Assembly (NCBI GenBank): GCA_001898645.1
Contig: MKUQ01000010.1
Coordinates: 124,001-188,000 of the forward strand
From: Burkholderiales bacterium 70-64
GTDB taxonomy: Bacteria > Pseudomonadota > Gammaproteobacteria > Burkholderiales > Burkholderiaceae_E
Length of the DNA: 64,000 nt
Reading direction: 5' to 3'
In this document: piece by piece, positions 1 through 64,000 of the stretch
How the letters are laid out: the number at the start of each line of letters is the position of its first letter
Position numbering within the stretch: the first letter of the stretch is position 1
Made by a program: the position numbers and the translations under genes
The notes under the pieces: generated by a model
Seen by the model: only the letters and a program-made list of their open reading frames with translations
Databases searched by the model: none
Told to the model about the DNA's origin: nothing

Positions 1-529
1 TGGTGACGCCGCGCGCCACGGTGCGATCGGAATGCGAGGCGCCGAGCAGCACGTATTCGATCGCCGCCGCCTCGTCGATGTCGGAGTACCCGCCATAGGC
101 CCGCGCGGCCAGCCAGCTGGTGCTGTGGAAACGCCCGTCTCCGCCGGCATGGATGCGTACGAAGCCGAGCGCGTCGTTGAGCAGCCATGCGCGCTCGCCC
201 CGGCGCAGGAAGAGCGCGAAATTGCCGCGCAGTGCGCTTTCGTCGATGCGCGCCGGCGAATCGGCCTCCTCGATCAGGCGGCGCAGCGCCTCGTTGCCGA
301 ACAGCCCGCGGTACCACAGCGGGCCCACGCAGCAGGCTGCCCCCTGCGCGGTTTCGACCAGCGTGGATCCGCCCTCCGCCTGTACGGGGTTCGACCAGGC
401 CTGCAGGCGCCCGCCCGGCCACTCGAGGGACGCCGCTGGCGCCATGCCCTGCTGCCCGAGCGAGCGGGCTGCGCGTTGGCAGCCGGCATCGTCGCTGCCG
501 GTCAGCGAGATCGAGAAGGCGTTCAGCAT
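1..529 (-). CDS. Asparagine synthetase-like protein, N-terminal part (3' end outside window)
   Basis: Partial minus-strand gene: ATG at 529, open to the window edge, 176 codons visible. The visible part resembles the glutaminase-like N-terminal fold of asparagine synthetase-like proteins (LRGNFALFLRR, LLNDALGF, YVLLGASHSDRTVARGV). It does not start Met-Cys, so the Cys2 nucleophile of a working glutamine amidotransferase is absent. In such proteins (for example beta-lactam synthetases and lasso-peptide cyclases) only the C-terminal ATP-dependent ligase half is catalytic, and that half lies outside the window. The start is 7 nt after the stop of the RES toxin gene, with no good ribosome binding site, so co-transcription with the TA pair is likely. 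Family is inferred from a partial sequence. Confidence 0.6.
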   Translation of the reverse strand, partial: MLNAFSISLTGSDDAGCQRAARSLGQQGMAPAASLEWPGGRLQAWSNPVQAEGGSTLVETAQGAACCVGPLWYRGLFGNEALRRLIEEADSPARIDESALRGNFALFLRRGERAWLLNDALGFVRIHAGGDGRFHSTSWLAARAYGGYSDIDEAAAIEYVLLGASHSDRTVARGVT

Positions 530-536
530 CGTTTGT

Positions 537-1271
537 CTATTTCTTTTGAAGCGGTAATGGACCCAACGCACTCGGAGCGAACTCCAGCCACTTGCGCCCC
601 GGAGTCCGCTGCGCGACGAAAGTATCGCGCGCCACGTTGACCCGGTAGGTGAGGAACGCCCGGTCGCGCACGTTGGACAGGCGCTCGGGCCGGAAGATGG
701 CCGCGTTGGTGCCGTCGCAGCGCGCCGATCTCGCCGCCAGGCCGTTGAGCCCCTGCTCGTGCAGATAGCTTCCCACCTGCTGCGTGTAGGCGTAGCTCGA
801 ACGGCTCACCAGGTCGGGATAGGTCTTCTCGCGGCCGCGCAGGTCGATCAGCAGCGCATCGCAGCGCACGTCGAGCACGCGCCGATCGGTCACGACCTCG
901 CGGTCTTCGTCGGGGAAGCTGTCCAGCAGGAAGGCGTACCAGTGCCAGGCGGTTTCGTACACCGTGGTCTCGATGTCCAGCGAGCCGTACCAGACCCCGT
1001 AGGTCGACCCGTCCGAGAAGCGCGTCGCCTGCCAGTGGGCCGAGTCGAACGAGTAGCTGATCACGGTGCCGTAGTCGAAGGGCCGGCGGATGGCCGCTGC
1101 CGCGGCCGGCAGGCGGCCGGAGCCTTCGGCGGCGATGGCGATCGCCCAGTCGGCCGGATCGGCCGAGAGGTCGTCGAAGAGGTCCTGCGAGGCGCGGATG
1201 CCGGGGATGTTGCGCACCAGGTCGTCGTGGAAGTCGACGTTGACCGCGAACAGGTCGGCCCTACTGTCCAC
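537..1271 (-). CDS. RES-domain toxin (NAD+-degrading type II toxin)
   Basis: 244-aa protein starting at GTG 1271, overlapping the end of the Xre antitoxin gene by 11 nt. The central part reads as a RES domain (STYGVWYGSLDIETTVYE, where family members carry the conserved Gly-Trp/Tyr and Glu). RES toxins of RES/Xre modules degrade NAD+ by phosphorolysis or hydrolysis. At 244 aa it is longer than the compact 157-aa RES protein at 14347-14820, so it belongs to a different RES subfamily. The operon order antitoxin then toxin, with overlap, is standard. The family call is good; the exact reaction is inferred. Confidence 0.8.
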   Translation of the reverse strand: MDSRADLFAVNVDFHDDLVRNIPGIRASQDLFDDLSADPADWAIAIAAEGSGRLPAAAAAIRRPFDYGTVISYSFDSAHWQATRFSDGSTYGVWYGSLDIETTVYETAWHWYAFLLDSFPDEDREVVTDRRVLDVRCDALLIDLRGREKTYPDLVSRSSYAYTQQVGSYLHEQGLNGLAARSARCDGTNAAIFRPERLSNVRDRAFLTYRVNVARDTFVAQRTPGRKWLEFAPSALGPLPLQKK

Positions 1272-1680
1272 GCTGGAAGTCCAGGTAGCGGCGCACCGCC
1301 AGCAGGCCCTCGAAGCCGCGCTCGACGATCACGTCCACGGGCCTCGTCCCCAGGCGGCGATTGGGCTGCGTCATCCAGCGATAGGCGAGATCGCGGTCGT
1401 GCGGGAAGAGCAGGCGCAGCGACTTGTGGATGCCGAGCAGGTGTCCGGCGCGGTCGAGCAGGTCGCGCGTGTCGGCGAGCGGCGCACCGCCGCGGTAGCG
1501 CGCCAGCGTGCTGCGGCTCGCGGCCGACAGCCCCAGCACCTCGGCCTGCTCCGCGGCGCTGAGCTTCCAGTGATCCAGCAGGCGGATCACCATCGCGGCG
1601 AGCCGCTCGCGCGCCTCGCGGCTGTTGGGCACAGCGACGTCGGGGGAATTCGCGGCAGCTGGTGTGGCGGCGCCTTTCAC
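1261..1680 (-). CDS. Xre/MbcA/ParS-type antitoxin partner of the RES toxin
   Basis: 139-aa antitoxin with an Xre-like helix-turn-helix in the first half (LSAAEQAEVLGLSAASRSTLARYRG, split here as LSAAEQAEVLGLSA and SRSTLARYRG) and the C-terminal toxin-binding domain typical of MbcA/ParS proteins (LFPHDRDLAYRWMTQPNRR, then GFEGLLAVRRYLD). The frame stays open to an ATG at 1785, but a sigma70-like promoter with an overlapping palindrome lies at 1701-1737. The true start must therefore be below it, and GTG 1680 is the first plausible one. It overlaps the toxin gene, so the pair is translationally coupled. Autoregulation through the palindrome is expected from the family. Confidence 0.8.
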   Translation of the reverse strand: MKGAATPAAANSPDVAVPNSREARERLAAMVIRLLDHWKLSAAEQAEVLGLSAASRSTLARYRGGAPLADTRDLLDRAGHLLGIHKSLRLLFPHDRDLAYRWMTQPNRRLGTRPVDVIVERGFEGLLAVRRYLDFQRGQ

Positions 1681-1700
1681 GGTGGTCTTGCCTATGTTTC

Positions 1701-1737
1701 TGGTACTAATAATGTACCAATGAGAACAAGGCGTCAA
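1701..1737 (-). promoter_or_regulatory. Promoter and operator of the RES/Xre operon
   Basis: On the minus strand, TTGACG (1737-1732), a 17-bp spacer and CATTAT (1714-1709) form a sigma70-like promoter. An inverted repeat, TGGTAC at 1701-1706 and GTACCA at 1714-1719 with a 7-bp AT-rich centre, overlaps the -10 box. A repressor bound there would block RNA polymerase, which fits antitoxin autoregulation. The site sits in the 175-bp gap shared with the divergent protease operon. Confidence 0.7.
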
Positions 1738-1855
1738 GCCACCCATCCATACCGTGACGATGCGCATCGGCATGGCGCGTAGCACCGTTCATCCATGTCC
1801 TCTATCCTCCCGGCCACAGGGGCCGGACGCGGATTCGTCTGGAGGAGCGAGCGAC

Positions 1856-4800
1856 ATGAAGCAGGCAGGGCTGCTGGTGAAGGTGCGTGGCGACGCTGCG
1901 CAGGTACGCATGCACATGGCGAACGCGCTCGGCGCAGACCGCGTCGAGCCGATCCTCACGGTTCCGGTGGGCGCACCGACGCCCACGACCCGCGGGCTGC
2001 GGGCTGCCGCGGATGCCACCTGGTACCGGATCGATGACGGCGGCGACGAGCATCCCTGGGATGCGGCCTACCAGGTGCTTCTGGAGCGAGGCGCCCGGTT
2101 TGCAGCCAACCCGGCGGCCGACATCGAAGCGGTCGAGCCCGACTTCGAGCAGGACTGGTTCGCGCCGTCCGAGGAACCAGGGCCAGCCATGGGCATTGCC
2201 GGGGCCTGCGTGTTCCATCCCCAGGACCGTGATGGCGGCAAGGCCGCCTCGGAGAGCGGCAATGCCTGGAATCTCCAGGATCCGTACTCGGAGCTGCGCC
2301 AGGCGCGCGCCACCCTTGGGGACGGCGACCTTCGCCGTGTGGTGATCGCGCACCTGGACACGGGTTACGACCCGGGCCACGTCACGCTGCCGGTCCACCT
2401 GGACCATGAGCGCCAGCGCAACTTCCGCGACCGGGACCGGCCCGGCGATGCGACCGACCGCACGCCCGATGGCCTGGCGGCGTTCCGCAGCCAGGGCCAC
2501 GGCACGGCCACCCTGGCACTGCTGGCCGGCAACCGCGTGCCCGACACGGCGCCGTCGTGGCCCGCCTTCGGAGACTACCTCGGCGGCGCGCCGTTCGCGA
2601 CGGTGATCCCGATCCGCATCGCGGATTGGGTGGTCCGCTTCTCCACGAGCACCATGGTGCAGGGATTCCAGCACGCGCTCGCCATGGGTGCCCATGTGCT
2701 GACCATGAGCATGGGCGGACTGACCTCGCGCGCGCTGGTGGACGCCGTCAATCTCGCCTATGACGCCGGCCTGTTCATGGTCACCGCCGCCGGCAACAAC
2801 TATGCGAAGCTGCCGACGCCGAAGTCCATCGTCTTTCCTGCGCGCTATCGCCGGGTGCTCGCGGCCTGCGGCGTCATGGCGGACGGGCGCGCCTATACGG
2901 ATCTGGACTTCCGCACCATGCAGGGCAACTACGGTCCGCACAGCAAGATGGAGACGGCCCTCGGCGGTTACACGCCCAACGTGCCGTGGGCCGAGTTCGG
3001 CTGCCGGAACATCGTGAGCATGGACGGCGCCGGAACCTCGTCGGCCACGCCGCAGATCGCGTCAGCCGCGGCGCTGTGGATCGCGACCCACTGGACCCGC
3101 CTATCGACCTACCCCGAACCGTGGATGCGCGTCGAGGCGGCCCGCATCGCGTTGTTCAGGTCGGCACTCAAGCAGACTCCCAGGATGGACCGGGAGGAGA
3201 CTTTCGAAAAAATAGGCCAAGGCGTGATGCAGGCAGCCAAGGCACTCGCCATTGCGCCGGCCACCGAAGACAGCCTGGTCCGGACCGCAGCCGCGCAGCC
3301 GAGCTGGGGCTGGCTCGATCTCATCCTCGGCAGCGGCGGCGTCAGCCTGGCGCCGGACATGCCGCCGCAGGCCGCCGACATGCTGGCGCTCGAGCTTACC
3401 CAGATGGCCCAGCGCCATGCCAAGGTCGAAGCGACGATGCCCGACGACGACGCGGGCGCAGGCCCGATATCCGGCGTCGCGCGCAGCAGGTACCTGGAGG
3501 CCGCGCTGGATGAAGGCCATCCATCCAGACCCCTGCGCGCCTTCCTCGAGCGGCAGCTAGGGCGCACGCAGGTCGTTGCGCCAGTGCCGCAGCCCGAACC
3601 CGCCGCGGCCCCGATCGCCCGCAAGGCCAAGGTGCTGCCCTCCCCGCCGCGCCGCCTCCGGGTCTATGCGCTCGATCCGTCGATCGCCAAGTCGCTGGAC
3701 TCCGTGGCGATCAACGAAACCGTCGTCCACGTGCCCTGGGAGGAAGGCTTGCTGCCGGGGCCGGTCGGCGAGTACCTCGAGGTCGTCGACGTCGATCCGG
3801 CGTCGGACCGGCTCTACGATCCGGTGGATCTCAACGAGCCCAAGCTGCTGGCGCAGGACGGCTGGCCGCCCTCCGAAGGCAATCCGCAGTTTCATCAGCA
3901 GATGGCCTACGCGGTGGCGATGAAGACCATCAAGAACTTCGAGGAGGCCCTGGGCCGCAAGGTCCTGTGGGCGCCGCGCTGGGCGCCCGTGGAGCGCAAC
4001 GGCAAGAAGGCGCTGGCGGCCTACGAAGTGCCCCGGCTGCGCATCTACCCGCATGCGCTGCGGACCGACAACGCCTACTACAGCCCCGACAAGGTCGCAC
4101 TGCTGTTCGGCTACTTCCAGGCGTCTTCGCGCCCGGACGATGCCACCCCCAACGGCTCGATGGTGTTCTCCTGCCTGTCCAGCGACATCATCGCGCACGA
4201 AATGTCGCATGCGCTGCTCGACGGACTGCACCGGCGCTTCCAGGATGCCTCGAACCCCGACGTGCCGGCCTTCCACGAGGCATTCGCCGACATCGTCGCG
4301 ATCTTCCAGCACTTCGCGATCCCGGAGCTGGTGCGCTTCCAGATCGCACGCGCGCGCGGCAGGCTGAATGCAGCCGAGCTGCTGGGCTCGCTCGCCCAGC
4401 AGTTCGGCGAGGGCACGCAGCGCGGCGGACCGCTGCGTGACTATCTGAGCGCAGAGATGGACAAGCTCAGCTACACCGACACCCTGGAGGTGCACGCGCG
4501 CGGCTCCATTCTCGTGGCCGCGGTGTACCAGGCCTTCCTCGGCATCGTCGACCGCCGGACGGCAGACCTGATCCGCATCGCGACCAACGGCTCCGGCATC
4601 CTGCCCGAGGGCGCTCTCCATCCCGACCTGGTCAACCGCCTGACCGAGGAGACCTGCAAGACCGCGAAGCACGTGCTGCGCATCTGCATCCGTGCCCTTG
4701 ACTACTGCCCTGCGGTGGACATCACGTTCGGCGAGTACCTGCGTGCGCTCATCACGGCCGACATCGACCTCGTGGCCGACGACCGCTACCACTACCGGCT

Positions 4801-5494
4801 GGCCTTCATGGACGCGTTCCGCAAGCGGGACTTGCTGCCGCGCGACGTGCGCACCGTCTCCGAGGAATCCCTGGCCTGGGGAACGCTCGCGGACCCGCGG
4901 CCCGGCTGGCTGGCGCCGCTGGTGAAGGGCCTGGACTTCGGATGGAACCGCGATCTCGACCGATCGAAGATCTTCAGGCTCAACGAGGCCAATCGGTGGA
5001 CCTTCCGGACGGCGCTGGACCGGCTGCTGCGCGACAGGCCCGAGCTTTGCGTGCAGTTCGGCCTGCTCCAGGGCGTGCCGCGGTACACGGCCGGCGGCGA
5101 GGTGCACAAGGAAGCCGAGGCAGGCCGGACCACCTTCGACGTGCCCAGCGTCCGGCCGGCCCGGCGCGTCGCGCCGGACGGCAGTCTCCACGTCGAAGTC
5201 ATCGCGACCATCCTGCAGCGCCGTCGCGTACCGCTCGATCCGAAGGTGCCGGACGGACCCCAGATCTGGTTCCGAGGCGGGACCACCCTGATCCTGGATC
5301 CTCGCGAAGACCATTGCGAGGTCCGCTATGCCATCGTGAAGAGCAGCGCCAGTGCATCGCGCCTGGAGCGGCAACGCCGGACCGCCGCCGGCCGCACGCT
5401 CTCTCCGTTGCGATCGCTGTACTTCGGGGAGGGCCACGACGAGCCCTTTGCGCTGCTGCACAGCCACAATGGAGGATTCGGCCATGCCAAGTAA
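1856..5494 (+). CDS. Dual protease: subtilisin-like (S8) domain fused to a thermolysin-like zinc metallopeptidase domain
   Basis: 1212-aa protein. Start ATG 1856 follows GGAGGAG at 1841; the frame is open further upstream but with no ribosome site. Residues about 160-450 are a subtilase: Asp168 in HLDTGYD, His215 in GHGTATLALLAGN, oxyanion Asn314 in TAAGNNY, Ser395 in GTSSATPQ. Residues about 650-1000 are a gluzincin: HEMSH (His781, Glu782, His785) with a candidate third zinc ligand Glu808 in HEAFAD. The last 200 residues match nothing I recognise. There is no signal peptide or membrane segment, so it probably acts in the cytoplasm. It overlaps the MBL gene by 11 nt. Both active sites look complete. 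A role in defence or regulated proteolysis is inference from its two-gene layout and TA neighbours. Confidence 0.85.
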   Translation: MKQAGLLVKVRGDAAQVRMHMANALGADRVEPILTVPVGAPTPTTRGLRAAADATWYRIDDGGDEHPWDAAYQVLLERGARFAANPAADIEAVEPDFEQDWFAPSEEPGPAMGIAGACVFHPQDRDGGKAASESGNAWNLQDPYSELRQARATLGDGDLRRVVIAHLDTGYDPGHVTLPVHLDHERQRNFRDRDRPGDATDRTPDGLAAFRSQGHGTATLALLAGNRVPDTAPSWPAFGDYLGGAPFATVIPIRIADWVVRFSTSTMVQGFQHALAMGAHVLTMSMGGLTSRALVDAVNLAYDAGLFMVTAAGNNYAKLPTPKSIVFPARYRRVLAACGVMADGRAYTDLDFRTMQGNYGPHSKMETALGGYTPNVPWAEFGCRNIVSMDGAGTSSATPQIASAAALWIATHWTRLSTYPEPWMRVEAARIALFRSALKQTPRMDREETFEKIGQGVMQAAKALAIAPATEDSLVRTAAAQPSWGWLDLILGSGGVSLAPDMPPQAADMLALELTQMAQRHAKVEATMPDDDAGAGPISGVARSRYLEAALDEGHPSRPLRAFLERQLGRTQVVAPVPQPEPAAAPIARKAKVLPSPPRRLRVYALDPSIAKSLDSVAINETVVHVPWEEGLLPGPVGEYLEVVDVDPASDRLYDPVDLNEPKLLAQDGWPPSEGNPQFHQQMAYAVAMKTIKNFEEALGRKVLWAPRWAPVERNGKKALAAYEVPRLRIYPHALRTDNAYYSPDKVALLFGYFQASSRPDDATPNGSMVFSCLSSDIIAHEMSHALLDGLHRRFQDASNPDVPAFHEAFADIVAIFQHFAIPELVRFQIARARGRLNAAELLGSLAQQFGEGTQRGGPLRDYLSAEMDKLSYTDTLEVHARGSILVAAVYQAFLGIVDRRTADLIRIATNGSGILPEGALHPDLVNRLTEETCKTAKHVLRICIRALDYCPAVDITFGEYLRALITADIDLVADDRYHYRLAFMDAFRKRDLLPRDVRTVSEESLAWGTLADPRPGWLAPLVKGLDFGWNRDLDRSKIFRLNEANRWTFRTALDRLLRDRPELCVQFGLLQGVPRYTAGGEVHKEAEAGRTTFDVPSVRPARRVAPDGSLHVEVIATILQRRRVPLDPKVPDGPQIWFRGGTTLILDPREDHCEVRYAIVKSSASASRLERQRRTAAGRTLSPLRSLYFGEGHDEPFALLHSHNGGFGHAK

Positions 5495-7004
5495 GCCCAC
5501 GCCTGCCGGCTTCACGGCCCGCCACTACTGCCAAGGCATCGGCGACTGCCACCTGCTGCGGTTCCCGAAAGCCGACCGCTCGCCGTTCTGGATGCTGATC
5601 GACTGCGGGGTCCACACCTCGATCTCCGGCGGTTCCGAGCTCATGGACGGCATTGTCGAAGACATCCACGCTGCGACCGGCGGACGCATCGATGTGCTCG
5701 TGCTGACCCACGAGCATGCCGACCACCTCTCGGCCTTCCTGCCATCGGCCAATCGGTTCGCGGATTTCAGGATCGGCGAGATCTGGATGGCCTGGACCGA
5801 GTCGGACGTCGACCCGCAGGCACAGGCGCTCGACAAGTTCAAGCAGCAGGCGCTCACCGCACTCGCGGACGCCAGCCAGCGCCTGAACGCGGCGCGCCAG
5901 CTGAGTCCGGGCCTGCAGGCCCTGCGCGCCGGCGTGGATGCGCTCCTGGGCTTCAGCTTCGGCGCCAAAGGCGAGAAGATCCGGGCGCTGCGCAAGGCCG
6001 CCGAGGCGCTGGCACCCGACAACATCCGGTACCGGGAACCCGGCGAGCCGCCGATCACCATCAAGGGGCTGCCGAACCTGCGCACCTACGTCCTGGCGCC
6101 GTCGCGCGACGAACGCTACCTGCGCATCACCGAAGGCAGCGGCGAGACCTACCGCATGGCCGACGATGCGGACGGCCTGCGCATGGCGCGCGCGCTGTCC
6201 TGCGCCTTTGCCGCCACCGCCGAGGGCAGCGCGCCGAACGATCCCGCCGCGCCGTTCGATCCCAGCACCGGCATCAGGCTCAGTGATTTGCGGCGTCCCG
6301 CAGCGGCGTCTTCCAGGAAGAATTCCATCGAAGCCTTCGCGCGCGACCACTACTTCGGACCGGCGATCGCGCCCGGCCCGGCCATACGCTCGCGCCGCCC
6401 GGCCAGCCCGGACACCGCCAACGAGCGCGACCAGTCGTGGCGGCGCATCGACCACGACTGGCTCGGCACGAGCGCCGACCTGGCCATGCAACTCGACAAC
6501 AAGACCAACAACACCAGCCTGGTGCTCGCCTTCGAGCTCGTCGATACCGGCCGGGTGTTCCTGTTCGCGGCGGATGCCCAGGTCGGGAACTGGCTGAGCT
6601 GGCACGATACGCGCTGGACACTCGAGAACGGCGACGTGGTCACGGGGCCGGCCCTGCTGGCGCGAACGGTCTACTACAAGGTGGGCCACCACGGCAGCCA
6701 CAACGCGACCCTGGGAAAGAAGGGGCTCGAGCTCATGGTCAGCAAAGACCTGTCGGCCTTCATTCCCACCAACGAGGACGACGCGAAGAACGTGCACTGG
6801 GGTGAGATGCCCTTCGAGGGCGTGCTCTCGGCGCTCGAGAAGCATTGCGGCAAGCGCGTCATCCGCGCCGACGCCGCATGGCTGCTTGGCGGAAAGCGGC
6901 CTTTCCGGGTCCCTTCCGGCTCCATCCGCAACCTGCGTACCGGCCCCGGCGTCGCCGAGGACGGCGATCCGCGCCGCCGCTGGGTGGAGGTGGATCTCGC
7001 GTGA
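5484..7004 (+). CDS. MBL-fold metallo-hydrolase (ComEC/Rec2-like), partner of the dual protease
   Basis: 506-aa protein. ATG 5484 follows GGAGG at 5471 and lies 11 nt inside the protease gene, so translation is coupled. The metal motif THEHADH (His76, His78, Asp80, His81) is followed by Asp364 in FAADAQ and His402-His403 in KVGHHGSHNAT, the layout of ComEC-like metallo-beta-lactamase hydrolases. There is a long insert (about residues 110-330) between motifs and no signal peptide. Family members cleave phosphodiesters or related bonds; the substrate here is unknown. The pairing suggests the protease and the hydrolase work together, for example one activating or releasing the other, but that is inference. 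Confidence 0.85.
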   Translation: MPSKPTPAGFTARHYCQGIGDCHLLRFPKADRSPFWMLIDCGVHTSISGGSELMDGIVEDIHAATGGRIDVLVLTHEHADHLSAFLPSANRFADFRIGEIWMAWTESDVDPQAQALDKFKQQALTALADASQRLNAARQLSPGLQALRAGVDALLGFSFGAKGEKIRALRKAAEALAPDNIRYREPGEPPITIKGLPNLRTYVLAPSRDERYLRITEGSGETYRMADDADGLRMARALSCAFAATAEGSAPNDPAAPFDPSTGIRLSDLRRPAAASSRKNSIEAFARDHYFGPAIAPGPAIRSRRPASPDTANERDQSWRRIDHDWLGTSADLAMQLDNKTNNTSLVLAFELVDTGRVFLFAADAQVGNWLSWHDTRWTLENGDVVTGPALLARTVYYKVGHHGSHNATLGKKGLELMVSKDLSAFIPTNEDDAKNVHWGEMPFEGVLSALEKHCGKRVIRADAAWLLGGKRPFRVPSGSIRNLRTGPGVAEDGDPRRRWVEVDLA

Positions 7005-7041
7005 GTCGTGCGCCGGGGTCTGGACACCATGGCGTCTAGAC

Positions 7042-7335
7042 TCACGGCCATTGCCGCGCCACATGCTTCACCCGCAGGATTTCCACGATCCGTACGTCGG
7101 CGCGCAACCGATGGAAGATGATGTAGTTCGGATGCACGACCAGCTCCCTGGTATGCGCTACCCGGCCCGGCGGCCCGATCTCCGGATACTGCCGGAGCGG
7201 TTCGACCCTCGCGCGCAGCTTCTGCGCGAAGTTGCGGGCCGCGGCCGGACTGTCGTTGCCGATATGGCGGACGATCGCTCGCAGGTCTTCGACCGCCTTG
7301 GGGCGCCATTCGATGCGCCAGCCCCGGGGCGTCAC
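7042..7335 (-). CDS. ParE/RelE-superfamily toxin
   Basis: 97-aa protein with the ParE/RelE fold signature: N-terminal WRPKAVEDLRAIVRHIGND, mid motif YPEIGPPGR and the C-terminal strands YIIFHRLRADVRIVEILRVKH. ParE toxins inhibit gyrase and RelE relatives cleave mRNA; the PEIG..GR pattern and the RELVV..YIIFHR stretch favour ParE. Its start overlaps the stop of the upstream gene by four bases, as in standard antitoxin-toxin operons. It converges on the MBL gene with a 37-bp gap. Confidence 0.85.
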   Translation of the reverse strand: MTPRGWRIEWRPKAVEDLRAIVRHIGNDSPAAARNFAQKLRARVEPLRQYPEIGPPGRVAHTRELVVHPNYIIFHRLRADVRIVEILRVKHVARQWP

Positions 7336-7802
7336 GTACCTGCCCTGGAGCGCTTCCGATGCGGTCGGGTTGCAGGCAATGCAGCGATCTCGGCGTCCAT
7401 GCCGGCCATGACCTCTTCGTGCGGGATACTCGGCCTCGCATCATCGACGGCCCCCTGGATCTCGGCAATCAGCCATCGGTTGTAGGCTGCAGCCCGATGG
7501 GCCTCGCGCATGGATTCCGCGCGCCCCCGGTTGCCCGGCTCCCGGATCCTCTCCTTCGGATCCCATGCGCTTGCATCGAAACGGCCGGTCGAAATGCCGA
7601 TGCCGCGCAACGTGTTCAAGGCTGCCGCGAGGTTGCCGAAGCGGCGGGGCTCGTGGCTGCGCGCCCTGCACAGCACGGCGCCCGAACCGCTGCGAGTCAC
7701 GACTTCCACGAGGAACGCGCCACCTTGCGCCTTGAGGGTGACGTCTGCCACCCCACCCGCTTCGCTCGCCGTGCGCAGTTGCTCCAGGGTCATATGCTGC
7801 AT
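7332..7802 (-). CDS. Probable antitoxin partner of the ParE-type toxin (unrecognised family)
   Basis: 156-aa protein. ATG 7802 is preceded by AGGA at good spacing; a TTG 21 nt upstream is also possible. I do not recognise the family. The N-terminal half (VTLKAQGGAFLVEVVTRSGS, RSHEPRRFGNLAAALNTLRG) reads as a small beta-rich domain ending in a helix. The C-terminal half is charged and helical (AESMREAHRAAAYNRWL, then IPHEEVMAGMDAEIAAL), like the toxin-wrapping tail of ParD or StbD proteins. It is about twice the length of ParD. The call rests on its position: it overlaps the toxin start by four bases. Confidence 0.6.
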   Translation of the reverse strand: MQHMTLEQLRTASEAGGVADVTLKAQGGAFLVEVVTRSGSGAVLCRARSHEPRRFGNLAAALNTLRGIGISTGRFDASAWDPKERIREPGNRGRAESMREAHRAAAYNRWLIAEIQGAVDDARPSIPHEEVMAGMDAEIAALPATRPHRKRSRAGT

Positions 7803-7900
7803 GGAGGGGTCCTGAAATGGCAACGTGGAAGAGCTACGTCAATTGTGCATGCCTCCTTGAAAAGGTACAACTCACGAGTCGTGGACAAAGGAGTCCATAT

Positions 7901-7922
7901 GGCATATGCTTAAACATATGCC
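7901..7922. promoter_or_regulatory. Palindromic operator upstream of vapB
   Basis: Perfect inverted repeat GGCATATG (7901-7908) and CATATGCC (7915-7922) with a 6-bp centre; a third CATATG lies at 7896-7901. Its position just before vapB and its AbrB-operator-like AT-rich arms fit autoregulation by the VapBC complex. A four-codon ORF (ATG 7899 to TAA 7911), with a strong AAAGGAG site at 7887, runs through it. Confidence 0.6.
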
Positions 7923-7935
7923 TGATGAGAGCACG

Positions 7936-8169
7936 ATGTTTCCCGAACGACACGTCAAGCTTTTCAAGAACGGCCGGAACCAGGCCGTGCGGATCCCGCG
8001 CGAATTCGAGCTTCCAGGCGAGGACGCAATCATGCGCAAGGAAGGCGAGCGGCTGGTCATCGAACCCGCGCCCCCCAAATCACTGCTGGCCTTGCTGGCG
8101 ACCTTGATGCCGATCGACGAAGAGTTTCCGCCGATCCCCGATCCGCATCCGGAATCCGTCGAGCTTTGA
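7936..8169 (+). CDS. vapB: VapB antitoxin (AbrB/SpoVT fold)
   Basis: 77-aa protein with the VapB N-terminal swapped-hairpin DNA-binding motif (HVKLFKNGRNQAVRIPREFEL), given here as VKLFKNGRNQAVRIP, and an acidic tail (PIDEEFPPIPDPHPESVEL) that would occupy the VapC active site. ATG 7936 is chosen because in-frame ATGs at 7906 and 7918 lie inside the palindromic operator; they would add 10 or 6 residues. It overlaps vapC by one base (TGATG). It neutralises VapC and represses the operon, by family. Confidence 0.85.
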   Translation: MFPERHVKLFKNGRNQAVRIPREFELPGEDAIMRKEGERLVIEPAPPKSLLALLATLMPIDEEFPPIPDPHPESVEL

Positions 8170-8573
8170 TGCGCTACCTGCTCGACACCAATATCGTCTC
8201 CGATCTCGTCCGCCGCCCGCAGGGCCGCATTGCGGAACATGTCCGCAAGGTCGGTGAGGCGCAAGTCTGCACCAGCATCATCGTCGCTGCCGAATTGCGC
8301 TACGGAGCAGCGAAGAAAGGGTCGCAGCGCCTCGCAGCACAGCTCGAAGCCGTGCTCGGCGCACTCGACGTCCTCCCGCTCGAGGCACCCGCCGATGCTG
8401 CGTATGGCCTGATCCGTACCCGGCTCGAGCAAGCCGGCACGCCGATCGGCGCCAACGATTTGCTCATCGCCGCTCAAGCGCTCGCCCTCGGCTGCACCCT
8501 CGTCACCGACAACGAAGCGGAGTTCGCTCGCATCGACGGCCTGCCACGCGAGAACTGGCTGAGGCAGGCGTGA
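8169..8573 (+). CDS. vapC: VapC toxin, PIN-domain ribonuclease
   Basis: 134-aa PIN-domain protein. The acidic residues expected at the metal site are visible: Asp in YLLDTNIVSD, Glu in VAAELRYG, Asp in IGANDLLIAA and Asp in LVTDNEAEF. VapC toxins cleave tRNA or rRNA in a Mg-dependent manner. ATG 8169 overlaps the vapB stop by one base; a TTG three bases earlier is possible. Length is standard. It converges on the glycosyltransferase gene with a 28-bp gap. Confidence 0.9.
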   Translation: MRYLLDTNIVSDLVRRPQGRIAEHVRKVGEAQVCTSIIVAAELRYGAAKKGSQRLAAQLEAVLGALDVLPLEAPADAAYGLIRTRLEQAGTPIGANDLLIAAQALALGCTLVTDNEAEFARIDGLPRENWLRQA

Positions 8574-8601
8574 AATCTTTCGAACGCGCCGCCCTGCGCC
8601 T

Positions 8602-9867
8602 TCACGGCGCCCGACCGAGCACCCGCTCGTAGACTCCCCGGTAGCGCTGCACCGACGCCCGCCAGTTGCGCTCGCGCTCGACGAAGGCGCGCCCGGCGGC
8701 CACCACCGCTTCGAGCGCATCGGACGCCGACAGCGCCTCGATCGCGCAGCGCGCGAGGTCGGCCACGTCGTCGTGGCGGAAGAGAAAGCCGGTCTTGCCG
8801 TGCTCGATGAGCTCACGGTGCCCGCCCACATCGGAGGCCAGCACCACCCTGCCCTGCGCCATCGCCTCGAGCGGCTTGAGCGGGGTGACGAGCTCCGTGA
8901 GCCGCATCGACTTGCGCGGGAACACGAAGGCGTCGACCAGCGAGGAGTACGCCGGCACCTGGCCGTGCGGCACGCGGCCGGTGAAGATCACCCGCTCGGC
9001 CAGGCCCAGGCGCTGCGTCTGCGCCTTCAGCGCCGCCTCCTGCGGCCCGCCGCCGACCAGCAGGAGGCGCGCGTTCGGCACGCGCGCGAGCACGGCCGGC
9101 ACAGCCTCGAGCAGCAGGTCGAGCCCCTCGTAGGCATAGAACGAACCGATGAAGCCGAGCACGCGCGCCTCGCGCAGGCCGAGCCGTGCCTCGAGCTCGG
9201 CATCGCGCGCGCCCAGCAGGGGGAACTGCGCGATGTCGACCGCGTTGGGGATCACGGTGATACGCCCGGCGTCCACGCCGCGCGCGGCGATGTCGCGGCG
9301 CAGCCCTTCGCAGATGCAGGTGACCTGGTCGGCGCGGCGCAGCACCCAGGTCTCGAGCGCGCGCGTGAGCCGGTAGCGCGGGCCGTTCTCCGAGGCGGTG
9401 CCGTGGTCCACCGCGGCGTCCTCCCAGAAGGCGCGCACCTCGTAGACCACGGGGATGCCCAGCGCCCTGCCCGCGCGCAGCGCAGCCAGCCCGTTCAGGC
9501 AGGGCGAATGGGCGTGGATGAGGTCGGCGCGCTCGCTGCGCGCAACGTCGCGGATACGCGGGGCGAGCGTGCGCACCACGTCCCACTGCTCGAGGACGGG
9601 CAGCGCGGCGAGCGCACCGGGGTGGGTGCGATGGAAGACCAGCCCGTCGACCGTCTCGGCGAGCGCGGCGGCGCCGTTCCGTGCGCCCGCCGCGGGCTCG
9701 CCCCGGGCCGCCGCGCCCGGCACCGCCCCGGCGGCGTGCTTGGACGAGGTGAGGTGCACCGTTTCCCAGCCCAGCTCGCGCTGGGTAGTCACGATCGCGC
9801 GCGAGCGGAAGGTGTAGCCGCTGTGCAGCGGGATCGAGTGGTCGAAGACGTGCAGGATGCGGGTCAT
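8602..9867 (-). CDS. XrtA/PEP-CTERM-type glycosyltransferase (Daro_2409-like)
   Basis: 421-aa GT4-type glycosyltransferase with a GT-B fold. The start ILHVFDHSIPLHSGYTFRSR is the hallmark of the Daro_2409 family found in exosortase A loci. The donor-binding part carries GFIGSFYAYEGLDLLLEAV and the C-terminal EAMAQGRVVLASDVGGHRE. It transfers an activated sugar during extracellular polysaccharide assembly at the cytoplasmic side of the membrane. It overlaps the upstream glycosyltransferase gene by four bases (ATGA), so the two are co-translated. Confidence 0.85.
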   Translation of the reverse strand: MTRILHVFDHSIPLHSGYTFRSRAIVTTQRELGWETVHLTSSKHAAGAVPGAAARGEPAAGARNGAAALAETVDGLVFHRTHPGALAALPVLEQWDVVRTLAPRIRDVARSERADLIHAHSPCLNGLAALRAGRALGIPVVYEVRAFWEDAAVDHGTASENGPRYRLTRALETWVLRRADQVTCICEGLRRDIAARGVDAGRITVIPNAVDIAQFPLLGARDAELEARLGLREARVLGFIGSFYAYEGLDLLLEAVPAVLARVPNARLLLVGGGPQEAALKAQTQRLGLAERVIFTGRVPHGQVPAYSSLVDAFVFPRKSMRLTELVTPLKPLEAMAQGRVVLASDVGGHRELIEHGKTGFLFRHDDVADLARCAIEALSASDALEAVVAAGRAFVERERNWRASVQRYRGVYERVLGRAP

Positions 9868-11117
9868 GCGGCAATCGATTCCGATCGCTGGTCGAGCAGC
9901 TCGTCGACGACGCGCAGGTTCGCCGCCCAGCCGTAGTCGCGGATCACCCGCTCGCGGCCTTCGCGATGGGCGCCATGGCCGAAGAGCGCCAGCACGGCAC
10001 GCGCATACTCGCCCGGATCCTCCTCGATGCGGAAGGCTGCGCCGGCGGGCACGCTGAGCCCGGCTGCGGCCGCCGGCGTGCAGGCCACCGGACGCGCCAT
10101 CGCCAGCGCCTCGAGCACCTTGTTCTGGGTGCCGCGCGCGATGCGCAGCGGCGCCACCGCCACGTCGGCATGCGCGAGATAGGGCCGCACATCGGGCACG
10201 CGGCCGGTCACATGGATGCCGGGGCGGCTCTCGAGCGCCTTGACCTCGGCCCCGGGCTTGCTGCCGACGATGAAGAAACGCGCCCGGGGCGCTGCCGCGC
10301 GCACCCGGGGCCAGATCTCGTCGGCGAACCAGGTAACCGCATCCACGTTGGCCCAGTAGTCCATGGCGCCGGTGAAGACGGCCACCGGCCCCACCGCGCT
10401 GTCAGCGGCACCGCTGCCCACCGCCTCGTCCGCGGCAGCCGCGTAGGGGGAATCGAATGCCTGGTCGGGGTCGAAGTACTCGGTGTCGACACCGTTATCG
10501 AAGAATCCGACCTTCGCACCCGACTCCGGGGCAAGCTTGCGGAACAGCTCCGCCTCCGCCCGCGTGACGAACAGCGTCGCATCGAACTCGCGCGCGATGC
10601 GCCGCTCGTAGGCAAGCAGGGCGCGCGCCTCGCGCGCATAGAGCCACTTCATCGGTGCGCGCCTGCCCTCGGCGTACTGGCGCCACTTGTCGGAATCGAC
10701 GTCGCACAGGTCGGCGATGCGGCGTAGCTGCGCGAACTTCGGGCCGGCCACGAACTGCGCCATGGTGGACGAGAACACCACTGCCCTCTCGATGCCCTCG
10801 GCAGGCACCACCGTATCGACCCAGCGCTGCATGGCGGCGATGCGATAGTAGGGCACCGACAGCGCCTCGCCGGTGAGCAGGCCGGCGAGGCTCGCCAGCT
10901 TGCGCCGCACGGGGTCGAGCCCGATCAGCTTCACCTGGCGGCACAGCCCGGCCAGCTCCCGCTCGTACTGCCAGTCGTGCGCATCGTCCACGAAAGCGCC
11001 CAGGTACACCTCATGGCGCGCCGCCAGATGGCGCAGCAGGTGGTACGAGCGGATCTTGTCGCCCTTGTTCGGGGGATACGGGATGCGGTGGACGAGCAGC
11101 AGCAGCCTGGAGGTCAT
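9864..11117 (-). CDS. XrtA/PEP-CTERM-type sugar transferase (TIGR03087-like)
   Basis: 417-aa glycosyltransferase. The N-terminus (LLLLVHRIPYPPNKGDKIRS) is the signature of the exosortase A-associated sugar transferase family; later motifs are GAMDYWANVDAVTWFADEIW and PLRIARGTQNKVLEALAMA. A low-complexity Ala/Asp/Gly insert lies near residue 230. ATG 11117 fits the family start exactly. It shares ATGA with the Daro_2409-like gene downstream. Role: sugar addition in exopolysaccharide synthesis, by family. Confidence 0.85.
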   Translation of the reverse strand: MTSRLLLLVHRIPYPPNKGDKIRSYHLLRHLAARHEVYLGAFVDDAHDWQYERELAGLCRQVKLIGLDPVRRKLASLAGLLTGEALSVPYYRIAAMQRWVDTVVPAEGIERAVVFSSTMAQFVAGPKFAQLRRIADLCDVDSDKWRQYAEGRRAPMKWLYAREARALLAYERRIAREFDATLFVTRAEAELFRKLAPESGAKVGFFDNGVDTEYFDPDQAFDSPYAAAADEAVGSGAADSAVGPVAVFTGAMDYWANVDAVTWFADEIWPRVRAAAPRARFFIVGSKPGAEVKALESRPGIHVTGRVPDVRPYLAHADVAVAPLRIARGTQNKVLEALAMARPVACTPAAAAGLSVPAGAAFRIEEDPGEYARAVLALFGHGAHREGRERVIRDYGWAANLRVVDELLDQRSESIAA

Positions 11118-11203
11118 CGGCAGCGGGCCGGTGATGGGGAACCGCAATGGTAGCGAGTCGGGCGCCACCGCGGTGGCGAGCTTGTCACGGAATGCCGCCC
11201 GGC

Positions 11204-12400
11204 TCAGATCCGCTCGAATTCCTGCACCAGCCGCTCGATGCGCGCATCCCAGGTATTGGCGCGCGCATAGGCGATGATGGCCTGGCGGTCCCAGTCGCGC
11301 GCGAGCGCACGATCGACGGCGTCGCGGAACTTCTCCGCGTCCCACCAGTCCACCAGCTCGCCCACCGCCGGGCTGGCGACGACCTCGGCGTTGCCGCCGA
11401 CCCGGGTGGTGACCACCGGCAGGCCGCAGGCCATCGCCTCGAGCAGCACGTTGGACCAGCCCTCGAACTCGGTGGCCTGCGCGAACACGTCGGCCGCGCC
11501 GTAGTACCACTTCAGCGCTTCGTGCGGCTGGCGGCCGCACAGGCGCACCGCGTCGGCCACTCCGTGCTCGCGCGCGAGCGCCTCGAGCTCGCCGCGCATG
11601 TCGCCCTGCGACGCGCCGCCGCCCACGATCAGGAACAGCAGCCCGGGGTGGCGCGCGCGCAGCGCGGGCAGCAGCGGGATCACCCGCTGGAAGCCCTTGG
11701 TCGGGATCAGGTTGCCCACGCCGATGAGCACCTTGGCCGATTCCGCGATGCCGAGGCGGCGCCGCGCCTCGGCGCGGTCGACGGGGGCGAACTTGTCCAG
11801 GTCGACCCCGTTGCCGATCACGCTCACCTTGGCGGAATCGATACCGAGGCGCTCCACCACGTTGCGCACCAGGGCCTGCGAGACCGCGAACAGCCTGGTG
11901 GCCGAGCGCATCGCCTCCACGAGATGCCCGCGGCGGTCGGTGTCGACCAGCCATTCGTCCTTGCTGCCGCGGATCGTGATCGTCACCGGCAGCCCGAGCG
12001 CGCGCCCGATGCGGGTGGCGGCCCAGCCGTCGGGATAGAGGAAATGCGCATCGACGAGCGTCGCGCCGAAGCGCTCGTGGATGCGCCGCACCGCCGGCAG
12101 CGTGGCACGCGCCATGAACCAGCCGTCGAAACGCTTGAGCAGGCCCGGCAGCGAGAAGAAGCGCGGCCGATGGACCTCGACGCCGTCCATGGTCTCGTGC
12201 TCGATCGCCATGGGGCGGAAGCCGGGTCGGAAGCGCCGCACCAGCGCATCGAACGGCGACCACGGCTGCGGCGCCACCACCACCAGCGGCAGGCGCCGGG
12301 CGACGCGGAACATGCGCTCGCGGATGAACGTACCCGCCGTCGGAGCGGCGGCGCTCGGAAAGAGACTGCAGTAGACGATGATGCGGGGCGATTTCGCCAC
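11204..12400 (-). CDS. Glycosyltransferase family 4
   Basis: 398-aa GT-B glycosyltransferase: N-terminal acceptor domain (CSLFPSAAAPTAGTFIRERM), GVGNLIPTKGFQRVIPLL at the domain junction, and the GT4 E-x7-E type motif in EFEGWSNVLLEAMACGLPVV. GTG 12400 is chosen because the protein fold begins right after it; the frame is open to an ATG at 12490, whose extra 30 residues look non-coding. It is 86 bp upstream of the XrtA-type sugar transferase on the same strand, so all three transferases probably form one unit. The sugar is unknown. Confidence 0.8.
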   Translation of the reverse strand: MAKSPRIIVYCSLFPSAAAPTAGTFIRERMFRVARRLPLVVVAPQPWSPFDALVRRFRPGFRPMAIEHETMDGVEVHRPRFFSLPGLLKRFDGWFMARATLPAVRRIHERFGATLVDAHFLYPDGWAATRIGRALGLPVTITIRGSKDEWLVDTDRRGHLVEAMRSATRLFAVSQALVRNVVERLGIDSAKVSVIGNGVDLDKFAPVDRAEARRRLGIAESAKVLIGVGNLIPTKGFQRVIPLLPALRARHPGLLFLIVGGGASQGDMRGELEALAREHGVADAVRLCGRQPHEALKWYYGAADVFAQATEFEGWSNVLLEAMACGLPVVTTRVGGNAEVVASPAVGELVDWWDAEKFRDAVDRALARDWDRQAIIAYARANTWDARIERLVQEFERI

Positions 12401-12647
12401 GGAATGCCTGTCGGGGAACCTGTCGTAGCCGGCGACGGTGCGCCTGGAGCCGTGGCCGGCAATGGTAGCCACTCCGGCGCCTGTGCGCACGAGGGCCCGC
12501 GAATCGGCTCGCGCGAGCCTGCGGTTGCGCTGGCGACCCCGGCATTGTTATGGTCACCCTGTGCGGCGTTCGTCGCGGGCGACCCGCGGGAATTCCGTGG
12601 CACGCGGCGACCGACGGCACTGCCCACTCCGGACTGACGCCGATAGA

Positions 12648-13469
12648 ATGCCCCACGACATCGAACCGCGGATACCGGGCAGCCGCTTGAGACCACCAGG
12701 AAGCGCGGACGGGCGCGAGGCGACCGTGCGCATCGAGCCGAACCAACTCGAGGGCTTCGAGGCCGGCCCGCGCTTCGGCGTCTGGTGGCTGCCGGTGCGG
12801 CGCGAACCGCGAGGAGCGGTGCTGTGCGTGCAGCCGTTGGGTGCCGAGCGCGCCGCGGCCCGCCACACGCTGGCCTGCCAGGCGTGGCGCCTGGCGGCGC
12901 TCGGCTGGGCGGTGCTGATGGTGGATCTCTACGGCACCGGCGATTCCCCCGGCGAGCTCTACCAGGCCACGCTGGAAGGCTGGCGGCGCGACCTGTTGCG
13001 CGCGGCGCTGCTGGCGCGCCAGCGCCATACCGGCTACAACGTGCTGTGGGGTGTGCGCGGCGGTGCGCTGCTGGGTGCGGACATCGCCGTGGCCCTCGAT
13101 CAGCTCATCGATGCCTACGTCTTCTGGCAGGCGCCCGATGACGGCCGACGCATGGTCGAGACGATGGACGAGGGCCCGGCCATGGGGCCCGACACCCTCG
13201 CGGCGCTGCGAGACCTGCGCATGCTGCCGCCGCCGGCGGCCGACCACGGCGCCCTGCCCGCGGTGCTTTTTCTGGAGATCGGCGAGGCCCCGGGCGGCCT
13301 CGCCGACGTCTCGCCGCTCACCTGCACGCTGACCGAGGCCTGGCTCGAGGCCGGCTACCTTGCCACCCCGCGCGCCGCGCTCGCCTCTCCCTTCTGGCTG
13401 CCGGGAGGCGCGGCGCAACCCCTGAGCGCCTTCGCCGCCACCGAGGAGTTCCTGGAGAGCATGCAATGA
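12648..13469 (+). CDS. Alpha/beta hydrolase, exosortase A system hydrolase 2
   Basis: 273-aa alpha/beta-hydrolase-like protein. GWAVLMVDLYGTGDSPGE and NVLWGVRGGALLGADIA match hydrolase 2 of exosortase A systems, where the elbow reads WGxRxGALL rather than the usual GxSxG. Its role in the pathway is not known. ATG 12648 gives normal family length, but no ribosome site is visible; GTG 12726 is an alternative. It is divergent from the glycosyltransferase cluster (247-bp gap) and is followed 19 bp later by hydrolase 1. Confidence 0.75.
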   Translation: MPHDIEPRIPGSRLRPPGSADGREATVRIEPNQLEGFEAGPRFGVWWLPVRREPRGAVLCVQPLGAERAAARHTLACQAWRLAALGWAVLMVDLYGTGDSPGELYQATLEGWRRDLLRAALLARQRHTGYNVLWGVRGGALLGADIAVALDQLIDAYVFWQAPDDGRRMVETMDEGPAMGPDTLAALRDLRMLPPPAADHGALPAVLFLEIGEAPGGLADVSPLTCTLTEAWLEAGYLATPRAALASPFWLPGGAAQPLSAFAATEEFLESMQ

Positions 13470-13488
13470 GCCTGGGACTCCCAGCCGC

Positions 13489-14298
13489 ATGACGCTCGAG
13501 CTGCCATGCCAGATCGACGGGGTGACCGGCGCGCTGATCGGGGTAGCCACGCAGACCGCGCGTGCCGGCGACATCGTGGTGCTGATCGTGCCGGCACCCG
13601 GCGGCACGCGCACCGGCCCGCACCGGTTGCACGTACGGCTTGCCCGCACCCTCTCCGATGCCGGCCTGCCTTCGCTGCGCTACGACCCCCCCGACGGGGG
13701 CGACTGCCCGCCTGCGAGCGATGCCGCGGCGGCATTCGACGGCGACCTGGTCGCGGCGGCGCGTTACGTGCTGGGGCTGCAGCCCGGTGCCTCGGTGGCG
13801 ATCCTGGCGCTGGGTGAAGCCGCAGCGGCGGTGGCGCGTGCATGGCCGGTGCTTGCCGGTGCCGATATCGCGCTGTCGGCCCTGTGCCTGATCGACCCGG
13901 CAATCGGCGGGATCGAGCTGCCGCCGGCGCGCGGCTGGTGGCGGCGGTTGTTCGGCTCGCCCTCCCCGGCAGCGAACGGCGCGGCCGGAGGTGGGGCGAC
14001 GAACGATACGCCCCGGGCCGCAGCAGTGGACGACGCGTATGCCGCCGAAGCCGCGTCAGCGTGGCTGGAGCTTCCCCAGGCCCTGCACGACACTCGATCG
14101 AGACTGCTTCTGGCGACCGGAGGCGCCGAAGCGCGCCACCCGGCGCTGTTCCGGCTGGCCCGCGAGCATCGCAGCTGGCGCAAGGCGCTGCGGCAGCCGG
14201 AGGCATGGCTGCATCTGGCGGACGCGGACGAGGCGTTCGGCCAGCCGGAGCACTGGCGCACGCTCGGCGGGTGGCTGGGGAGGCGGATCGGAGGGTGA
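13489..14298 (+). CDS. Alpha/beta hydrolase, exosortase A system hydrolase 1 (degenerate elbow)
   Basis: 269-aa protein. GDIVVLIVPAPGGTRTGPHR and SDAGLPSLRYDPPDGGDCP match hydrolase 1 of exosortase A systems (RVGSHRQF-like start, then R.D..G.GDS). At the nucleophile elbow this copy reads SVAILALGEAAAAVARAW, with no Ser, Cys or Asp at the expected place, so it may be inactive. A low-complexity Gly/Ala stretch sits near residue 165. It lies 19 bp after hydrolase 2 on the same strand. Assignment comes from order and local similarity. Confidence 0.65.
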   Translation: MTLELPCQIDGVTGALIGVATQTARAGDIVVLIVPAPGGTRTGPHRLHVRLARTLSDAGLPSLRYDPPDGGDCPPASDAAAAFDGDLVAAARYVLGLQPGASVAILALGEAAAAVARAWPVLAGADIALSALCLIDPAIGGIELPPARGWWRRLFGSPSPAANGAAGGGATNDTPRAAAVDDAYAAEAASAWLELPQALHDTRSRLLLATGGAEARHPALFRLAREHRSWRKALRQPEAWLHLADADEAFGQPEHWRTLGGWLGRRIGG

Positions 14299-14346
14299 CG
14301 GCCCGGTGACGTGCGCGCGTGATGCCGACCGACTCGTCGACGAAGC

Positions 14347-14820
14347 TCACACTCTTTGGTCGTAGACGAAGCGCCGGATCTTGGTCGTCGTGATGCGTTT
14401 CGCATCCGGATGGGCCGGATTGATCAGCACATTGTCCTCCTCGACGATGACGACCGACGGCACGGCCAACAGCGCGGTGCGTCCGGCGCCCAGCCAGGCC
14501 GACCCTGCGGCGCGCGAGACCCGTCCCTCCGGTATCGCATCCCATCCGATCGGAGGGGGCCGAGGCAGGATCTCGCGCGTCGCCCAGACATCGTCGGGCA
14601 CCTCGACCCGCACGAGATACCGATTCCAGGGAAGCGCAGCCCCTTTGCCGAAATGGGCCCGCGTCTCCCATGCCGCCAGCGAGATCGATGTCGCCGCGTA
14701 GGTCACGTGCTCGCCGGGATGGTTCCAGCGTGCGCCCTGGTGAGCGGCCCTCTTCCCCGCCATGTCCTCGGCCGTCCACAGTGGCGTATCGGCGGCGATC
14801 CGCCACAAACTGACCGTCAC
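14347..14820 (-). CDS. RES-family NAD+ phosphorylase toxin (second RES/Xre pair)
   Basis: 157-aa compact RES protein. The motif GARWNHPGEHVTYAATSISL followed by AAWE is the canonical Arg...Glu half, and GSAWLGAGRTALLAVPSVVI with EEDNVLINPAHPD is the Ser half. These toxins deplete NAD+. GTG 14820 overlaps the antitoxin stop by four bases (GTGA) and gives the usual family length. It converges on hydrolase 1 with a 48-bp gap. It is not a recent duplicate of the RES protein at 537-1271, which is longer and diverged. Confidence 0.9.
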   Translation of the reverse strand: MTVSLWRIAADTPLWTAEDMAGKRAAHQGARWNHPGEHVTYAATSISLAAWETRAHFGKGAALPWNRYLVRVEVPDDVWATREILPRPPPIGWDAIPEGRVSRAAGSAWLGAGRTALLAVPSVVIVEEDNVLINPAHPDAKRITTTKIRRFVYDQRV

Positions 14821-15404
14821 GCAGGCAGCCCGCCTCTCATGCGCTCGAGCACCTGCTCGACCGCGCGCTGGCCTTCCGGATTGCGCAGCATCTCGCCGGG
14901 CGTGCGGCCGCCCAACTCCGGCAATCGCTCGCGCATCCATTGCGCCACCCAGCCTTCGAGATCGAAGCCCTTCAACTGCTGGGGATCGCCGCTCTCTTCG
15001 AGCAGGCGGCGCAGCGTGGCTGCAATGCGCAGGAAGCCCATGACGCGATGCCCTGCAGCATCGGGCAAGGGCTCGTTGGCCTCCTCCTTTCGCCGGAACG
15101 TCGTCTGGGACACGCCAATGATGCTCATGACGCTGCCGATGGTCTCTCCCGTCGCACCCGCGATGACGTTCACCAGGTAGGTCGGAACCCCGGCTTCGAC
15201 GGCGTCGAACAGAGCCACTCCGGGCGACTCGATGACGCGGCCGACGAGGTCGTGAAAGGCGCGGCGCCATTCACGGACGCCCGCATCCCGTTGCCTGACA
15301 TGCAGGATCCAGAACGCTCGCGGATCCTGCCCCACGGCACGGCCGCGCGCCGACTCGAGCCGATTCTTCCGACGCCGGATCGTGTTTCCGGTTGCAGCAC
15401 CCAT
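14817..15404 (-). CDS. Xre/MbcA/ParS-type antitoxin (second RES/Xre pair)
   Basis: 195-aa antitoxin. It has an Xre-like helix-turn-helix (GSVMSIIGVSQTTFRRKEEA) and a C-terminal toxin-binding domain (GFDLEGWVAQWMRERLPELG then GRTPGEMLRNPEGQRAVEQV). ATG 15404 lies just inside an 8-bp inverted repeat that reads as its operator. It shares GTGA with the RES gene. The upstream tad operon ends 71 bp away on the same strand, so read-through from the pilus genes is possible. Confidence 0.85.
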   Translation of the reverse strand: MGAATGNTIRRRKNRLESARGRAVGQDPRAFWILHVRQRDAGVREWRRAFHDLVGRVIESPGVALFDAVEAGVPTYLVNVIAGATGETIGSVMSIIGVSQTTFRRKEEANEPLPDAAGHRVMGFLRIAATLRRLLEESGDPQQLKGFDLEGWVAQWMRERLPELGGRTPGEMLRNPEGQRAVEQVLERMRGGLPA

Positions 15405-15411
15405 AGATCGC

Positions 15412-15441
15412 CCATTTGGATTATTTGAAGCAACCAAATGG
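15412..15441. promoter_or_regulatory. Inverted-repeat operator of the second RES/Xre pair
   Basis: Perfect 8-bp arms CCATTTGG (15412-15419) and CCAAATGG (15434-15441), 22 bp centre to centre (two helical turns), in an AT-rich island between the tad operon and the antitoxin start. It fits binding by an antitoxin dimer pair. No convincing -35/-10 pair could be read. Confidence 0.55.
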
Positions 15442-15475
15442 TATACCCTCGCTCGCCCGATCGGGCTGGATCGGC

Positions 15476-16591
15476 TCATGGACACGCACCCGGCGCCGTG
15501 AACGACCTGTCGCCGCCGATGGCCAGCCAACCATCGTCTCCACGCGCGAGGCTGCCGTCGTTGGCGGAGGTCGCCGGTGCAACGGATATCGCAGAAGTGG
15601 TGGGAGCTGCGGACGCAACGGGAGCCGCGGACGCAATCGGCGTGGCGGGATCGTTGGGTATCGACGGCGCGCCGCCGCTCGACGCCAGCGGCAGTCCCGC
15701 CCCCGCCGGCACAGGGGAGGCGCCAGGGCCCGGCGAGGACGAAGCGGCATGGACCGCGGACTGCGTCCGTGCCGACGTCAGGGCGCTGCGGCGCGCCGGG
15801 CTCTGCATGCGGAGCGTGGCGCTCACGCGCACCGGCCAGCGCGGCACGGCCGTGCCGGAAGCGTCGGGCGCGAGATAGATCGGACACGCCCAGGCGCGGG
15901 CACCTGGCAAGGCCGCCGGGACGCCCAGGTCGAGCGAGCCGAGCCGGCGACCCGATGGCGCCGCGCAGCCGTCGACGAGGCGCATCAGCCAGACCGCGAC
16001 GCTCCCGATCAGCGGCACGGTCATCGGCACGCCGTAGCGCAGCTCGAGCTTGAGCAGGTTCGCATCGTTGAGCGTCTGCTGCGAACCGGCGCCGATCGGC
16101 TCGCCGCCGCGCAAGCCGGTCACCCCGCTCGCGGGTTGGCGCGAGGCGCTCCACTGCAGGCTGTCGTTTGGAATCTCGATGATGCCCGGCAGCGGATAGC
16201 CCATTGCATCGCGCGCCGGCTCTCCCCAGTCGGCGAAACTCTCCACGGTCGGCGAGAGCTGTCGCAGCACGATCCAGCCGGCCGCAAGCCCCTGTCGGAG
16301 TTGGGCGCCGGAAGCGGCGACGGCAGCAGCCCACGGGCGCGCGGAATCCACTCCGTACCAGAACGGCATCAGGCCGCGCGCGAGCCCGGCTTCGATCGCG
16401 GAGGGGTCGGCTTGCGCGACACTGCCTGCGCGCACCGCTTCGAGCAGGCCGTGCTCGACGGCCGTGCGCGCATGAAACAGCAGTGCCCACTGCAGGCCGC
16501 CGAGCCCCAGCAGCAGCACGATGGGCGCTGCGAGCAGGGTCTCGACCAGCGCGGTGCCGCGGCTGCGCGGACGGCGCACGGCGGGTTTCAT
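15476..16591 (-). CDS. TadE-like pilus assembly protein
   Basis: 371-aa protein with a TadE-type N-terminus: a short basic start, then RGTALVETLLAAPIVLLLGL as the single hydrophobic, prepilin-like segment with Glu in the fifth-residue-type position. Residues 40-270 are extracytoplasmic. The last 90 residues are Ala/Pro/Ser-rich low complexity. It is the last gene of the tad operon and overlaps the TPR gene by four bases. Role: minor pseudopilin of the Flp pilus, by family. Confidence 0.75.
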   Translation of the reverse strand: MKPAVRRPRSRGTALVETLLAAPIVLLLGLGGLQWALLFHARTAVEHGLLEAVRAGSVAQADPSAIEAGLARGLMPFWYGVDSARPWAAAVAASGAQLRQGLAAGWIVLRQLSPTVESFADWGEPARDAMGYPLPGIIEIPNDSLQWSASRQPASGVTGLRGGEPIGAGSQQTLNDANLLKLELRYGVPMTVPLIGSVAVWLMRLVDGCAAPSGRRLGSLDLGVPAALPGARAWACPIYLAPDASGTAVPRWPVRVSATLRMQSPARRSALTSARTQSAVHAASSSPGPGASPVPAGAGLPLASSGGAPSIPNDPATPIASAAPVASAAPTTSAISVAPATSANDGSLARGDDGWLAIGGDRSFTAPGACP

Positions 16592-17478
16592 GGCTTGGGG
16601 GCACCGCGAATGTAGTCGATGCGCGGCAGCTCCGATTCGGAAGCGGAGCGTGCCCGGGAATGTGCTGCGGCGGCGGGTGGCGCCGGCTTCCGTCTCGCGG
16701 GTGCAGGCGCCGCCTCGGGCGAGGCAGGCTCTGCCGGTGCGGACCCCGCCCGAGACGACGGGACCTGGCTCGCCGCACGAGCGGATGCGGAACCTGGCCC
16801 GGCCAGGACATCGAGCCGTCGCCGCACGCTGCGGATCGCCTCGCCGATCGGTTCGCGCGGCCCGGCCGCGGCCGCCGCAGGACCGATGCGCTCGAGCGTG
16901 CGCAGCGACTGCTGGGCAAGCTCGAGATTGATCAGGGCGAGGTTGTACAGGGCCTTGGCGCGCAAGGCGGAATCGGTCCCCTCGCCGTCGCCGCGGGCAG
17001 CGGCGCGGCGATAGGCGCCGAGCGCCTTGAACCGATCGTTGCGCTGGTGGTGCAGGTTGCCGATGCGCAGCCACGCCAGGACATGACCGGGCTCGAGCGA
17101 TACCACGCGCTCGAAGGCGGCCATCGCCTCGTCGGCGCGGCCACCCCGATAGGCCGCCTCGCCCCGTTCGAGCAGGCGCGTCAGGTCGGCGCGGGTTGCC
17201 GACGCCGAGGCGTCGACGGGCGCCTCCGTAGCCGGTGACGGGCTCTCCGCAGTTGCCGCGGCTGCCTGGGCCACCGTCACTGCAACAGGCTGTCCTGCGG
17301 TGGGCTGTCCTGCGGTGGGATGCCCTTCGGCGGACCGCGCCTCGGCAGACTGCACCCCGGCCGGCGCCGCCGCGACAGGCAGGTCGGCGCACGCTCCCAG
17401 CGGCAGCATCAGGCCGACGGCACCGGCGATCGAAAGCGCTGCACTCGCGCGGGCACCGCGGCGATACGGAGATGTCAT
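16588..17478 (-). CDS. TadD-like TPR lipoprotein
   Basis: 296-aa protein. A signal sequence ends in the lipobox LGAC near residue 30, so it is probably an outer-membrane lipoprotein. A repeat-rich linker (HPTAGQPTAGQP) precedes two to three tetratricopeptide-like helical pairs (RGEAAYRGGRADEAMAAFER, VLAWLRIGNLHHQRNDRFKA). The C-terminal 80 residues are Ala/Pro-rich. TadD lipoproteins help assemble the outer-membrane secretin of the Flp pilus. It overlaps neighbours on both sides by four bases. Confidence 0.75.
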   Translation of the reverse strand: MTSPYRRGARASAALSIAGAVGLMLPLGACADLPVAAAPAGVQSAEARSAEGHPTAGQPTAGQPVAVTVAQAAAATAESPSPATEAPVDASASATRADLTRLLERGEAAYRGGRADEAMAAFERVVSLEPGHVLAWLRIGNLHHQRNDRFKALGAYRRAAARGDGEGTDSALRAKALYNLALINLELAQQSLRTLERIGPAAAAAGPREPIGEAIRSVRRRLDVLAGPGSASARAASQVPSSRAGSAPAEPASPEAAPAPARRKPAPPAAAAHSRARSASESELPRIDYIRGAPKP

Positions 17479-17900
17479 CGGAATGCTCCTCGGAGGAAAG
17501 CAGGCCGCGCGGCCTCGGAAGCGCAGCCCCAGACGAGCCGCGTGCCCTCGCGCAGTCCGAGACGCGCCGCCTCGCCGGCGGACAGCTCGAGCACTGCGCG
17601 GCAGCGGGGTCCGATGCGCAAGCGCCGGGGCGGCACGCTGCGGTCGATGCGCTGCACGACCATGCAGGGCGAGACGAAGACCAGGTCGAGCGCCCCGCGC
17701 ACGCCGAACGTGTGCACGGCACGGCATGGCTCGATCCACAGGCCCGCGCCGCCGGGCGGCGTGGGCAGGGCGACCAGGCCGCGCAGCCGCGCCGCGAAGC
17801 TGCGCGCGCACTCGGTCGCGATGCGCACGCGCGCGCCGCCGGCGGCCTCGAACTCCAGCACCGCGGACGCCAGCGGCCCGGACTTGCCTCGGGCGATCAC
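17475..17900 (-). CDS. DUF192-family protein in the tad operon
   Basis: 141-aa protein with the DUF192 pattern: AARLRGLVALPTPPGGAGLW, then VHTFGVRGALDLVFVSPCMV and VLELSAGEAARLGLREGTRL. GTG 17900 shares GTGA with the tadC stop. DUF192 proteins have a small beta-barrel and no established biochemical role. No signal peptide is seen in this copy. Four-base overlaps with tadC and the TPR gene tie it firmly to the pilus operon. Confidence 0.8.
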   Translation of the reverse strand: MIARGKSGPLASAVLEFEAAGGARVRIATECARSFAARLRGLVALPTPPGGAGLWIEPCRAVHTFGVRGALDLVFVSPCMVVQRIDRSVPPRRLRIGPRCRAVLELSAGEAARLGLREGTRLVWGCASEAARPAFLRGAFR

Positions 17901-18775
17901 AGCACGCCCTCCTGCAGCAGGCGATACACGACCGGGAAGAGCAGGATCGCGAAGGTGCCCGGGAAGATGCATAACACCAGCGGCAGCAGCATCTTGACGG
18001 GGGCCTCCATGGCAAGGCGTTCGGCGCGCAGGAAGCGCTCGGTGCGCCGCTGCTCGGCCTGCGTGCGCAGGATCGGGCCGAGGCTCGCCCCCTGGCGCTC
18101 GGCGGCCAGCAGCGCGGCCACGAGATTCGACACTGCCGGTAGCGCGAGGCGTGCGGCCATCGCCCGCAACGCCTCGTGGCGCGGCTGGCCGGCATGGACA
18201 TCGCGCAGCACACGCTGCCATTCGTCGCGCAGCGGCCCGGCCGGGCCGTGCCTGGCCGCCTGCCCGAGCGCCGCTCCGAGGTTGGCACCGGCTTCGATCG
18301 ACAGGGTGATCAGGTCCAGGTCGTGCGGCAGCTGGCGCAGGATCGCCTGGCGGCGACGCGCGATGCGGTCGCGCAGGGCCGTGCGCGGCATCAGCGCACC
18401 GAGCACGGCAGCCGGCGGTGCGATCAGCGCCGGCGACACGCCAGTGAACGCGGTGACGCACACCGCGCCCAGCGCACCCGAGACTGCGCCCATGCATTGC
18501 GCGGCGAGGAACTGCTCGGCATCGATCGCCCGATCGAGGCCGGCGCGCGCCAGCGCATCGCGCGCACGTTCGCGCTGTCCGGCGCTCAGCCACGGCGCGA
18601 CCATGGGTGCGAGTCGGCGTACCAGCGGCCAGGCAAAGCGCCAGGCGTGCGGCGGCGGCACGGCATGCGAGGGCAGCGGCCGCAGCGGCGCAGACCACGC
18701 ACCGGCCAATGCAGCGACCATCGCCAACACGGCGATGAACGCCGCGCCGAGCGAGGCGATGAGCGAGGCGCTCAT
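17897..18775 (-). CDS. tadC: TadC, Flp pilus inner-membrane platform protein
   Basis: 292-aa type II secretion F-domain protein. An N-terminal membrane segment is followed by the cytoplasmic helical domain (LPHDLDLITLSIEAGANLGA, RQGASLGPILRTQAEQRRTE) and a C-terminal hydrophobic hairpin (MLLPLVLCIFPGTFAILLFP). With TadB it forms the membrane platform driven by the ATPase. Overlaps tadB and the DUF192 gene by four bases each. Confidence 0.9.
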   Translation of the reverse strand: MSASLIASLGAAFIAVLAMVAALAGAWSAPLRPLPSHAVPPPHAWRFAWPLVRRLAPMVAPWLSAGQRERARDALARAGLDRAIDAEQFLAAQCMGAVSGALGAVCVTAFTGVSPALIAPPAAVLGALMPRTALRDRIARRRQAILRQLPHDLDLITLSIEAGANLGAALGQAARHGPAGPLRDEWQRVLRDVHAGQPRHEALRAMAARLALPAVSNLVAALLAAERQGASLGPILRTQAEQRRTERFLRAERLAMEAPVKMLLPLVLCIFPGTFAILLFPVVYRLLQEGVL

Positions 18776-19638
18776 ACGTCGATCGCCACGATGCGACGGA
18801 TCAGCGCCATGCCGATCCCCTGCAGCACGACCACCACTGCGCACACCGTCCAGCCCTGCCAGGTATCGACGAGGGCGCGCATGGCGATGGGATCGATGGC
18901 GAACAGCAGCGCCGCGAGCACCACCGGCAGCGCCCCCATGATCCACGCCTGCAGGCGGCCCTGGGCGGTCAGGGCGCGGATCTTGCCCTCGATGGCGAGC
19001 TTGCGGCGCGTGGTTTCGGCCAGCGACTCGAGCGTTCTCGCCATGCCGCCTCCCGTCTCGGCGCCGATGCGCAGGGCGGAAGCGAACAGGATCGTCTCCT
19101 CGATCGGCATGCGACGCGCGAGCGAGCCGAGCGCCTGATCCAGGCCGACGCCGAGCCGCTGCTCGCGCAGCAGCAGGCCGAGCTCCTGGCGTGCCGGCGG
19201 CTCGATCTCGGTGCCGGCCTGGGCGAGGGCCTGCCCGAGCCCGCTGCCGGCGCGCAGCCCTCCGGCCACCAGCATCAGCAGGTCGGGCATCTGCTGGCGA
19301 AACGCCTCCAGCCGCCGGCGACGCAGGCCGCGCAACACCAGGCCGGGCAAGGCGCCGAATGCCAGGGCTGCGACCAGCGCTGCCTGCCATTGGCCGCTCG
19401 CGACCCACACGCCCGCCGTGACCGCGATCGCGAGGACGTGCTGCAGCACGAAGAGGCGCGCCGCGTCGATGAAGAGAAACGATTCGCGCATGCGGGCCGC
19501 CACTGCGCGTTCGAAGCGCTCGCGATGCGCCCGTGCATAGCGCCTCGCGAGCAGCGTGCCAAGCGCGAGCGCAGCGGAGGCGCCCGCGAAGACGGCGCAC
19601 AGCACCGGCCACAGGTCGGCCCAGCGAAGCTCGTTCAC
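18772..19638 (-). CDS. tadB: TadB, Flp pilus inner-membrane platform protein
   Basis: 288-aa type II secretion F-domain protein: N-terminal membrane segments, then MPDLLMLVAGGLRAGSGLGQ and FASALRIGAETGGGMARTLE as the paired cytoplasmic F-domain motifs, and C-terminal membrane helices. Partner of TadC in the inner-membrane platform. ATG 19638 overlaps the ATPase stop. Confidence 0.9.
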   Translation of the reverse strand: MNELRWADLWPVLCAVFAGASAALALGTLLARRYARAHRERFERAVAARMRESFLFIDAARLFVLQHVLAIAVTAGVWVASGQWQAALVAALAFGALPGLVLRGLRRRRLEAFRQQMPDLLMLVAGGLRAGSGLGQALAQAGTEIEPPARQELGLLLREQRLGVGLDQALGSLARRMPIEETILFASALRIGAETGGGMARTLESLAETTRRKLAIEGKIRALTAQGRLQAWIMGALPVVLAALLFAIDPIAMRALVDTWQGWTVCAVVVVLQGIGMALIRRIVAIDV

Positions 19639-21287
19639 GATGCCCCCCGGAAGATGGACAGATCGAGCGCCAGGCCCTCGGCCTGGAGGCTCTCGTAGAA
19701 CTGCGGCACGTTGTTGCAGCCGACGAAGCGTCCGCCCTGCGCGGCGCGTCCCGTGCGGCGTTCGAAGCGAAAGAGCGGCTGCATCAGCACGCGCTGGCCC
19801 TCCAGGCCCGTGATCTCGACGATCTCCACCACGCGTCGCCGCCCATCGGCCAGCCGCGCCTGGTGCACGACGACGTCGACCGCCGCCGCGATCTGCTCGC
19901 GGATCGCGAGCACCGGCATGTCGACGTCTGCCATCAGCACCATCGTCTCCAGCCGAGAGATGACGTCGCGAGAGCTGTTGGCGTGCACCGTGGTGAGCGA
20001 GCCGTCATGGCCGGTATTCATCGCCTGCAGCATGTCGAGCGCTTCGCCGCCGCGGCACTCGCCGACCACGATGCGATCGGGGCGCATGCGCAGCGCGTTG
20101 CGCACCAGGTCGCGGATGGCGACCTGGCCGTGGCCCTCGGCATTGGCGGGCCGGGCTTCGAGGCTGACCCGGTGCTCATGCGCCAGCCGCAGTTCGGCCG
20201 CGTCCTCGATCGTGATCACGCGCTCCGCCTCGGGAATCAGGTTCGAGAGCAGGTTGAGCAAGGTCGTCTTGCCGGAGCCGGTGCCGCCCGAGACGACGAC
20301 GTTGCGCCGGGTACGCACGCACACTTCTAGGAAGTCGAGCATCGGCTGCGACAGAGAGGCGATCGAAACCAGGTCTTGCGGCTCGAACAACCGGTGGTTG
20401 AAACGCCGAATGGTGATCGCGGGTCCGCGTATGGCCAGCGGAGGGATGATCGCGTTCACCCGCGAACCGTCGGGCAGGCGCGCGTCGACCATCGGCGAGC
20501 TCTCGTCGATGCGGCGGCCGAGCGGCGTGACGATGCGGTCGATGATGGCGCGCACCGCCTCCTCGCCGGTGAATGCGGCGTGACTGCGCTCGATGCGGCC
20601 CTCGCGCTCGACGAAGATCTCGTCGGGCGCATTGACCATGATCTCGGTGACCGTGTCGTCGCCCAGCAGCGGCTCGAGCGGCCCCAGCCCGATTGCCTCG
20701 TCGAGCACGCCGTGCACCAGGCGTTCGCGATCGACCTCGAGCGGCAAGGCGCGCTCGCGCTCGATCAGCTCGCGCAGCAGCGCTTCGATTTCGTGGCGCA
20801 ACTGCGCGGCGCTCAGCTGGCGGATGTCCTGCCGGCGCAGGTCGATCGCCCCCAGCAGCCGGCGGTGCAGGAGGCGGCGCCATTCGAGATCGGTCGCGGC
20901 GACGGTGTCGCCGGCGCCCGGCGCGGTTTGCCCGGCAGGCGCCTCTTCTTCGCCGGCCGCCGAGCCGCTGCCGGCGCAGGCAGGCACCGCTTCGGGCGCC
21001 TGCGGATGGACTCGCATGCGGTAGCCCGCAATGGCGATCTCGTCGTTCTCGGCCAGCGGCGCGTACTCGACGATGCGCTCGCCGTTGACCCAGGTGCCGC
21101 CGAGGCTGCCGAGGTCGATCAGCTTGAAGCCGTGCTCGATGCGGCGGATCTCGGCATGCGTACGCGCCACGCGCCAGCCGGCCAGCCGGACCGCGCTGCC
21201 GGGCTGGCGGCCGATGCGGCTGGGGAACTCGGTGAGGCGCAGGGCCCGCGGCATCTCGCCGTCGGCCTCGACGATCATGGTCAGCAT
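19635..21287 (-). CDS. cpaF: CpaF/TadA pilus ATPase with an N-terminal FHA domain
   Basis: 550-aa protein. Residues about 15-95 are a forkhead-associated domain (SRIGRQPGSAVRL, RTHAEIRR, LGSLGGTWVNG), a phosphothreonine-binding module. A linker leads to the CpaF ATPase: VHGVLDEAIGLGPLEPLLGD, Walker A GGTGSGKTT near residue 335, and the His/Asp boxes MRPDRIVVGECRGGEALDML. It powers Flp pilus assembly as a hexamer on the inner membrane. ATG 21287 lies just after the cpaC stop (13-bp gap, the only real gap between genes in this part of the operon). FHA-CpaF fusions occur in some bacteria; here the fusion implies phosphorylation-dependent control. Confidence 0.9.
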   Translation of the reverse strand: MLTMIVEADGEMPRALRLTEFPSRIGRQPGSAVRLAGWRVARTHAEIRRIEHGFKLIDLGSLGGTWVNGERIVEYAPLAENDEIAIAGYRMRVHPQAPEAVPACAGSGSAAGEEEAPAGQTAPGAGDTVAATDLEWRRLLHRRLLGAIDLRRQDIRQLSAAQLRHEIEALLRELIERERALPLEVDRERLVHGVLDEAIGLGPLEPLLGDDTVTEIMVNAPDEIFVEREGRIERSHAAFTGEEAVRAIIDRIVTPLGRRIDESSPMVDARLPDGSRVNAIIPPLAIRGPAITIRRFNHRLFEPQDLVSIASLSQPMLDFLEVCVRTRRNVVVSGGTGSGKTTLLNLLSNLIPEAERVITIEDAAELRLAHEHRVSLEARPANAEGHGQVAIRDLVRNALRMRPDRIVVGECRGGEALDMLQAMNTGHDGSLTTVHANSSRDVISRLETMVLMADVDMPVLAIREQIAAAVDVVVHQARLADGRRRVVEIVEITGLEGQRVLMQPLFRFERRTGRAAQGGRFVGCNNVPQFYESLQAEGLALDLSIFRGAS

Positions 21288-21300
21288 GGGCGTGCTCCGG

Positions 21301-22632
21301 TCAGTCGGCCATGCGCAGGCGCTCGCGCACCTGCTCGAGCTGCCGCTCACTGCGCTCGACGGCAGCGCGCTGGGTGTCGCTCCGGGCGTCCACGAAGCGC
21401 GGCGTGATGAACACCACCAGGTCGGTCTTGCGGTCGCGGAACTCGCGCGAGCGGAACAGCTTGCCGAGGATGGGCAGCTCCCCCAGCCCCGGCACCTTGT
21501 CGATGGACTTCGAGGAGTCCTCGCTCAGCAGCCCCGCGATCACCAGCGTCTCGTTCTCGCGCAGATTGACCTCGGTCTCCGCGCGCCGCTTGACCAGGCC
21601 CGGTACGTCCTGCACCTGGATCTCGAAGTTGATGGCCGAGATCTCGGTGGCGATCTTCGCAGCGATCACGCCGCTTTCGCTGGCCACCGGACTCACGTCG
21701 AACTTCACGCCGTACTCCTTGAAGCCGACCGACACGGTGCCCAGGCCGCTGGCGAAAGGCACCGGCAGCTCGCCGCCGGCGACGAAGCGCGCCGAACCGC
21801 CGCTGCGGCACGACAGGCGCGGCTCGGCGAGCACCACCGCATCGCCGTTCTTCGCCAGCAGGTTGATCATCGACGTGATCGACGAGGCCAGGCCCAGCGT
21901 GGTGGCGAACGGAGCGACCCGCGGGCGGACTTCCAGCGCGGCATCGGCGGCCGCCCCGCCAGGGCGGAATGCGTTGCTGCGATGCAGGTCGCCGAGGATG
22001 CCGAAGCTCGGCCCCTGCATGCTGCCGCTCCAGCGCACGCCGAGGTCCTCGAGCAGGTCACGGCGGATCTCGACCATGCGCACGTCCATCTCGATCATGC
22101 GCTCGAGCCCGACGCGACTGATGAGGTTCACCACCTGCGGATAGCGCCGCGCGATCTCGCCCAGCCGCGTGGCCTCCTCTTCCGAGAGCTCGCTGCCTTC
22201 CAGGACCACCTTGTCGCCGACGATGCGCGCGCGCACCCGGCTGTACTCCCCCAACATGGCGCGGATCTCGGACAGCAGCCGGTTGGCGTCGGCCGGCACC
22301 ACGCTGATCGCGAAGCTGGTCTCGGTGCCGTCCTTCGCCCACAGGTGCAGCGTGCTCTGCCCGGCGGCCTCGGGAATCACCAGCACCTGGCCTCCGTCGA
22401 GCGCAGTGGCCTGGATCACCTTGCCGTTGCCGACGGCGACCCGCTTGAGCTCACCGGCACGAATCAGGTGCACCTGCCCGACGTACAGCTCGATCGGGAT
22501 GGTCGGCAGCCCGGTTTCGGCGGACGCGAGCTGGCAGACGGCCCAGCAGGCGGCGACTGCCGACCGCGGCGACGCAAGGCGCGAGAACCACGCGAGCAGC
22601 ACGAACGAGACCCCCCGGATGCCGGATTTCAT
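21301..22632 (-). CDS. cpaC: CpaC/RcpA, Flp pilus outer-membrane secretin
   Basis: 443-aa secretin. A signal-like hydrophobic start precedes the pilus-specific N0-like domain (IPIELYVGQVHLIRAGELKR), a BON-like part and the secretin core (VNLRENETLVIAGLLSEDSS, VPGLGELPILGKLF, KTDLVVFITPRFV). It forms the outer-membrane pore for the Flp fibre. ATG 22632 overlaps the cpaB stop by four bases. Confidence 0.9.
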   Translation of the reverse strand: MKSGIRGVSFVLLAWFSRLASPRSAVAACWAVCQLASAETGLPTIPIELYVGQVHLIRAGELKRVAVGNGKVIQATALDGGQVLVIPEAAGQSTLHLWAKDGTETSFAISVVPADANRLLSEIRAMLGEYSRVRARIVGDKVVLEGSELSEEEATRLGEIARRYPQVVNLISRVGLERMIEMDVRMVEIRRDLLEDLGVRWSGSMQGPSFGILGDLHRSNAFRPGGAAADAALEVRPRVAPFATTLGLASSITSMINLLAKNGDAVVLAEPRLSCRSGGSARFVAGGELPVPFASGLGTVSVGFKEYGVKFDVSPVASESGVIAAKIATEISAINFEIQVQDVPGLVKRRAETEVNLRENETLVIAGLLSEDSSKSIDKVPGLGELPILGKLFRSREFRDRKTDLVVFITPRFVDARSDTQRAAVERSERQLEQVRERLRMAD

Positions 22633-23732
22633 GGACGTTTCGCCTCGTCGTGTTCGCGCTGGGTATCGGCCGCAGCAGCGGCACCGGGACGGCGCAGCGA
22701 CCATGGCATGGTCTCGGGCATGGCAGGCGCCGACGCTCCCGCCGGCGGCACGAGCTTCGCTGGCCCCGCGGGTGCAGCGAACACCGCGGATGCTGCCGGC
22801 ATGGGCGGCGCCTGCATGCCCCCGATCGGCCGCTCGGACGGCGCAACCGGCGGCGCCATCTGCATCGCGACGAGCGCGCCGCGCCCACCCACGATGAGCT
22901 CCGGACCAAGCGGCGCGACCGCCGCACGCGGCGACGCCGGTTGCGTGATGCCGAGCAAGGCATTGAGGTCGAGCGCTCGCGCGCCCAGGGGCGTGCGATC
23001 GTCGGGATGCCGCAGCATCGCGGTGAGCTTGCCGGTGCGCTGCGCGACGATCAGCTGCTGGGCCTGCGCCGGCGTCACCTCAACGGTGATCGCCGTGAAG
23101 TGGCGTCCCCCCGCACCGTCCTCGGCTCCGGGGCGTACCTGGCGTCCGGTGGCCAGCACCGCGAGATCCTGCATCAGCGTGGTCGTCACCTCCTGGCCCG
23201 GGGGCTGTCCGGCCGGCGAAGGCGGCCGCACCGAGAAGATCAGATCGATCCGGTCACCGGGCTGCAACATGCCCGAAACGGAATTGACCTCGTCGACCAG
23301 GATCGACATTGCGCGGATCCCCTGGCGGATGCGGCTGGAGAAGCTGCCCCTCTCGGCACCGACGATCGCGCCGGCCAGCAACGGTTCACCGCTGCGCATC
23401 GGCTGGTCCAGCCTGGCGCCGATGTGCTGCTCGAAGCGCTCGGGACGGATCGCCGAGCCGGGCAGGTACTGCAAGGGCACCTCGCGCACCGCCATGTTCT
23501 CCGGCACGACGAGCTCGCCGCGCTCGAGGTCGCGCCTGGCCACCACCACCTCCACGGTTGCCTGGCGCGGCACCAGCCTGGCCTTCTCGATCTCGAGCCG
23601 TTCGGCGATGTAGCCGCGCGCGCCGAAGACCGCCAGCGTACCGAAGAGCAATGCAATGCCGAACAGCAGCAGGCTGCGATGCCGCAGGCACATGGCGGCA
23701 GCGGCACGAAAGGCGGCGAACGGGCTCTTCAT
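22629..23732 (-). CDS. cpaB: CpaB/RcpC, Flp pilus assembly protein
   Basis: 367-aa protein. An N-terminal membrane anchor (SLLLFGIALLFGTLAVFGAR) is followed by an SAF/AFP-like domain (VVVARRDLERGELVVPENMA, SAIRPERFE, LDQPMRSGEPLL) and the CpaB C-terminal part (MSILVDEVNSVSGMLQPGDR, IDLIFSV). A Pro/Ala-rich tail closes it. It works in the periplasm with the secretin. Four-base overlaps at both ends. Confidence 0.9.
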   Translation of the reverse strand: MKSPFAAFRAAAAMCLRHRSLLLFGIALLFGTLAVFGARGYIAERLEIEKARLVPRQATVEVVVARRDLERGELVVPENMAVREVPLQYLPGSAIRPERFEQHIGARLDQPMRSGEPLLAGAIVGAERGSFSSRIRQGIRAMSILVDEVNSVSGMLQPGDRIDLIFSVRPPSPAGQPPGQEVTTTLMQDLAVLATGRQVRPGAEDGAGGRHFTAITVEVTPAQAQQLIVAQRTGKLTAMLRHPDDRTPLGARALDLNALLGITQPASPRAAVAPLGPELIVGGRGALVAMQMAPPVAPSERPIGGMQAPPMPAASAVFAAPAGPAKLVPPAGASAPAMPETMPWSLRRPGAAAAADTQREHDEAKRP

Positions 23733-23893
23733 GGCAGGGACATCGCGTGGGTGTATCGTTCGTACCGGTCGCCGAACGCCTGGAACAGGCGCTCGAGCGG
23801 GCTGCGCGGCCCGGCGGCGAGCACGAGCACCAGGAGCGCCAGCACGATCAGGATCTCGACGGCCGACTGGCCGCGCTGCACGCGACGCTTCAT
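23729..23893 (-). CDS. 54-aa TadE/F-like small membrane protein
   Basis: A short ORF that fills the gap between cpaB and the periplasmic protein gene, sharing ATGA with each. It starts MKRRVQRGQSAVEILIVLAL, which is the class III prepilin pattern (basic start, Gly-Gln-Ser, Glu five residues later, then one hydrophobic helix) and ends in a charged tail. Its size equals that of a small pseudopilin. The perfect double overlap and the motif support a real gene. Confidence 0.75.
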   Translation of the reverse strand: MKRRVQRGQSAVEILIVLALLVLVLAAGPRSPLERLFQAFGDRYERYTHAMSLP

Positions 23894-24633
23894 TGCGGCA
23901 CCTCGACGTGGTAGAGCACGAGCGCCGTATCACGCTCGCGTGCGTGCAGGGTCACCATCACCTCGGCGCCGGCACGGCGATAGAAGCGCGCCCGGTCGTT
24001 GCGCCAGGTGAGCGCGCTTCGGACGGCCGGCATCGGCATGGCGGAAAATCCCGCTCGACGCAGATGCGCCTCGAGACGCCGTTCGGCTTCGTCGATGCCG
24101 TGCGGCAGCTCGGCAATGAGCGTGTCGGCCGAACGGTAGCCATCCGGCGCGGCATCGCGCGAGGCGAGCTGGCGCATCACGCGCGCATCGGCGGGTAGCA
24201 GGCGCTCGAGCACGCGCTCGCTGCGAGGTGATCGGGTACGGGCGCTCCAGTGCGTGAGCAGCCCCTCGCTGCCGCCGTCGGCCGACGCACGCAGTTGCAA
24301 GGTCTCGAAGCGCTCGCCGATCCGGCGCGAGAGCACCGACCAGCCTTCGCTTTCGGCACGCACGATGGGCCCTTCGTCGTCGCGACGCCAATGGCGCTCG
24401 ACCTCGGCCAAGGCCTGCGCCGGCCCGAGCCGGCTGCTCACCTGACTCACGCTCAACGCATGGCCGGCCAGCTCGCCCTCCGGCACTGCCACGCGCTCAC
24501 CCTCGAGGCCCGGCGGCAAAGCAGGCCTGGACTCGGCGCGCGCCGGCGTCCCGATGCCGGCAAGCGGCAGCGCCAGCATCAGCGCCGTGCCGATCGGCAC
24601 GAAATGCTCGCGCAGGCGCTGTGCGCCAGTCAT
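23890..24633 (-). CDS. Periplasmic protein of the tad operon, unknown function
   Basis: 247-aa protein with a signal peptide (LMLALPLAGIGTPARA, cleavage before Glu-Ser). I recognise no domain. The mature part is mixed alpha/beta and charged, with DEAERRLEAHLRRAGFSAM near the middle-to-end and a final beta-like stretch (AEVMVTLHARERDTALVLYH). It may play an assembly role, judging only by its place in the operon. It overlaps both neighbours by four bases. Confidence 0.65.
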   Translation of the reverse strand: MTGAQRLREHFVPIGTALMLALPLAGIGTPARAESRPALPPGLEGERVAVPEGELAGHALSVSQVSSRLGPAQALAEVERHWRRDDEGPIVRAESEGWSVLSRRIGERFETLQLRASADGGSEGLLTHWSARTRSPRSERVLERLLPADARVMRQLASRDAAPDGYRSADTLIAELPHGIDEAERRLEAHLRRAGFSAMPMPAVRSALTWRNDRARFYRRAGAEVMVTLHARERDTALVLYHVEVPQ

Positions 24634-25481
24634 GGCGCCACCCTGTCGGCCGGCACGCGGTCGACGTCCACGCGGTATGGCCTGAACGAGGCCGCGCTGG
24701 GCTCGATGCCCGCTGCCTGCATCAGGCCGATGCTCCAGTGCGTGAGCTGGTAGCCGAGCGCGAACGCGGTCTCGTGCAGTGTATCGAGCCGGCTGCCCTG
24801 CGCCACGCGCGAGTCGACACGGTGCGCCTCGCTCCCGTACGGCCCGGAGGCGTGCCAGGCATCGGTGAGCACCGCGGTGCGCGCCTGCAGCGTGAGCGGG
24901 AGCGAATCGAGCCGGGTGAACTGCTCGTTGCCGGCCTCGCTCGGCGAGACGCGCACCTGCACCTGCGCTTCCGTCATGCCGCCGGTGAGCGACAGGCCGA
25001 AGCGCGCGGGGCCGGCGACGCTGTCGAGCAGGTTGGCCGCGCCGGCAGCCGCACGCCCGATCGCCGTGGAGCGGCCGGCATCGAACCGCGGCGACGACAG
25101 CGTCGCGCCGACGTCTGCGAAGCGCTCGAGCAGAGGTTGCCCGCGACGGTCGACCCACAGCGCATTGCGCTCGGCCGCCGGCGCCGGATCGGCGATCACG
25201 TCGTTGCTGAGGATTTCGCGATCGATGCGGCCGTAGTGACGCCGGCGCACTTCATCGGCCAGGCCCGCATATGCGGCAGGATCGGCGCAGGCCTGCGGCC
25301 GCACCGTGCACTCGAATGCGAGCGTGCGCGAGGCGGCGATCGTGGCCTGCTGCATGGCCTGGAACTTCCCCAGCATCATCGTCAGCACGGCCAGCGGGAC
25401 CAGCACCAGCGCCGCCACGAGCGCCTCGACCAGCGCCTGGCCGTGCTGCCGGGAGTGACCCATGCGACGATCAGGACACAT
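24630..25481 (-). CDS. TadE/TadG-like pilus assembly protein
   Basis: 283-aa protein with a TadE-type prepilin-like start (RQHGQALVEALVAALVLVPL) and a long extracytoplasmic domain. ATG 25481 is taken; ATG 25463 (MGHSRQHGQ) is equally possible. Gap to the preceding TadG-like gene is 5 bp. Role: minor pseudopilin or membrane-anchored assembly factor of the Flp pilus, by family. Confidence 0.75.
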   Translation of the reverse strand: MCPDRRMGHSRQHGQALVEALVAALVLVPLAVLTMMLGKFQAMQQATIAASRTLAFECTVRPQACADPAAYAGLADEVRRRHYGRIDREILSNDVIADPAPAAERNALWVDRRGQPLLERFADVGATLSSPRFDAGRSTAIGRAAAGAANLLDSVAGPARFGLSLTGGMTEAQVQVRVSPSEAGNEQFTRLDSLPLTLQARTAVLTDAWHASGPYGSEAHRVDSRVAQGSRLDTLHETAFALGYQLTHWSIGLMQAAGIEPSAASFRPYRVDVDRVPADRVAP

Positions 25482-25486
25482 GGCGA

Positions 25487-26908
25487 TCAGTGCACGTAGG
25501 CCAGCACGGCCGCGCGCTGCGCGGCCGTGGGCTCGGCCAGGCGCGCCTGCCAATACGGGCTGTACAGGCTGGCGTACTCGATGCGCGCGGGCGCCGCGGG
25601 CGGGCGGCGGAAATACACCTCGCCCACCGCCATGGCCCACAGGCGATCACCGGCGAAATGCTCGAACAGCCGCAAGCGCCCGGTGCCCACGTTCAGGGCA
25701 TTGGCCGTGCGCACCCGTGCGCCGTCGCTGCGCGCGAGCACGACCACCTGCGTCACCGGGAACCTCGGATCGGCCAGCCCTGCGTAATTCAGCTCACGCA
25801 CGCGCTCGATGCCGCCGTAGCGCTCGAAGCCCGTGTAGCCGTTGCCGCTCATCTCGAGCGAAGCGCGCCAGGTCGCACCGGCGTTGTCCCAGGTGTCGCC
25901 GGCATTGGACTGCACCCCGTTCAGCGGTGCCGCATCGGTGGCCTCTGCCGCCCCCCAGCCCACCACCAGCGACTCGTACTGCTGGCAGCTCGACGAGAAG
26001 AAACCGCGCCGCCGCCGATAGTCGTGCACCGAGCCGGTATCCACTGCCTCCCAGCGTTCGAGGTCCGGAGTCAGCGCGGTGCCGCCGCGTTTGCGCCACC
26101 ACTGGAACCAGCGGCTCGTGTCGAACGTCGAGCCGAAGCATCCGGAGGGCAAGGGCAGCAGGCGGACGTCGTCGCGCCGCGGCCCCTTGACGAAACCATC
26201 CAGCGAGTCGATCACCACGTCGCGCAGCCTGGTACGATCGGCGTCGCTGGCATAGCGGCGGGTGAAGCCGGCGAACGCACCGCCGTCGCCGAGTGCGAAG
26301 GCGAAGAAGCCCGGATCGTTGGCACGCACGACCTCGTTGGCCACCGCGCCGAGCCCGAAAGTGTCGGCGGCCAGCTGCAGCGTCTCCTGGCTGCGCTGCA
26401 GCAGCGACTTGTAGCCGAGCAAAGGAGCCGCGCGCAGCGGAATCTCGTCGGCCGCGGTGCGCTCGGTCAGGTTGCGTGCCGTGCCGGCCACCTTGGCCAC
26501 CACCGCCAGCACCGCGGCCGCCGGCGGCCACGCGGACGCGAGCCGGCGCGCGGTGACGGTGAAGTTCTCGAAGTACTTCGCCCATGAGGTCAGCGTGACC
26601 GCCTGCGCCACCGCCGCTTCCTGCGCGACGATGGCGCGGTTGGCATAGGCATGGAAGTTGAGCACGCGCGCACGCCACACGGCGGCGCTGTAGGCCGCCG
26701 CGTCGGCCGCGTTGGTCAGCCGCTGCCTGGACGCCGTGACCTGCCCGGTGCTGAAGAGGAAGAACAGCGCCAGCAGGCCGGCGAAGAGCAGCACCAGTGC
26801 CAGCACCAGCGCCTGGCCGCGCTGGCGGTGCGGGCCGCCGGTCGCGCACCGTGCGCTGCGCGCCCCGCGGTGCCGACGCAAGCGAAGTCCGATCGCGATC
26901 GTGTCCAT
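25487..26908 (-). CDS. TadG-like Flp pilus assembly protein
   Basis: 473-aa protein. The N-terminal putative TadG segment is clear: RQRGQALVLALVLLFAGLLA followed by RQRLTNAADAAAYSAAVWRA. The remaining 400 residues are extracytoplasmic with no von Willebrand A motif that I can read. It lies 28 bp after flp and opens the run of overlapping assembly genes. Confidence 0.8.
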   Translation of the reverse strand: MDTIAIGLRLRRHRGARSARCATGGPHRQRGQALVLALVLLFAGLLALFFLFSTGQVTASRQRLTNAADAAAYSAAVWRARVLNFHAYANRAIVAQEAAVAQAVTLTSWAKYFENFTVTARRLASAWPPAAAVLAVVAKVAGTARNLTERTAADEIPLRAAPLLGYKSLLQRSQETLQLAADTFGLGAVANEVVRANDPGFFAFALGDGGAFAGFTRRYASDADRTRLRDVVIDSLDGFVKGPRRDDVRLLPLPSGCFGSTFDTSRWFQWWRKRGGTALTPDLERWEAVDTGSVHDYRRRRGFFSSSCQQYESLVVGWGAAEATDAAPLNGVQSNAGDTWDNAGATWRASLEMSGNGYTGFERYGGIERVRELNYAGLADPRFPVTQVVVLARSDGARVRTANALNVGTGRLRLFEHFAGDRLWAMAVGEVYFRRPPAAPARIEYASLYSPYWQARLAEPTAAQRAAVLAYVH

Positions 26909-26936
26909 CTTGCCTGCTCCGACCGGCGGCCGCCGC

Positions 26937-27236
26937 TCAGCGGTTGTTGGCGTCGTAGTTGTCGAGCCCCTTGCGCGCGTTGGCGTTGGTCGATGCAGTG
27001 GTGGCGTTGGCCTGGGCGTTGCCGATCGCCGTGGACGCCGTCTGCCCGGACACCTCCAGCGCCAACCCCGCGGTCTGGTTGCGCAGGGTCTGCCCGAACA
27101 GTGTGTAGACGCCGATCGCCGCCACCGCGATCAGCGCGACGACGATGATGTATTCGGTCATCCCTTGCCCGGCCTGGCGACGGCAGTGGGTGGCAGGAAC
27201 GATGCGATCGGGAACGCTGCCTGCAGGGCGGTTCAT
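26937..27236 (-). CDS. flp: Flp-type major pilin precursor
   Basis: 99-aa prepilin. ATG 27236 has an AGGAG site upstream at good spacing. A 25-residue basic leader ends at Gly, followed by MTEYIIVVALIAVAAIGVYT: cleavage after Gly leaves Met1, and the Glu three residues on is the conserved position. The mature part ends in an Ala/Asn/Thr-rich tail. No prepilin peptidase gene (tadV/cpaA) is in the window, so processing must be encoded elsewhere. First gene of the tad operon; the 250 bp upstream must hold its promoter, which I could not pin down. Confidence 0.85.
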   Translation of the reverse strand: MNRPAGSVPDRIVPATHCRRQAGQGMTEYIIVVALIAVAAIGVYTLFGQTLRNQTAGLALEVSGQTASTAIGNAQANATTASTNANARKGLDNYDANNR

Positions 27237-27487
27237 TGGGGGCTCCTGTGCGTGATTGCTGTGTGCAGGAACCATTGGATACGACGGCGTGCCCGCTGCC
27301 TATTGCGCGTATCGACTAGGCCGTCCGGCAGATCGATAGGCGACTTGCCGCGTACCGGCCCCGGCCGCTCGCAATCCGTCGCCCACCGGCGTCGATCGAC
27401 CGCTCGCGTGAAGGCTGCGGTCCCCGGCTCCAACCCGGAGCGCCGTCACGAGACTGACGCGGGCGCGTCGCGATCCGGTCATCAACG

Positions 27488-27769
27488 CCGCCTAGTCTCC
27501 GTTGCGAACGGCACGTCATCCGGCTCGCGGAAGACGGCAGCGACGGCGCGGCGAAGACCTTCAAGTGGGACGTCTATCTGTTCGGCGCGCGTTCGACGGC
27601 ATCCGCCGACGTCAATCTGTCGCAACTCGGCCTCGACAACGACTTCTCGAGCCCCGACGGCCTCTGGTTCAGCGTAGCCACACCAGGCATCGCCGAATCG
27701 AGCGACGACGGTGGCCTGGTCGGGTTCTGCTCGACAGCCCTCCGCCGATCCCCGGCCGGATCGGCGTGA
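27488..27769 (+). pseudogene. Remnant of a PhoX-family (DUF839) phosphatase
   Basis: A plus-strand reading frame with no start encodes RHVIRLAEDGSDGAAKTFKW, DVYLFGARSTASADVNLS and NDFSSPDGLWFS, the run found near the C-terminus of PhoX/DUF839 secreted phosphatases. The match fades after SSDDGG and ends at TGA 27767. The rest of the roughly 600-codon gene is missing on both sides. It lies between the flp promoter region and the aceA terminator, so it looks like deletion debris. Confidence 0.65.
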
Positions 27770-27829
27770 GGCGGGCCCGGACGCCCGAGGCGCGGGGCCA
27801 GCTTCGCTTGCGCGACTGCCGGCCCGCCG

Positions 27830-27860
27830 AAAAAAAAAGGCCGGCTCGCCGCCGGCCTTT
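27830..27860 (-). terminator. Rho-independent terminator of aceA
   Basis: Minus-strand hairpin GGCCGGC (27857-27851), 5-nt loop, GCCGGCC (27845-27839), followed by nine T (27838-27830). It sits 53 bp after the isocitrate lyase stop. The plus strand has only three T after the stem, so it is mainly a minus-strand terminator. Confidence 0.85.
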
Positions 27861-27912
27861 CCGCGGGCGCCCTCCCTGTTACGGGAAGGCGCCGCTGCAA
27901 ACGAAGCGATCC

Positions 27913-29235
<1,323 letters not shown>

Positions 29236-29389
29236 GTTTCGGCTCCTTGAGCGACGAGTGACGAAGAATTTTGGGATCGCGCCATCGACCCGAAGGACGG
29301 GCGCGATCATGTTGCTTAGGTTAACGAAAACGTGATGCGCTGCAACAGGAAGTTCGGCAGTGTTGCGCCAAATAATTTATCGTTGTTTT

Positions 29390-29401
29390 TCAACTAGTTG
29401 A
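29390..29401. promoter_or_regulatory. 12-bp perfect palindrome upstream of aceA
   Basis: TCAACTAGTTGA sits in the AT-rich part of the 314-bp gap between rmuC and aceA, about 155 bp before the aceA start. No gene is visible in this gap. It is a candidate binding site of a dimeric regulator; the regulator is unknown. Confidence 0.4.
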
Positions 29402-29410
29402 TCTATTTTT

Positions 29411-29487
29411 CCCGCATTGCGGAATGAAGGTCATCGCGATGAAAAACCGGGATGGTGCGTTGCATTGCGTCAATTTCACAATGCGGG
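29411..29487. promoter_or_regulatory. Paired 9-bp inverted repeats upstream of aceA
   Basis: CCCGCATTG (29411-29419) and CAATGCGGG (29479-29487) are perfect inverted copies 59 bp apart, each flanked by A or T runs (TTTTTCCCGCATTG, CAATGCGGGAAA). Two copies of one motif in opposite orientation suggest a looped or cooperative operator. It could also affect termination of rmuC. Confidence 0.4.
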
Positions 29488-29549
29488 AAATCGTTCTTAT
29501 CGCAAAAATCGGAGGACCGAGCCGGCGTACGGCCGCGATACGCTCTCCG

Positions 29550-30920
29550 CTATGCTTCGGGCGTCCCCTCGTCGCCGAGCAGGCGCACGCTGTCGTGCTC
29601 CGGCAGCGACTCCACGCTGCGCAGGCGGCGCTCGATCGCGCGGGTGCGCACCTCGGCGCCGCTCAGCACGCTGCCGGCCCGCTCGATGTGATCGCGGGTC
29701 TTGGCCAGCACATCGCCGAACTTGCCGAACTCGGTCTTGACCGCGCCGAGCAGCTGCCAGACTTCGCTCGAGCGCTTCTCCACCGCCAGGGTGCGAAAGC
29801 CCATCTGCAGGCTGGACAGGATCGCGGCGAGCGTGCTCGGTCCGGCGACCACCACGCGCCAGGTGCGCTGCAGCTCGTCGGTGAGCCCCGGGCGGCGCAC
29901 CACCTCGGCGTACAGCCCCTCGGTGGGCAGGAACAGCAGCGCGAAATCGGTGGTGGCCGGCGGCGAGACATACTTGGTGCGGATGGTCTTCGCCTCCAGC
30001 CGCAGGCGCTGCTCGAGCTGACGCGCGGCAAGCTCGGCTGCGGCCGGGTCGGCCTTCTCCTGCGCCAGCACCAGGCGCTCGTAGTCTTCGCGGGGAAACT
30101 TGGCGTCGATGGGCAGCCACACGGGCGCCTCCTGGCCGCGCCCCGGAAGGCGGATCGCGAACTCGACCCGTTCGTTCGAGCCCGGCACCGGCGCCACGTT
30201 GGCCGCGTACTGCTCGGGCACCAGCAGCTGCTCGAGCAGCGAGGCCAGCTGCACCTCGCCCCAGGTGCCGCGGGTCTTGACGTTGGTCAGCACGCGCTTG
30301 AGGTCGCCCACGTCGGAGGCCAGCGCCTGCATCTCGCCCAGGCCCTTGTGGACCTGCTCGAGGCGGTCCGACACCTGCTTGAACGACGCGCCCAGCCGCT
30401 GCTCGAGCGTGGCGTGCAGCTTCTCGTCGACGGTGCGGCGCATCTCCTCGAGCTTCGCCGTGTTGTCGGCCTGCAGGTCGCGCAGGCGCCGCTCGAGCGT
30501 CTCGCGCAGCGCCTCCAGCCGCGCCTCGACACCTTCGCGCATGGCGTTCAGGCGCTGCTCGTTGCTCTCGCGCAGCGCCCCGAGCCGCTGCTCGTTGGCT
30601 TCGGTGAGCTTGGTGAGCTGCTGTGCGAAGGCGTCGATCTGATTGTTCTGCACCCCGGCGATGGTGCCCATCTGGTGCGTGAGGTTGCGCCCGAGCTCCG
30701 AGAGCGAAGCGGCCAGCTCGCGCCGGTTCTCGCGCGCCTGCGAGGCGGTCTCCTCGCGCAGCTCGCGCTGCTGCTGCAGCTGCGCCTGGTTCAGGCGCGA
30801 CAGCTCGTCGAGCGCCGCCCGCGGATCGGGCATCCGGCGCAGCACGAGCACCAGCAGCAGCATGACCGCCACCGCAGCCAGCACGAGGGCGGCGATCATC
30901 GGGACTTCGTTCACGGACAA
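29550..30920 (-). CDS. rmuC: DNA recombination protein RmuC
   Basis: 456-aa protein. One N-terminal membrane helix (IAALVLAAVAVMLLLVLVLR), then a long coiled coil (residues about 35-190) and the RmuC nuclease-like core (TRGTWGEVQLASLLEQLL, LPIDAKFPREDYERL, LLFLPTEGLYAEVV). It limits inversions at short repeats in E. coli. The start is uncertain: TTG 30920, GTG 30914 and ATG 30899 are in frame and none has a clear ribosome site. Confidence 0.9.
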   Translation of the reverse strand: MSVNEVPMIAALVLAAVAVMLLLVLVLRRMPDPRAALDELSRLNQAQLQQQRELREETASQARENRRELAASLSELGRNLTHQMGTIAGVQNNQIDAFAQQLTKLTEANEQRLGALRESNEQRLNAMREGVEARLEALRETLERRLRDLQADNTAKLEEMRRTVDEKLHATLEQRLGASFKQVSDRLEQVHKGLGEMQALASDVGDLKRVLTNVKTRGTWGEVQLASLLEQLLVPEQYAANVAPVPGSNERVEFAIRLPGRGQEAPVWLPIDAKFPREDYERLVLAQEKADPAAAELAARQLEQRLRLEAKTIRTKYVSPPATTDFALLFLPTEGLYAEVVRRPGLTDELQRTWRVVVAGPSTLAAILSSLQMGFRTLAVEKRSSEVWQLLGAVKTEFGKFGDVLAKTRDHIERAGSVLSGAEVRTRAIERRLRSVESLPEHDSVRLLGDEGTPEA

Positions 30921-31004
30921 TGCGATATTTCTCGTCTAGCGTGGGCGGACAACCGAGACTCCCGCGAGCATACCGACACGCGGACAATCCGTCAGGAGGC
31001 CTTC

Positions 31005-31373
31005 ATGAACATCCCTGCCCTGGCCATCGTGGCCGGCGTGCTGATCGCATCGCCCCTTCTGGCCGCCGCGGCCAGCGGTCCCCCCGAATCCGGCGCGGTG
31101 TTCCGCTGCGCCACCAAGGATGGCCGCACGGTGTTCTCCGACCAGCCCTGCGTCGGGGCCGACCGGGTCGAGCTGTGGAAGCCGCGCGCGGTGGCCTCGG
31201 GCATCGAGCGTTCGGGCGGGCCGGCCGGTGCCGCGGCGCCCGCGCGCAATGCACCGGCGGTGCGCGACGACCCGTTCGTCGATTGCCAGCGCCGCGGCGG
31301 CCGCTTCGACCTCGCCGCGCGTGTGTGCCGGCTGCCCGACGACGCGGCCAAGGCGATGTTCAAGACGCAGTGA
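31005..31373 (+). CDS. DUF4124-like exported protein
   Basis: 122-aa protein. ATG 31005 follows AGGAGG. A signal peptide (IPALAIVAGVLIASPLLAAA) precedes VFRCATKDGRTVFSDQPC, the DUF4124 pattern (a short beta domain with two Cys). A second Cys pair (VDCQRRGG, RVCRLPDD) lies at the C-terminus. Function is unknown; probably periplasmic. It is divergent from rmuC and convergent with the FtsX-type permease gene. Confidence 0.75.
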   Translation: MNIPALAIVAGVLIASPLLAAAASGPPESGAVFRCATKDGRTVFSDQPCVGADRVELWKPRAVASGIERSGGPAGAAAPARNAPAVRDDPFVDCQRRGGRFDLAARVCRLPDDAAKAMFKTQ

Positions 31374-31394
31374 TCATACGGACGCGAAACCGTA

Positions 31395-33983
31395 TCAGGC
31401 GTCGCGCAGCGTCGCCAGCGGCGGCGTGCGCAGCACGCTGCGCAGGCTGAACCAGCCGGCCAGCAGGGCCAGCAGCGCACCGGCCAGCGCGCCCGCCGGC
31501 AGCACCCACCAGCGCGGCACGAAGGAGAAGCGGAACACCTGCTCGGCCAGCGCCCAGCCGATCGCCATCGAGCCGGCGGCAGCCAGTGCGCCGGCCAGCG
31601 CGCCGCTGAGGGCCAGCTCGATCGACTGCGCCGAGGCCAGCTGGCGGCCCGAGGCGCCGAGCGCACGCATCAGGCCGGCCTCGCGCACGCGCTCGTCGCG
31701 CGAGCTGGCCAGCGCGCCCCACAGCACCACCACGCCGGCGGCCAGGGTGAGCACGAACAGGAACTGCACCGCGCGAACGACCTGGTCGAGCATGGACTGC
31801 ACCTGGCGCACGAGATTGCCGGTGTCGAAGACCGTGAGGTTGCGAAAGCGCCGCACCAGCTCGGCATCGACGGGCTGCGCCGAAGGCGCCTGGTGATAGG
31901 CCGTGATCAGCGTCTGCGGCTGGTCGGCCAGCACCGCGGGCGACAGGATCATGAAGAAGTTGACCTTCATCGAATCCCACTCGACCTTGCGCACGCTGGT
32001 CACGCGTGCGGCGACGAGCTGGCCGGCGATGTCGAACCCCAGCTCGTCGCCGAGGGCGAGGCCGAGGGTCTCCATGATGCCCTGCTCGACCGATACTTCG
32101 CGCGCGCCGGGGGCGAACCAGCGGCCGGCAACCAGGCGATTGTGCCCGGGCAGGCGGTCGGTGTAGGAGAGATTGAATTCGCGGTCGAGCAGCCGCTGCG
32201 CGCGATCGCTGTCGTAGGACTCGGGACGCACCGGTCTGCCGTTCACCGACACGAGGCGCCCGCGCACCATCGGGTACAGCTCGATCGAGCGCACGCCGGC
32301 ATGTTCGAGCATCTCGCCCACGGCCGGCCCCTGATCGGGCTGGATGTTGATCACGAAGCGGTTGGGCGCATCGGGCGGGCTGGCGCGCCTCCAGCCCTCG
32401 ACGAGATCGGTGCGGGTCACCGTGAGCAGCAGCAGCGCGAGCAGCCCGACCGACAGCGCCACCGTCTGCGTGACGGTCATCGCGCGACGGCGCGACCACG
32501 AGGCGAACGCCAAGCGAAGCGCCGGGCTGCCGGCCACGAAGCCGGTGCGGCGCATCGGCTCGAGCAGCCGCATGAGGCCGAGCGCGGCGCCGACGAACAC
32601 CAGCGCGCCCGCCGCGAAGCCGCCGATCGAGATGGCGGCCAGCCTGAGATCGTGTGCCAGCCACAGCAGCAGCGCGCAGAAGGCCGCCGCAGCGAATGCC
32701 GCCCAGATCCAGGCCGAGACGGGCGCGCCGGCCGCCTCCCGGCGCAGCACCCGCAGGGGCGCCACGTCGGCCAAGCGAAGGAACGGCCAGGCGCCGAAGC
32801 CGGCCATCAGCACCAGGGCGGCAGCGAGCGCCTGCAGCGCAGGTAGCCATCCGGGCAGCGGCAACGGCAGCTCGAGCAGAGGCCGGATCGCGGCCACCAG
32901 CACGAAATGCGCTGCCCAGCCCAGCGCCACGCCGAGCACGGCGCCGATCAGCGCCACCCACAGCAGCTCGAGGCCGAGCAGCTTGAGCAGACGCGGCTGC
33001 GCCAGGCCCATCGACTTCATCACCGCGCAGCCGTCGAGGTGGCGCTCGGCGAAGCGCCGCGCCGCCAGCCCGATGGCGACCGCGGCGATCAGCGCCGACA
33101 GCAGCGCCACCAGCGAGAGGAACTGCCCGGCGCGATCGAGGGTGGCTCGCAGCTCCGGGCGTCCGCTCTCGAGCGACTCGACGCGCTGGCCGGGGCCGAG
33201 CCGCGGCTGCAGCCACTGCGCAAAGCCTGCGATCGCCTGCGGCTCGCCGGCCAGCAGCAGATGCCAGCGCACCCGGCTCGCGGGCTGCACCAGGTGGGTG
33301 GCGGGAAGATCGTCCAGCGAGAACATCGCGCGCGGCGCGAAGTTCACGAAGCTGGTGCCGCGGTCCGGTTCGAGCGTGATCACGCGAGCGACGCGCAGGC
33401 GCGCATCGCCCAGCGACACCGCCCCGCCCGCCTCGACACCGAGCGCCTGCACCAGTTGCGGATCGAGCCAGATCTCGCCCGGCGCGGGGCCGCCCTCGGC
33501 CGCAACGTCGGTGGCTGCAACGTCGGTCGCCGCGGCGCTGCTCGCCGCCGCATCGGTGGCCCCGGCGTCAGCAGTCCCGGCACCAGCAGCCCCGGTGGAC
33601 GCAGCACCCGGCAGCCCGGCCACGCGCACCTGCCCGCGCAGCGGATAGTTGCCGCTGACCGCCTTCACCGAGGCGAGCCGGGGCAGCCCCCCGGCCATCA
33701 CCATGCTGGGAAACACCACCGTACGCGCCACCTGCAGGCCGCGCCGTTGCGCCTCCTCGACGAACGCGGCATCGGGGGCCTTGTCCGAGCCGACCACCAG
33801 GTCGGCGCCGAGCAGCTGCGCAGCCTGCTCGGTGAGCGCGGCACGCATGCGGTCGACGAAGAAGCCCACGCTCGCGATGGCCGCCACCGCCACCGCCAGC
33901 GCGGCCAGCAACAGGCGCAGCTCGCCGGCGCGCCAGTCGCGCCGGGTGAGCTTCCAGGACAGCAGCCAATCGTGCACGGACAC
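31395..33983 (-). CDS. FtsX-like ABC transporter permease (YbbP-type)
   Basis: 862-aa membrane protein. Layout is that of YbbP/FtsX-type permeases: one N-terminal helix, a large periplasmic MacB-like domain (ADLVVGSDKAPDAAF...), an FtsX core (MKSMGLAQPRLLKLLGLEL), a second periplasmic domain and a second FtsX core at the end (GLMRALGASGRQLASAQSIE). No ATPase partner lies next to it in the window. An Ala/Thr-rich insert (residues about 125-165) looks like slippage expansion. GTG 33983 directly abuts the stop of the upstream gene. Confidence 0.85.
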   Translation of the reverse strand: MSVHDWLLSWKLTRRDWRAGELRLLLAALAVAVAAIASVGFFVDRMRAALTEQAAQLLGADLVVGSDKAPDAAFVEEAQRRGLQVARTVVFPSMVMAGGLPRLASVKAVSGNYPLRGQVRVAGLPGAASTGAAGAGTADAGATDAAASSAAATDVAATDVAAEGGPAPGEIWLDPQLVQALGVEAGGAVSLGDARLRVARVITLEPDRGTSFVNFAPRAMFSLDDLPATHLVQPASRVRWHLLLAGEPQAIAGFAQWLQPRLGPGQRVESLESGRPELRATLDRAGQFLSLVALLSALIAAVAIGLAARRFAERHLDGCAVMKSMGLAQPRLLKLLGLELLWVALIGAVLGVALGWAAHFVLVAAIRPLLELPLPLPGWLPALQALAAALVLMAGFGAWPFLRLADVAPLRVLRREAAGAPVSAWIWAAFAAAAFCALLLWLAHDLRLAAISIGGFAAGALVFVGAALGLMRLLEPMRRTGFVAGSPALRLAFASWSRRRAMTVTQTVALSVGLLALLLLTVTRTDLVEGWRRASPPDAPNRFVINIQPDQGPAVGEMLEHAGVRSIELYPMVRGRLVSVNGRPVRPESYDSDRAQRLLDREFNLSYTDRLPGHNRLVAGRWFAPGAREVSVEQGIMETLGLALGDELGFDIAGQLVAARVTSVRKVEWDSMKVNFFMILSPAVLADQPQTLITAYHQAPSAQPVDAELVRRFRNLTVFDTGNLVRQVQSMLDQVVRAVQFLFVLTLAAGVVVLWGALASSRDERVREAGLMRALGASGRQLASAQSIELALSGALAGALAAAGSMAIGWALAEQVFRFSFVPRWWVLPAGALAGALLALLAGWFSLRSVLRTPPLATLRDA

Positions 33984-34718
33984 CTACAACCTGAACGGAC
34001 TGAAATCGGTGTTCCGATCGTACCAGTCCTCCCGCTCGGCCCGCTTGAGGAAGCCGACCACCTTGTAGGTCACCGGCGTGAGCACCACTTCGACCATCGT
34101 CTTGGCGATCCACTGCGAGACCATCAGCTGGGGGATCAGCGCATTGGGGATGATGCCGCTGTTCCAGAACGCCAGCGGATAGAACAGCATCGAATCGACG
34201 CCCTCGCCGACGATCGTCGAGCCGATGGTGCGCATCCACAGGTGGCGGCCCTCGGTCATCAGCTTCATGCGGGCCATCACGTATGAGTTGACGAACTCGC
34301 CGCAGAAGTAGGCGGTGAGCGAGGCCAGCACGATGCGCCAGGTGTTGCCGAACGCCACCTCGTAGGCGTCCTGGTGTGGCCAGCCCGGCGCCGGCGGCAG
34401 GTGCACGACCACCCAGGCCATGACGGCAGCGAAGGTCATCGCGCCGAACCCGGCCCAGATCACCCGGCGCGCCTTCGCATAGCCGTATACCTCGGTGAGG
34501 ATGTCGCCGAAGATGTACGAGATCGGGAAGAACATCGCGCCGGCGCCGAAGGTCACCGCGCCGAGCAGCGGCAGGTCCATCTGCACCGCCTTGGCCGGCC
34601 CGATCAGGTTGGAGCAGATGTAGACGGTGACGAAGCCCGCCATCGCGAGCTCGTAGTAGCGATAGCTGCGCTGCGGCGCCGCCGTCATGGCGGGCGCCGG
34701 ACGAGGTTTTTTAGTCAT
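33984..34718 (-). CDS. yhhQ: Queuosine precursor transporter (YhhQ/DUF165)
   Basis: 244-aa membrane protein with about six helices. DUF165 signatures are clear: FPISYIFGDILTEVYGYAKA, YFCGEFVNSYVMARMK and RTIGSTIVGEGVDSMLFYPL. It imports queuine or preQ-type bases for tRNA modification. ATG 34718 is chosen because the protein begins there; the frame is open further upstream. The next gene on the strand starts with no gap. Confidence 0.9.
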   Translation of the reverse strand: MTKKPRPAPAMTAAPQRSYRYYELAMAGFVTVYICSNLIGPAKAVQMDLPLLGAVTFGAGAMFFPISYIFGDILTEVYGYAKARRVIWAGFGAMTFAAVMAWVVVHLPPAPGWPHQDAYEVAFGNTWRIVLASLTAYFCGEFVNSYVMARMKLMTEGRHLWMRTIGSTIVGEGVDSMLFYPLAFWNSGIIPNALIPQLMVSQWIAKTMVEVVLTPVTYKVVGFLKRAEREDWYDRNTDFSPFRL

Positions 34719-34773
34719 GGTTGAGCCTCGAACATGAAGCGCGCAGCATAGCGGATCGCACGCCTGCCGACAT

Positions 34774-34916
34774 GCGCAGACCCCGGTCGATTGCCTTCCA
34801 TCCGGGCCATGGGACACCGCCGCGGTCGCCGAAGCGGTGCGCGCATGCGCCGGGAAGCGCGAGCCGGTGTTTCCCGATCTCGCGCCGCTGCGCTACTTCA
34901 CTGACGGGGAAGAATG
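34774..34916 (+). other. Possible 3' remnant of a coding sequence
   Basis: The 179-bp gap between yhhQ and the oxidoreductase holds a plus-strand frame with coding-like codon use (AVAEAVRACAGKREPVFPDL, APLRYFTDGEE) ending at TGA 34914. It has no clear start and I recognise no family. It may be gene debris or chance. Confidence 0.2.
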
Positions 34917-35878
34917 ACCACCTTGCCCTTGACGCGGCGCTCCATCACGTCGCGCAGCGCCTGGGGTGCCTCCTCGAGGCGGTAGGTCCGGGTGATCGGC
35001 GGGTTCACCTTCTTCGACTGGTACAACGCGAACAGCTCCTGCATGTGCTCGCGGGTGCGTTTTGGATCGCGCTGCACGAAGGCGCCCCAGAAGGCGCCGA
35101 CCAGCGAGGCGGTCTTGAGCAGCGGCAGGTTCAGCGGCAGCTTCGGGATCTCTCCGGCAGCGAAGCCGATCACCAGGTGCCGGCCCTCCCAGGCGATCGA
35201 GCGAAACGCCTGCTCGGTCAGCGCGCCGCCGACCGGGTCGTAGATGACGTCGGGCCCCTTGCCGCCGGTCAGCACCTTCAGGCGTTCGCGCAGGTCTTCG
35301 CGAGTGTAGTCGATGGTCTCGTCGGCGCCATGCTCCCGGCACAGCGCGAGCTTGTCGTCGCTGGAAGCTGCGGCGATCACGCGCGCGCCCATCGCCTTGC
35401 CGATCTCCACCGCGGCGATGCCCACGCCGCCCGCCGCCCCCAGCACGAGCAGCGTCTCGCCCGCAACGAGCTTCGCGCGGTCCTTCAGTGCGAAGAGGCC
35501 GGTGCCGTAGGCCAGCACATAGGCCGAGGCAACGGGAAAGTCCATGCCGTCGGGAATCGGCACCAGGCGCTCGGCGCGAGCCACCAGCTCCTGGGCGTAG
35601 CCGCCCCACGCAGTGTTGGCGATCACGCGATCGCCCGGCTTCCATGCGCGCACGCCCTCGCCTACCGCCGAGACGACACCCGCCACCTCGGCGCCCGGCG
35701 AGAACGGCAGCTCGGGCTGCACCTGATACTTCTTCTGGATGATCAGCGAATCGGGGAAGTTCACCCCCGCCGCATGCACGGCGACCAGCACCTCGCCTGG
35801 CCCGGGCACCGGCGAGGCCACCTCCTCGACCACCAGCGTCTCGGGCGGACCCCATTGCTTGCACAGGACGGCCTTCAT
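34898..35878 (-). CDS. NADPH:quinone oxidoreductase, zinc-independent MDR family
   Basis: 326-aa medium-chain dehydrogenase/reductase. The N-terminal GroES-like domain (AVHAAGVNFPDSLIIQKKYQ) is followed by the Rossmann nucleotide-binding motif LVLGAAGGVGIAAVEIGKAM. Zinc-ligand Cys residues are absent, as in quinone reductases and Qor-like crotonyl reductases. Likely reaction: NADPH-dependent reduction of quinones or conjugated carbonyls. ATG 35878 follows GGAGAGGTG. Confidence 0.88.
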   Translation of the reverse strand: MKAVLCKQWGPPETLVVEEVASPVPGPGEVLVAVHAAGVNFPDSLIIQKKYQVQPELPFSPGAEVAGVVSAVGEGVRAWKPGDRVIANTAWGGYAQELVARAERLVPIPDGMDFPVASAYVLAYGTGLFALKDRAKLVAGETLLVLGAAGGVGIAAVEIGKAMGARVIAAASSDDKLALCREHGADETIDYTREDLRERLKVLTGGKGPDVIYDPVGGALTEQAFRSIAWEGRHLVIGFAAGEIPKLPLNLPLLKTASLVGAFWGAFVQRDPKRTREHMQELFALYQSKKVNPPITRTYRLEEAPQALRDVMERRVKGKVVILPRQ

Positions 35879-36024
35879 GCGATCACCTCTCCGGATCAGC
35901 CCCCAGTCGAAGCGTCAAGTCTAACCGGGCCGGCCGGGCATCCGGAAAGCGTGCCCGCTATACTCGGATCCTTCCGGCAGCGCGGCCGGAGACCGGGGCG
36001 ACAACAGTTCCGGAAGCAGTCGCA

Positions 36025-36112
36025 GGAAGAGTGGCCGAGCGGTTTAAGGCACTGGTCTTGAAAACCAGCGATGGGCAACCATCCGTGGGTTCGAATCCCA
36101 CCTCTTCCGCCA
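36025..36112 (+). tRNA. tRNA-Ser (anticodon UGA)
   Basis: 88-nt tRNA. Acceptor stem GGAAGAG/CTCTTCC with discriminator G, anticodon loop CTTGAAA giving UGA, a long serine-type variable arm and the T-arm GTGGGTTCGAATCCCAC. CCA is encoded. A TATACT box at 35959 could be its -10. It ends 2 bp before the stop of the convergent FAD oxidoreductase gene. Confidence 0.97.
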
Positions 36113-36114
36113 CC

Positions 36115-37416
36115 TCAGCCCAGGATCGCTCCGCCCGCGAGCAGCGCCTGCCTGACCCGTTCGAACTCGACGCTCGCCACCCTTCCCTCTCCCTGGCTCG
36201 ACAACGCTGCCGCGATGCCCGCGGCCTGTCCTGTCGCCATCGCTGTCGGCATCACGCGCAGCGCTGCAAATGCGACGTGCGTGGCCGAAATGCCGCGCCC
36301 GGCGACCAGGGCGTTGTCCACCGACACGGGAAGCAGTGCACGCAGCGGCACGCAGTAGGCGTGGTGCTCGCCCCCGACCCGCTCCAGACGAGTGACCTTG
36401 CCGTCGCGGCTGTGCAGATCGATCGGAAACGCCGACTGCGCAACGGTATCCGGATACTCGCGGCCGGATCGGAGATCATCCTCCGTGACCACTACCCGGC
36501 CACGAATGCGCCGCGTCTCGCGGATGCCGATCTGCGTCGCGAGCGCAACCAGCTTCGCACGCCCACAGCCAGGCACGTTGCGGGCGATGAAGCGCGCCGC
36601 GGCGAGCGCCTGCCGGCGCCCCTCCATCTCGGCGCGCGAAAGGGCCACCGCGTCCGTACCGTCGACGGCAATCCGCGTCACGTTGAACCACGCATCGTCC
36701 GTACCGGGCATCCGGTTGTAGTGCAGGGCAAAGCGCCCGAGGCCCTGTTCCTCCACCCCCTTTCGGGCAAGCTCGGACTTCTGTGCCGGTTCGAGCGCAT
36801 CGAGCACTGCGAAATCGATCGGCCCCATGCGGAAGCCGAGCGTCGCCGGCTGCAGGGCTTCGTCTTCGTCCAGCGGCAGCATCTCGCAGCCGGCTGCATG
36901 GAGGAGGTCGAGGTCTCCGCTGGCATCGATCACCACCTGCGGGGCCAACGAACGCATCCCCGACTTGGTCAGCACGTCGACCCGCGTCACTCGTCGATCG
37001 GTACACCCGGCGCCTGCGGTCCAGGCATGGAACAGCGGGGTGGCACCGGCCTCGATCACCATGTCGTCGAGGACGACCTTCAGCACCTCGGGATCGAACT
37101 CGAGGCGATCCATCCTGAGGCCGGTCGACATCGTGAACCAGTCGAAGCCATGCGCGCCGCCGCTCGCCACCAACCGGTCGACGATCTCCTGCGCGATGCC
37201 GCCGATCACCTGGCCGCCGGCGGCGGTCTTCCAGCCCATGAACTGCGGCACCGCAGCGGCGGTGGCGGCACCTCCCAGGAAACCGATCCGCTCGACCAGC
37301 AGCGTGCGCGCACCGGCGCGGGCGGCGGCCACCGCCGCGCAAACGCCGGCCATGCCGCCACCTGCCACCAGGACTTCGCACGACTCCAATGCGTGCCGAT
37401 CCGTTCCGGCTGTCAT
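36115..37416 (-). CDS. FAD-dependent oxidoreductase (FAD_oxidored family)
   Basis: 433-aa flavoprotein. The dinucleotide-binding motif VLVAGGGMAGVCAAVAAARA starts at residue 15, followed by GFLGGAATAAAVPQFMGW and the C-terminal GRGISATHVAFAALRVMPTA motif of the family. Reaction unknown. It is the last gene of a three-gene cluster under the IclR regulator, with the Bug binding protein 10 bp upstream. Its partner at 38441-39808 is clearly homologous, so the cluster may oxidise one substrate in two steps or with two subunits (inference). Confidence 0.85.
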   Translation of the reverse strand: MTAGTDRHALESCEVLVAGGGMAGVCAAVAAARAGARTLLVERIGFLGGAATAAAVPQFMGWKTAAGGQVIGGIAQEIVDRLVASGGAHGFDWFTMSTGLRMDRLEFDPEVLKVVLDDMVIEAGATPLFHAWTAGAGCTDRRVTRVDVLTKSGMRSLAPQVVIDASGDLDLLHAAGCEMLPLDEDEALQPATLGFRMGPIDFAVLDALEPAQKSELARKGVEEQGLGRFALHYNRMPGTDDAWFNVTRIAVDGTDAVALSRAEMEGRRQALAAARFIARNVPGCGRAKLVALATQIGIRETRRIRGRVVVTEDDLRSGREYPDTVAQSAFPIDLHSRDGKVTRLERVGGEHHAYCVPLRALLPVSVDNALVAGRGISATHVAFAALRVMPTAMATGQAAGIAAALSSQGEGRVASVEFERVRQALLAGGAILG

Positions 37417-37426
37417 CGCGGCGACG

Positions 37427-38401
37427 TCAATCGAGGCTGATCCCGTTTTCGACGATCACGGGCGTCCACTGCCTGACCTCGCTGTCGAGCAGCGCCGAGA
37501 ACTGCGCGGGAGTCATCGGCGCGGGCTCGAAATACTTCGACCGCAGCGCATCCTGGACCGACTTGTCGGAGATGGCCTCCGTCAATGCCTGATGGATCCT
37601 GCGCACCAACGGATCCGGCATGCCGGCCGGCCCGAAGAACCCGAACCAGGCAAAGGACACGATGTCGTTCAGTCCATGCTCGGTGAAGGTGGGAATCTCG
37701 GGAAACATCGGCCAGCGCTTCTCGGTCGTGACGGCGATCGCCGCGAGCCTGCCTGCCTTGATCTGCGGCATGACGACCAGGGCGGGAAGCGTGGCCATCT
37801 GCACGTCGCCGGCGATCAGCGCGGTGATCAGCTGCGACGAGCCGGGGTACGGTACGTGCGCCATGCGCGAGCCCGCGTGCTTGTTCAGCACGGCCATCGC
37901 CAGGTGCGACAGCGAGCCGTTGCCGATCGATCCATAGCTGTACCGGTCCGGCTCGCGGCGCAGGCGCTCGATCCAGGCGGCGAGCGTCGCGTTCGGCTCC
38001 CCTGCCTTGACCACCAGCAGGCTCGGCTGCATCCCGATCAACCCGATCGGCGTCAAGTCCTTCTTCGGGTCGTAGGGCATCTTCTTGAACAGCACCGCGT
38101 TCATCGCCAGCGGTCCGACGCTGCCCACGCCGAGCGTGTAGCCATCGGGCCGGGACTTCGCGACCAGCTCGGTGCCGATGATGCCGCCCGCCCCACCCTT
38201 GTTCTCGATCACGAAGGGCTGCCCCAGCTGCGCGCGCAGCCGCTCGGTCACGATCCGCGCCAGCACGTCCGGCGTCGAGCCGGCAGTGAACGGCACGACC
38301 ACCCTGACGGCCTGGGCAGGCCACTCCTGGGCATGAGCAGACAAAGGCGCCAACTGTGCGGCCGACAGCAGCGCCGAGAGCAAGAGCAGGTGCTTCTTCA
38401 T
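37427..38401 (-). CDS. Bug-family tripartite tricarboxylate transporter binding protein
   Basis: 324-aa periplasmic binding protein. Signal peptide (LLLLSALLSAAQLAPLSAHA) then the Bug signature VRVVVPFTAGSTPDVLARIV, ENKGGAGGIIGTELVAKSRP and PYDPKKDLTPIGLIG. Bug proteins bind carboxylates or other small organic molecules for TctAB transporters; no tctA or tctB lies in the window. It is sandwiched between two FAD oxidoreductases, which suggests its ligand is their substrate. Confidence 0.92.
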   Translation of the reverse strand: MKKHLLLLSALLSAAQLAPLSAHAQEWPAQAVRVVVPFTAGSTPDVLARIVTERLRAQLGQPFVIENKGGAGGIIGTELVAKSRPDGYTLGVGSVGPLAMNAVLFKKMPYDPKKDLTPIGLIGMQPSLLVVKAGEPNATLAAWIERLRREPDRYSYGSIGNGSLSHLAMAVLNKHAGSRMAHVPYPGSSQLITALIAGDVQMATLPALVVMPQIKAGRLAAIAVTTEKRWPMFPEIPTFTEHGLNDIVSFAWFGFFGPAGMPDPLVRRIHQALTEAISDKSVQDALRSKYFEPAPMTPAQFSALLDSEVRQWTPVIVENGISLD

Positions 38402-38440
38402 GTCACCCCTTGTTTCCGAAAGGAACGGTAAAGCCCGGTT

Positions 38441-39808
38441 TCAGCCGGCCGGCGCAGCGTCGCGGCGTTCGACGTCGGCGCGGCGCACCAGCGCACCGTC
38501 GCGCGCGAGCGCACGCTGAAGCTCCGACACCGGCACGGCACGCGGCGTTCGCCCGGATGCGGCCGCGATCGCGGCCAGCGTGCCGACGGCCTGCCCGATC
38601 GCCATGCAGGTTGCCATGTGACGGGTACCGGCATTGGCTTCGCGAGTGGTGCACAGGTTGCGGCCCGAGGCCAGCATCCCCTCGACGCCGGCAGGCAGCA
38701 GAGTGCGCAGCGGGATCTCGAATGGCTTCGGCGGCGCATACAGCCGGATCCCGGTGCTGCCAGGCGAGTGCACGTCCATCGGCCCCGCCCCCAATGCGAT
38801 CGAATCCTCGAAGGCAGTCCCGTTCATGATGTCGTCTTCGGTCAGGCAGTAGTCACCCTGGATGCGGCGCGTTTCCCGGACACCGACCCTCTCCGCAAGG
38901 CCGGCGAGAATCGCTTTCTCGAATCCCGGAATCTCGCGATTGAGGAAACGCACGATGCTCTGGACCTGCTGTCGGCCCGTGACTTCGGCGCGCGAGAGCT
39001 CGGCGTTCGACAGCGCATCGACGCCGCGAATCCGGCTCATCAGGCAGATCGCGTCGTAGCCGGAGGGCGTGCTGACGAAAGAGATGCTCTCCCAGTAGAG
39101 CTCGCCGCGCTCGAGGCCGCCCAGCACCAGGCGCCGCCGCTCGGCAGACGGCACCGTGCGAAAGCGCGCGACATCGACGTTGGACAGACGGAAGGAAAGC
39201 GTGCACGGCTGGCGTTCATGCCGCTCGGCCATGGATTCACCGTCGCAGCGAACCCCGGCAGCGGCGCATACCGCAGCATCGCCCGACGCATCCACTACTG
39301 CCGCAGCGCGGAAGGCGCGCCGGCCGTCGACCGACTCGGTCACCACCCCACCGACACGCGAGCCCTCCATGACCGGGCGGGCAAAGAAGTTGTGGAACCG
39401 GACGTCGACACCCGCATCGGCGGCTGCTTCGTCGAGCACGATCTTGACGATCTCCGGATTGAACGGGAATACCTTCAACGGAAACGGCGTTCCCGCCGCC
39501 TCGCCCATTACATAGCGGTGAAAGCCGTCCGATCCGCCCTTCCCGCACACTCGCCGGGTCAGCTCCTCCGGGATGCCGCGCACCACCTGAGTGTCGCCCA
39601 GGAAGAAGGCGACCCACTGAGCCACCAGGGACGCCGTTGCCGTACCGCCGAGGCAGGCGCCGCGCTCGAGCAGCAGCGTATTGGCACCATTTCTTGCCGC
39701 GGCGATCGCGGCCACCGCACCCGACGCGCCTCCGCCCACCACGACTACGTCATAGTCTCCAGCGACCTGGGTGGTCAGGTGTTCCTCCAGGAACCCTGGG
39801 TATTCCAT
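38441..39808 (-). CDS. FAD-dependent oxidoreductase (FAD_oxidored family)
   Basis: 455-aa flavoprotein. VVVVGGGASGAVAAIAAARN is the FAD-binding motif near residue 22, with ACLGGTATASLVAQWVAFFL after it and SGRNLCTTREANAGTRHMAT near the end. It is homologous to the 36115-37416 protein and is the first gene downstream of iclR. The 114-bp gap upstream has an IclR-type palindrome and a perfect hairpin. Reaction unknown. Confidence 0.85.
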   Translation of the reverse strand: MEYPGFLEEHLTTQVAGDYDVVVVGGGASGAVAAIAAARNGANTLLLERGACLGGTATASLVAQWVAFFLGDTQVVRGIPEELTRRVCGKGGSDGFHRYVMGEAAGTPFPLKVFPFNPEIVKIVLDEAAADAGVDVRFHNFFARPVMEGSRVGGVVTESVDGRRAFRAAAVVDASGDAAVCAAAGVRCDGESMAERHERQPCTLSFRLSNVDVARFRTVPSAERRRLVLGGLERGELYWESISFVSTPSGYDAICLMSRIRGVDALSNAELSRAEVTGRQQVQSIVRFLNREIPGFEKAILAGLAERVGVRETRRIQGDYCLTEDDIMNGTAFEDSIALGAGPMDVHSPGSTGIRLYAPPKPFEIPLRTLLPAGVEGMLASGRNLCTTREANAGTRHMATCMAIGQAVGTLAAIAAASGRTPRAVPVSELQRALARDGALVRRADVERRDAAPAG

Positions 39809-39879
39809 CGAGCCCTCTCAGCGCAAGCGTCGCGCACACCGAACGAGGAAATGCGCTTCCGACAGCCGCAGGCTAGAGC

Positions 39880-39904
39880 GATCCATTGCCCCCGGCAATG
39901 GATC
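39880..39904. repeat. Perfect hairpin between iclR and the FAD oxidoreductase gene
   Basis: GATCCATTGCC (39880-39890) and GGCAATGGATC (39894-39904) form an 11-bp perfect stem with a 3-nt loop, starting 19 bp after the iclR stop. No U-tract follows on the minus strand, so it is not a standard terminator. It may act as an attenuator, an RNA-stability element or a second operator. Confidence 0.6.
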
Positions 39905-39920
39905 GTTCACATACGTGAAC
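39905..39920. promoter_or_regulatory. IclR-type palindrome
   Basis: GTTCAC (39905-39910), ATAC, GTGAAC (39915-39920): a 16-bp palindrome directly after the iclR stop and about 100 bp before the oxidoreductase start. Its size and symmetry suit an IclR-family dimer acting on the catabolic cluster. Confidence 0.5.
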
Positions 39921-39922
39921 AC

Positions 39923-40723
39923 TCAATGCTTGCCCGTCGGTATCGGCTGCGACGCAGCACGTGCAGCCACGACGGCGGCAGCCTCCTTGAGCAGCCGCAC
40001 GAGCTGGGCGTCGAGCCTGGCGTCCAGCCGCTCGATGGGTAATGCGGTGCCGAGTGAGGCAATCGCCCGCCCGGGAGCGCCGAGGATCGGCACTGCGATC
40101 CCGACGATGCCCGGCGTGAACTCGCCGAACGAGCGAGCGACACCCTCGGTGCGCACCGACGATAGCTGGCGCCGCAGCGCAGAGCCCGAGACCAGCGTGC
40201 GGTCGGTGAGCGGTACCAGCCTGGTGCGGCTCAGGTATGCCTCCCTTTCGACGGCGGGCATCCACGCCAGCAAGACCTTGCCGCTGGAATTCGCATAGAG
40301 CGGCGCGCGAACGCCGACGTGCAGCGAATAGAGCTGCCGCCTCGGCGATTCCACGCTGAACACCCGCTCGGCGAAGTCATCGCGCAGCACGCTGATCGAG
40401 AAGGACTCCTTCGCGCGCTGCGCCAGGCGCTCCAGGATCGGGCGCGCCTGCGTGATCAAGGTCCTGATATCGCGCCCGCGCCGGGTCAGGTCGAACAGTG
40501 CCTCCCCGGGCTGGTAGCGCTGCGTGCCAGCGTCGAGCTCGACGTAGCCGCGCGCGAGCAGCGTGCGCAGCAGCTGGGTGAGGCTGCTCTTGGGCACGCT
40601 GCAGCGCCGCGCCAACTCCGCGTGTGCAAGCGGCCGCCCGGCATCCGCCAGCACCTCGAGCAGATCGAGGACTCGTGCAGCCGACTTGACCGCCGCGGCC
40701 GCTGGCATCCGTTGGCTGGACAT
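39923..40723 (-). CDS. IclR-family transcriptional regulator
   Basis: 266-aa regulator. N-terminal winged helix (VKSAARVLDLLEVLADAGRP, RRCSVPKSSLTQLLRTLLAR, GYVELD) and the IclR effector domain (RVFSVESPRRQLYSLHVGVR, APLYANSSGKVLLAWMP, VGIAVPIL). It very likely controls the downstream oxidoreductase/Bug cluster on the same strand, with the Bug ligand or a derivative as effector (inference). ATG 40723 gives standard length; it is divergent from the iron transporter gene by 99 bp. Confidence 0.92.
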   Translation of the reverse strand: MSSQRMPAAAAVKSAARVLDLLEVLADAGRPLAHAELARRCSVPKSSLTQLLRTLLARGYVELDAGTQRYQPGEALFDLTRRGRDIRTLITQARPILERLAQRAKESFSISVLRDDFAERVFSVESPRRQLYSLHVGVRAPLYANSSGKVLLAWMPAVEREAYLSRTRLVPLTDRTLVSGSALRRQLSSVRTEGVARSFGEFTPGIVGIAVPILGAPGRAIASLGTALPIERLDARLDAQLVRLLKEAAAVVAARAASQPIPTGKH

Positions 40724-40822
40724 GCGAATCACTGTACCAGCCCCAGTCCACCCTTCCCGCCCGCGGCGCCCGCGCGCAGCCGGCATCGCTGCGGCGTTCG
40801 AGGGCGAGCGTATATTCTCGCG

Positions 40823-41935
40823 ATGCCGCCCGACACCGAACGCTACCGGAAGAACCTCGCCGACGAGCTCGACGGCTCGGCGCTCTATGCCGCGCTGTCG
40901 GCGGCGGAATCCGATCCGGTGCGCAAGGACCTCTTCCAGCAGCTCTCCCAGGCCGAGGCCGAGCACGCCCGGCTGTGGCGCGAGAAGCTCGCCGCGGCCG
41001 GCGTGGATGCGCGGCGCTTCACGCCCAGCTTCCGCACGCGAGTGCTGGCGCGCCTCGCGCGGCGCTTCGGACCGGACTTCGTGCTGCCCGCCATTGCCGC
41101 CACGGAGTTCGCCGACCGTGACAAGTACGCCGGGCAGCGCGATGCGACCCGCCTGTCGGCCGAGGAGCGCAGCCATGCAGCGGTGATCCAGGCCGCTTCC
41201 GGCCATCCCGGCGGCCTGCTCGGCCCCCAGATCGCCCGGGCGGAGAAGTGGCATCGCCGCGGCAGCGGCAACGAGCTGCGCGCCGCGGTGCTGGGTGCCA
41301 ACGACGGGCTGGTGTCGAACCTGTGCCTGGTGATGGGGGTGGCCGGCGCGGGGGAAGCGGCGCAGACCATCCTGCTCACCGGCTTCGCCGGGCTGGTCGC
41401 CGGGGCGATCTCGATGGCGCTCGGCGAATGGCTGTCGGTGACCAACGCCCGCGAATTCGCGCGCTCGCAGATCGAGCAGGAACGCGAGGAGATCGAGCAG
41501 ACCCCGGATGCCGAGCAGAAGGAGCTGGCCCTCATCTTCCAGGCCAAGGGCGTGCCGCGCGAGGATGCGCGCCGCGTTGCCGCCGAGGTGATGCGCGATC
41601 GCGGCGCGGCGCTCGATACGCTGGCGCGCGAGGAGCTGGGCATCGATCCGGCCGAGATGGGCGGCAACCCGTGGAGCGCCGCCGCCTTCTCCTTCGGGCT
41701 GTTCGCCCTCGGGGCGATCTTTCCGGTGCTGCCCTTCTTCTTCGCCTCGGGCGCGGCCGGCACCGCCTGGAGCCTGGGCTTGAGCGGGCTCGCACTGGCG
41801 GCGATCGGGCTCGCCACCTCGCTCTTCAGCGGTCGCGGGCCGATGTACTCGGCGCTGCGGCAGGTGGCGATCGGCGCGCTCGCCGCCGGCGTCACCTATG
41901 CCATCGGGGCGGTGATCGGCGTCTCCCTGTCGTGA
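40823..41935 (+). CDS. mbfA: Ferritin-like/VIT1 fusion iron transporter (MbfA type)
   Basis: 370-aa protein. Residues 1-140 form a rubrerythrin/ferritin-like four-helix domain with Glu and His ligands in DELDGSALYAALSAAESD, QLSQAEAEHARLW, AATEFADRDKY and EERSHAAVI. Residues 145-370 are a VIT1/CCC1 domain (LRAAVLGANDGLVSNLCLVM, ISMALGEWLSVTNAREFARS) with five membrane helices. MbfA proteins export iron. The frame is open well upstream, but the fold starts at ATG 40823. A TATATT box ends 6 bp before the ATG, suggesting a leaderless mRNA. Confidence 0.9.
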   Translation: MPPDTERYRKNLADELDGSALYAALSAAESDPVRKDLFQQLSQAEAEHARLWREKLAAAGVDARRFTPSFRTRVLARLARRFGPDFVLPAIAATEFADRDKYAGQRDATRLSAEERSHAAVIQAASGHPGGLLGPQIARAEKWHRRGSGNELRAAVLGANDGLVSNLCLVMGVAGAGEAAQTILLTGFAGLVAGAISMALGEWLSVTNAREFARSQIEQEREEIEQTPDAEQKELALIFQAKGVPREDARRVAAEVMRDRGAALDTLAREELGIDPAEMGGNPWSAAAFSFGLFALGAIFPVLPFFFASGAAGTAWSLGLSGLALAAIGLATSLFSGRGPMYSALRQVAIGALAAGVTYAIGAVIGVSLS

Positions 41936-41966
41936 CCGGCGCCCGGGCTGCGCGGGCGCCCGGCGT

Positions 41967-42539
41967 TCAGTCGCAGCGCTCGAACGCCGGCCAGGGCCAC
42001 GCGCCGGAGAACAGCCGCTCGAGCCAGAAGACGACGATCTGGGTCTTGACGTCGGTGAGGCGGCCGGCGCGCAGCTCGTCGATCAGCCAGCCCAGCGTGA
42101 CGATCTCGATCTCGAGGAACTCGCCGTCGTCCAGGCGCTGGCCGGTGTGCGCCAGGTCACGGCACAGGAAGACGTCGATCGTTTCGTCGGAAAAGCCGAT
42201 CGCGGTGTGCAGCCGCGTGAGGAACGCCCATTCGCGGGCGCTGTAGCCGGTTTCCTCGGCCAGCTCGCGGCGCGCGGTCTGCAGCGCCGTCTCGCCCGGA
42301 TCGAGCTTGCCTGCGGGCACCTCGACGAAGGTGGCGCCGACGGGGTAGCGGAACTGGCGCTCGACGAGCACGCGCTGGTCCGGGAACACCGGCACCATCG
42401 CGGCCGCGCCGGGGTGCACGATGTATTCGCGGGTGGTGGGCTGGCCGTCGGGCAGGCGCACCCGGTCGCGGCGCACCTGCAGGAAGCCGCCCTGGAAGAC
42501 GACTTCGGAATCGATCCGGGTTTCGCGCAGGTCTTTCAT
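41967..42539 (-). CDS. nudF: NUDIX hydrolase, ADP-ribose pyrophosphatase type
   Basis: 190-aa enzyme. The NUDIX box starts GKLDPGETALQTARRELAEE and ends with TGY, with ribose/adenine-side residues upstream (VERQFRYPVG). It probably hydrolyses ADP-ribose to AMP and ribose 5-phosphate. It follows nuoN by 36 bp on the same strand, the usual betaproteobacterial arrangement, so it may ride on the complex I transcript. Confidence 0.88.
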   Translation of the reverse strand: MKDLRETRIDSEVVFQGGFLQVRRDRVRLPDGQPTTREYIVHPGAAAMVPVFPDQRVLVERQFRYPVGATFVEVPAGKLDPGETALQTARRELAEETGYSAREWAFLTRLHTAIGFSDETIDVFLCRDLAHTGQRLDDGEFLEIEIVTLGWLIDELRAGRLTDVKTQIVVFWLERLFSGAWPWPAFERCD

Positions 42540-42575
42540 CGTGCCGCCCGCCGAAAGTCGCCGGAGGCGCTCCGG

Positions 42576-44051
42576 CTACGAACCCAATGCCTGGCGCACC
42601 GCCTCGAGGCAGGCGCCGATCAGCGGGCCGGGCAGCACGCCGAACAGCAGCACCAGGGCGCCGTTGAGCGCCATGGTCGCGCGCGCGCCGGGCTCCGGAT
42701 CGATGCGCGCCGGGTCGGTCGCGACGTCGAAGTACATCACCTTGACCACACGCACGTAGTAGAAGGCGCCGATCAGCGCGAACAGCACCGCGGTGACGGC
42801 GAGCCACACCTGGCCGACGTCGATCAGCGCCTTGAGCACGACCAGCTTGGCATAGAAGCCCATCAGCGGCGGGATGCCCGCGAACGAGAACATCATGATG
42901 AGCATCACCAGCGCCATCCACGGGCTGCGCTGGTTCAGGCCCTTGAGGTCCTCGATCCGGTCGGCCTCGAAGCCGTGGCGCGCCAGCAGCAGGACCAGCC
43001 CGAAGGCGCCCAGCGTGGTGAGCACGTAGGTGATGATGTAGAACAGCGCCGAGCCGTAGGCGCCGACGGCGGTGCTGGTGTCGCCGTCGACCACGCCGGC
43101 GAGCAGCCCGAGCAGCACGAACGCGATCTGGCCGATGGTCGAGTAGGCCAGCATGCGCTTGAAGCTCGACTGGGCGATCGCCACGATGTTGCCGACGGCC
43201 AGCGAGGCGACGGCGAGCACCATGAGCATCTGCTGCCAGTCGGCCGACACGCCGATCAGCGCCTCGACCAGCAGGCGGAAGGCGATCGCGAAGGCGGCCA
43301 GCTTGGGCCCCGCGGCGACCAGCAGCGTCGAGGCGGTGGGCGAGCCGTCGTAGACGTCGGGCAGCCACATGTGGAAGGGCACGGCGCCGAGCTTGAAGGC
43401 GAGGCCGGCCACGATGAACACCACACCGAAGGTGAACACGGTACGGCTGATCTGGCCGTCGGCGAAGGCCGAGGCGATGCGGCCGTGATCGAGGCTGCCA
43501 GCTCCGCCGTAGATCATCGACATGCCGTACAGCAGGAAGCCGGAGGCGAGCGCGCCCAGCACGAAGTACTTCATCGCCGCCTCGTTGGCCACCGGCTCGT
43601 CGCGGCGCAGCGCGATCAGCGCGTACAGCGACAGCGACATCAGCTCCAGCCCGAGGTAGACCACCAGCAGGTTGTTGGCCGAGATCATCACCATCTGGCC
43701 GAGCAGCGAGAACAGCGCCAGCACGTGGAACTCGCCGCGCGCCATCTGGCGATCGCGCGTGTAGCGCCCGGCGTAGATCAGGGTGGCCGCGAGCGCGATG
43801 TAGGCGCACAGCTTGAGCAGGTGCCCGAACGCGTCGGCCACGTACATGCGCGAGAACGCGTATTCGGTGGGCGAGCCGAGCTGCCACAGGGTGGCCGCCA
43901 GCGACGGGATGAGGGCCAGCAGCCCGAGGGTGCGGCTCGACACGGCATAGCGCTGCGGCAGGAGGATGTCGAGCAGCAGCACCGCGCAGATCGCCGCGAG
44001 CAGCGCGATCTCGGGTAGCGCCGCCAGCAGGTTCAGGTGTTCGAATGTCAT
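42576..44051 (-). CDS. nuoN: NADH-quinone oxidoreductase subunit N
   Basis: 491-aa antiporter-like membrane subunit of complex I with about 14 helices. Proton-channel signatures are visible (MSLSLYALIALRRDEPVANE, LGAVPFHMWLPDVYDGSPT). Last nuo gene; 7 bp after nuoM. It takes part in proton pumping. Confidence 0.97.
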   Translation of the reverse strand: MTFEHLNLLAALPEIALLAAICAVLLLDILLPQRYAVSSRTLGLLALIPSLAATLWQLGSPTEYAFSRMYVADAFGHLLKLCAYIALAATLIYAGRYTRDRQMARGEFHVLALFSLLGQMVMISANNLLVVYLGLELMSLSLYALIALRRDEPVANEAAMKYFVLGALASGFLLYGMSMIYGGAGSLDHGRIASAFADGQISRTVFTFGVVFIVAGLAFKLGAVPFHMWLPDVYDGSPTASTLLVAAGPKLAAFAIAFRLLVEALIGVSADWQQMLMVLAVASLAVGNIVAIAQSSFKRMLAYSTIGQIAFVLLGLLAGVVDGDTSTAVGAYGSALFYIITYVLTTLGAFGLVLLLARHGFEADRIEDLKGLNQRSPWMALVMLIMMFSFAGIPPLMGFYAKLVVLKALIDVGQVWLAVTAVLFALIGAFYYVRVVKVMYFDVATDPARIDPEPGARATMALNGALVLLFGVLPGPLIGACLEAVRQALGS

Positions 44052-44058
44052 CTTGAGT

Positions 44059-45540
44059 TCACCGGATCTTCGAGACGGCGATCTGTTCGAGCAGCTTGCT
44101 CACCGACGCCTCGGTCATGTCGGTCACCGGAGCGGGGTAGATGCCCAGCCCGAGCACCAGCAGCGCCATGGCCACCAGCATCCAGAATTCGCGCCGGCCG
44201 ACGTCGTGCATGCCGGCGACGTTGGCGTTGCCGACCGCACCGAAGATGACGCGCTTGTACATCCACAGCGAGTAGGCGGCGCCCCACACCAGCGTGCTGG
44301 CGGCGGCCAGGGCGACCCAGAAGTCGAACTGCACCGAACCGAGGATGACGAAGAACTCGCCCACGAAGCCCGAGGTGCCCGGCAGGCCCGCGTTGGCCAT
44401 CGAGAACAGCATGAACAGCGCGGCGAACTTCGGCATGGTGTTGACCACGCCGCCGTAGTCGGCGATCTGGCGGGTGTGCAGACGGTCGTACATGACGCCG
44501 ATGCACAGGAACATCGCCCCCGAGACGAAGCCGTGCGAGAGCATCTGCACCAGCGCGCCCTGCATGCCGATGTGGTTGAAGATGAAGAACCCCAGCGTGA
44601 CGAAACCCATGTGCGCGACCGACGAGTACGCCACCAGCTTCTTCATGTCGGGCTGCACCAGGGCGACCAGCCCGACGTAGACGATCGCGATCAGCGAAAG
44701 CGCGATCATCAGCCACGCCAGCTCGTGGCTCGCATCGGGGGCGATCGGCAGCGAGAAACGCACGAAGCCGTAGGCGCCCAGCTTCAGCATCACCGCCGCC
44801 AGCACCACCGAGCCGCCGGTCGGCGCCTCGACGTGGGCATCGGGCAGCCAGGTGTGCACCGGCCACATCGGCACCTTGACCGCGAAGGCGGCGAGGAAGG
44901 CGAAGAACACCAGCACCTGCTCGGTGAGGGTCAGGGGCAGCGCATGCCAGTCGAGGATCTCGAACGAGCCCGACTTCATGTACAGCCAGACGAGCGCCAC
45001 CAGGGTGAGCAGCGAGCCCAGCAGCGTGTACAGGAAGAACTTGAACGCCGCGTAGACCCGCCGCGGCCCGCCCCAGATCCCGATGATGATGTACATCGGG
45101 ATGAGCGAGGCCTCGAAGAACACGTAGAAGAGCAGCCCGTCGAGCGCGGCGAACACGCCGATCTGCAGCCCCGACAGGAACAGGACCGCCGCCATGTACT
45201 GCGCGACCTTCTGCTTGACCACCTCCCAGCCGGCGACCACGACGAACACCGTGATGATGGCCGTGAGCAGCACGAACCACACCGACAGGCCGTCGACGCC
45301 GAGGTGGTAGTGCGCCGAGAGCGCGTCGATCCAGCTCCTGCGCTCGACGAACTGCATGGCCGCCGAGCCGCGCTCAAAGTCGGTGAACAGCGGCACGGTG
45401 ACGAGCAGCCCGAGCAGCGAGCCGATCAGCGCGATCCAGCGCACCAGGCGGGGATTGCGGTCGCTGCCGATGAGCAGCAGGACGCCGCCGAAGACGATCG
45501 GAACCCAGATCGCGGCGCTCAGAATCGGGAAGGAGCTCAT
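44059..45540 (-). CDS. nuoM: NADH-quinone oxidoreductase subunit M
   Basis: 493-aa antiporter-like proton-pumping subunit. Family motifs: FAVKVPMWPVHTWLPDAHVE, GGSVVLAAVMLKLGAYGF and AYSSVAHMGFVTLG. About 14 helices; normal length. Lies between nuoL (26-bp gap) and nuoN (7-bp gap). Confidence 0.97.
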   Translation of the reverse strand: MSSFPILSAAIWVPIVFGGVLLLIGSDRNPRLVRWIALIGSLLGLLVTVPLFTDFERGSAAMQFVERRSWIDALSAHYHLGVDGLSVWFVLLTAIITVFVVVAGWEVVKQKVAQYMAAVLFLSGLQIGVFAALDGLLFYVFFEASLIPMYIIIGIWGGPRRVYAAFKFFLYTLLGSLLTLVALVWLYMKSGSFEILDWHALPLTLTEQVLVFFAFLAAFAVKVPMWPVHTWLPDAHVEAPTGGSVVLAAVMLKLGAYGFVRFSLPIAPDASHELAWLMIALSLIAIVYVGLVALVQPDMKKLVAYSSVAHMGFVTLGFFIFNHIGMQGALVQMLSHGFVSGAMFLCIGVMYDRLHTRQIADYGGVVNTMPKFAALFMLFSMANAGLPGTSGFVGEFFVILGSVQFDFWVALAAASTLVWGAAYSLWMYKRVIFGAVGNANVAGMHDVGRREFWMLVAMALLVLGLGIYPAPVTDMTEASVSKLLEQIAVSKIR

Positions 45541-45566
45541 GTCGGATCGATCTTCTTGTCAGCTTT

Positions 45567-47573
45567 TTAGCGCCGCAGCATCGGCAGCACGACGAACAGC
45601 ATCAGCAGCGCCACGCCGACGATCATGGTGATCGCGTAGGTGTTGAGCCGGCCGGTCTGCGCCAAGCGCATCACGCCCGAGAACCAGCCGACCAGGCGCG
45701 CGCTGCCATCGATGGCCACGCCGTCGAGCAGGGCCTGGTCGCCGCCCTTCCACAGGCCGCGCCCGAGCAGGCGTGCGCCGCCGGCGAGCACGATCTCGTT
45801 GAAGCGGTCAAAGTAGTACTTGTCGACGAGCAGCCGGTACAGGCCGGAAAAGCGCCTGGCGATCGCCTCGGGCACGCGCGGATCGACCATGTAGCAGTAC
45901 CAGGCCGCCACCGTCCCGGCCAGCGCCAGCCAGAAGGTGGGCGTGGAGAGCGCATGCAGGCCGAGCGCGAGCCAGCCGTGGAACTCCTCGGCCAGCGTCG
46001 CCATGGCCGGGTGGCGCTGCGCGCCGGCGATGACGCCGTCGAAGAAGCCGCCGAACAGCATGGGCTCGACCAGGTACAGGCCGATGAGCACCGAGGGGAT
46101 CGCCAGCAGCACCAGCGGGATGGTGACCACCGGCGCGGTCTCGTGCGGCTTCTCGCCCGCCGCGAGCCCGTGGTGCTCCTCTCCATGGTGCGCGCCATGG
46201 CCATGGGCCGCGCGGCCCCAGCGCTCCTGCCCGTGGAACACCAGGAAGTAGAGCCGGAACGAATAGAACGCCGTGACGAAGACGCCCGCGAGCACGCAGA
46301 AATATGCGAAGCCCGCGCCCGGCACGTTGGCGAACTTCGCCGCCTCGATGATGAGGTCCTTCGAGTAGAAGCCCGAGAAGAACGGCGTGCCGATCAGCGC
46401 CAGGGTGCCCACCAGGAAGGTGATCCAGGTGATCGGCATGTACTTGCGCAGGCCGCCCATGTTGCGGATGTCCTGGTCGTGGTGCATGGCGATGATCACC
46501 GAGCCCGCGCCCAGGAACAGCAGCGCCTTGAAGAAGGCGTGCGTCATGAGGTGGAAGATCGCCACGCCGTAGGCCGAGGCGCCCAGGGCAACCGTCATGT
46601 AGCCGAGCTGCGAGAGCGTGGAGTACGCCACGACGCGCTTGATGTCGTTCTGCACGATGCCCAGGAAGCCCATGAACAGGGCGGTGATCGCGCCGATGAC
46701 GATGACCACGCCCAGCGCCGTGTCCGACAGCTCGAACAGCGGCGACATGCGCGCGACCATGAAGATGCCGGCCGTCACCATGGTCGCGGCGTGGATCAGC
46801 GCGGAGATCGGGGTCGGGCCTTCCATGGAATCGGGCAGCCACACGTGCAGCGGCACCTGCGCCGACTTGCCCATGGCGCCGACGAACAGGCACAGGCAGG
46901 TGAGCGTGAGCAGCGACCAGGGGGTACCCGGGATCAGCTCGATGCCGCGGTCGGCGAACCCCGGGGCCGCCTTGAACACCTCGGCGTAGTCGAGCGAGCC
47001 CGACCAGGCCAGCACCAGCCCGATGCCGAGCACGAAGCCGAAGTCGCCGACCCGGTTGACCAGGAAGGCCTTGAGGTTGGCGTAGATCGCGCTCGGGCGC
47101 GTGTACCAGAAGCCGATCAGGAGGTAGGAGACGAGGCCGACCGCTTCCCAGCCGAAGAACAGCTGCATGAAGTTGTTCGCCATCACCAGCATCATCATCG
47201 AGAAGGTGAACAGCGAGATGTAGGAGAAGAAGCGCTGGTAGCCGGGATCGTCGGCCATGTAGCCGATGGTGTAGATGTGCACCATCAGCGACACGAACGT
47301 GACCACGGTCATCATGGTGGCCGTGAGCGTGTCGATCAGGAAGCCGACCTCGACGTTCACGCCCCCGATGCTGGCCCAGCGGTACAGGGTGCCGTTGAAG
47401 GTGTTGCCCTGCAGAACGTCGAACAGGGTCCACATCGAGGCGAGGAAGGAGACCGCCACCCCGATGATGGTGACCCAGTGGGCGCCGGCGCGGCCGATGC
47501 GCCGCCCGAGCAGGCCGGCCACGAGCGCGCCGGCGAGCGGCGCGAAGGCGGCGAGCAGGTATGCGTTCTTCAT
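45567..47573 (-). CDS. nuoL: NADH-quinone oxidoreductase subunit L
   Basis: 668-aa antiporter-like subunit at the distal end of the membrane arm, with the long lateral helix at its C-terminus. Motifs: SAQVPLHVWLPDSMEGPTPI, SALIHAATMVTAGIFMVAR, YSTLSQLGYMTVALG. A His-rich loop (GHGAHHGEEHHG) lies near residue 465. Follows nuoK by 6 bp. Confidence 0.97.
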   Translation of the reverse strand: MKNAYLLAAFAPLAGALVAGLLGRRIGRAGAHWVTIIGVAVSFLASMWTLFDVLQGNTFNGTLYRWASIGGVNVEVGFLIDTLTATMMTVVTFVSLMVHIYTIGYMADDPGYQRFFSYISLFTFSMMMLVMANNFMQLFFGWEAVGLVSYLLIGFWYTRPSAIYANLKAFLVNRVGDFGFVLGIGLVLAWSGSLDYAEVFKAAPGFADRGIELIPGTPWSLLTLTCLCLFVGAMGKSAQVPLHVWLPDSMEGPTPISALIHAATMVTAGIFMVARMSPLFELSDTALGVVIVIGAITALFMGFLGIVQNDIKRVVAYSTLSQLGYMTVALGASAYGVAIFHLMTHAFFKALLFLGAGSVIIAMHHDQDIRNMGGLRKYMPITWITFLVGTLALIGTPFFSGFYSKDLIIEAAKFANVPGAGFAYFCVLAGVFVTAFYSFRLYFLVFHGQERWGRAAHGHGAHHGEEHHGLAAGEKPHETAPVVTIPLVLLAIPSVLIGLYLVEPMLFGGFFDGVIAGAQRHPAMATLAEEFHGWLALGLHALSTPTFWLALAGTVAAWYCYMVDPRVPEAIARRFSGLYRLLVDKYYFDRFNEIVLAGGARLLGRGLWKGGDQALLDGVAIDGSARLVGWFSGVMRLAQTGRLNTYAITMIVGVALLMLFVVLPMLRR

Positions 47574-47579
47574 GTGCGG

Positions 47580-47888
47580 TCAACCCTTCAGGCTGTCGAG
47601 TTCCTCGACATCGATCGATTCACGCGAGCGGAACAGCACGACGAGAATCGCCAGGCCGATCGCCGACTCGGCCGCGGCCACGGTGAGGATGAAGAAGACG
47701 AAGACCTGTCCGGCCGCGTCGCCGAGGAACTGCGAGAAGGCGACGAAGTTCAGGTTCACCGCCAGCAGCATCAGCTCGATGGCCATCAGCACGATGATGA
47801 CGTTGCGCCGGTTCAGGAAGATGCCCACGACGCTGATCGCGAACAGGATCGCGCCGAGCACCAGGTAGTGCGAGAGGGTGAGGCTCAT
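47580..47888 (-). CDS. nuoK: NADH-quinone oxidoreductase subunit K
   Basis: 102-aa subunit with three helices. The buried Glu of the E-channel is seen in [20 protein letters not shown] and a second in [19 protein letters not shown] 47888 shares four bases with the nuoJ stop. Standard length. Confidence 0.97.
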
Positions 47889-48496
47889 GGACGGCTCCGC
47901 ACGCGCGGCTGCACCGGGACATCGACCAGCCGCACCCGGTCTTCGCGACGGGTGCGCACGGCCACCGAGGAGCTGGTGTAGCGGGCGTCCTTGCGCCGGC
48001 GCAGGGTGAGCGCGATCGCCGACACGATCGCCACCAGCAGCAGCACCGCGGCGATCTCGAAGGCGTAGGCGTACTCGGTGTAGAGCAGCTTGCCCAGCGC
48101 CTTGGTGTTGCTGTAGTCGGGCGGCAGCGGCGGCACGTCGGCCTGGCGGTCGCGGAAGCTGGTCATCAGCACAAATGCCAGCTCGAACACCACCGCGATG
48201 CCGACGAACAGCGCCACCGGCAGGTTGCCCCAGAAGCCGCGGCGCGTGCGCTCGATGTTGATGTCGAGCATCATCACCACGAACAGGAACAGCACCATCA
48301 CCGCGCCGACGTACACCAGCACCAGCACGATGGCCAGGAACTCGGCCTTGAGCAGGATCCAGATACAGGCGGTCGAGCAGAAGGTGAGCACCAGGAACAG
48401 CACCGAATGCACCGGGTTGCGCGCGGTGATCACGCGCAGCGCCGAGAACACGGTCAGCGCCGAGAACAGGTAGAACAGGACGGTCTTGGCATCCAT
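47885..48496 (-). CDS. nuoJ: NADH-quinone oxidoreductase subunit J
   Basis: 203-aa subunit with five helices; motifs [20 protein letters not shown] and [20 protein letters not shown]. It contains the pi-bulge helix that couples quinone reduction to proton pumping. 13 bp after nuoI, overlapping nuoK. Confidence 0.97.
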
Positions 48497-48509
48497 GGCG
48501 GGGGCGCGC

Positions 48510-48998
48510 TCAGCGATAGGGGGCGTCGGCCTTGCGGGCCGCGGCGATCTCCTGCTCGTAGCGGTCGCCCACCGCGAGCAGCATCTCCTTGGTGAAGTAC
48601 AGGTCGCCGCGCTTCTCGCCGTGGTACTCGAGGATGTGCGTCTCGACGATGGAATCGACCGGGCAGCTCTCCTCGCAGAAGCCGCAGAAGATGCACTTGA
48701 TCAGGTCGATGTCGTAGCGGGTCGTGCGCCGCGTGTTGTCTGCCCGCGGCTCGGACTCGATGGTGATCGCCAGCGCCGGGCACACCGCCTCGCACAGCTT
48801 GCACGCGATGCAGCGCTCCTCGCCGTTGGGGTAGCGGCGCAGCGCATGCAGCCCGCGAAAGCGCGGCGACAGCGGCGTCTTCTCCTCGGGGTACTGCACG
48901 GTGATCTTGCGCGCGAAGAAGTACCTGCCGGTGAGCCGCAGGCCCTGCAGCATCTCGCGCAGCATGAAACTCGAGAAGAATTCCCTGACCGCAGCCAT
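48510..48998 (-). CDS. nuoI: NADH-quinone oxidoreductase subunit I
   Basis: 162-aa ferredoxin-like subunit carrying clusters N6a and N6b: [16 protein letters not shown] and [16 protein letters not shown] supply eight Cys ligands. ATG 48998 has GAGGAG at good spacing; an in-frame TTG at 49004 is unlikely. It relays electrons to NuoB. Confidence 0.97.
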
Positions 48999-49017
48999 CG
49001 TCAACTCCTCGTGCCGG

Positions 49018-50082
49018 TCATTTCCAGATGTTCCAGGGCGTCTGCATCCACGCCGCCACCAGCACCAGCCAGACCAGCGTCAGCGGGATGAAGACCTTCC
49101 AGCCCAGCCGCATGATCTGGTCGTAGCGGTAGCGCGGGAAGGTCGCGCGGAACCAGATGAACATGGACACGACCACGAAGGTCTTGAGACCGAGCCACAG
49201 CCAGCCCGGAATCCAGTTGAACACCACCGAGTCGATCGGCGGGTACCAGCCGCCGAGGAACATGATCGACGCCAGCGCCGAGAGCAGGATCATGTTGGCG
49301 TACTCGGCGAGGAAGAACACCGCGAAGCCCATGCCCGAATACTCGACCATGTGGCCGGCGACGATCTCGGATTCGCCCTCGACGACGTCGAACGGGTGGC
49401 GGTTGGTCTCGGCCACCGAGGACACCACGTAGACCACGAAGATCGGCAGCAGCGGCAGCCAGTTCCACGACAGGAAGTTCATGCCGCGCTCGGCGAACCA
49501 GCCCTGCCCCTGGCCGGTGACGATGTCGACCAGGTTGAGGCTGCCCGAGACCATCAGCACGATCACCATGCAGAAGCCGATCGCCAGCTCGTAGGAAACC
49601 ATCTGGGCCGAGGCGCGCATGGCGCCCAGGAAGGCGTACTTCGAGTTCGACGCCCAGCCGGCGATGATGATGCCGTAGACCTCGATCGAGGTGATCGCCA
49701 GCAGCAGCAGCAGCCCGGCGTTGACGTTGGCCAGCACCAGCTCGGGGCCGAAGGGGATGACCGCCCACGCCGCCATCGCCGGCATGATCGTCATCACCGG
49801 GCCGAGCAGGTACAGCGCCCTGCTCGCCTGGGCCGGAACGATGATCTCCTTGAAGATCAGCTTGAACGCATCGGCGATCGGCTGCAGCAGGCCCTTGGGC
49901 CCGACCCGGTTGGGGCCGATGCGCAGGTGCATGTAGCCGATCATCTTGCGCTCCCACAGCGTGAGGTAGGCCACGCAGGTGAGCACCGGCACGAGGATCA
50001 CCACGATCTTCACCAGCCCCCAGACGACGGGCCAGGCGCTCCCGAGCGTTCCTTCGCCCCAGGTGGTCAGGTCGTTCAGCAT
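49018..50082 (-). CDS. nuoH: NADH-quinone oxidoreductase subunit H
   Basis: 354-aa membrane subunit forming the quinone chamber. Motifs: [36 protein letters not shown] and [23 protein letters not shown] 50082 has GAGGAG 7 bp upstream; an in-frame GTG at 50097 overlaps the nuoG stop and would add five residues. Confidence 0.97.
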
Positions 50083-50093
50083 TTCGTCGCTCC

Positions 50094-52493
50094 TCACGCC
50101 TTGGCAAGCGCGATCGCGCCGAACCCGGCCGCCAGGCCGGCGGTGGCCGGCTGCGCCGCGGCGATGCGCACGACGCCGTCGGCCAGTGCATCGTCGCGCT
50201 CCAGCTCGAGCAGCGCTTGGCCTTCGATGCCGCCCAACGACTGGGTGGCGCGCACCGCCGTGCCCTCCTGCAGGCCGAGCCGAGCGAGGGTCGCCCCGTT
50301 GACGCGGGCACGCGGCGGACGCGCGTCACGCGTCTGCTGCAGGCTCGCGGCGCGGCGCACGATCGGGTCGACCGTGTAGATGGGTACGTCGGCGAGCCGC
50401 TCGAGCGCGCCCGCCGGCATCGGCGCGGCAGCGGCGCTGCCGGCGGCCTGCCCGAGCGCGTTGTCGAGCAGCGACGGCACGTCGCCCGGCAGGGCATCGG
50501 CGCGCACCGCCTCGGGACTGTCGTAGTCGAAACCGGGCAGCTCGAGCAGGTTGCCCAGCACGCGCAGCACCTTCCAGGCGGGGCGCGCATTGCCGGCCGG
50601 GCGCACCACGCCGTTGAAGCTCTGCACGCGCCCTTCGCAGTTCACGAAGGTGCCGGCGGTCTCGGTGAACGGCCCGATCGGCAGCAGGCAGTCGGCGACC
50701 TCGGCCAACTCGGGCGAGCAGTAGGCGGTGAGCGCGATCACCGATTCGGCGCGAGCCAGCGCGGCATGCGCCGCCGCCGGCATCGCGTGGTCGAGCTCCG
50801 GCTCGTTGCCCATCAGCAGGTACAGGCTGCGCGGCTGCTCGATCATGGTCCGTGCATCGAGCCCGCCCGCCGAGGGCACCGCCCCGGCGAGGTAGCCGCC
50901 GACGGCGTTGGCGCTGTCGCCGATCTGCCCGAAGCGCGCATCGAGGAGCGCGGCGATTGCCTGCGCCAGGCGGGCGATCCGGGCGTATTCGGGATGCTGC
51001 ACGGCAGCGTTGCCCAGCAGCACGGCGCGGCGGCTGCCCGAGGCCAGGCCCGCGGCCATCGCGCGCGCCGCCTCGCCCGGCGTCACGCCGGCCAACTCGG
51101 CCTCGAGCGCACTGCGCAGCGCGGCGGGCAGCAGCGCCGCCGCGGTGCCGGGAGCGGCCTGCTCGCGCAGCTGCAGCAGCGCCGCCAGCACCTCGGCGAG
51201 CACCTGCGGCCAGCGCGACGGCGCCATGATGGCCTTGTGCGCGAGCGGCATGAGCAGGTCTTCGTCGGCCGCATGCACCACCGAGACCTGGGCGCCGCGC
51301 TTGACTGCCTGACGCACGCGGGCGGCGAACAGCGGATGGTCCTTGCGCAGGAACGAGCCGATCAGCAGCAGGCGATCGAGGGCCTCGACGTCCTGGATCG
51401 CCATGCCGAGCCACGGCACGCCGGCGCGCGCGGCGTCGGCGGAGAAATCGAGCTGGCGCAGGCGGAAATCGACGTTGTCGCAGCCCAGACCGCGCATCAG
51501 GCGCCCGAGCAGGTGCAGCTCCTCGAGCGTGGACTGCCCCGAGCCGAGCGCGCCCAGCGCCTGCGCGCCGTGCTCGGCGCGCACGGTGCGGATGGCGTGC
51601 GCGCAGTAGTCGAGCGCCACCGGCCAGTCGACCTCGCGCCACTGGCCGTCCTGGCGGATCATCGGCGCGAGCAGGCGCTCGTCGCTGTTCAGGCCCTCGT
51701 AGGACCAGCGGTCGCGGTCGGACAGCCAGCATTCGTTGACCGCCTCGTTCTCGAGCGGCACCACCCGCATCACGCGGTCGTTCTTGATCTGGACCACGAT
51801 GTTCGAGCCGAGCGAGTCGTGCCCGGCGACCGACTTGCGCCGTGCCAGCTCCCAGGTGCGGGCGGTGAAGCGGAACGGCCGGCTGGTGAGCGCGCCCACC
51901 GGGCAGACGTCGATCATGTTGCCCGAGAGCTCGGAATCGACCGAGCGCCCGACGAAGCTCATGATCTCGGAGAACTCGCCGCGGTTGGCCATGCCGAGTT
52001 CCATGATGCCGCCGATCTCCTGCCCGAAGCGCACGCAGCGGGTGCAGTGGATGCAGCGGGTCATCTCGTCGGCCGAGATGAGCGGCCCCATCTCCTTGCG
52101 GTAGACCACGCGCTTGCGCTCCTCGAAGCGCGAGGCCGAGTAGCCGTAGCCCACGGAGAGGTCCTGCAGCTGACACTCGCCGCCCTGGTCGCACACCGGG
52201 CAGTCGAGCGGATGGTTGATGAGCAGGAACTCCATCACGCCCTTCTGCGCGCGCACCGCCATCTCGGAGCGCGTGAACACCTTCATGCCGTTGGCCACCG
52301 GAGTGGCGCATGCCGGCAGCGGCTTGGGCGCCTTCTCGACCTCGACCAGGCACATCCGGCAGTTGGCCGCGATCGACAACTTCTTGTGGTAGCAGAAATG
52401 CGGCACGTAAATGTCGAGCTTGTCGGCCGCGTGCATCAGCATGCTGCCTTCGGGCACCTCGACTTCCCTGCCGTCGATCTCCAGCTTGACCAT
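50094..52493 (-). CDS. nuoG: NADH-quinone oxidoreductase subunit G
   Basis: 799-aa iron-sulfur subunit. The N-terminus has the [2Fe-2S] ligands ([20 protein letters not shown]), His-Cys3 and Cys4 [4Fe-4S] sites ([36 protein letters not shown]), followed by a molybdopterin-oxidoreductase-like domain that is structural. Electrons pass from NuoF toward NuoI. 45 bp after nuoF. Confidence 0.97.
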
Positions 52494-52538
52494 CTCGTAT
52501 CCGTCAGTCGTTCGTTTTGGAAGTGCCGGCGTTCACAG

Positions 52539-53866
<1,328 letters not shown>

Positions 53867-53870
<4 letters not shown>

Positions 53871-54379
53871 CGCCCGGCTTCCTTGAGCTCGGCGATCAGC
53901 GCATCGAGCCTGGCGTTGTCCATGAAGCTGCACATGCGCTTGTTGTTCACCAGCAGCACCGGGGCGTCGCCGCACGAGCCCAGGCACTCGCTCTCCTTGA
54001 GCGTGAACAGGCCGTCGGCGGTGGTCTCGCCGAACTCCACGCCGAGCTTCTCCTTCAGGTAGGCGGCCGCCTTGCCGCCCTCGCGCAGCTCGCACGGCAG
54101 GCAGGTGCACACCGAGATGCGGTACTTCCCGATCGGCCGGGTGTTGTACATGCCGTAAAAGGTGGCCACCTCGTGCACCGCGATCGGCGGCATGCCCAGG
54201 TAGGCGGCCACCTCGTCGATGACCTGCGGGGAGATCCAGCCGGTTTCGTCCTGGACGATCGCCAGCGCGGACATCACGGCCGACTGCCGCTGCTCGGGCG
54301 GGTACTTCGCCAGCTCGCGCTCGATGCGCGAGCGGGCCGCGTCGCTGAGCAGGGGTGGGGTTTCGGGTACGGCGCTCAT
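53867..54379 (-). CDS. nuoE: NADH-quinone oxidoreductase subunit E
   Basis: 170-aa thioredoxin-fold subunit with a [2Fe-2S] cluster; ligands in [14 protein letters not shown] and [14 protein letters not shown]-terminal helix bundle ([20 protein letters not shown]). 43 bp after nuoD, overlapping nuoF by four bases. Confidence 0.96.
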
Positions 54380-54422
54380 GGTGGGACCAATGCGGCGGTG
54401 CGGTTCGGGTCGGAGGGCAGGC

Positions 54423-55676
54423 TCAGCGGTCGATCTCGCCGAACACGATGTCGAGCGTGCCCATCAGCGTGGTCACGTCGGCCAGCATGTGGCCGCGCGA
54501 CATCTCGTCCATCGCCTGCAGGTGCGCGAAACCGGCGGCGCGGATCTTCAGGCGGTAGGGCTTGTTGGCGCCGTCGGACACCAGGTAGATGCCGAACTCG
54601 CCCTTCGGGTGCTCGACGGCGGCGTAGGCCTCGCCCTCGGGCACGTGCATGCCCTCGCTGAACAGCTTGAAGTGGTGGATCAACTCTTCCATGCCCGTCT
54701 TCATGCCGACGCGCGAAGGCGGCGCCACCTTGAAGTTGTCGACGATGACCGGGCCCGGGTTGTTGCGCAGCCACTCGATGCACTGGCGGATGATGCGGTT
54801 GCTCTGGCGCATCTCCTCGACGCGCACCAGGTAGCGATCGTAGGAATCGCCGTTGCGCCCGACCGGGATGTCGAACTCGAGCAGGTCGTAGACCTCGTAG
54901 GGCTGCATCCTGCGCAGGTCCCAGACCACGCCCGAGCCGCGCAGCATCGGGCCGGTGAAGCCGAGCGCCTTGGCGCGGTCGGGATCGACGACGCCGACGC
55001 CCACCAGCCTCTGCTTCCAGATGCGGTTGTCGGTGAGCAGCGTCTCGTACTCGTCGACGTAGTGCGGGAAGCGGTTGGTGAAGGCCTCGATGAAGTCGAG
55101 CACCGAGCCATGGCGGTCGCGGTTCAGCTCGCGCATGGCCGCCTCGCTGCGCAAGCCGGTCGACTTGTGCTGCGGCATGGCGTCGGGCAGGTCGCGATAG
55201 ACCCCGCCCGGCCGGTAGTAGGCCGCGTGCATGCGCGCGCCCGACACGGCCTCGTAGACGTCCATGAGGTCTTCGCGCTCGCGGAACGCGTACAGGAACA
55301 CCGCCATCGCGCCGACGTCGAGCCCGTGGGCGCCGATCCACAGCAGGTGGTTCAGGATGCGCGTGATCTCGTCGAACATCACGCGGATATACTGCGCGCG
55401 CAGCGGCACCTCGATGCCGAGCAGCTTCTCGATCGCCATGACGTAGGCGTGCTCGTTGCACATCATCGACACGTAGTCGAGACGGTCCATGTACGGCACG
55501 CTCTGCAGGAAGGTGCGCGTCTCGGCGAGCTTCTCCGTGGCGCGATGCAGCAGCCCGATGTGCGGGTCGGCGCGCTGCACCACCTCGCCGTCGAGCTCCA
55601 GCACCAGCCGCAGCACCCCGTGCGCCGCCGGGTGCTGGGGGCCAAAGTTCAGCGTGTAGTTCTTGATGTCAGCCAT
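54423..55676 (-). CDS. nuoD: NADH-quinone oxidoreductase subunit D
   Basis: 417-aa subunit (49-kDa homologue) forming the quinone site with NuoB. Motifs: [34 protein letters not shown] and [23 protein letters not shown] 55676 gives the standard length; an in-frame GTG six bases earlier is possible. The upstream 133 bp contains a second copy of its first 11 codons, so its ribosome site may not be the ancestral one: only GCGGGACG is visible. Confidence 0.97.
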
Positions 55677-55808
55677 TGCCACGTCCCGCCGCAGTCAGCC
55701 GACCGCGCTGAACTTCGGCGCAGGCTGACCTGCGCGCAGCGCAGGTCAAGGCCGGCAAAGCCGGCCGGCCGAAGCCAAAATTGAGCGTGTAGTTCTTGAT
55801 GTCAGCCA
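55641..55808 (-). repeat. Partial duplication of the nuoD 5' end with two hairpins
   Basis: Positions 55641-55675 and 55774-55808 are direct copies matching at 33 of 35 bases. Between them lie two perfect hairpins: a 10-bp stem at 55726-55748 (TGACCTGCGC, 3-nt loop) and a 7-bp stem at 55750-55766 (GGCCGGC, AAA loop). Together they lengthen the nuoC-nuoD gap to 142 bp. It looks like an insertion or replication-slippage event inside the nuoD start. Confidence 0.85.
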
Positions 55809-55809
55809 C
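55669..55809 (-). other. 46-codon upstream ORF that copies the nuoD N-terminus
   Basis: GTG 55809, with a GAGGG site upstream, begins [12 protein letters not shown] (nuoD begins [12 protein letters not shown]) and then leaves the family to end at TGA 55669, inside the second and third codons of nuoD. It therefore reads as a decoy or leader ORF overlapping the real start. Translational coupling is possible. A functional peptide is unlikely. Confidence 0.55.
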
Positions 55810-55818
55810 GACCAGCCC

Positions 55819-56454
55819 TCACTTCTGCCCCCCCAACCCCGAATCCGGCCGCTCCACCCCGTAGACATCCGGCCGGATGATCCTGGGCACGACCTCGCGC
55901 GGCTCGATCGTCACCGGCTGGTAGACGACGCGCTTCTGCTCGGGGTCGTAGCGCATCTCCACATGGCCGGAGACGGGGAAGTCCTTCCGGAACGGATGGC
56001 CGATGAAGCCGTAGTCGGTGAGGATGCGACGCAGGTCGGGATGGCCTTCGAACATGATCCCGAACAGGTCGAAGGCCTCGCGCTCGAACCAGTCGGCCAC
56101 GGGCCACACGCCGGTGACCGTGCCGACGACGGGGAAATCGTCGTCGGGGCAGAAGGTACGCACGCGCAGCCGCCGGTTGTGCGTCACCGAGAGCAGGTGC
56201 ATCACCACTGCGAAGCGGCGTCCGCTCCAGGTGCCGTCGCCGTAGTCGCGGTAGTCCACGCCGCACAGGTCGATCAGCGTGTCGAAGCGCAGCGCCGGAT
56301 CGTCGCGCAGACGCGTGGCGACGGCGACGTGCGAGGCGGCATCGATCTCGATGGTGACCTCGCCCAGACGCTCGCGCAGCGTGAGGATCCGGGCGCCCAG
56401 CGAGGATTCGAGGGCGGTGCGCAGGGCTTCGAGGGCAGTGAGCGGCTCGGACAT
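55819..56454 (-). CDS. nuoC: NADH-quinone oxidoreductase subunit C
   Basis: 211-aa subunit (30-kDa homologue). Signature [20 protein letters not shown] followed by [22 protein letters not shown] 56454 gives normal length, 14 bp after nuoB. Part of the hydrophilic connecting module. Confidence 0.96.
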
Positions 56455-56468
56455 GGACGCGTCGTCGG

Positions 56469-56945
56469 CTAGCGGGCGATGGTGTTGGTGCGCCGGATCT
56501 TGCGCTGCAACTGGATCACGCCGTAGATGAGGGCCTCGGCCGTGGGCGGGCAGCCCGGCACGTAGATGTCGACCGGCACGATGCGATCGCAGCCGCGCAC
56601 CACCGAATACGAGTAGTGGTAGTAGCCGCCGCCGTTGGCGCAGGAGCCCATCGAGATGACCCAGCGCGGCTCGGCCATCTGGTCGTAGACCTTGCGCAGG
56701 GCCGGCGCCATCTTGTTGCACAGCGTCCCCGCGACGATCATCACGTCGGACTGGCGCGGGGTGGGACGGTAGAAGACGCCGAAGCGGTCGAGGTCGTAGC
56801 GCGAGGCGCTCGCGTGCATCATCTCCACCGCGCAGCAGGCCAGGCCGAAGGTCACCGGCCACATCGACCCGGTACGCGTCCAGTTCACCAGCTTGTCGAG
56901 CTGGGTGGTGACGAAACCCTGGCTCAGGACTCCTTCGATGGCCAT
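56469..56945 (-). CDS. nuoB: NADH-quinone oxidoreductase subunit B
   Basis: 158-aa subunit carrying terminal cluster N2: adjacent Cys in [10 protein letters not shown], then [20 protein letters not shown] and [12 protein letters not shown]. It passes electrons to quinone with NuoD. 14 bp before nuoC and 45 bp after nuoA. Confidence 0.97.
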
Positions 56946-56990
56946 CGTGCTGCTCCGGACAGTTCGGCGGCGGACGCTGCGGGATCGGGA

Positions 56991-57350
56991 TCACTCCCAG
57001 TCGAGGGCGCCCTTCCTCCACTCGTATACGAACCCGACGACGAGGATCGCCAGGAAGATCATCATCGACACGAAGCCGAAGAGGCCGATCGCGTCGATCG
57101 ACACCGCCCACGGGAAAAGGAAGGCGATCTCGAGGTCGAACAGGATGAAGAGAATGGCGACGAGGTAGTAGCGCACGTCGAACTTCATGCGCGCATCCTC
57201 GAAGGGCTCGAAGCCGCATTCGTAGGGCGACAGCTTCTCGGCGTCGGGACGGGTCGGGCCGAGCAGCTTGCCGATGACCAGCGGGCCGACGCCGACCGCC
57301 AGGCCCACCAGGATGAAAAGAAGGACAGGCAGGTAGTTCTCGAGGATCAC
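56991..57350 (-). CDS. nuoA: NADH-quinone oxidoreductase subunit A
   Basis: 119-aa membrane subunit with three helices; loop motif [23 protein letters not shown] 57350 ([12 protein letters not shown]) gives the family length; the frame is open 66 bp further. First gene of the nuo operon. The 179 bp to tRNA-Leu should contain the promoter; I see a small hairpin (TCTGGC/GCCAGA) and no clear -35/-10 pair. Confidence 0.95.
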
Positions 57351-57529
57351 GTTGTTCAGTACCCGACTGGTTCGATCTGGCTTCGCGGCCAGAAAAAAGT
57401 CCGCCAGGGCTCGCACCCCGAACGGACCTCCTCATCAGCGCTCTGCGCCACCGTCCGCCGTGTACGCCCGAGGCGAAGCTCGCGAACCGCTGTTGCCCCG
57501 CCCGACGCTACCCGGCGGTTACTTCATGT

Positions 57530-57614
57530 TGGTGCCGACGGCGAGACTCGAACTCGCACAGCTTTCGCCACTACCCCCTCAAGATAGCGTGTCTACCAAT
57601 TCCACCACGTCGGC
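57530..57614 (-). tRNA. tRNA-Leu (anticodon GAG)
   Basis: 85-nt tRNA: acceptor stem GCCGACG/CGTCGGC, class II variable arm, anticodon stem CTATC/GGTAG with loop TTGAGGG giving GAG, T-arm with GTTCGAGTC, encoded CCA. Between secG and nuoA, as is usual in betaproteobacteria. Confidence 0.97.
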
Positions 57615-57662
57615 CAGTGCAATTCCTTGACCGGAGTTAACGCTCCCGGTCAGCCTGCTATT

Positions 57663-58103
57663 CTACTTCGGAATGTCGCTGCTTGGGCCGCTCTTCGGCG
57701 CCGGCGCCGTCGAAGCGGGTGCCTGCGCGCTGCCTGCGGACTCCTGCGAGCCGCCGTTCGCCCCCGGCCCGGCAGCCCCGTTGGCCGGCGGCACGTCGGC
57801 CGGCGCCTTCGGCGCACTCGCCGGAGGCGGGGCGTTCTCCATGATGCTGCGCGGGGCTTCGGCCGGGCGATTGGCCAGCAGCGCGAGCGTCAGCGTGCAG
57901 ATGAAGAAGAGCGCCGCCAGCACCGCCGTGGAGCGGCTCAGGAAGTTCGCCGAGCCGGTGGCGCCGAAGAGGCTGCCCGAAGCGCCTCCGCCGAACGCAG
58001 CACCCATGTCGGCGCCCTTGCCGTGCTGCAGCAGCACGAGCACGATCACTCCGAGCGCCGTGAGCACCTGGAGCACCATCAGAAGATTCGTCAACCACGC
58101 CAT
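57663..58103 (-). CDS. secG: Preprotein translocase subunit SecG
   Basis: 146-aa membrane protein. First helix LLMVLQVLTALGVIVLVLLQ, the loop HGKGADMGAAFGGGASGSLF that is diagnostic of SecG, and a second helix. The C-terminal 60 residues are Ala/Pro-rich, a common extension in this group. ATG 58103 has GGAG upstream. Part of the SecYEG channel. Confidence 0.95.
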   Translation of the reverse strand: MAWLTNLLMVLQVLTALGVIVLVLLQHGKGADMGAAFGGGASGSLFGATGSANFLSRSTAVLAALFFICTLTLALLANRPAEAPRSIMENAPPPASAPKAPADVPPANGAAGPGANGGSQESAGSAQAPASTAPAPKSGPSSDIPK

Positions 58104-58127
58104 CGACACAACTCCAGCCCTGAGGCC

Positions 58128-58907
58128 CTAGGCCAACGCCGCTGCGCGGCAGATGTCGAGAAATTCATCGGCAACCAGCGACGCGCCGCCGATCAGCCCG
58201 CCGTCGACGTCGGGCATCGCGAACAGAGCCGCCGCGTTGTTCGCCTTGACGCTGCCGCCGTAGAGGATGCGCACGTAACCGGACTCGCGGTAGCCGCGCA
58301 CGGCCAGCCGCTCGCGCAGGAAGCGATGGGCGGCCTGCGCGGTATCGGGCGAAGCGGTGCGCCCGGTGCCGATCGCCCACACCGGCTCGTAGGCGAGCAC
58401 GAAGCGGCCCGGCGCCGCCGAAGCGCCGCCGGCCAGCAGCGTGGACGCGATCGCGTCGAGCTGGCGCGCGAGCACCGTCTCGGTGGCGCCGGCCTCGCGC
58501 TCGGCGAGCGTCTCGCCGACGCACGCGATGACGCCGATCTCGTGCGCTGCGCAGCGTGCGAGCTTGGCGGCGACCTGCTCGTCGGTTTCGCCCGCCTGTC
58601 GACGCTCCGAGTGGCCGATGACGACCCAGCGGCAGCCCAGGTCGGCAAGCATCGAAGCCGAAACCTCGCCGGTGTGCGCGCCGTTGGGATGGGCCGAGAC
58701 GTCCTGCGCGCCCCAGGCCACGCCGGTGTCGCCGAGCCAGGCGGCGGCCTGGCCGAGGTAGGGATAGGGCGGGCACACCACCACCTCCACCTGTGCAGCC
58801 GGCACGCGCTCGGGCGCAGCCCGCAGCGCGGTGAACAGTTGCTCGTTGGAGGCGATGTCGCCGTTCATCTTCCAGTTGCCGGCGACGAGCGGCTTGCGGA
58901 CCTTCAT
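58128..58907 (-). CDS. tpiA: Triosephosphate isomerase
   Basis: 259-aa glycolytic enzyme interconverting dihydroxyacetone phosphate and glyceraldehyde 3-phosphate. Active-site motifs: AGNWKMNG (Lys near residue 13), VIGHSERRQAGE (His) and LAYEPVWAIGTGR (Glu). ATG 58907; 24 bp upstream of secG. An IS element starts 76 bp upstream of its start codon, so its promoter region is interrupted or shortened. Confidence 0.97.
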   Translation of the reverse strand: MKVRKPLVAGNWKMNGDIASNEQLFTALRAAPERVPAAQVEVVVCPPYPYLGQAAAWLGDTGVAWGAQDVSAHPNGAHTGEVSASMLADLGCRWVVIGHSERRQAGETDEQVAAKLARCAAHEIGVIACVGETLAEREAGATETVLARQLDAIASTLLAGGASAAPGRFVLAYEPVWAIGTGRTASPDTAQAAHRFLRERLAVRGYRESGYVRILYGGSVKANNAAALFAMPDVDGGLIGGASLVADEFLDICRAAALA

Positions 58908-58983
58908 CGGTGAGAGCCGAATTCGAAGAACCCGACATTCTACGGCGCACGCGCGCGGTGGGTCAATTTGGCCCGCGCGCTGG

Positions 58984-59887
58984 TAGTGGTTCACACCGAT
59001 CCGCAGTCTGTTACAACTTCGGCCGTGTCCGCCATTTCGATGATTTCGGACAGTTCCCATACATGATCGGTCACGCCCGCTTCCATAGCCGGCGTTACGC
59101 GAAGCTTCTGATGAACACGGCAGAAGTTGTAGTACATGAAGTGCAGCGAGACTGCGTGGGCGTGGTTCTCGACCTTCTTGGAGAAGGCATTCGTTAACCG
59201 GGTGAACCGACGCATGTGCATCCGCATGGTCAGGTTTTGGCGCTCGACGTAGGAAGTCGAAATGTGCTTCTTGTCCGGGTTGCCGTTGACGGGCACCAGT
59301 TCGGCCCCGATGCACTCGGGCGGGCTATAGCGACGCTGGCCATCGGCCGGGGCACCATATATCTTCACGAGCTGCGCGTAGTCCACGTCGCCACCAAAGG
59401 CGGCTTCCACGGCCTTTATGTAGAGCTGGAGGCCGTCCGAGGTGAGTTGGATACGTCCGGCCAGCCGCCCAGCCAGGTCGGCGATGAAGTCACGGGCAGC
59501 GGCGGCGTTGCGTTCACCAACATGCCAGCAAATGGCGAGCTTGGTATCGGCGCACAGAGCCGTCCACGTCCAGATGTCGCCCATGCCATCGGTCCTCTGC
59601 TCAGGAGATGTGTTCCTCTCTTTGGCGCCGACGAATGACCAGATTTCGTCTACCTGGACCCGCTTGCATGGGAGTTTGCGCAGCCGGCCATCTTGGTAGT
59701 CAAGGCAAGCGGAGCCAACTTCGGCAAGCAGCCTGAGGACCGTTCCCTTAGCCGCACCGGTCATACGACAGGTTGCGCGGATGGAGTTTCCCTCAACCAG
59801 ACAGGCGAGAATCCTGGCGCGTGAAGTTACATCAAGCTTGTTCATAATGAACAATATGCTTGAGCGAAAATGCAGTGTCAAGCACTA
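58984..59887 (-). mobile_element. IS1-like insertion sequence
   Basis: About 904 bp. The ends are imperfect inverted repeats: TAGTGGTTCACACCG at 58984-58998 and, on the other strand, TAGTGCTTGACACTG at 59887-59873 (12 of 15 match). The single transposase gene fills the element and its stop codon lies inside the left end. No clear target-site duplication was found, so the exact outer limits are uncertain by a few bases. Confidence 0.75.
58991..59845 (-). CDS. IS1-family transposase
   Basis: 284-aa transposase: N-terminal helix-turn-helix (GNSIRATCRMTGAAKGTVLR), then the DDE core (VQVDEIWSFVGAKERN with Asp, LTSDGLQLYIKAVE with Asp, and Glu in the SYVERQNLTMRMHMRRFTRL region). ATG 59845 is chosen (MNKLDV), as in relatives. 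It is uninterrupted in one frame, unlike classical IS1 with its frameshift, so it may still be active. Confidence 0.92.
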   Translation of the reverse strand: MNKLDVTSRARILACLVEGNSIRATCRMTGAAKGTVLRLLAEVGSACLDYQDGRLRKLPCKRVQVDEIWSFVGAKERNTSPEQRTDGMGDIWTWTALCADTKLAICWHVGERNAAAARDFIADLAGRLAGRIQLTSDGLQLYIKAVEAAFGGDVDYAQLVKIYGAPADGQRRYSPPECIGAELVPVNGNPDKKHISTSYVERQNLTMRMHMRRFTRLTNAFSKKVENHAHAVSLHFMYYNFCRVHQKLRVTPAMEAGVTDHVWELSEIIEMADTAEVVTDCGSV

Positions 59888-59943
59888 GACGATCATTTCC
59901 AGCGCAGATACACTTGCAAAAGTGAAGGCGCCGCAGGCAAGGC

Positions 59944-60081
59944 TTACGCCTTAACTACGATTGGGAAGGCCCTGATCCCGCACGCTTTCGCGTACAGGCG
60001 CCGGCCGTTCTTGAGGGTGATGTAGGCGACGAACCGCACTACGTAGCCATCAGGAATCGGCAGGTTGAGCTTCAACTGCAC
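59944..60081 (-). CDS. 45-aa conserved-looking small protein, unknown function
   Basis: GTG 60081 is preceded by AAAGGAGGTGA, one of the strongest ribosome sites in the window; an in-frame stop lies just upstream. The sequence includes LPIPDGYVVRFVAYITLKNG and RRLYAKACGIRAFPIVVKA, a compact beta-hairpin-like protein. I do not recognise a named family. The IS element ends 57 bp downstream of its stop. Confidence 0.7.
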   Translation of the reverse strand: MQLKLNLPIPDGYVVRFVAYITLKNGRRLYAKACGIRAFPIVVKA

Positions 60082-60186
60082 TCGGCATCACCTCCTTTCC
60101 CGGCTGGATTCGCATGCTCGCAACATGCTGTCCGGCGTTAGATTGAGGGGGGTTTGCCCGCAGCGCCTTCTAAGTGGCACCGCCAC

Positions 60187-60234
60187 GGCCCGCGACTCGT
60201 ACTAGCTTCTCAGACATGCATCGAGTCGCGGGCC
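60187..60234 (+). terminator. Long hairpin, possible plus-strand terminator
   Basis: A perfect 13-bp stem, GGCCCGCGACTCG (60187-60199) and CGAGTCGCGGGCC (60222-60234), with a 22-nt loop, followed on the plus strand by TTCTATTT. No plus-strand gene precedes it, and on the minus strand it has no T-run. It sits in the 215-bp gap before the 45-aa ORF, which has no other visible feature. Confidence 0.4.
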
Positions 60235-60296
60235 TTCTATTTGCCTCACGCTGGGCGGAATCAGCGCGAGGCGTGCGTTCTCGTCATGGTGCCCAC

Positions 60297-60851
60297 CTAT
60301 GTGTCGTTGTGTGCCACGCCCAGCGCAGATAGCTCCGCATCTGAGAGTTGACGAGCTGAGTAGACGCCCTTCTTCCCTGGGACGCTATACAACACATCTT
60401 TGTTGGCTAGCCGATAGAGACGATTGTTGATCTGCTGCCGCTTGTGTACCTCACCCGTCTTTCGATAAAGCGCGATCAATACCTGGTCCAACGACAGGAC
60501 ACCACCGCCCTCTTCGATAATGGACTGCAGGGTGAAATCCAGCTTATCCCCGTCGGAAATGCTGAGTTCCTGTAGCAATTCGGCCGGAAGATCCCTCAAG
60601 TCCTCTAGCGATAGACTGAGTTGGGCGCCCTTGAGCGGTAGCGGAGGCGGGCGTCGATCAAGCTCTTCGCGGAGCTTCGTGAGCTCGGATTCAAACCCCA
60701 TAAGGGTCTCGGCCAGGCTTTCGAAATGGGCAATTGTGCGCAAATGCCCTTCGGCGCGCCGGGGGGCCTTTTCCTGATATTCGGCAGCTTTGGCGCGATG
60801 AAACTCGAGCTGTCGGTTGACAAACTCCAGGTGATCCAATACAGTAGCCAT
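60297..60851 (-). CDS. Hypothetical protein with coiled coil and winged-helix-like C-terminus
   Basis: 184-aa protein. Residues 1-70 are helical and likely coiled coil (FVNRQLEFHRAKAAEYQEKA, FESELTKLREELDRR). Residues 95-175 look like a winged helix (LSLDQVLIALYRKTGEVHKR, QQINNRLYRLANKDVLYSVP, GKKGVYS). No named family is recognised. Its base composition is lower in GC than the neighbouring core genes, consistent with transfer. ATG 60851 is clear; it lies 30 bp downstream of the tRNA-like gene on the same strand, so both may share a transcript. Confidence 0.75.
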   Translation of the reverse strand: MATVLDHLEFVNRQLEFHRAKAAEYQEKAPRRAEGHLRTIAHFESLAETLMGFESELTKLREELDRRPPPLPLKGAQLSLSLEDLRDLPAELLQELSISDGDKLDFTLQSIIEEGGGVLSLDQVLIALYRKTGEVHKRQQINNRLYRLANKDVLYSVPGKKGVYSARQLSDAELSALGVAHNDT

Positions 60852-60881
60852 GTCCTGTCCTCACCGACGGGCGAAAAAGGT

Positions 60882-60954
60882 AGTCAGCGGCCGGATTCGA
60901 ACCGGCGGCTCCCGAAGTGCGATTTCGGGCGCATTGCCTCTCTGCTACGCTGAC
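60882..60954 (-). tRNA. Atypical tRNA-like gene (anticodon CGC, Ala codon GCG)
   Basis: 73 nt. Acceptor stem GTCAGCG/CGCTGAC, perfect T-arm GCCGGTTCGAATCCGGC, anticodon stem CCCGAA/TTCGGG (6 bp) with 7-nt loop ATCGCAC. U33 is present and the anticodon would be CGC. Oddities: the D-stem is only 3 bp; the third acceptor pair is C-G, not the G-U that alanyl-tRNA synthetase requires; the discriminator is U; and CCA is not encoded (ACC follows), unlike the other two tRNAs here. It may be a mobile-element tRNA, a tRNA-like RNA or a decaying tRNA. Confidence 0.6.
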
Positions 60955-61020
60955 ACCGACGGGAAGTGCACCATAGCCCTCCCGAATAAACCCAACCCTG
61001 TGCACAGTCTAGGAATTCCG

Positions 61021-61045
61021 AAAGGCCCGCCCGACGCGGGCCTTT
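61021..61045. repeat. Hairpin at the predicted 5' end of the tRNA-like transcript
   Basis: AAAGGCCCGC (61021-61030), 5-nt loop, GCGGGCCTTT (61036-61045): a perfect 10-bp stem that looks like a terminator, yet it lies directly downstream of a strong minus-strand promoter and about 65 bp before the tRNA-like gene. It could also end plus-strand transcription. Confidence 0.65.
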
Positions 61046-61050
61046 CGCAC

Positions 61051-61079
61051 TTTATAGCCCAAGGGAGATGGCGCGTCAA
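61051..61079 (-). promoter_or_regulatory. Strong sigma70-type promoter facing the tRNA-like gene
   Basis: On the minus strand, TTGACG (61079-61074), a 17-bp spacer and TATAAA (61056-61051). Five of six bases match consensus in each box. The predicted start is near 61044, inside the hairpin. Next minus-strand genes are the tRNA-like gene and the 184-aa ORF. Confidence 0.75.
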
Positions 61080-61157
61080 GTTTTTTCCGACTTGGCGGCG
61101 AGAATCCGGCGAGTGAAGCAAGAGTTAGAGATAGGCGCGAGTTCGCGCAGAGTTCGT

Positions 61158-61403
61158 TCAGTCCTCGCCATCGTCCTCTCGCGCCCATCTAGCAGCGGCA
61201 GCTCTGCGGGCAATTTCACTGCGTCGTTCTGCCGAAAGTTGAGCGGCCCTGGCTCTTCCTCCTTTCTTCCCGCCGAGCCGACCAAGCGCGACCGCGGCCG
61301 GGTTCTTGTCCGAAACAGGCTTCTCAGCTTGGCCGGTCGCCTGCTGCATGACCGAAAACGCCGTCTCGTTCGTGTCCTTGCGTTTGCTTGAGCGTTTAGG
61401 CAT
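61158..61403 (-). CDS. Small basic KGG-motif protein
   Basis: 81-aa protein. The core is NPAAVALGRLGGKKGGRARA followed by SAERRSEIARRAAAARWA, a Lys/Gly/Gly plus Ala/Arg helix pattern resembling KGG-type stress or nucleic-acid-binding small proteins common on plasmids and islands. The N-terminus is Ser/Lys-rich. ATG 61403. Function is unknown; DNA or RNA binding is likely from charge. Confidence 0.7.
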   Translation of the reverse strand: MPKRSSKRKDTNETAFSVMQQATGQAEKPVSDKNPAAVALGRLGGKKGGRARAAQLSAERRSEIARRAAAARWAREDDGED

Positions 61404-61473
61404 GGCAAGAGTCTAGCGCACCCCAAGTCTGGTGGCCAGACTCTGTTACAGATGGGCTATTCAAACTTGCCCA

Positions 61474-62319
61474 CTACCCGCGCGCTTCCTCGTCGGTTTC
61501 CTCCTCTTCGTCGTCGTCGGCATCCTCGAGCTCGTCGTGCGCCGGCGCGAGCCAGGGATGGGTGCCGCCGGTGCGCCAGCGCCAGAACCACAGCGCGTAG
61601 CCCGACACCCCGTAGAGCAGGAACAGGGAGAACAGCACGATGGGCGGATCGGAGGACACCAGCACGAACAGCAGCACCACGCCGATCACGAAAATGAACG
61701 GCACGCTCTTCTTCAGGTTGATGTCCTTGAAGCTGTAGAACGGCACGTTCGAGACCATCGTGATGCCGGCATACACGGTGAGCGCGAAGGCGGCCCAGGA
61801 GAGGTCGGCCCCGCTGGCGGTGATCCACTTGGTCTGGCGCAGGTCGGTGACGATCCACACCAGGCCGGCCACCAGCGCGGCCGCCGCCGGGCTCGGAAGG
61901 CCCTGGAAGAAGCGCTTGTCGACCACGCCGATGTTGGCGTTGAAGCGCGCCAGGCGCAGCGCCGCCCCGGCCACGTAGATGAAGGCCGCCAGCCAGCCCC
62001 ACTTGCCCAGCCCGCGCAGCGACCATTCGTACATGATCAGCGCCGGCGCCGCGCCGAACGAGACCATGTCGGCCAGGCTGTCGTACTGCTCGCCGAAGGC
62101 GCTCTGGGTGTTGGTCATGCGCGCCACGCGCCCGTCGAGGCTGTCGAGCACCATCGCGACGAAGATCGCAATGGCGGCTGCCTCGAAGCGCACGTTCATC
62201 GCCTGCACGATGGCGTAGAAGCCGCAGAACAGCGACGCCGTAGTGAAGGCGTTGGGCAGCAGGTAGATGCGGCGGGAACGCCGCCGCACCACGCCTTCGC
62301 GCGGGGCCGGATCAGCCAT
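61474..62319 (-). CDS. pssA: CDP-diacylglycerol-serine O-phosphatidyltransferase
   Basis: 281-aa membrane enzyme making phosphatidylserine from CDP-diacylglycerol and serine. The CDP-alcohol phosphotransferase motif is [20 protein letters not shown] followed by YDSLAD. About eight helices, then an acidic tail ([11 protein letters not shown]). ATG 62319 overlaps psd by eight bases, which couples the two consecutive steps of phosphatidylethanolamine synthesis. Confidence 0.95.
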
Positions 62320-62980
62320 GGGTCGCGCCTCCGGCGGCTGCGGGCAGCTGCGCCAGGATGGAAGTGGTCGCGTGCACCTTCTCGCCGATGCCCACGCGCA
62401 CCTGCGCCGCCGGCGGCAGGTAGACATCGACGCGCGAGCCGAAGCGGATGAACCCGAAGCGCTGGCCGCGCTCGAGCGCATCGCCGGGGCCCACATAGCA
62501 CAGGATGCGGCGCGCGACGAGGCCGGCCACCTGCACGCAGCCCACCAGCGAGCCGTCGCCGGCGCGGATCAGCAGCGCGTTGCGCTCGTTGTGCTCGGAG
62601 GCCTTGTCGAGGTCGGCATTGAGGAACTTCCCGGGGAAATAGGTGACGCGCTCGACGCGGCCGTCGACGGGCGCGCGGTTGGAGTGCACGTTGAACACGT
62701 TCATGAACACCGATATCTTGAGCGCCTCGCGATCGGCATACGGATCGCGGACCCGCTCGACGGCAATCACCCGCCCGTCGGCCGGCGAGAGCACCAGCCC
62801 CGGCCCAGCCGGCACCGGCCGCGCCGGGTCGCGGAAGAACTGCAGCACGAACAGCGCCAGCAGCCACAGCGGCAGCGACCACCAGCCGGCCAGCGCCGTG
62901 AGCGCGACCGCCGCCACGAGGGTGGCGACCAGGTACGGCCAGCCCTCGCGGGCGATGATCGGATGCGGGTAGCCGGCCAT
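62312..62980 (-). CDS. psd: Phosphatidylserine decarboxylase proenzyme
   Basis: 222-aa short-form (PSD-A type) enzyme. The self-cleavage site is Gly-Ser in [11 protein letters not shown] near residue 181, where Ser becomes the pyruvoyl group. Also [20 protein letters not shown] and [16 protein letters not shown]. Converts phosphatidylserine to phosphatidylethanolamine in the inner membrane. ATG 62980. Confidence 0.96.
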
Positions 62981-62993
62981 GGGACGACGCGCC

Positions 62994-63218
62994 CTATTCG
63001 AACCGGCAGGCGCCCGGCCCGTCCGGATGGCCGCAACCGCCGCACGGCCCGCCGGCGAAGGCCGGCTGCGACGGGGCAGCCGTCGCGGTGGCGAACACCG
63101 ACAGCAGCTTGTCGAGGCGCCTGCTGCCGCAGTGCGGGCAGGCCGGTTCGCTCGAGGAGCGCACCAGCGCCTCGAATTCGCGCCGGCAGTCGGCGCAGCG
63201 GTACTCGTAGATGGGCAT
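62994..63218 (-). CDS. FmdB-family zinc-ribbon protein
   Basis: 74-aa protein: [20 protein letters not shown] and [20 protein letters not shown] provide two Cys-x2-Cys knuckles of the FmdB (CxxC_CxxC_SSSS) family. A Gly/Cys-rich C-terminal part ([12 protein letters not shown]) follows. Function is uncertain; members are often regulatory. It lies 13 bp upstream of psd on the same strand. Confidence 0.88.
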
Positions 63219-63302
63219 GATCGCCTCCGTTGGGGGGCGGGCGACGGCCCGCGCCCCGAAGGATAAGCGAATCAGCCGGATAAGCGAATCAGCCCGGGAG
63301 GA

Positions 63303-64000
<698 letters not shown>

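Follow-up and report, generated by a model that had tools for sequence, protein, structure and literature searches.

A protease-MBL gene pair as a putative member of a modular conflict system with exchangeable hydrolases

In the analysed window, the whole stretch of 64,000 nucleotides, two overlapping genes, A and B, encode a protease with two active sites and a ComEC-like MBL hydrolase. On balance, and with some reserve, we regard the pair as a member of a modular intracellular conflict system, probably an antiphage or suicide system. By comparison with its relatives, the subtilase of gene A is a replaceable module, whereas the gluzincin-like core, usually together with the MBL, is the constant unit. 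The preliminary description of this DNA had stressed two catalytic mechanisms within one chain. A dual active site as the conserved essence of the pair was rejected, as the subtilase is swapped among relatives and the core is kept, and it is due to these relatives that the pair is now read as a modular system instead of a dual protease. This reading is built on features that the sequences show: the domains with their catalytic residues, the pairing of the two genes, which co-occur and co-diverge, the swapping of effectors and the patchy spread.

Domains and active sites of the two genes

The features of the region are listed in Table 1. The overlap of the two genes and the toxin-antitoxin modules on both sides are as initially described, and in two relatives 1.3 kb are found in place of 8.3 kb of the window, which marks an accessory region. 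By reading, the starts of A and B are preceded by GGAGG-type ribosome sites.

Table 1. Coordinates of genes A and B, their functional sites and the flanking genes
Feature	Position in window	Strand	Remarks
RES toxin (537-1271) and Xre/MbcA antitoxin (1261-1785)	537..1785	-	divergent from A; Pfam
Gene A	1856..5494	+	1212 aa; propeptide-like N-terminus, S8 subtilase, helical linker, M4-like gluzincin core, C-terminal domain
A 1-97, putative I9-type propeptide-like region	1856..2146	+	reading and low-to-medium-confidence model
A 161-437, S8 subtilase domain	2336..3166	+	Asp168, His215, Asn314, Ser395
A 595-1202, conserved core: M4-like gluzincin and C-terminal domain (weakly NTF2-like)	3638..5461	+	homology, fold match
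HEMSH zinc motif, A 781-785	4196..4210	+	
Glu808, expected third zinc ligand	4277..4279	+	
Gene B, ComEC-like MBL hydrolase, 506 aa	5484..7004	+	11-nt overlap with A at 5484-5494
HEHADH, B 76-81, metal ligands	5709..5726	+	
Candidate gating insert of B (208-318), weakly conserved, located between MBL motifs	6105..6437	+	
His402-His403 of B, motif GHHGS	6687..6692	+	
ParE-like toxin (7042-7335) and RelB/PaaA2-like partner (7332-7823)	7042..7823	-	Pfam, NCBIfam
MazE-like antitoxin (7906-8169) and PIN-domain toxin (8166-8573)	7906..8573	+	Pfam; MazE just under cut-off

Gene A belongs to the S8 family by its Asp/His/Ser triad, its oxyanion Asn and its subtilisin fold, and Pfam matches Peptidase_S8 to it with E 1.3e-21. 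The subtilase residues, already recognised in the preliminary description, are intact in all 66 domain-bearing rows (the window and 65 relatives) of an 85-row alignment; the rows L068 and L078 fill the S8 columns with an unrelated lipase-like domain, and 17 rows have gaps there. The first 97 residues follow, by reading, the fold order beta-alpha-beta-beta-alpha-beta and end with IEAVEPD. In the model of full A, which begins at residue 13, the mean pLDDT of this region is 48-81 per ten-residue block, and unprocessed pro-subtilisin E is among the Foldseek matches (TMt 0.77, target of 355 residues), which suggests that the N-terminus may be an inhibitory propeptide of the I9 type. Fold and catalytic residues, and perhaps the propeptide-like N-terminus, are common to A and the S8 subtilisins (1bh6, pro-subtilisin E 3whi), from which A differs by the lack of a signal peptide, as had been noted before, and by the fused metalloprotease core. 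The maximal 17-residue Kyte-Doolittle hydrophobicity in the first 60 residues is 0.82 in A and 0.72 in B, and the product of gene A is apparently intracellular. A secreted nutritional protease, which had been considered initially, was rejected, as neither A nor B has a signal-like N-terminus. In Pfam, PADLOC and NCBIfam scans neither A nor B shows a fused sensor of the STAND ATPase or helicase type.

The gluzincin residues had also been described correctly: of the 85 rows, all but L061, whose core breaks off part-way, keep both HExxH and the glutamate (84 rows). The domain search that had been proposed succeeded for S8 and for Lactamase_B in B, but the C-terminal half of A has no Pfam match up to E 1, and neither Pfam nor NCBIfam yields a curated M4 family match to A. 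A PDB profile search gave two fucosidases (E 0.18 and 0.37) and the neutral protease 1npc (E 0.99), none of them significant. Modelled alone, the gluzincin half reaches a pLDDT of 91.4 and a pTM of 0.93, and the single meaningful PDB match of this model is vibriolysin MCP-02 (probability 1.00, E 2.1e-3). With HExxH and a downstream Glu in a thermolysin-type fold, the core belongs to the gluzincin clan and is M4-like, with one PDB match above noise. It shares fold and HExxH...E residues with the vibriolysin/thermolysin family M4 (3nqz), but differs in that it lacks a Pfam match and a signal peptide, carries an additional C-terminal domain and is encoded together with partner hydrolases. With gene A of the window and the cores of L209 and L161 as queries, PADLOC and NCBIfam models gave no match to the core.

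The assignment of B as a ComEC-like MBL protein with intact ligands holds: Lactamase_B is matched with E 4.1e-6, and HxHxDH, the Asp and GHHGS are all present, the latter being a motif that we take to be linked to ComEC. All 64 rows keep H78, D80 and H81; H76 is intact in 63 of them, and D364 and H402/H403 in 62, the other two having gaps there. As the S8, HExxH-Glu and MBL residues are kept across relatives, they are not there by chance. The nearest PADLOC model to B is LmuA (E 3.6e-10). B itself is a putative nuclease. In 62 rows the stretches at about 111-185 and 208-318 are weakly conserved, and the segment 207-319 ranges from 70 to 129 residues.

Constant core, exchangeable partners and the MBL gene

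Constant among relatives is the C-terminal part of A of about 610 residues, i.e. the M4/vibriolysin-like protease with its extra domain, usually followed by B. Fused to this core or beside it are subtilase, patatin, Tle1-like and LCAT-like lipases, amidase-caspase or M43 peptidase. Core hits above 300 bits occur at 11 loci in 399 genomes of the order, and ten of these 11 strong loci have a partner hydrolase (two S8, one of which also has a patatin, three patatin, three amidase-caspase, one M43 and one Tle1-like), the eleventh being cut at a contig end. A patatin lies directly beside the unit in 13 loci. Patatin, Tle1-like, Lipase_3 and M43 are named by Pfam, except that the Tle1-like call at L164 is based on homology to the L089/L096 genes. 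The fused LCAT-like domain, found in L068 and L078 only, matches LCAT just under and DUF676 just over the Pfam cut-off. Caspase C14 is assigned by Pfam in three loci, and a fourth caspase (L121) by PADLOC (E 1.9e-17) together with a sub-cut-off NCBIfam match.

On a core tree of 92 rows (FastTree, local supports), hand-set partner labels need 20 changes, the minimum possible being nine, and the patatin+MBL label alone needs seven, at least five by the starred branches. For this tree 16 near-copies or repeats were removed by hand, a few such as L027/L090 stay, and L116 (patatin, broken core) was excluded as too short. No partner was recognised in 17 of the 92 rows, of which at least three (L006, L081, L139) are cut upstream by a contig end.

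That the two genes travel together, as the preliminary description had expected, was confirmed with the best 80 of 272 relatives of the gene A query, a sample skewed to S8 forms because the query contained S8. After removal of the near-duplicate L049, 79 loci were examined, six of which are cut by contig ends; in 62 of the 73 testable loci the MBL adjoins the core on one strand, and in 11 it is lacking. A few loci represent one genome twice (L028/L118, L043/L119). Across 48 loci the distances of the core correlate with those of the MBL (Mantel r 0.675, none of 2000 permutations as high), and by this measure the two genes co-diverge. A clade of 14 subtilase+core rows has no MBL in view, and the gene is also lacking in four loci that have room for it, three with amidase-caspase and one with M43. 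Absence is not established for L042, L050 and L059 of that clade and for the caspase locus L121, as they end at contig ends, and in L160 the MBL only seemed to be missing because its ORF was over-long.

Spread, neighbourhood and alternative explanations

The framework is found in several phyla and its spread is patchy: 6 of 61 close relatives have matches, as do, at scores above 300 bits, 6 of 398 genomes of the phylum, and 34 plasmid records carry an MBL relative. In the core tree the closest relatives of the window are alphaproteobacterial. A phage-borne gene was rejected, as only 2 of 50,697 phage records match and a scan of viral_contigs by two peptide patterns gave no confirmed relative.

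The initial expectation of a conflict system gains from the patchy spread, the effector swapping and some defence neighbours, but not from a significant enrichment, as strict defence genes were found close to 4 of the 13 plasmid-borne units with annotation versus 1 of 9 control stretches. In L209 a patatin-core-MBL unit sits between CBASS cyclase and HamA/helicase genes, L089 has SIR2 genes nearby, L094 has Hachiman as its neighbour, and CBASS is near L097. Three of the four defence-neighboured plasmid units are closely related, the L209 core being 94% and 85% identical to those of L094 and L097. Defence genes are thus found nearby, as had been asked, but the neighbour families are mostly of other kinds among the 25 of 120 and 25 of 123 listed. 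These neighbours are greedy ORFs, some of them spurious, compared without proteins above 1250 aa. The only often-recurring neighbour among the families listed is patatin, which makes up 7 of the 126 proteins of one batch; of these seven, the L095 patatin does not adjoin the unit, and the L039 patatin belongs to the other batch, outside its 25 listed families.

These mostly non-defence neighbours would suit a housekeeping or stress unit for proteolysis or lipid turnover without a conflict role, and so would a P450 gene whose position seems stable in the Mesorhizobium-type loci: wherever it occurs, in nine of them (L028 and L118 being one contig), its distance upstream is 1.2-1.35 kb. Patchy spread, effector swapping, plasmid carriage and the alphaproteobacterial core relatives argue against such a unit, and we consider it rather unlikely. 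Also unlikely is an interbacterial or envelope toxin system in which the partners (Tle1-like, patatin, amidase, GH25) are exported antibacterials and the core serves for processing or as a chaperone protease. The partner types presumably correspond to known type VI effector classes (Pfam T6SS_Tle1-like_cat, Amidase_2), and cell-wall hydrolases are encoded upstream in the single S8 loci L013, L088 and L092, but A and B have no hydrophobic N-terminus, a hydrophobicity of at least 1.6 in the first 80 residues is reached by only 2 of 109 core ORFs (and 3 of 13 patatins), and the MBL and the core have no obvious role in export. Very improbable, finally, is a RiPP-like peptide maturation, with subtilase and metalloprotease trimming a precursor that the MBL modifies or degrades: A does match mycosin and PatA/PatG subtilases, but far under the curated cut-offs, the subtilase is replaced by lipases and caspase, and clustering of ORFs of at least 80 aa, which a very short precursor would escape, found no short gene recurring beyond a few related neighbourhoods.

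Proposed mechanism and known systems

In the favoured modular conflict system, the constant unit would be the M4-like metalloprotease core with its C-terminal domain, usually with an MBL similar to the gated pro-nucleases that Avs1, Hachiman and Lamassu contain, and the variable unit would be an executioner hydrolase fused to or next to the core, here the subtilase, which may be kept as a zymogen by its I9-like propeptide. An infection or damage cue would engage the core. Proteolysis, by whichever of the proteases, would then free the executioner and also cut the variable inserts that may cover the active site of B, and proteolysis together with DNA degradation would kill or arrest the cell. 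More tentatively, and somewhat short of probable, the intracellular M4-type metalloprotease could be a conserved switch that arms latent executioners (subtilase, caspase-amidase, phospholipases) and the MBL pro-nuclease by cleavage, in a cascade that changes its executioner chemistry and keeps its switch, and such a cascade would amount to a class of immune or suicide systems that is as yet undescribed in prokaryotes. If this is true, a metalloprotease hub joins the known protease-armed immune systems, a likely nuclease is tied to proteases, lipases and wall hydrolases in one exchangeable framework, and it can be asked whether one conserved protease turns on chemically unrelated executioners.

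A search of open-access PubMed Central by title and abstract, preprints being outside its scope, found no published description of the unit, and the systems of PMC12419801 and PMC7159879, as far as those texts describe them, are not the A-B system. The main text of PMC12799240 does not mention subtilisin, subtilase, gluzincin, metalloprotease, metallopeptidase, patatin or lipase, although part of the A-B unit may already be within its trees. Canu, as that text presents it, comprises a caspase gene with an Ig-like fold, CanB and the CanC nuclease (PMC12799240). A-B is similar in that the protease gene precedes the MBL and a minority of core loci have a caspase, but no caspase was found in A or B by Pfam, PADLOC and NCBIfam, and the three caspase core loci with room differ from Canu in having the M4-like core and no MBL, with Amidase_2 by Pfam in two; Pfam named no Ig-like or CanB part in the caspase loci scanned.

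The closest tested precedent is, within the same main text, the protease-gated MBL pro-nuclease, a tested part of the antiviral systems Hachiman (HamMAB), AVAST type 1, Lamassu and DRT, where a trypsin-like protease is fused to HamA, Avs or LmuA, the MBL gene lies upstream, and the MBL protein carries two disordered active-site-blocking inserts with conserved cut sites (PMC12799240). Unlike in these pairs, the protease of A-B is S8 and/or M4-like, the MBL gene follows the protease gene, the partner can be a lipase, and there is no HamA, STAND, LmuA or RT part, with no HamA, Avs or LmuA fusion domain found in A by Pfam, PADLOC and NCBIfam. Like them, A-B combines a ComEC-like MBL with a protease fused to another domain, the pair co-diverges, weakly conserved candidate inserts lie between the MBL motifs, and the genes are transferred and at times near defence genes.

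The gene pair and its surroundings

Genes A and B (see table) share 11 nt, and the starts of both are preceded by a GGAGG that resembles a ribosome site. The genes, their overlap, the subtilase (S8) and metalloprotease residues of A and the metal ligands of B were found where the preliminary description had placed them, and the toxin-antitoxin (TA) modules it had reported on both flanks were recognized by Pfam and NCBIfam. Subtilase is the sole Pfam name in A, the second half of which matched nothing in Pfam at E values of up to 1, and B is named as a metallo-beta-lactamase-fold (MBL) domain. In two relatives (G016 and G017; stretches L195 and L196), about 1.3 kb stands at the place of the window's stretch with A, B and three TA pairs, between a left-hand gene and a glycosyltransferase-like gene, and this stretch is therefore likely an accessory insertion; at the same place in G007 and G015 the picture is less clear.

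Positions of features in the window, its two proteins and loci of relatives (L numbers)
Feature	Where	Position	Detail
Gene A	window	1856-5494	1212 aa
Gene B	window	5484-7004	506 aa
S8 residues	protein A	Asp168, His215, Asn314, Ser395	
Metal motif HEMSH	protein A	781-785	with Glu808
Motif HEHADH	protein B	76-81	
RES/Xre	window		left of A-B
ParE and RelB/PaaA2-like partner	window		right of A-B
MazE-like/PIN pair	window		right of A-B
Likely accessory stretch	window	about 340-8615	~8.3 kb
Amidase-caspase homologue	L121	2409-5354 (-)	
AAA/SMC-like ATPase gene	L093	6604-8973	Hymenobacter plasmid
AAA/SMC-like ATPase gene	L208	6571-8964	Hymenobacter plasmid
ATP-binding protein and S8 peptidase genes	L199	16279-19885	by Shedu
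ATP-binding protein and S8 peptidase genes	L210	1-3431	near ThiF

The core and its MBL hydrolase

Species-representative genomes, scanned for A, yielded 272 relatives, the best 80 of which were kept, and the alignment of A-type proteins comprised 85 (window plus 84). It falls into two parts: the S8 domain, which 66 of the 85 rows have, with intact catalytic residues in every one, and residues ~595-1202, which almost every row has and which are called the core here (M4-like gluzincin and C-terminal domain). The HExxH motif and its glutamate are both intact in all of the 85 rows but L061, which has lost the region. In B, the ligands H78, D80 and H81 are intact in all 64 rows and H76 in 63. Whether A and B co-occur in other genomes had been posed as a check, and indeed 62 of the 73 loci with room for it have an MBL gene after the core, in the same orientation and at a median estimated gap of 44.5 nt (of 79 loci inspected, contig ends truncate 6; near-duplicate L049 had been dropped). 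Distances among cores correlate with those among MBLs (r 0.675, 48 loci; no permutation out of 2000 reached this value), to which shared species history can add.

Modelled alone, the core reached pLDDT 91.4 and pTM 0.93, and Foldseek matched it to vibriolysin MCP-02 in the PDB (probability 1.00, E 2.1e-3), the remaining matches listed having E of at least 0.12 and probability of at most 0.35. Several of these weak matches are CaMKII-hub or NTF2-like folds, also Aln2, which we take to be SnoaL-like, and they may describe the C-terminal strands of the core model. For A 13-1212 the whole model (pLDDT 88.0) has a pTM of 0.59, and domain placement is thus not predicted; its best structural matches are subtilisins, among them unprocessed pro-subtilisin E, in keeping with a propeptide in A.

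Exchangeable partners, distribution and history

With or without the S8 block, the core can have other hydrolases as neighbours or carry them as a fusion at that same end. A patatin directly adjoins the unit, i.e. the core usually with MBL, in 13 loci (L039, L043 (=L119), L073, L079, L084, L087, L094, L097, L120, L160, L165, L166 and, downstream of the unit, L116); L209 also has a patatin, and that of L211 is divergent. A Tle1-like DUF2235 is close to the unit in L089, L096 and L164, L068 (by Pfam) and its homologue L078 carry a fused LCAT/DUF676-like domain, a Lipase_3 lies upstream of L042, and an M43 upstream of L122, from which a single small gene separates it. In L161 and L162 the upstream gene is an Amidase_2-caspase (Pfam); that of L163, 51% identical to the L161 homologue, has a caspase match only. 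A homologue of this gene (48% identical) is present in L121, which belongs to the genus of the window; the homologue has a PADLOC and a sub-cut-off NCBIfam caspase match, and its middle looks, by reading, like an alpha/beta hydrolase. In L121 and L161-L163, proteins that combine an amidase-like N-terminus with a caspase at the C-terminus, and that may have an alpha/beta hydrolase in the middle, directly precede the M4-like core. Among single S8 loci, a PLD-like gene is upstream in L091 and a cell-wall hydrolase in L013, L088 and L092.

Nine Mesorhizobium-type loci (L010, L012, L017, L019, L020, L023, L028, L117, L118; L028 and L118 being one contig) encode a ~1400-aa protein ~1.2-1.35 kb upstream of the unit, the L028 copy with a P450 match and a weak Dyp peroxidase match. 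The Hymenobacter ATPase, directly upstream of core and MBL, is perhaps a sensor. Divergent relatives of the core are encoded by open frames of ~250-700 aa in L104-L111, L127-L135 and L147-L154, the first group including M4-like proteins of secreted-looking and cytosolic-looking kind.

The unit is sparse. In the order sample, less biased than the scan with A, 19 of 399 genomes have a core match, 11 of them above 300 bits: with S8 (G000), S8 and patatin (G045), patatin (G999, G1017, G972), amidase-caspase (G838, G897, G1043), M43 (G058), Tle1-like (G910), and one cut by a contig end (G911); 7 of the 11 have the MBL. Six of 61 near relatives have a match (S8+MBL; patatin+S8+MBL; patatin+MBL; amidase-caspase; M43; a core+MBL fragment at a contig end), and the 300-bit mark is exceeded in 6 of 398 genomes of the phylum and in 3 of 385 from a single class.

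A FastTree was built from 92 cores after most near-copies had been taken out. In it the core of the window, whose order is betaproteobacterial, groups with those of Kaistia and of a Rhodobacterales MAG (local support 99), which makes a transfer of the unit between classes likely. The labels of the 92 cores need 20 changes on the tree versus a least number of 9; patatin+MBL takes 7, at least 5 by starred branches, and the 14 rows with S8 but no MBL, 3 of which are cut by contig ends, are split from the rest by a single branch.

Defence neighbours and the closest precedent

In L209, patatin, core and MBL are flanked by a CBASS cyclase on one side and by Hachiman genes (DUF1837/DEAD-helicase) on the other, and DarT-family and macro-domain genes lie farther up; PADLOC confirmed HamA and the cyclase. 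As for proximity to defence genes, 4 of 13 annotated plasmid loci have a strictly named one within ~9 kb (L089, L094, L097, L209; the L209 core is 94% identical to L094 and 85% to L097, and the unannotated L091 and L207 are outside the 13). Of the controls, 9 stretches lying opposite the locus on nine of these plasmids, 1 has such a gene (Shedu, L199) and two more carry TA pairs; the difference is suggestive but falls short of significance. For the genes in the first two positions on either flank of 77 loci (256 proteins up to 1250 aa; PADLOC covered the second batch, 126 proteins), most of the Pfam families listed (25 out of 120, and 25 out of 123) are non-defence, and the defence-type exceptions include SIR2_2, HamA, ThiF, ABC-3C CTD3 and an AbiEii-like AAA_21. 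The ATP-binding protein and S8 peptidase genes of L199 and L210 are another protease pair near conflict-type genes.

The A-B pair is real and conserved. It probably works as a conflict system and would be a variant of the protease-MBL kind. The closest tested precedent is a system in which two inserts keep an MBL nuclease inactive until a partner trypsin or caspase frees it (PMC12799240). B has two weakly conserved stretches between its metal motifs (about 111-185 and 208-318). It also matches LmuA, RTasMBL, Avs1a and 6A-MBL models weakly, scoring under the curated cut-off wherever a model has one. Because of this precedent, the two stretches and the weak matches, we propose that proteolysis by A would open B, and that in the window variant the subtilase, held by its putative propeptide, would be the executioner. 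Compared with the protease-MBL kind, a distinct metalloprotease hub and swappable executioners would be the A-B unit's own features.
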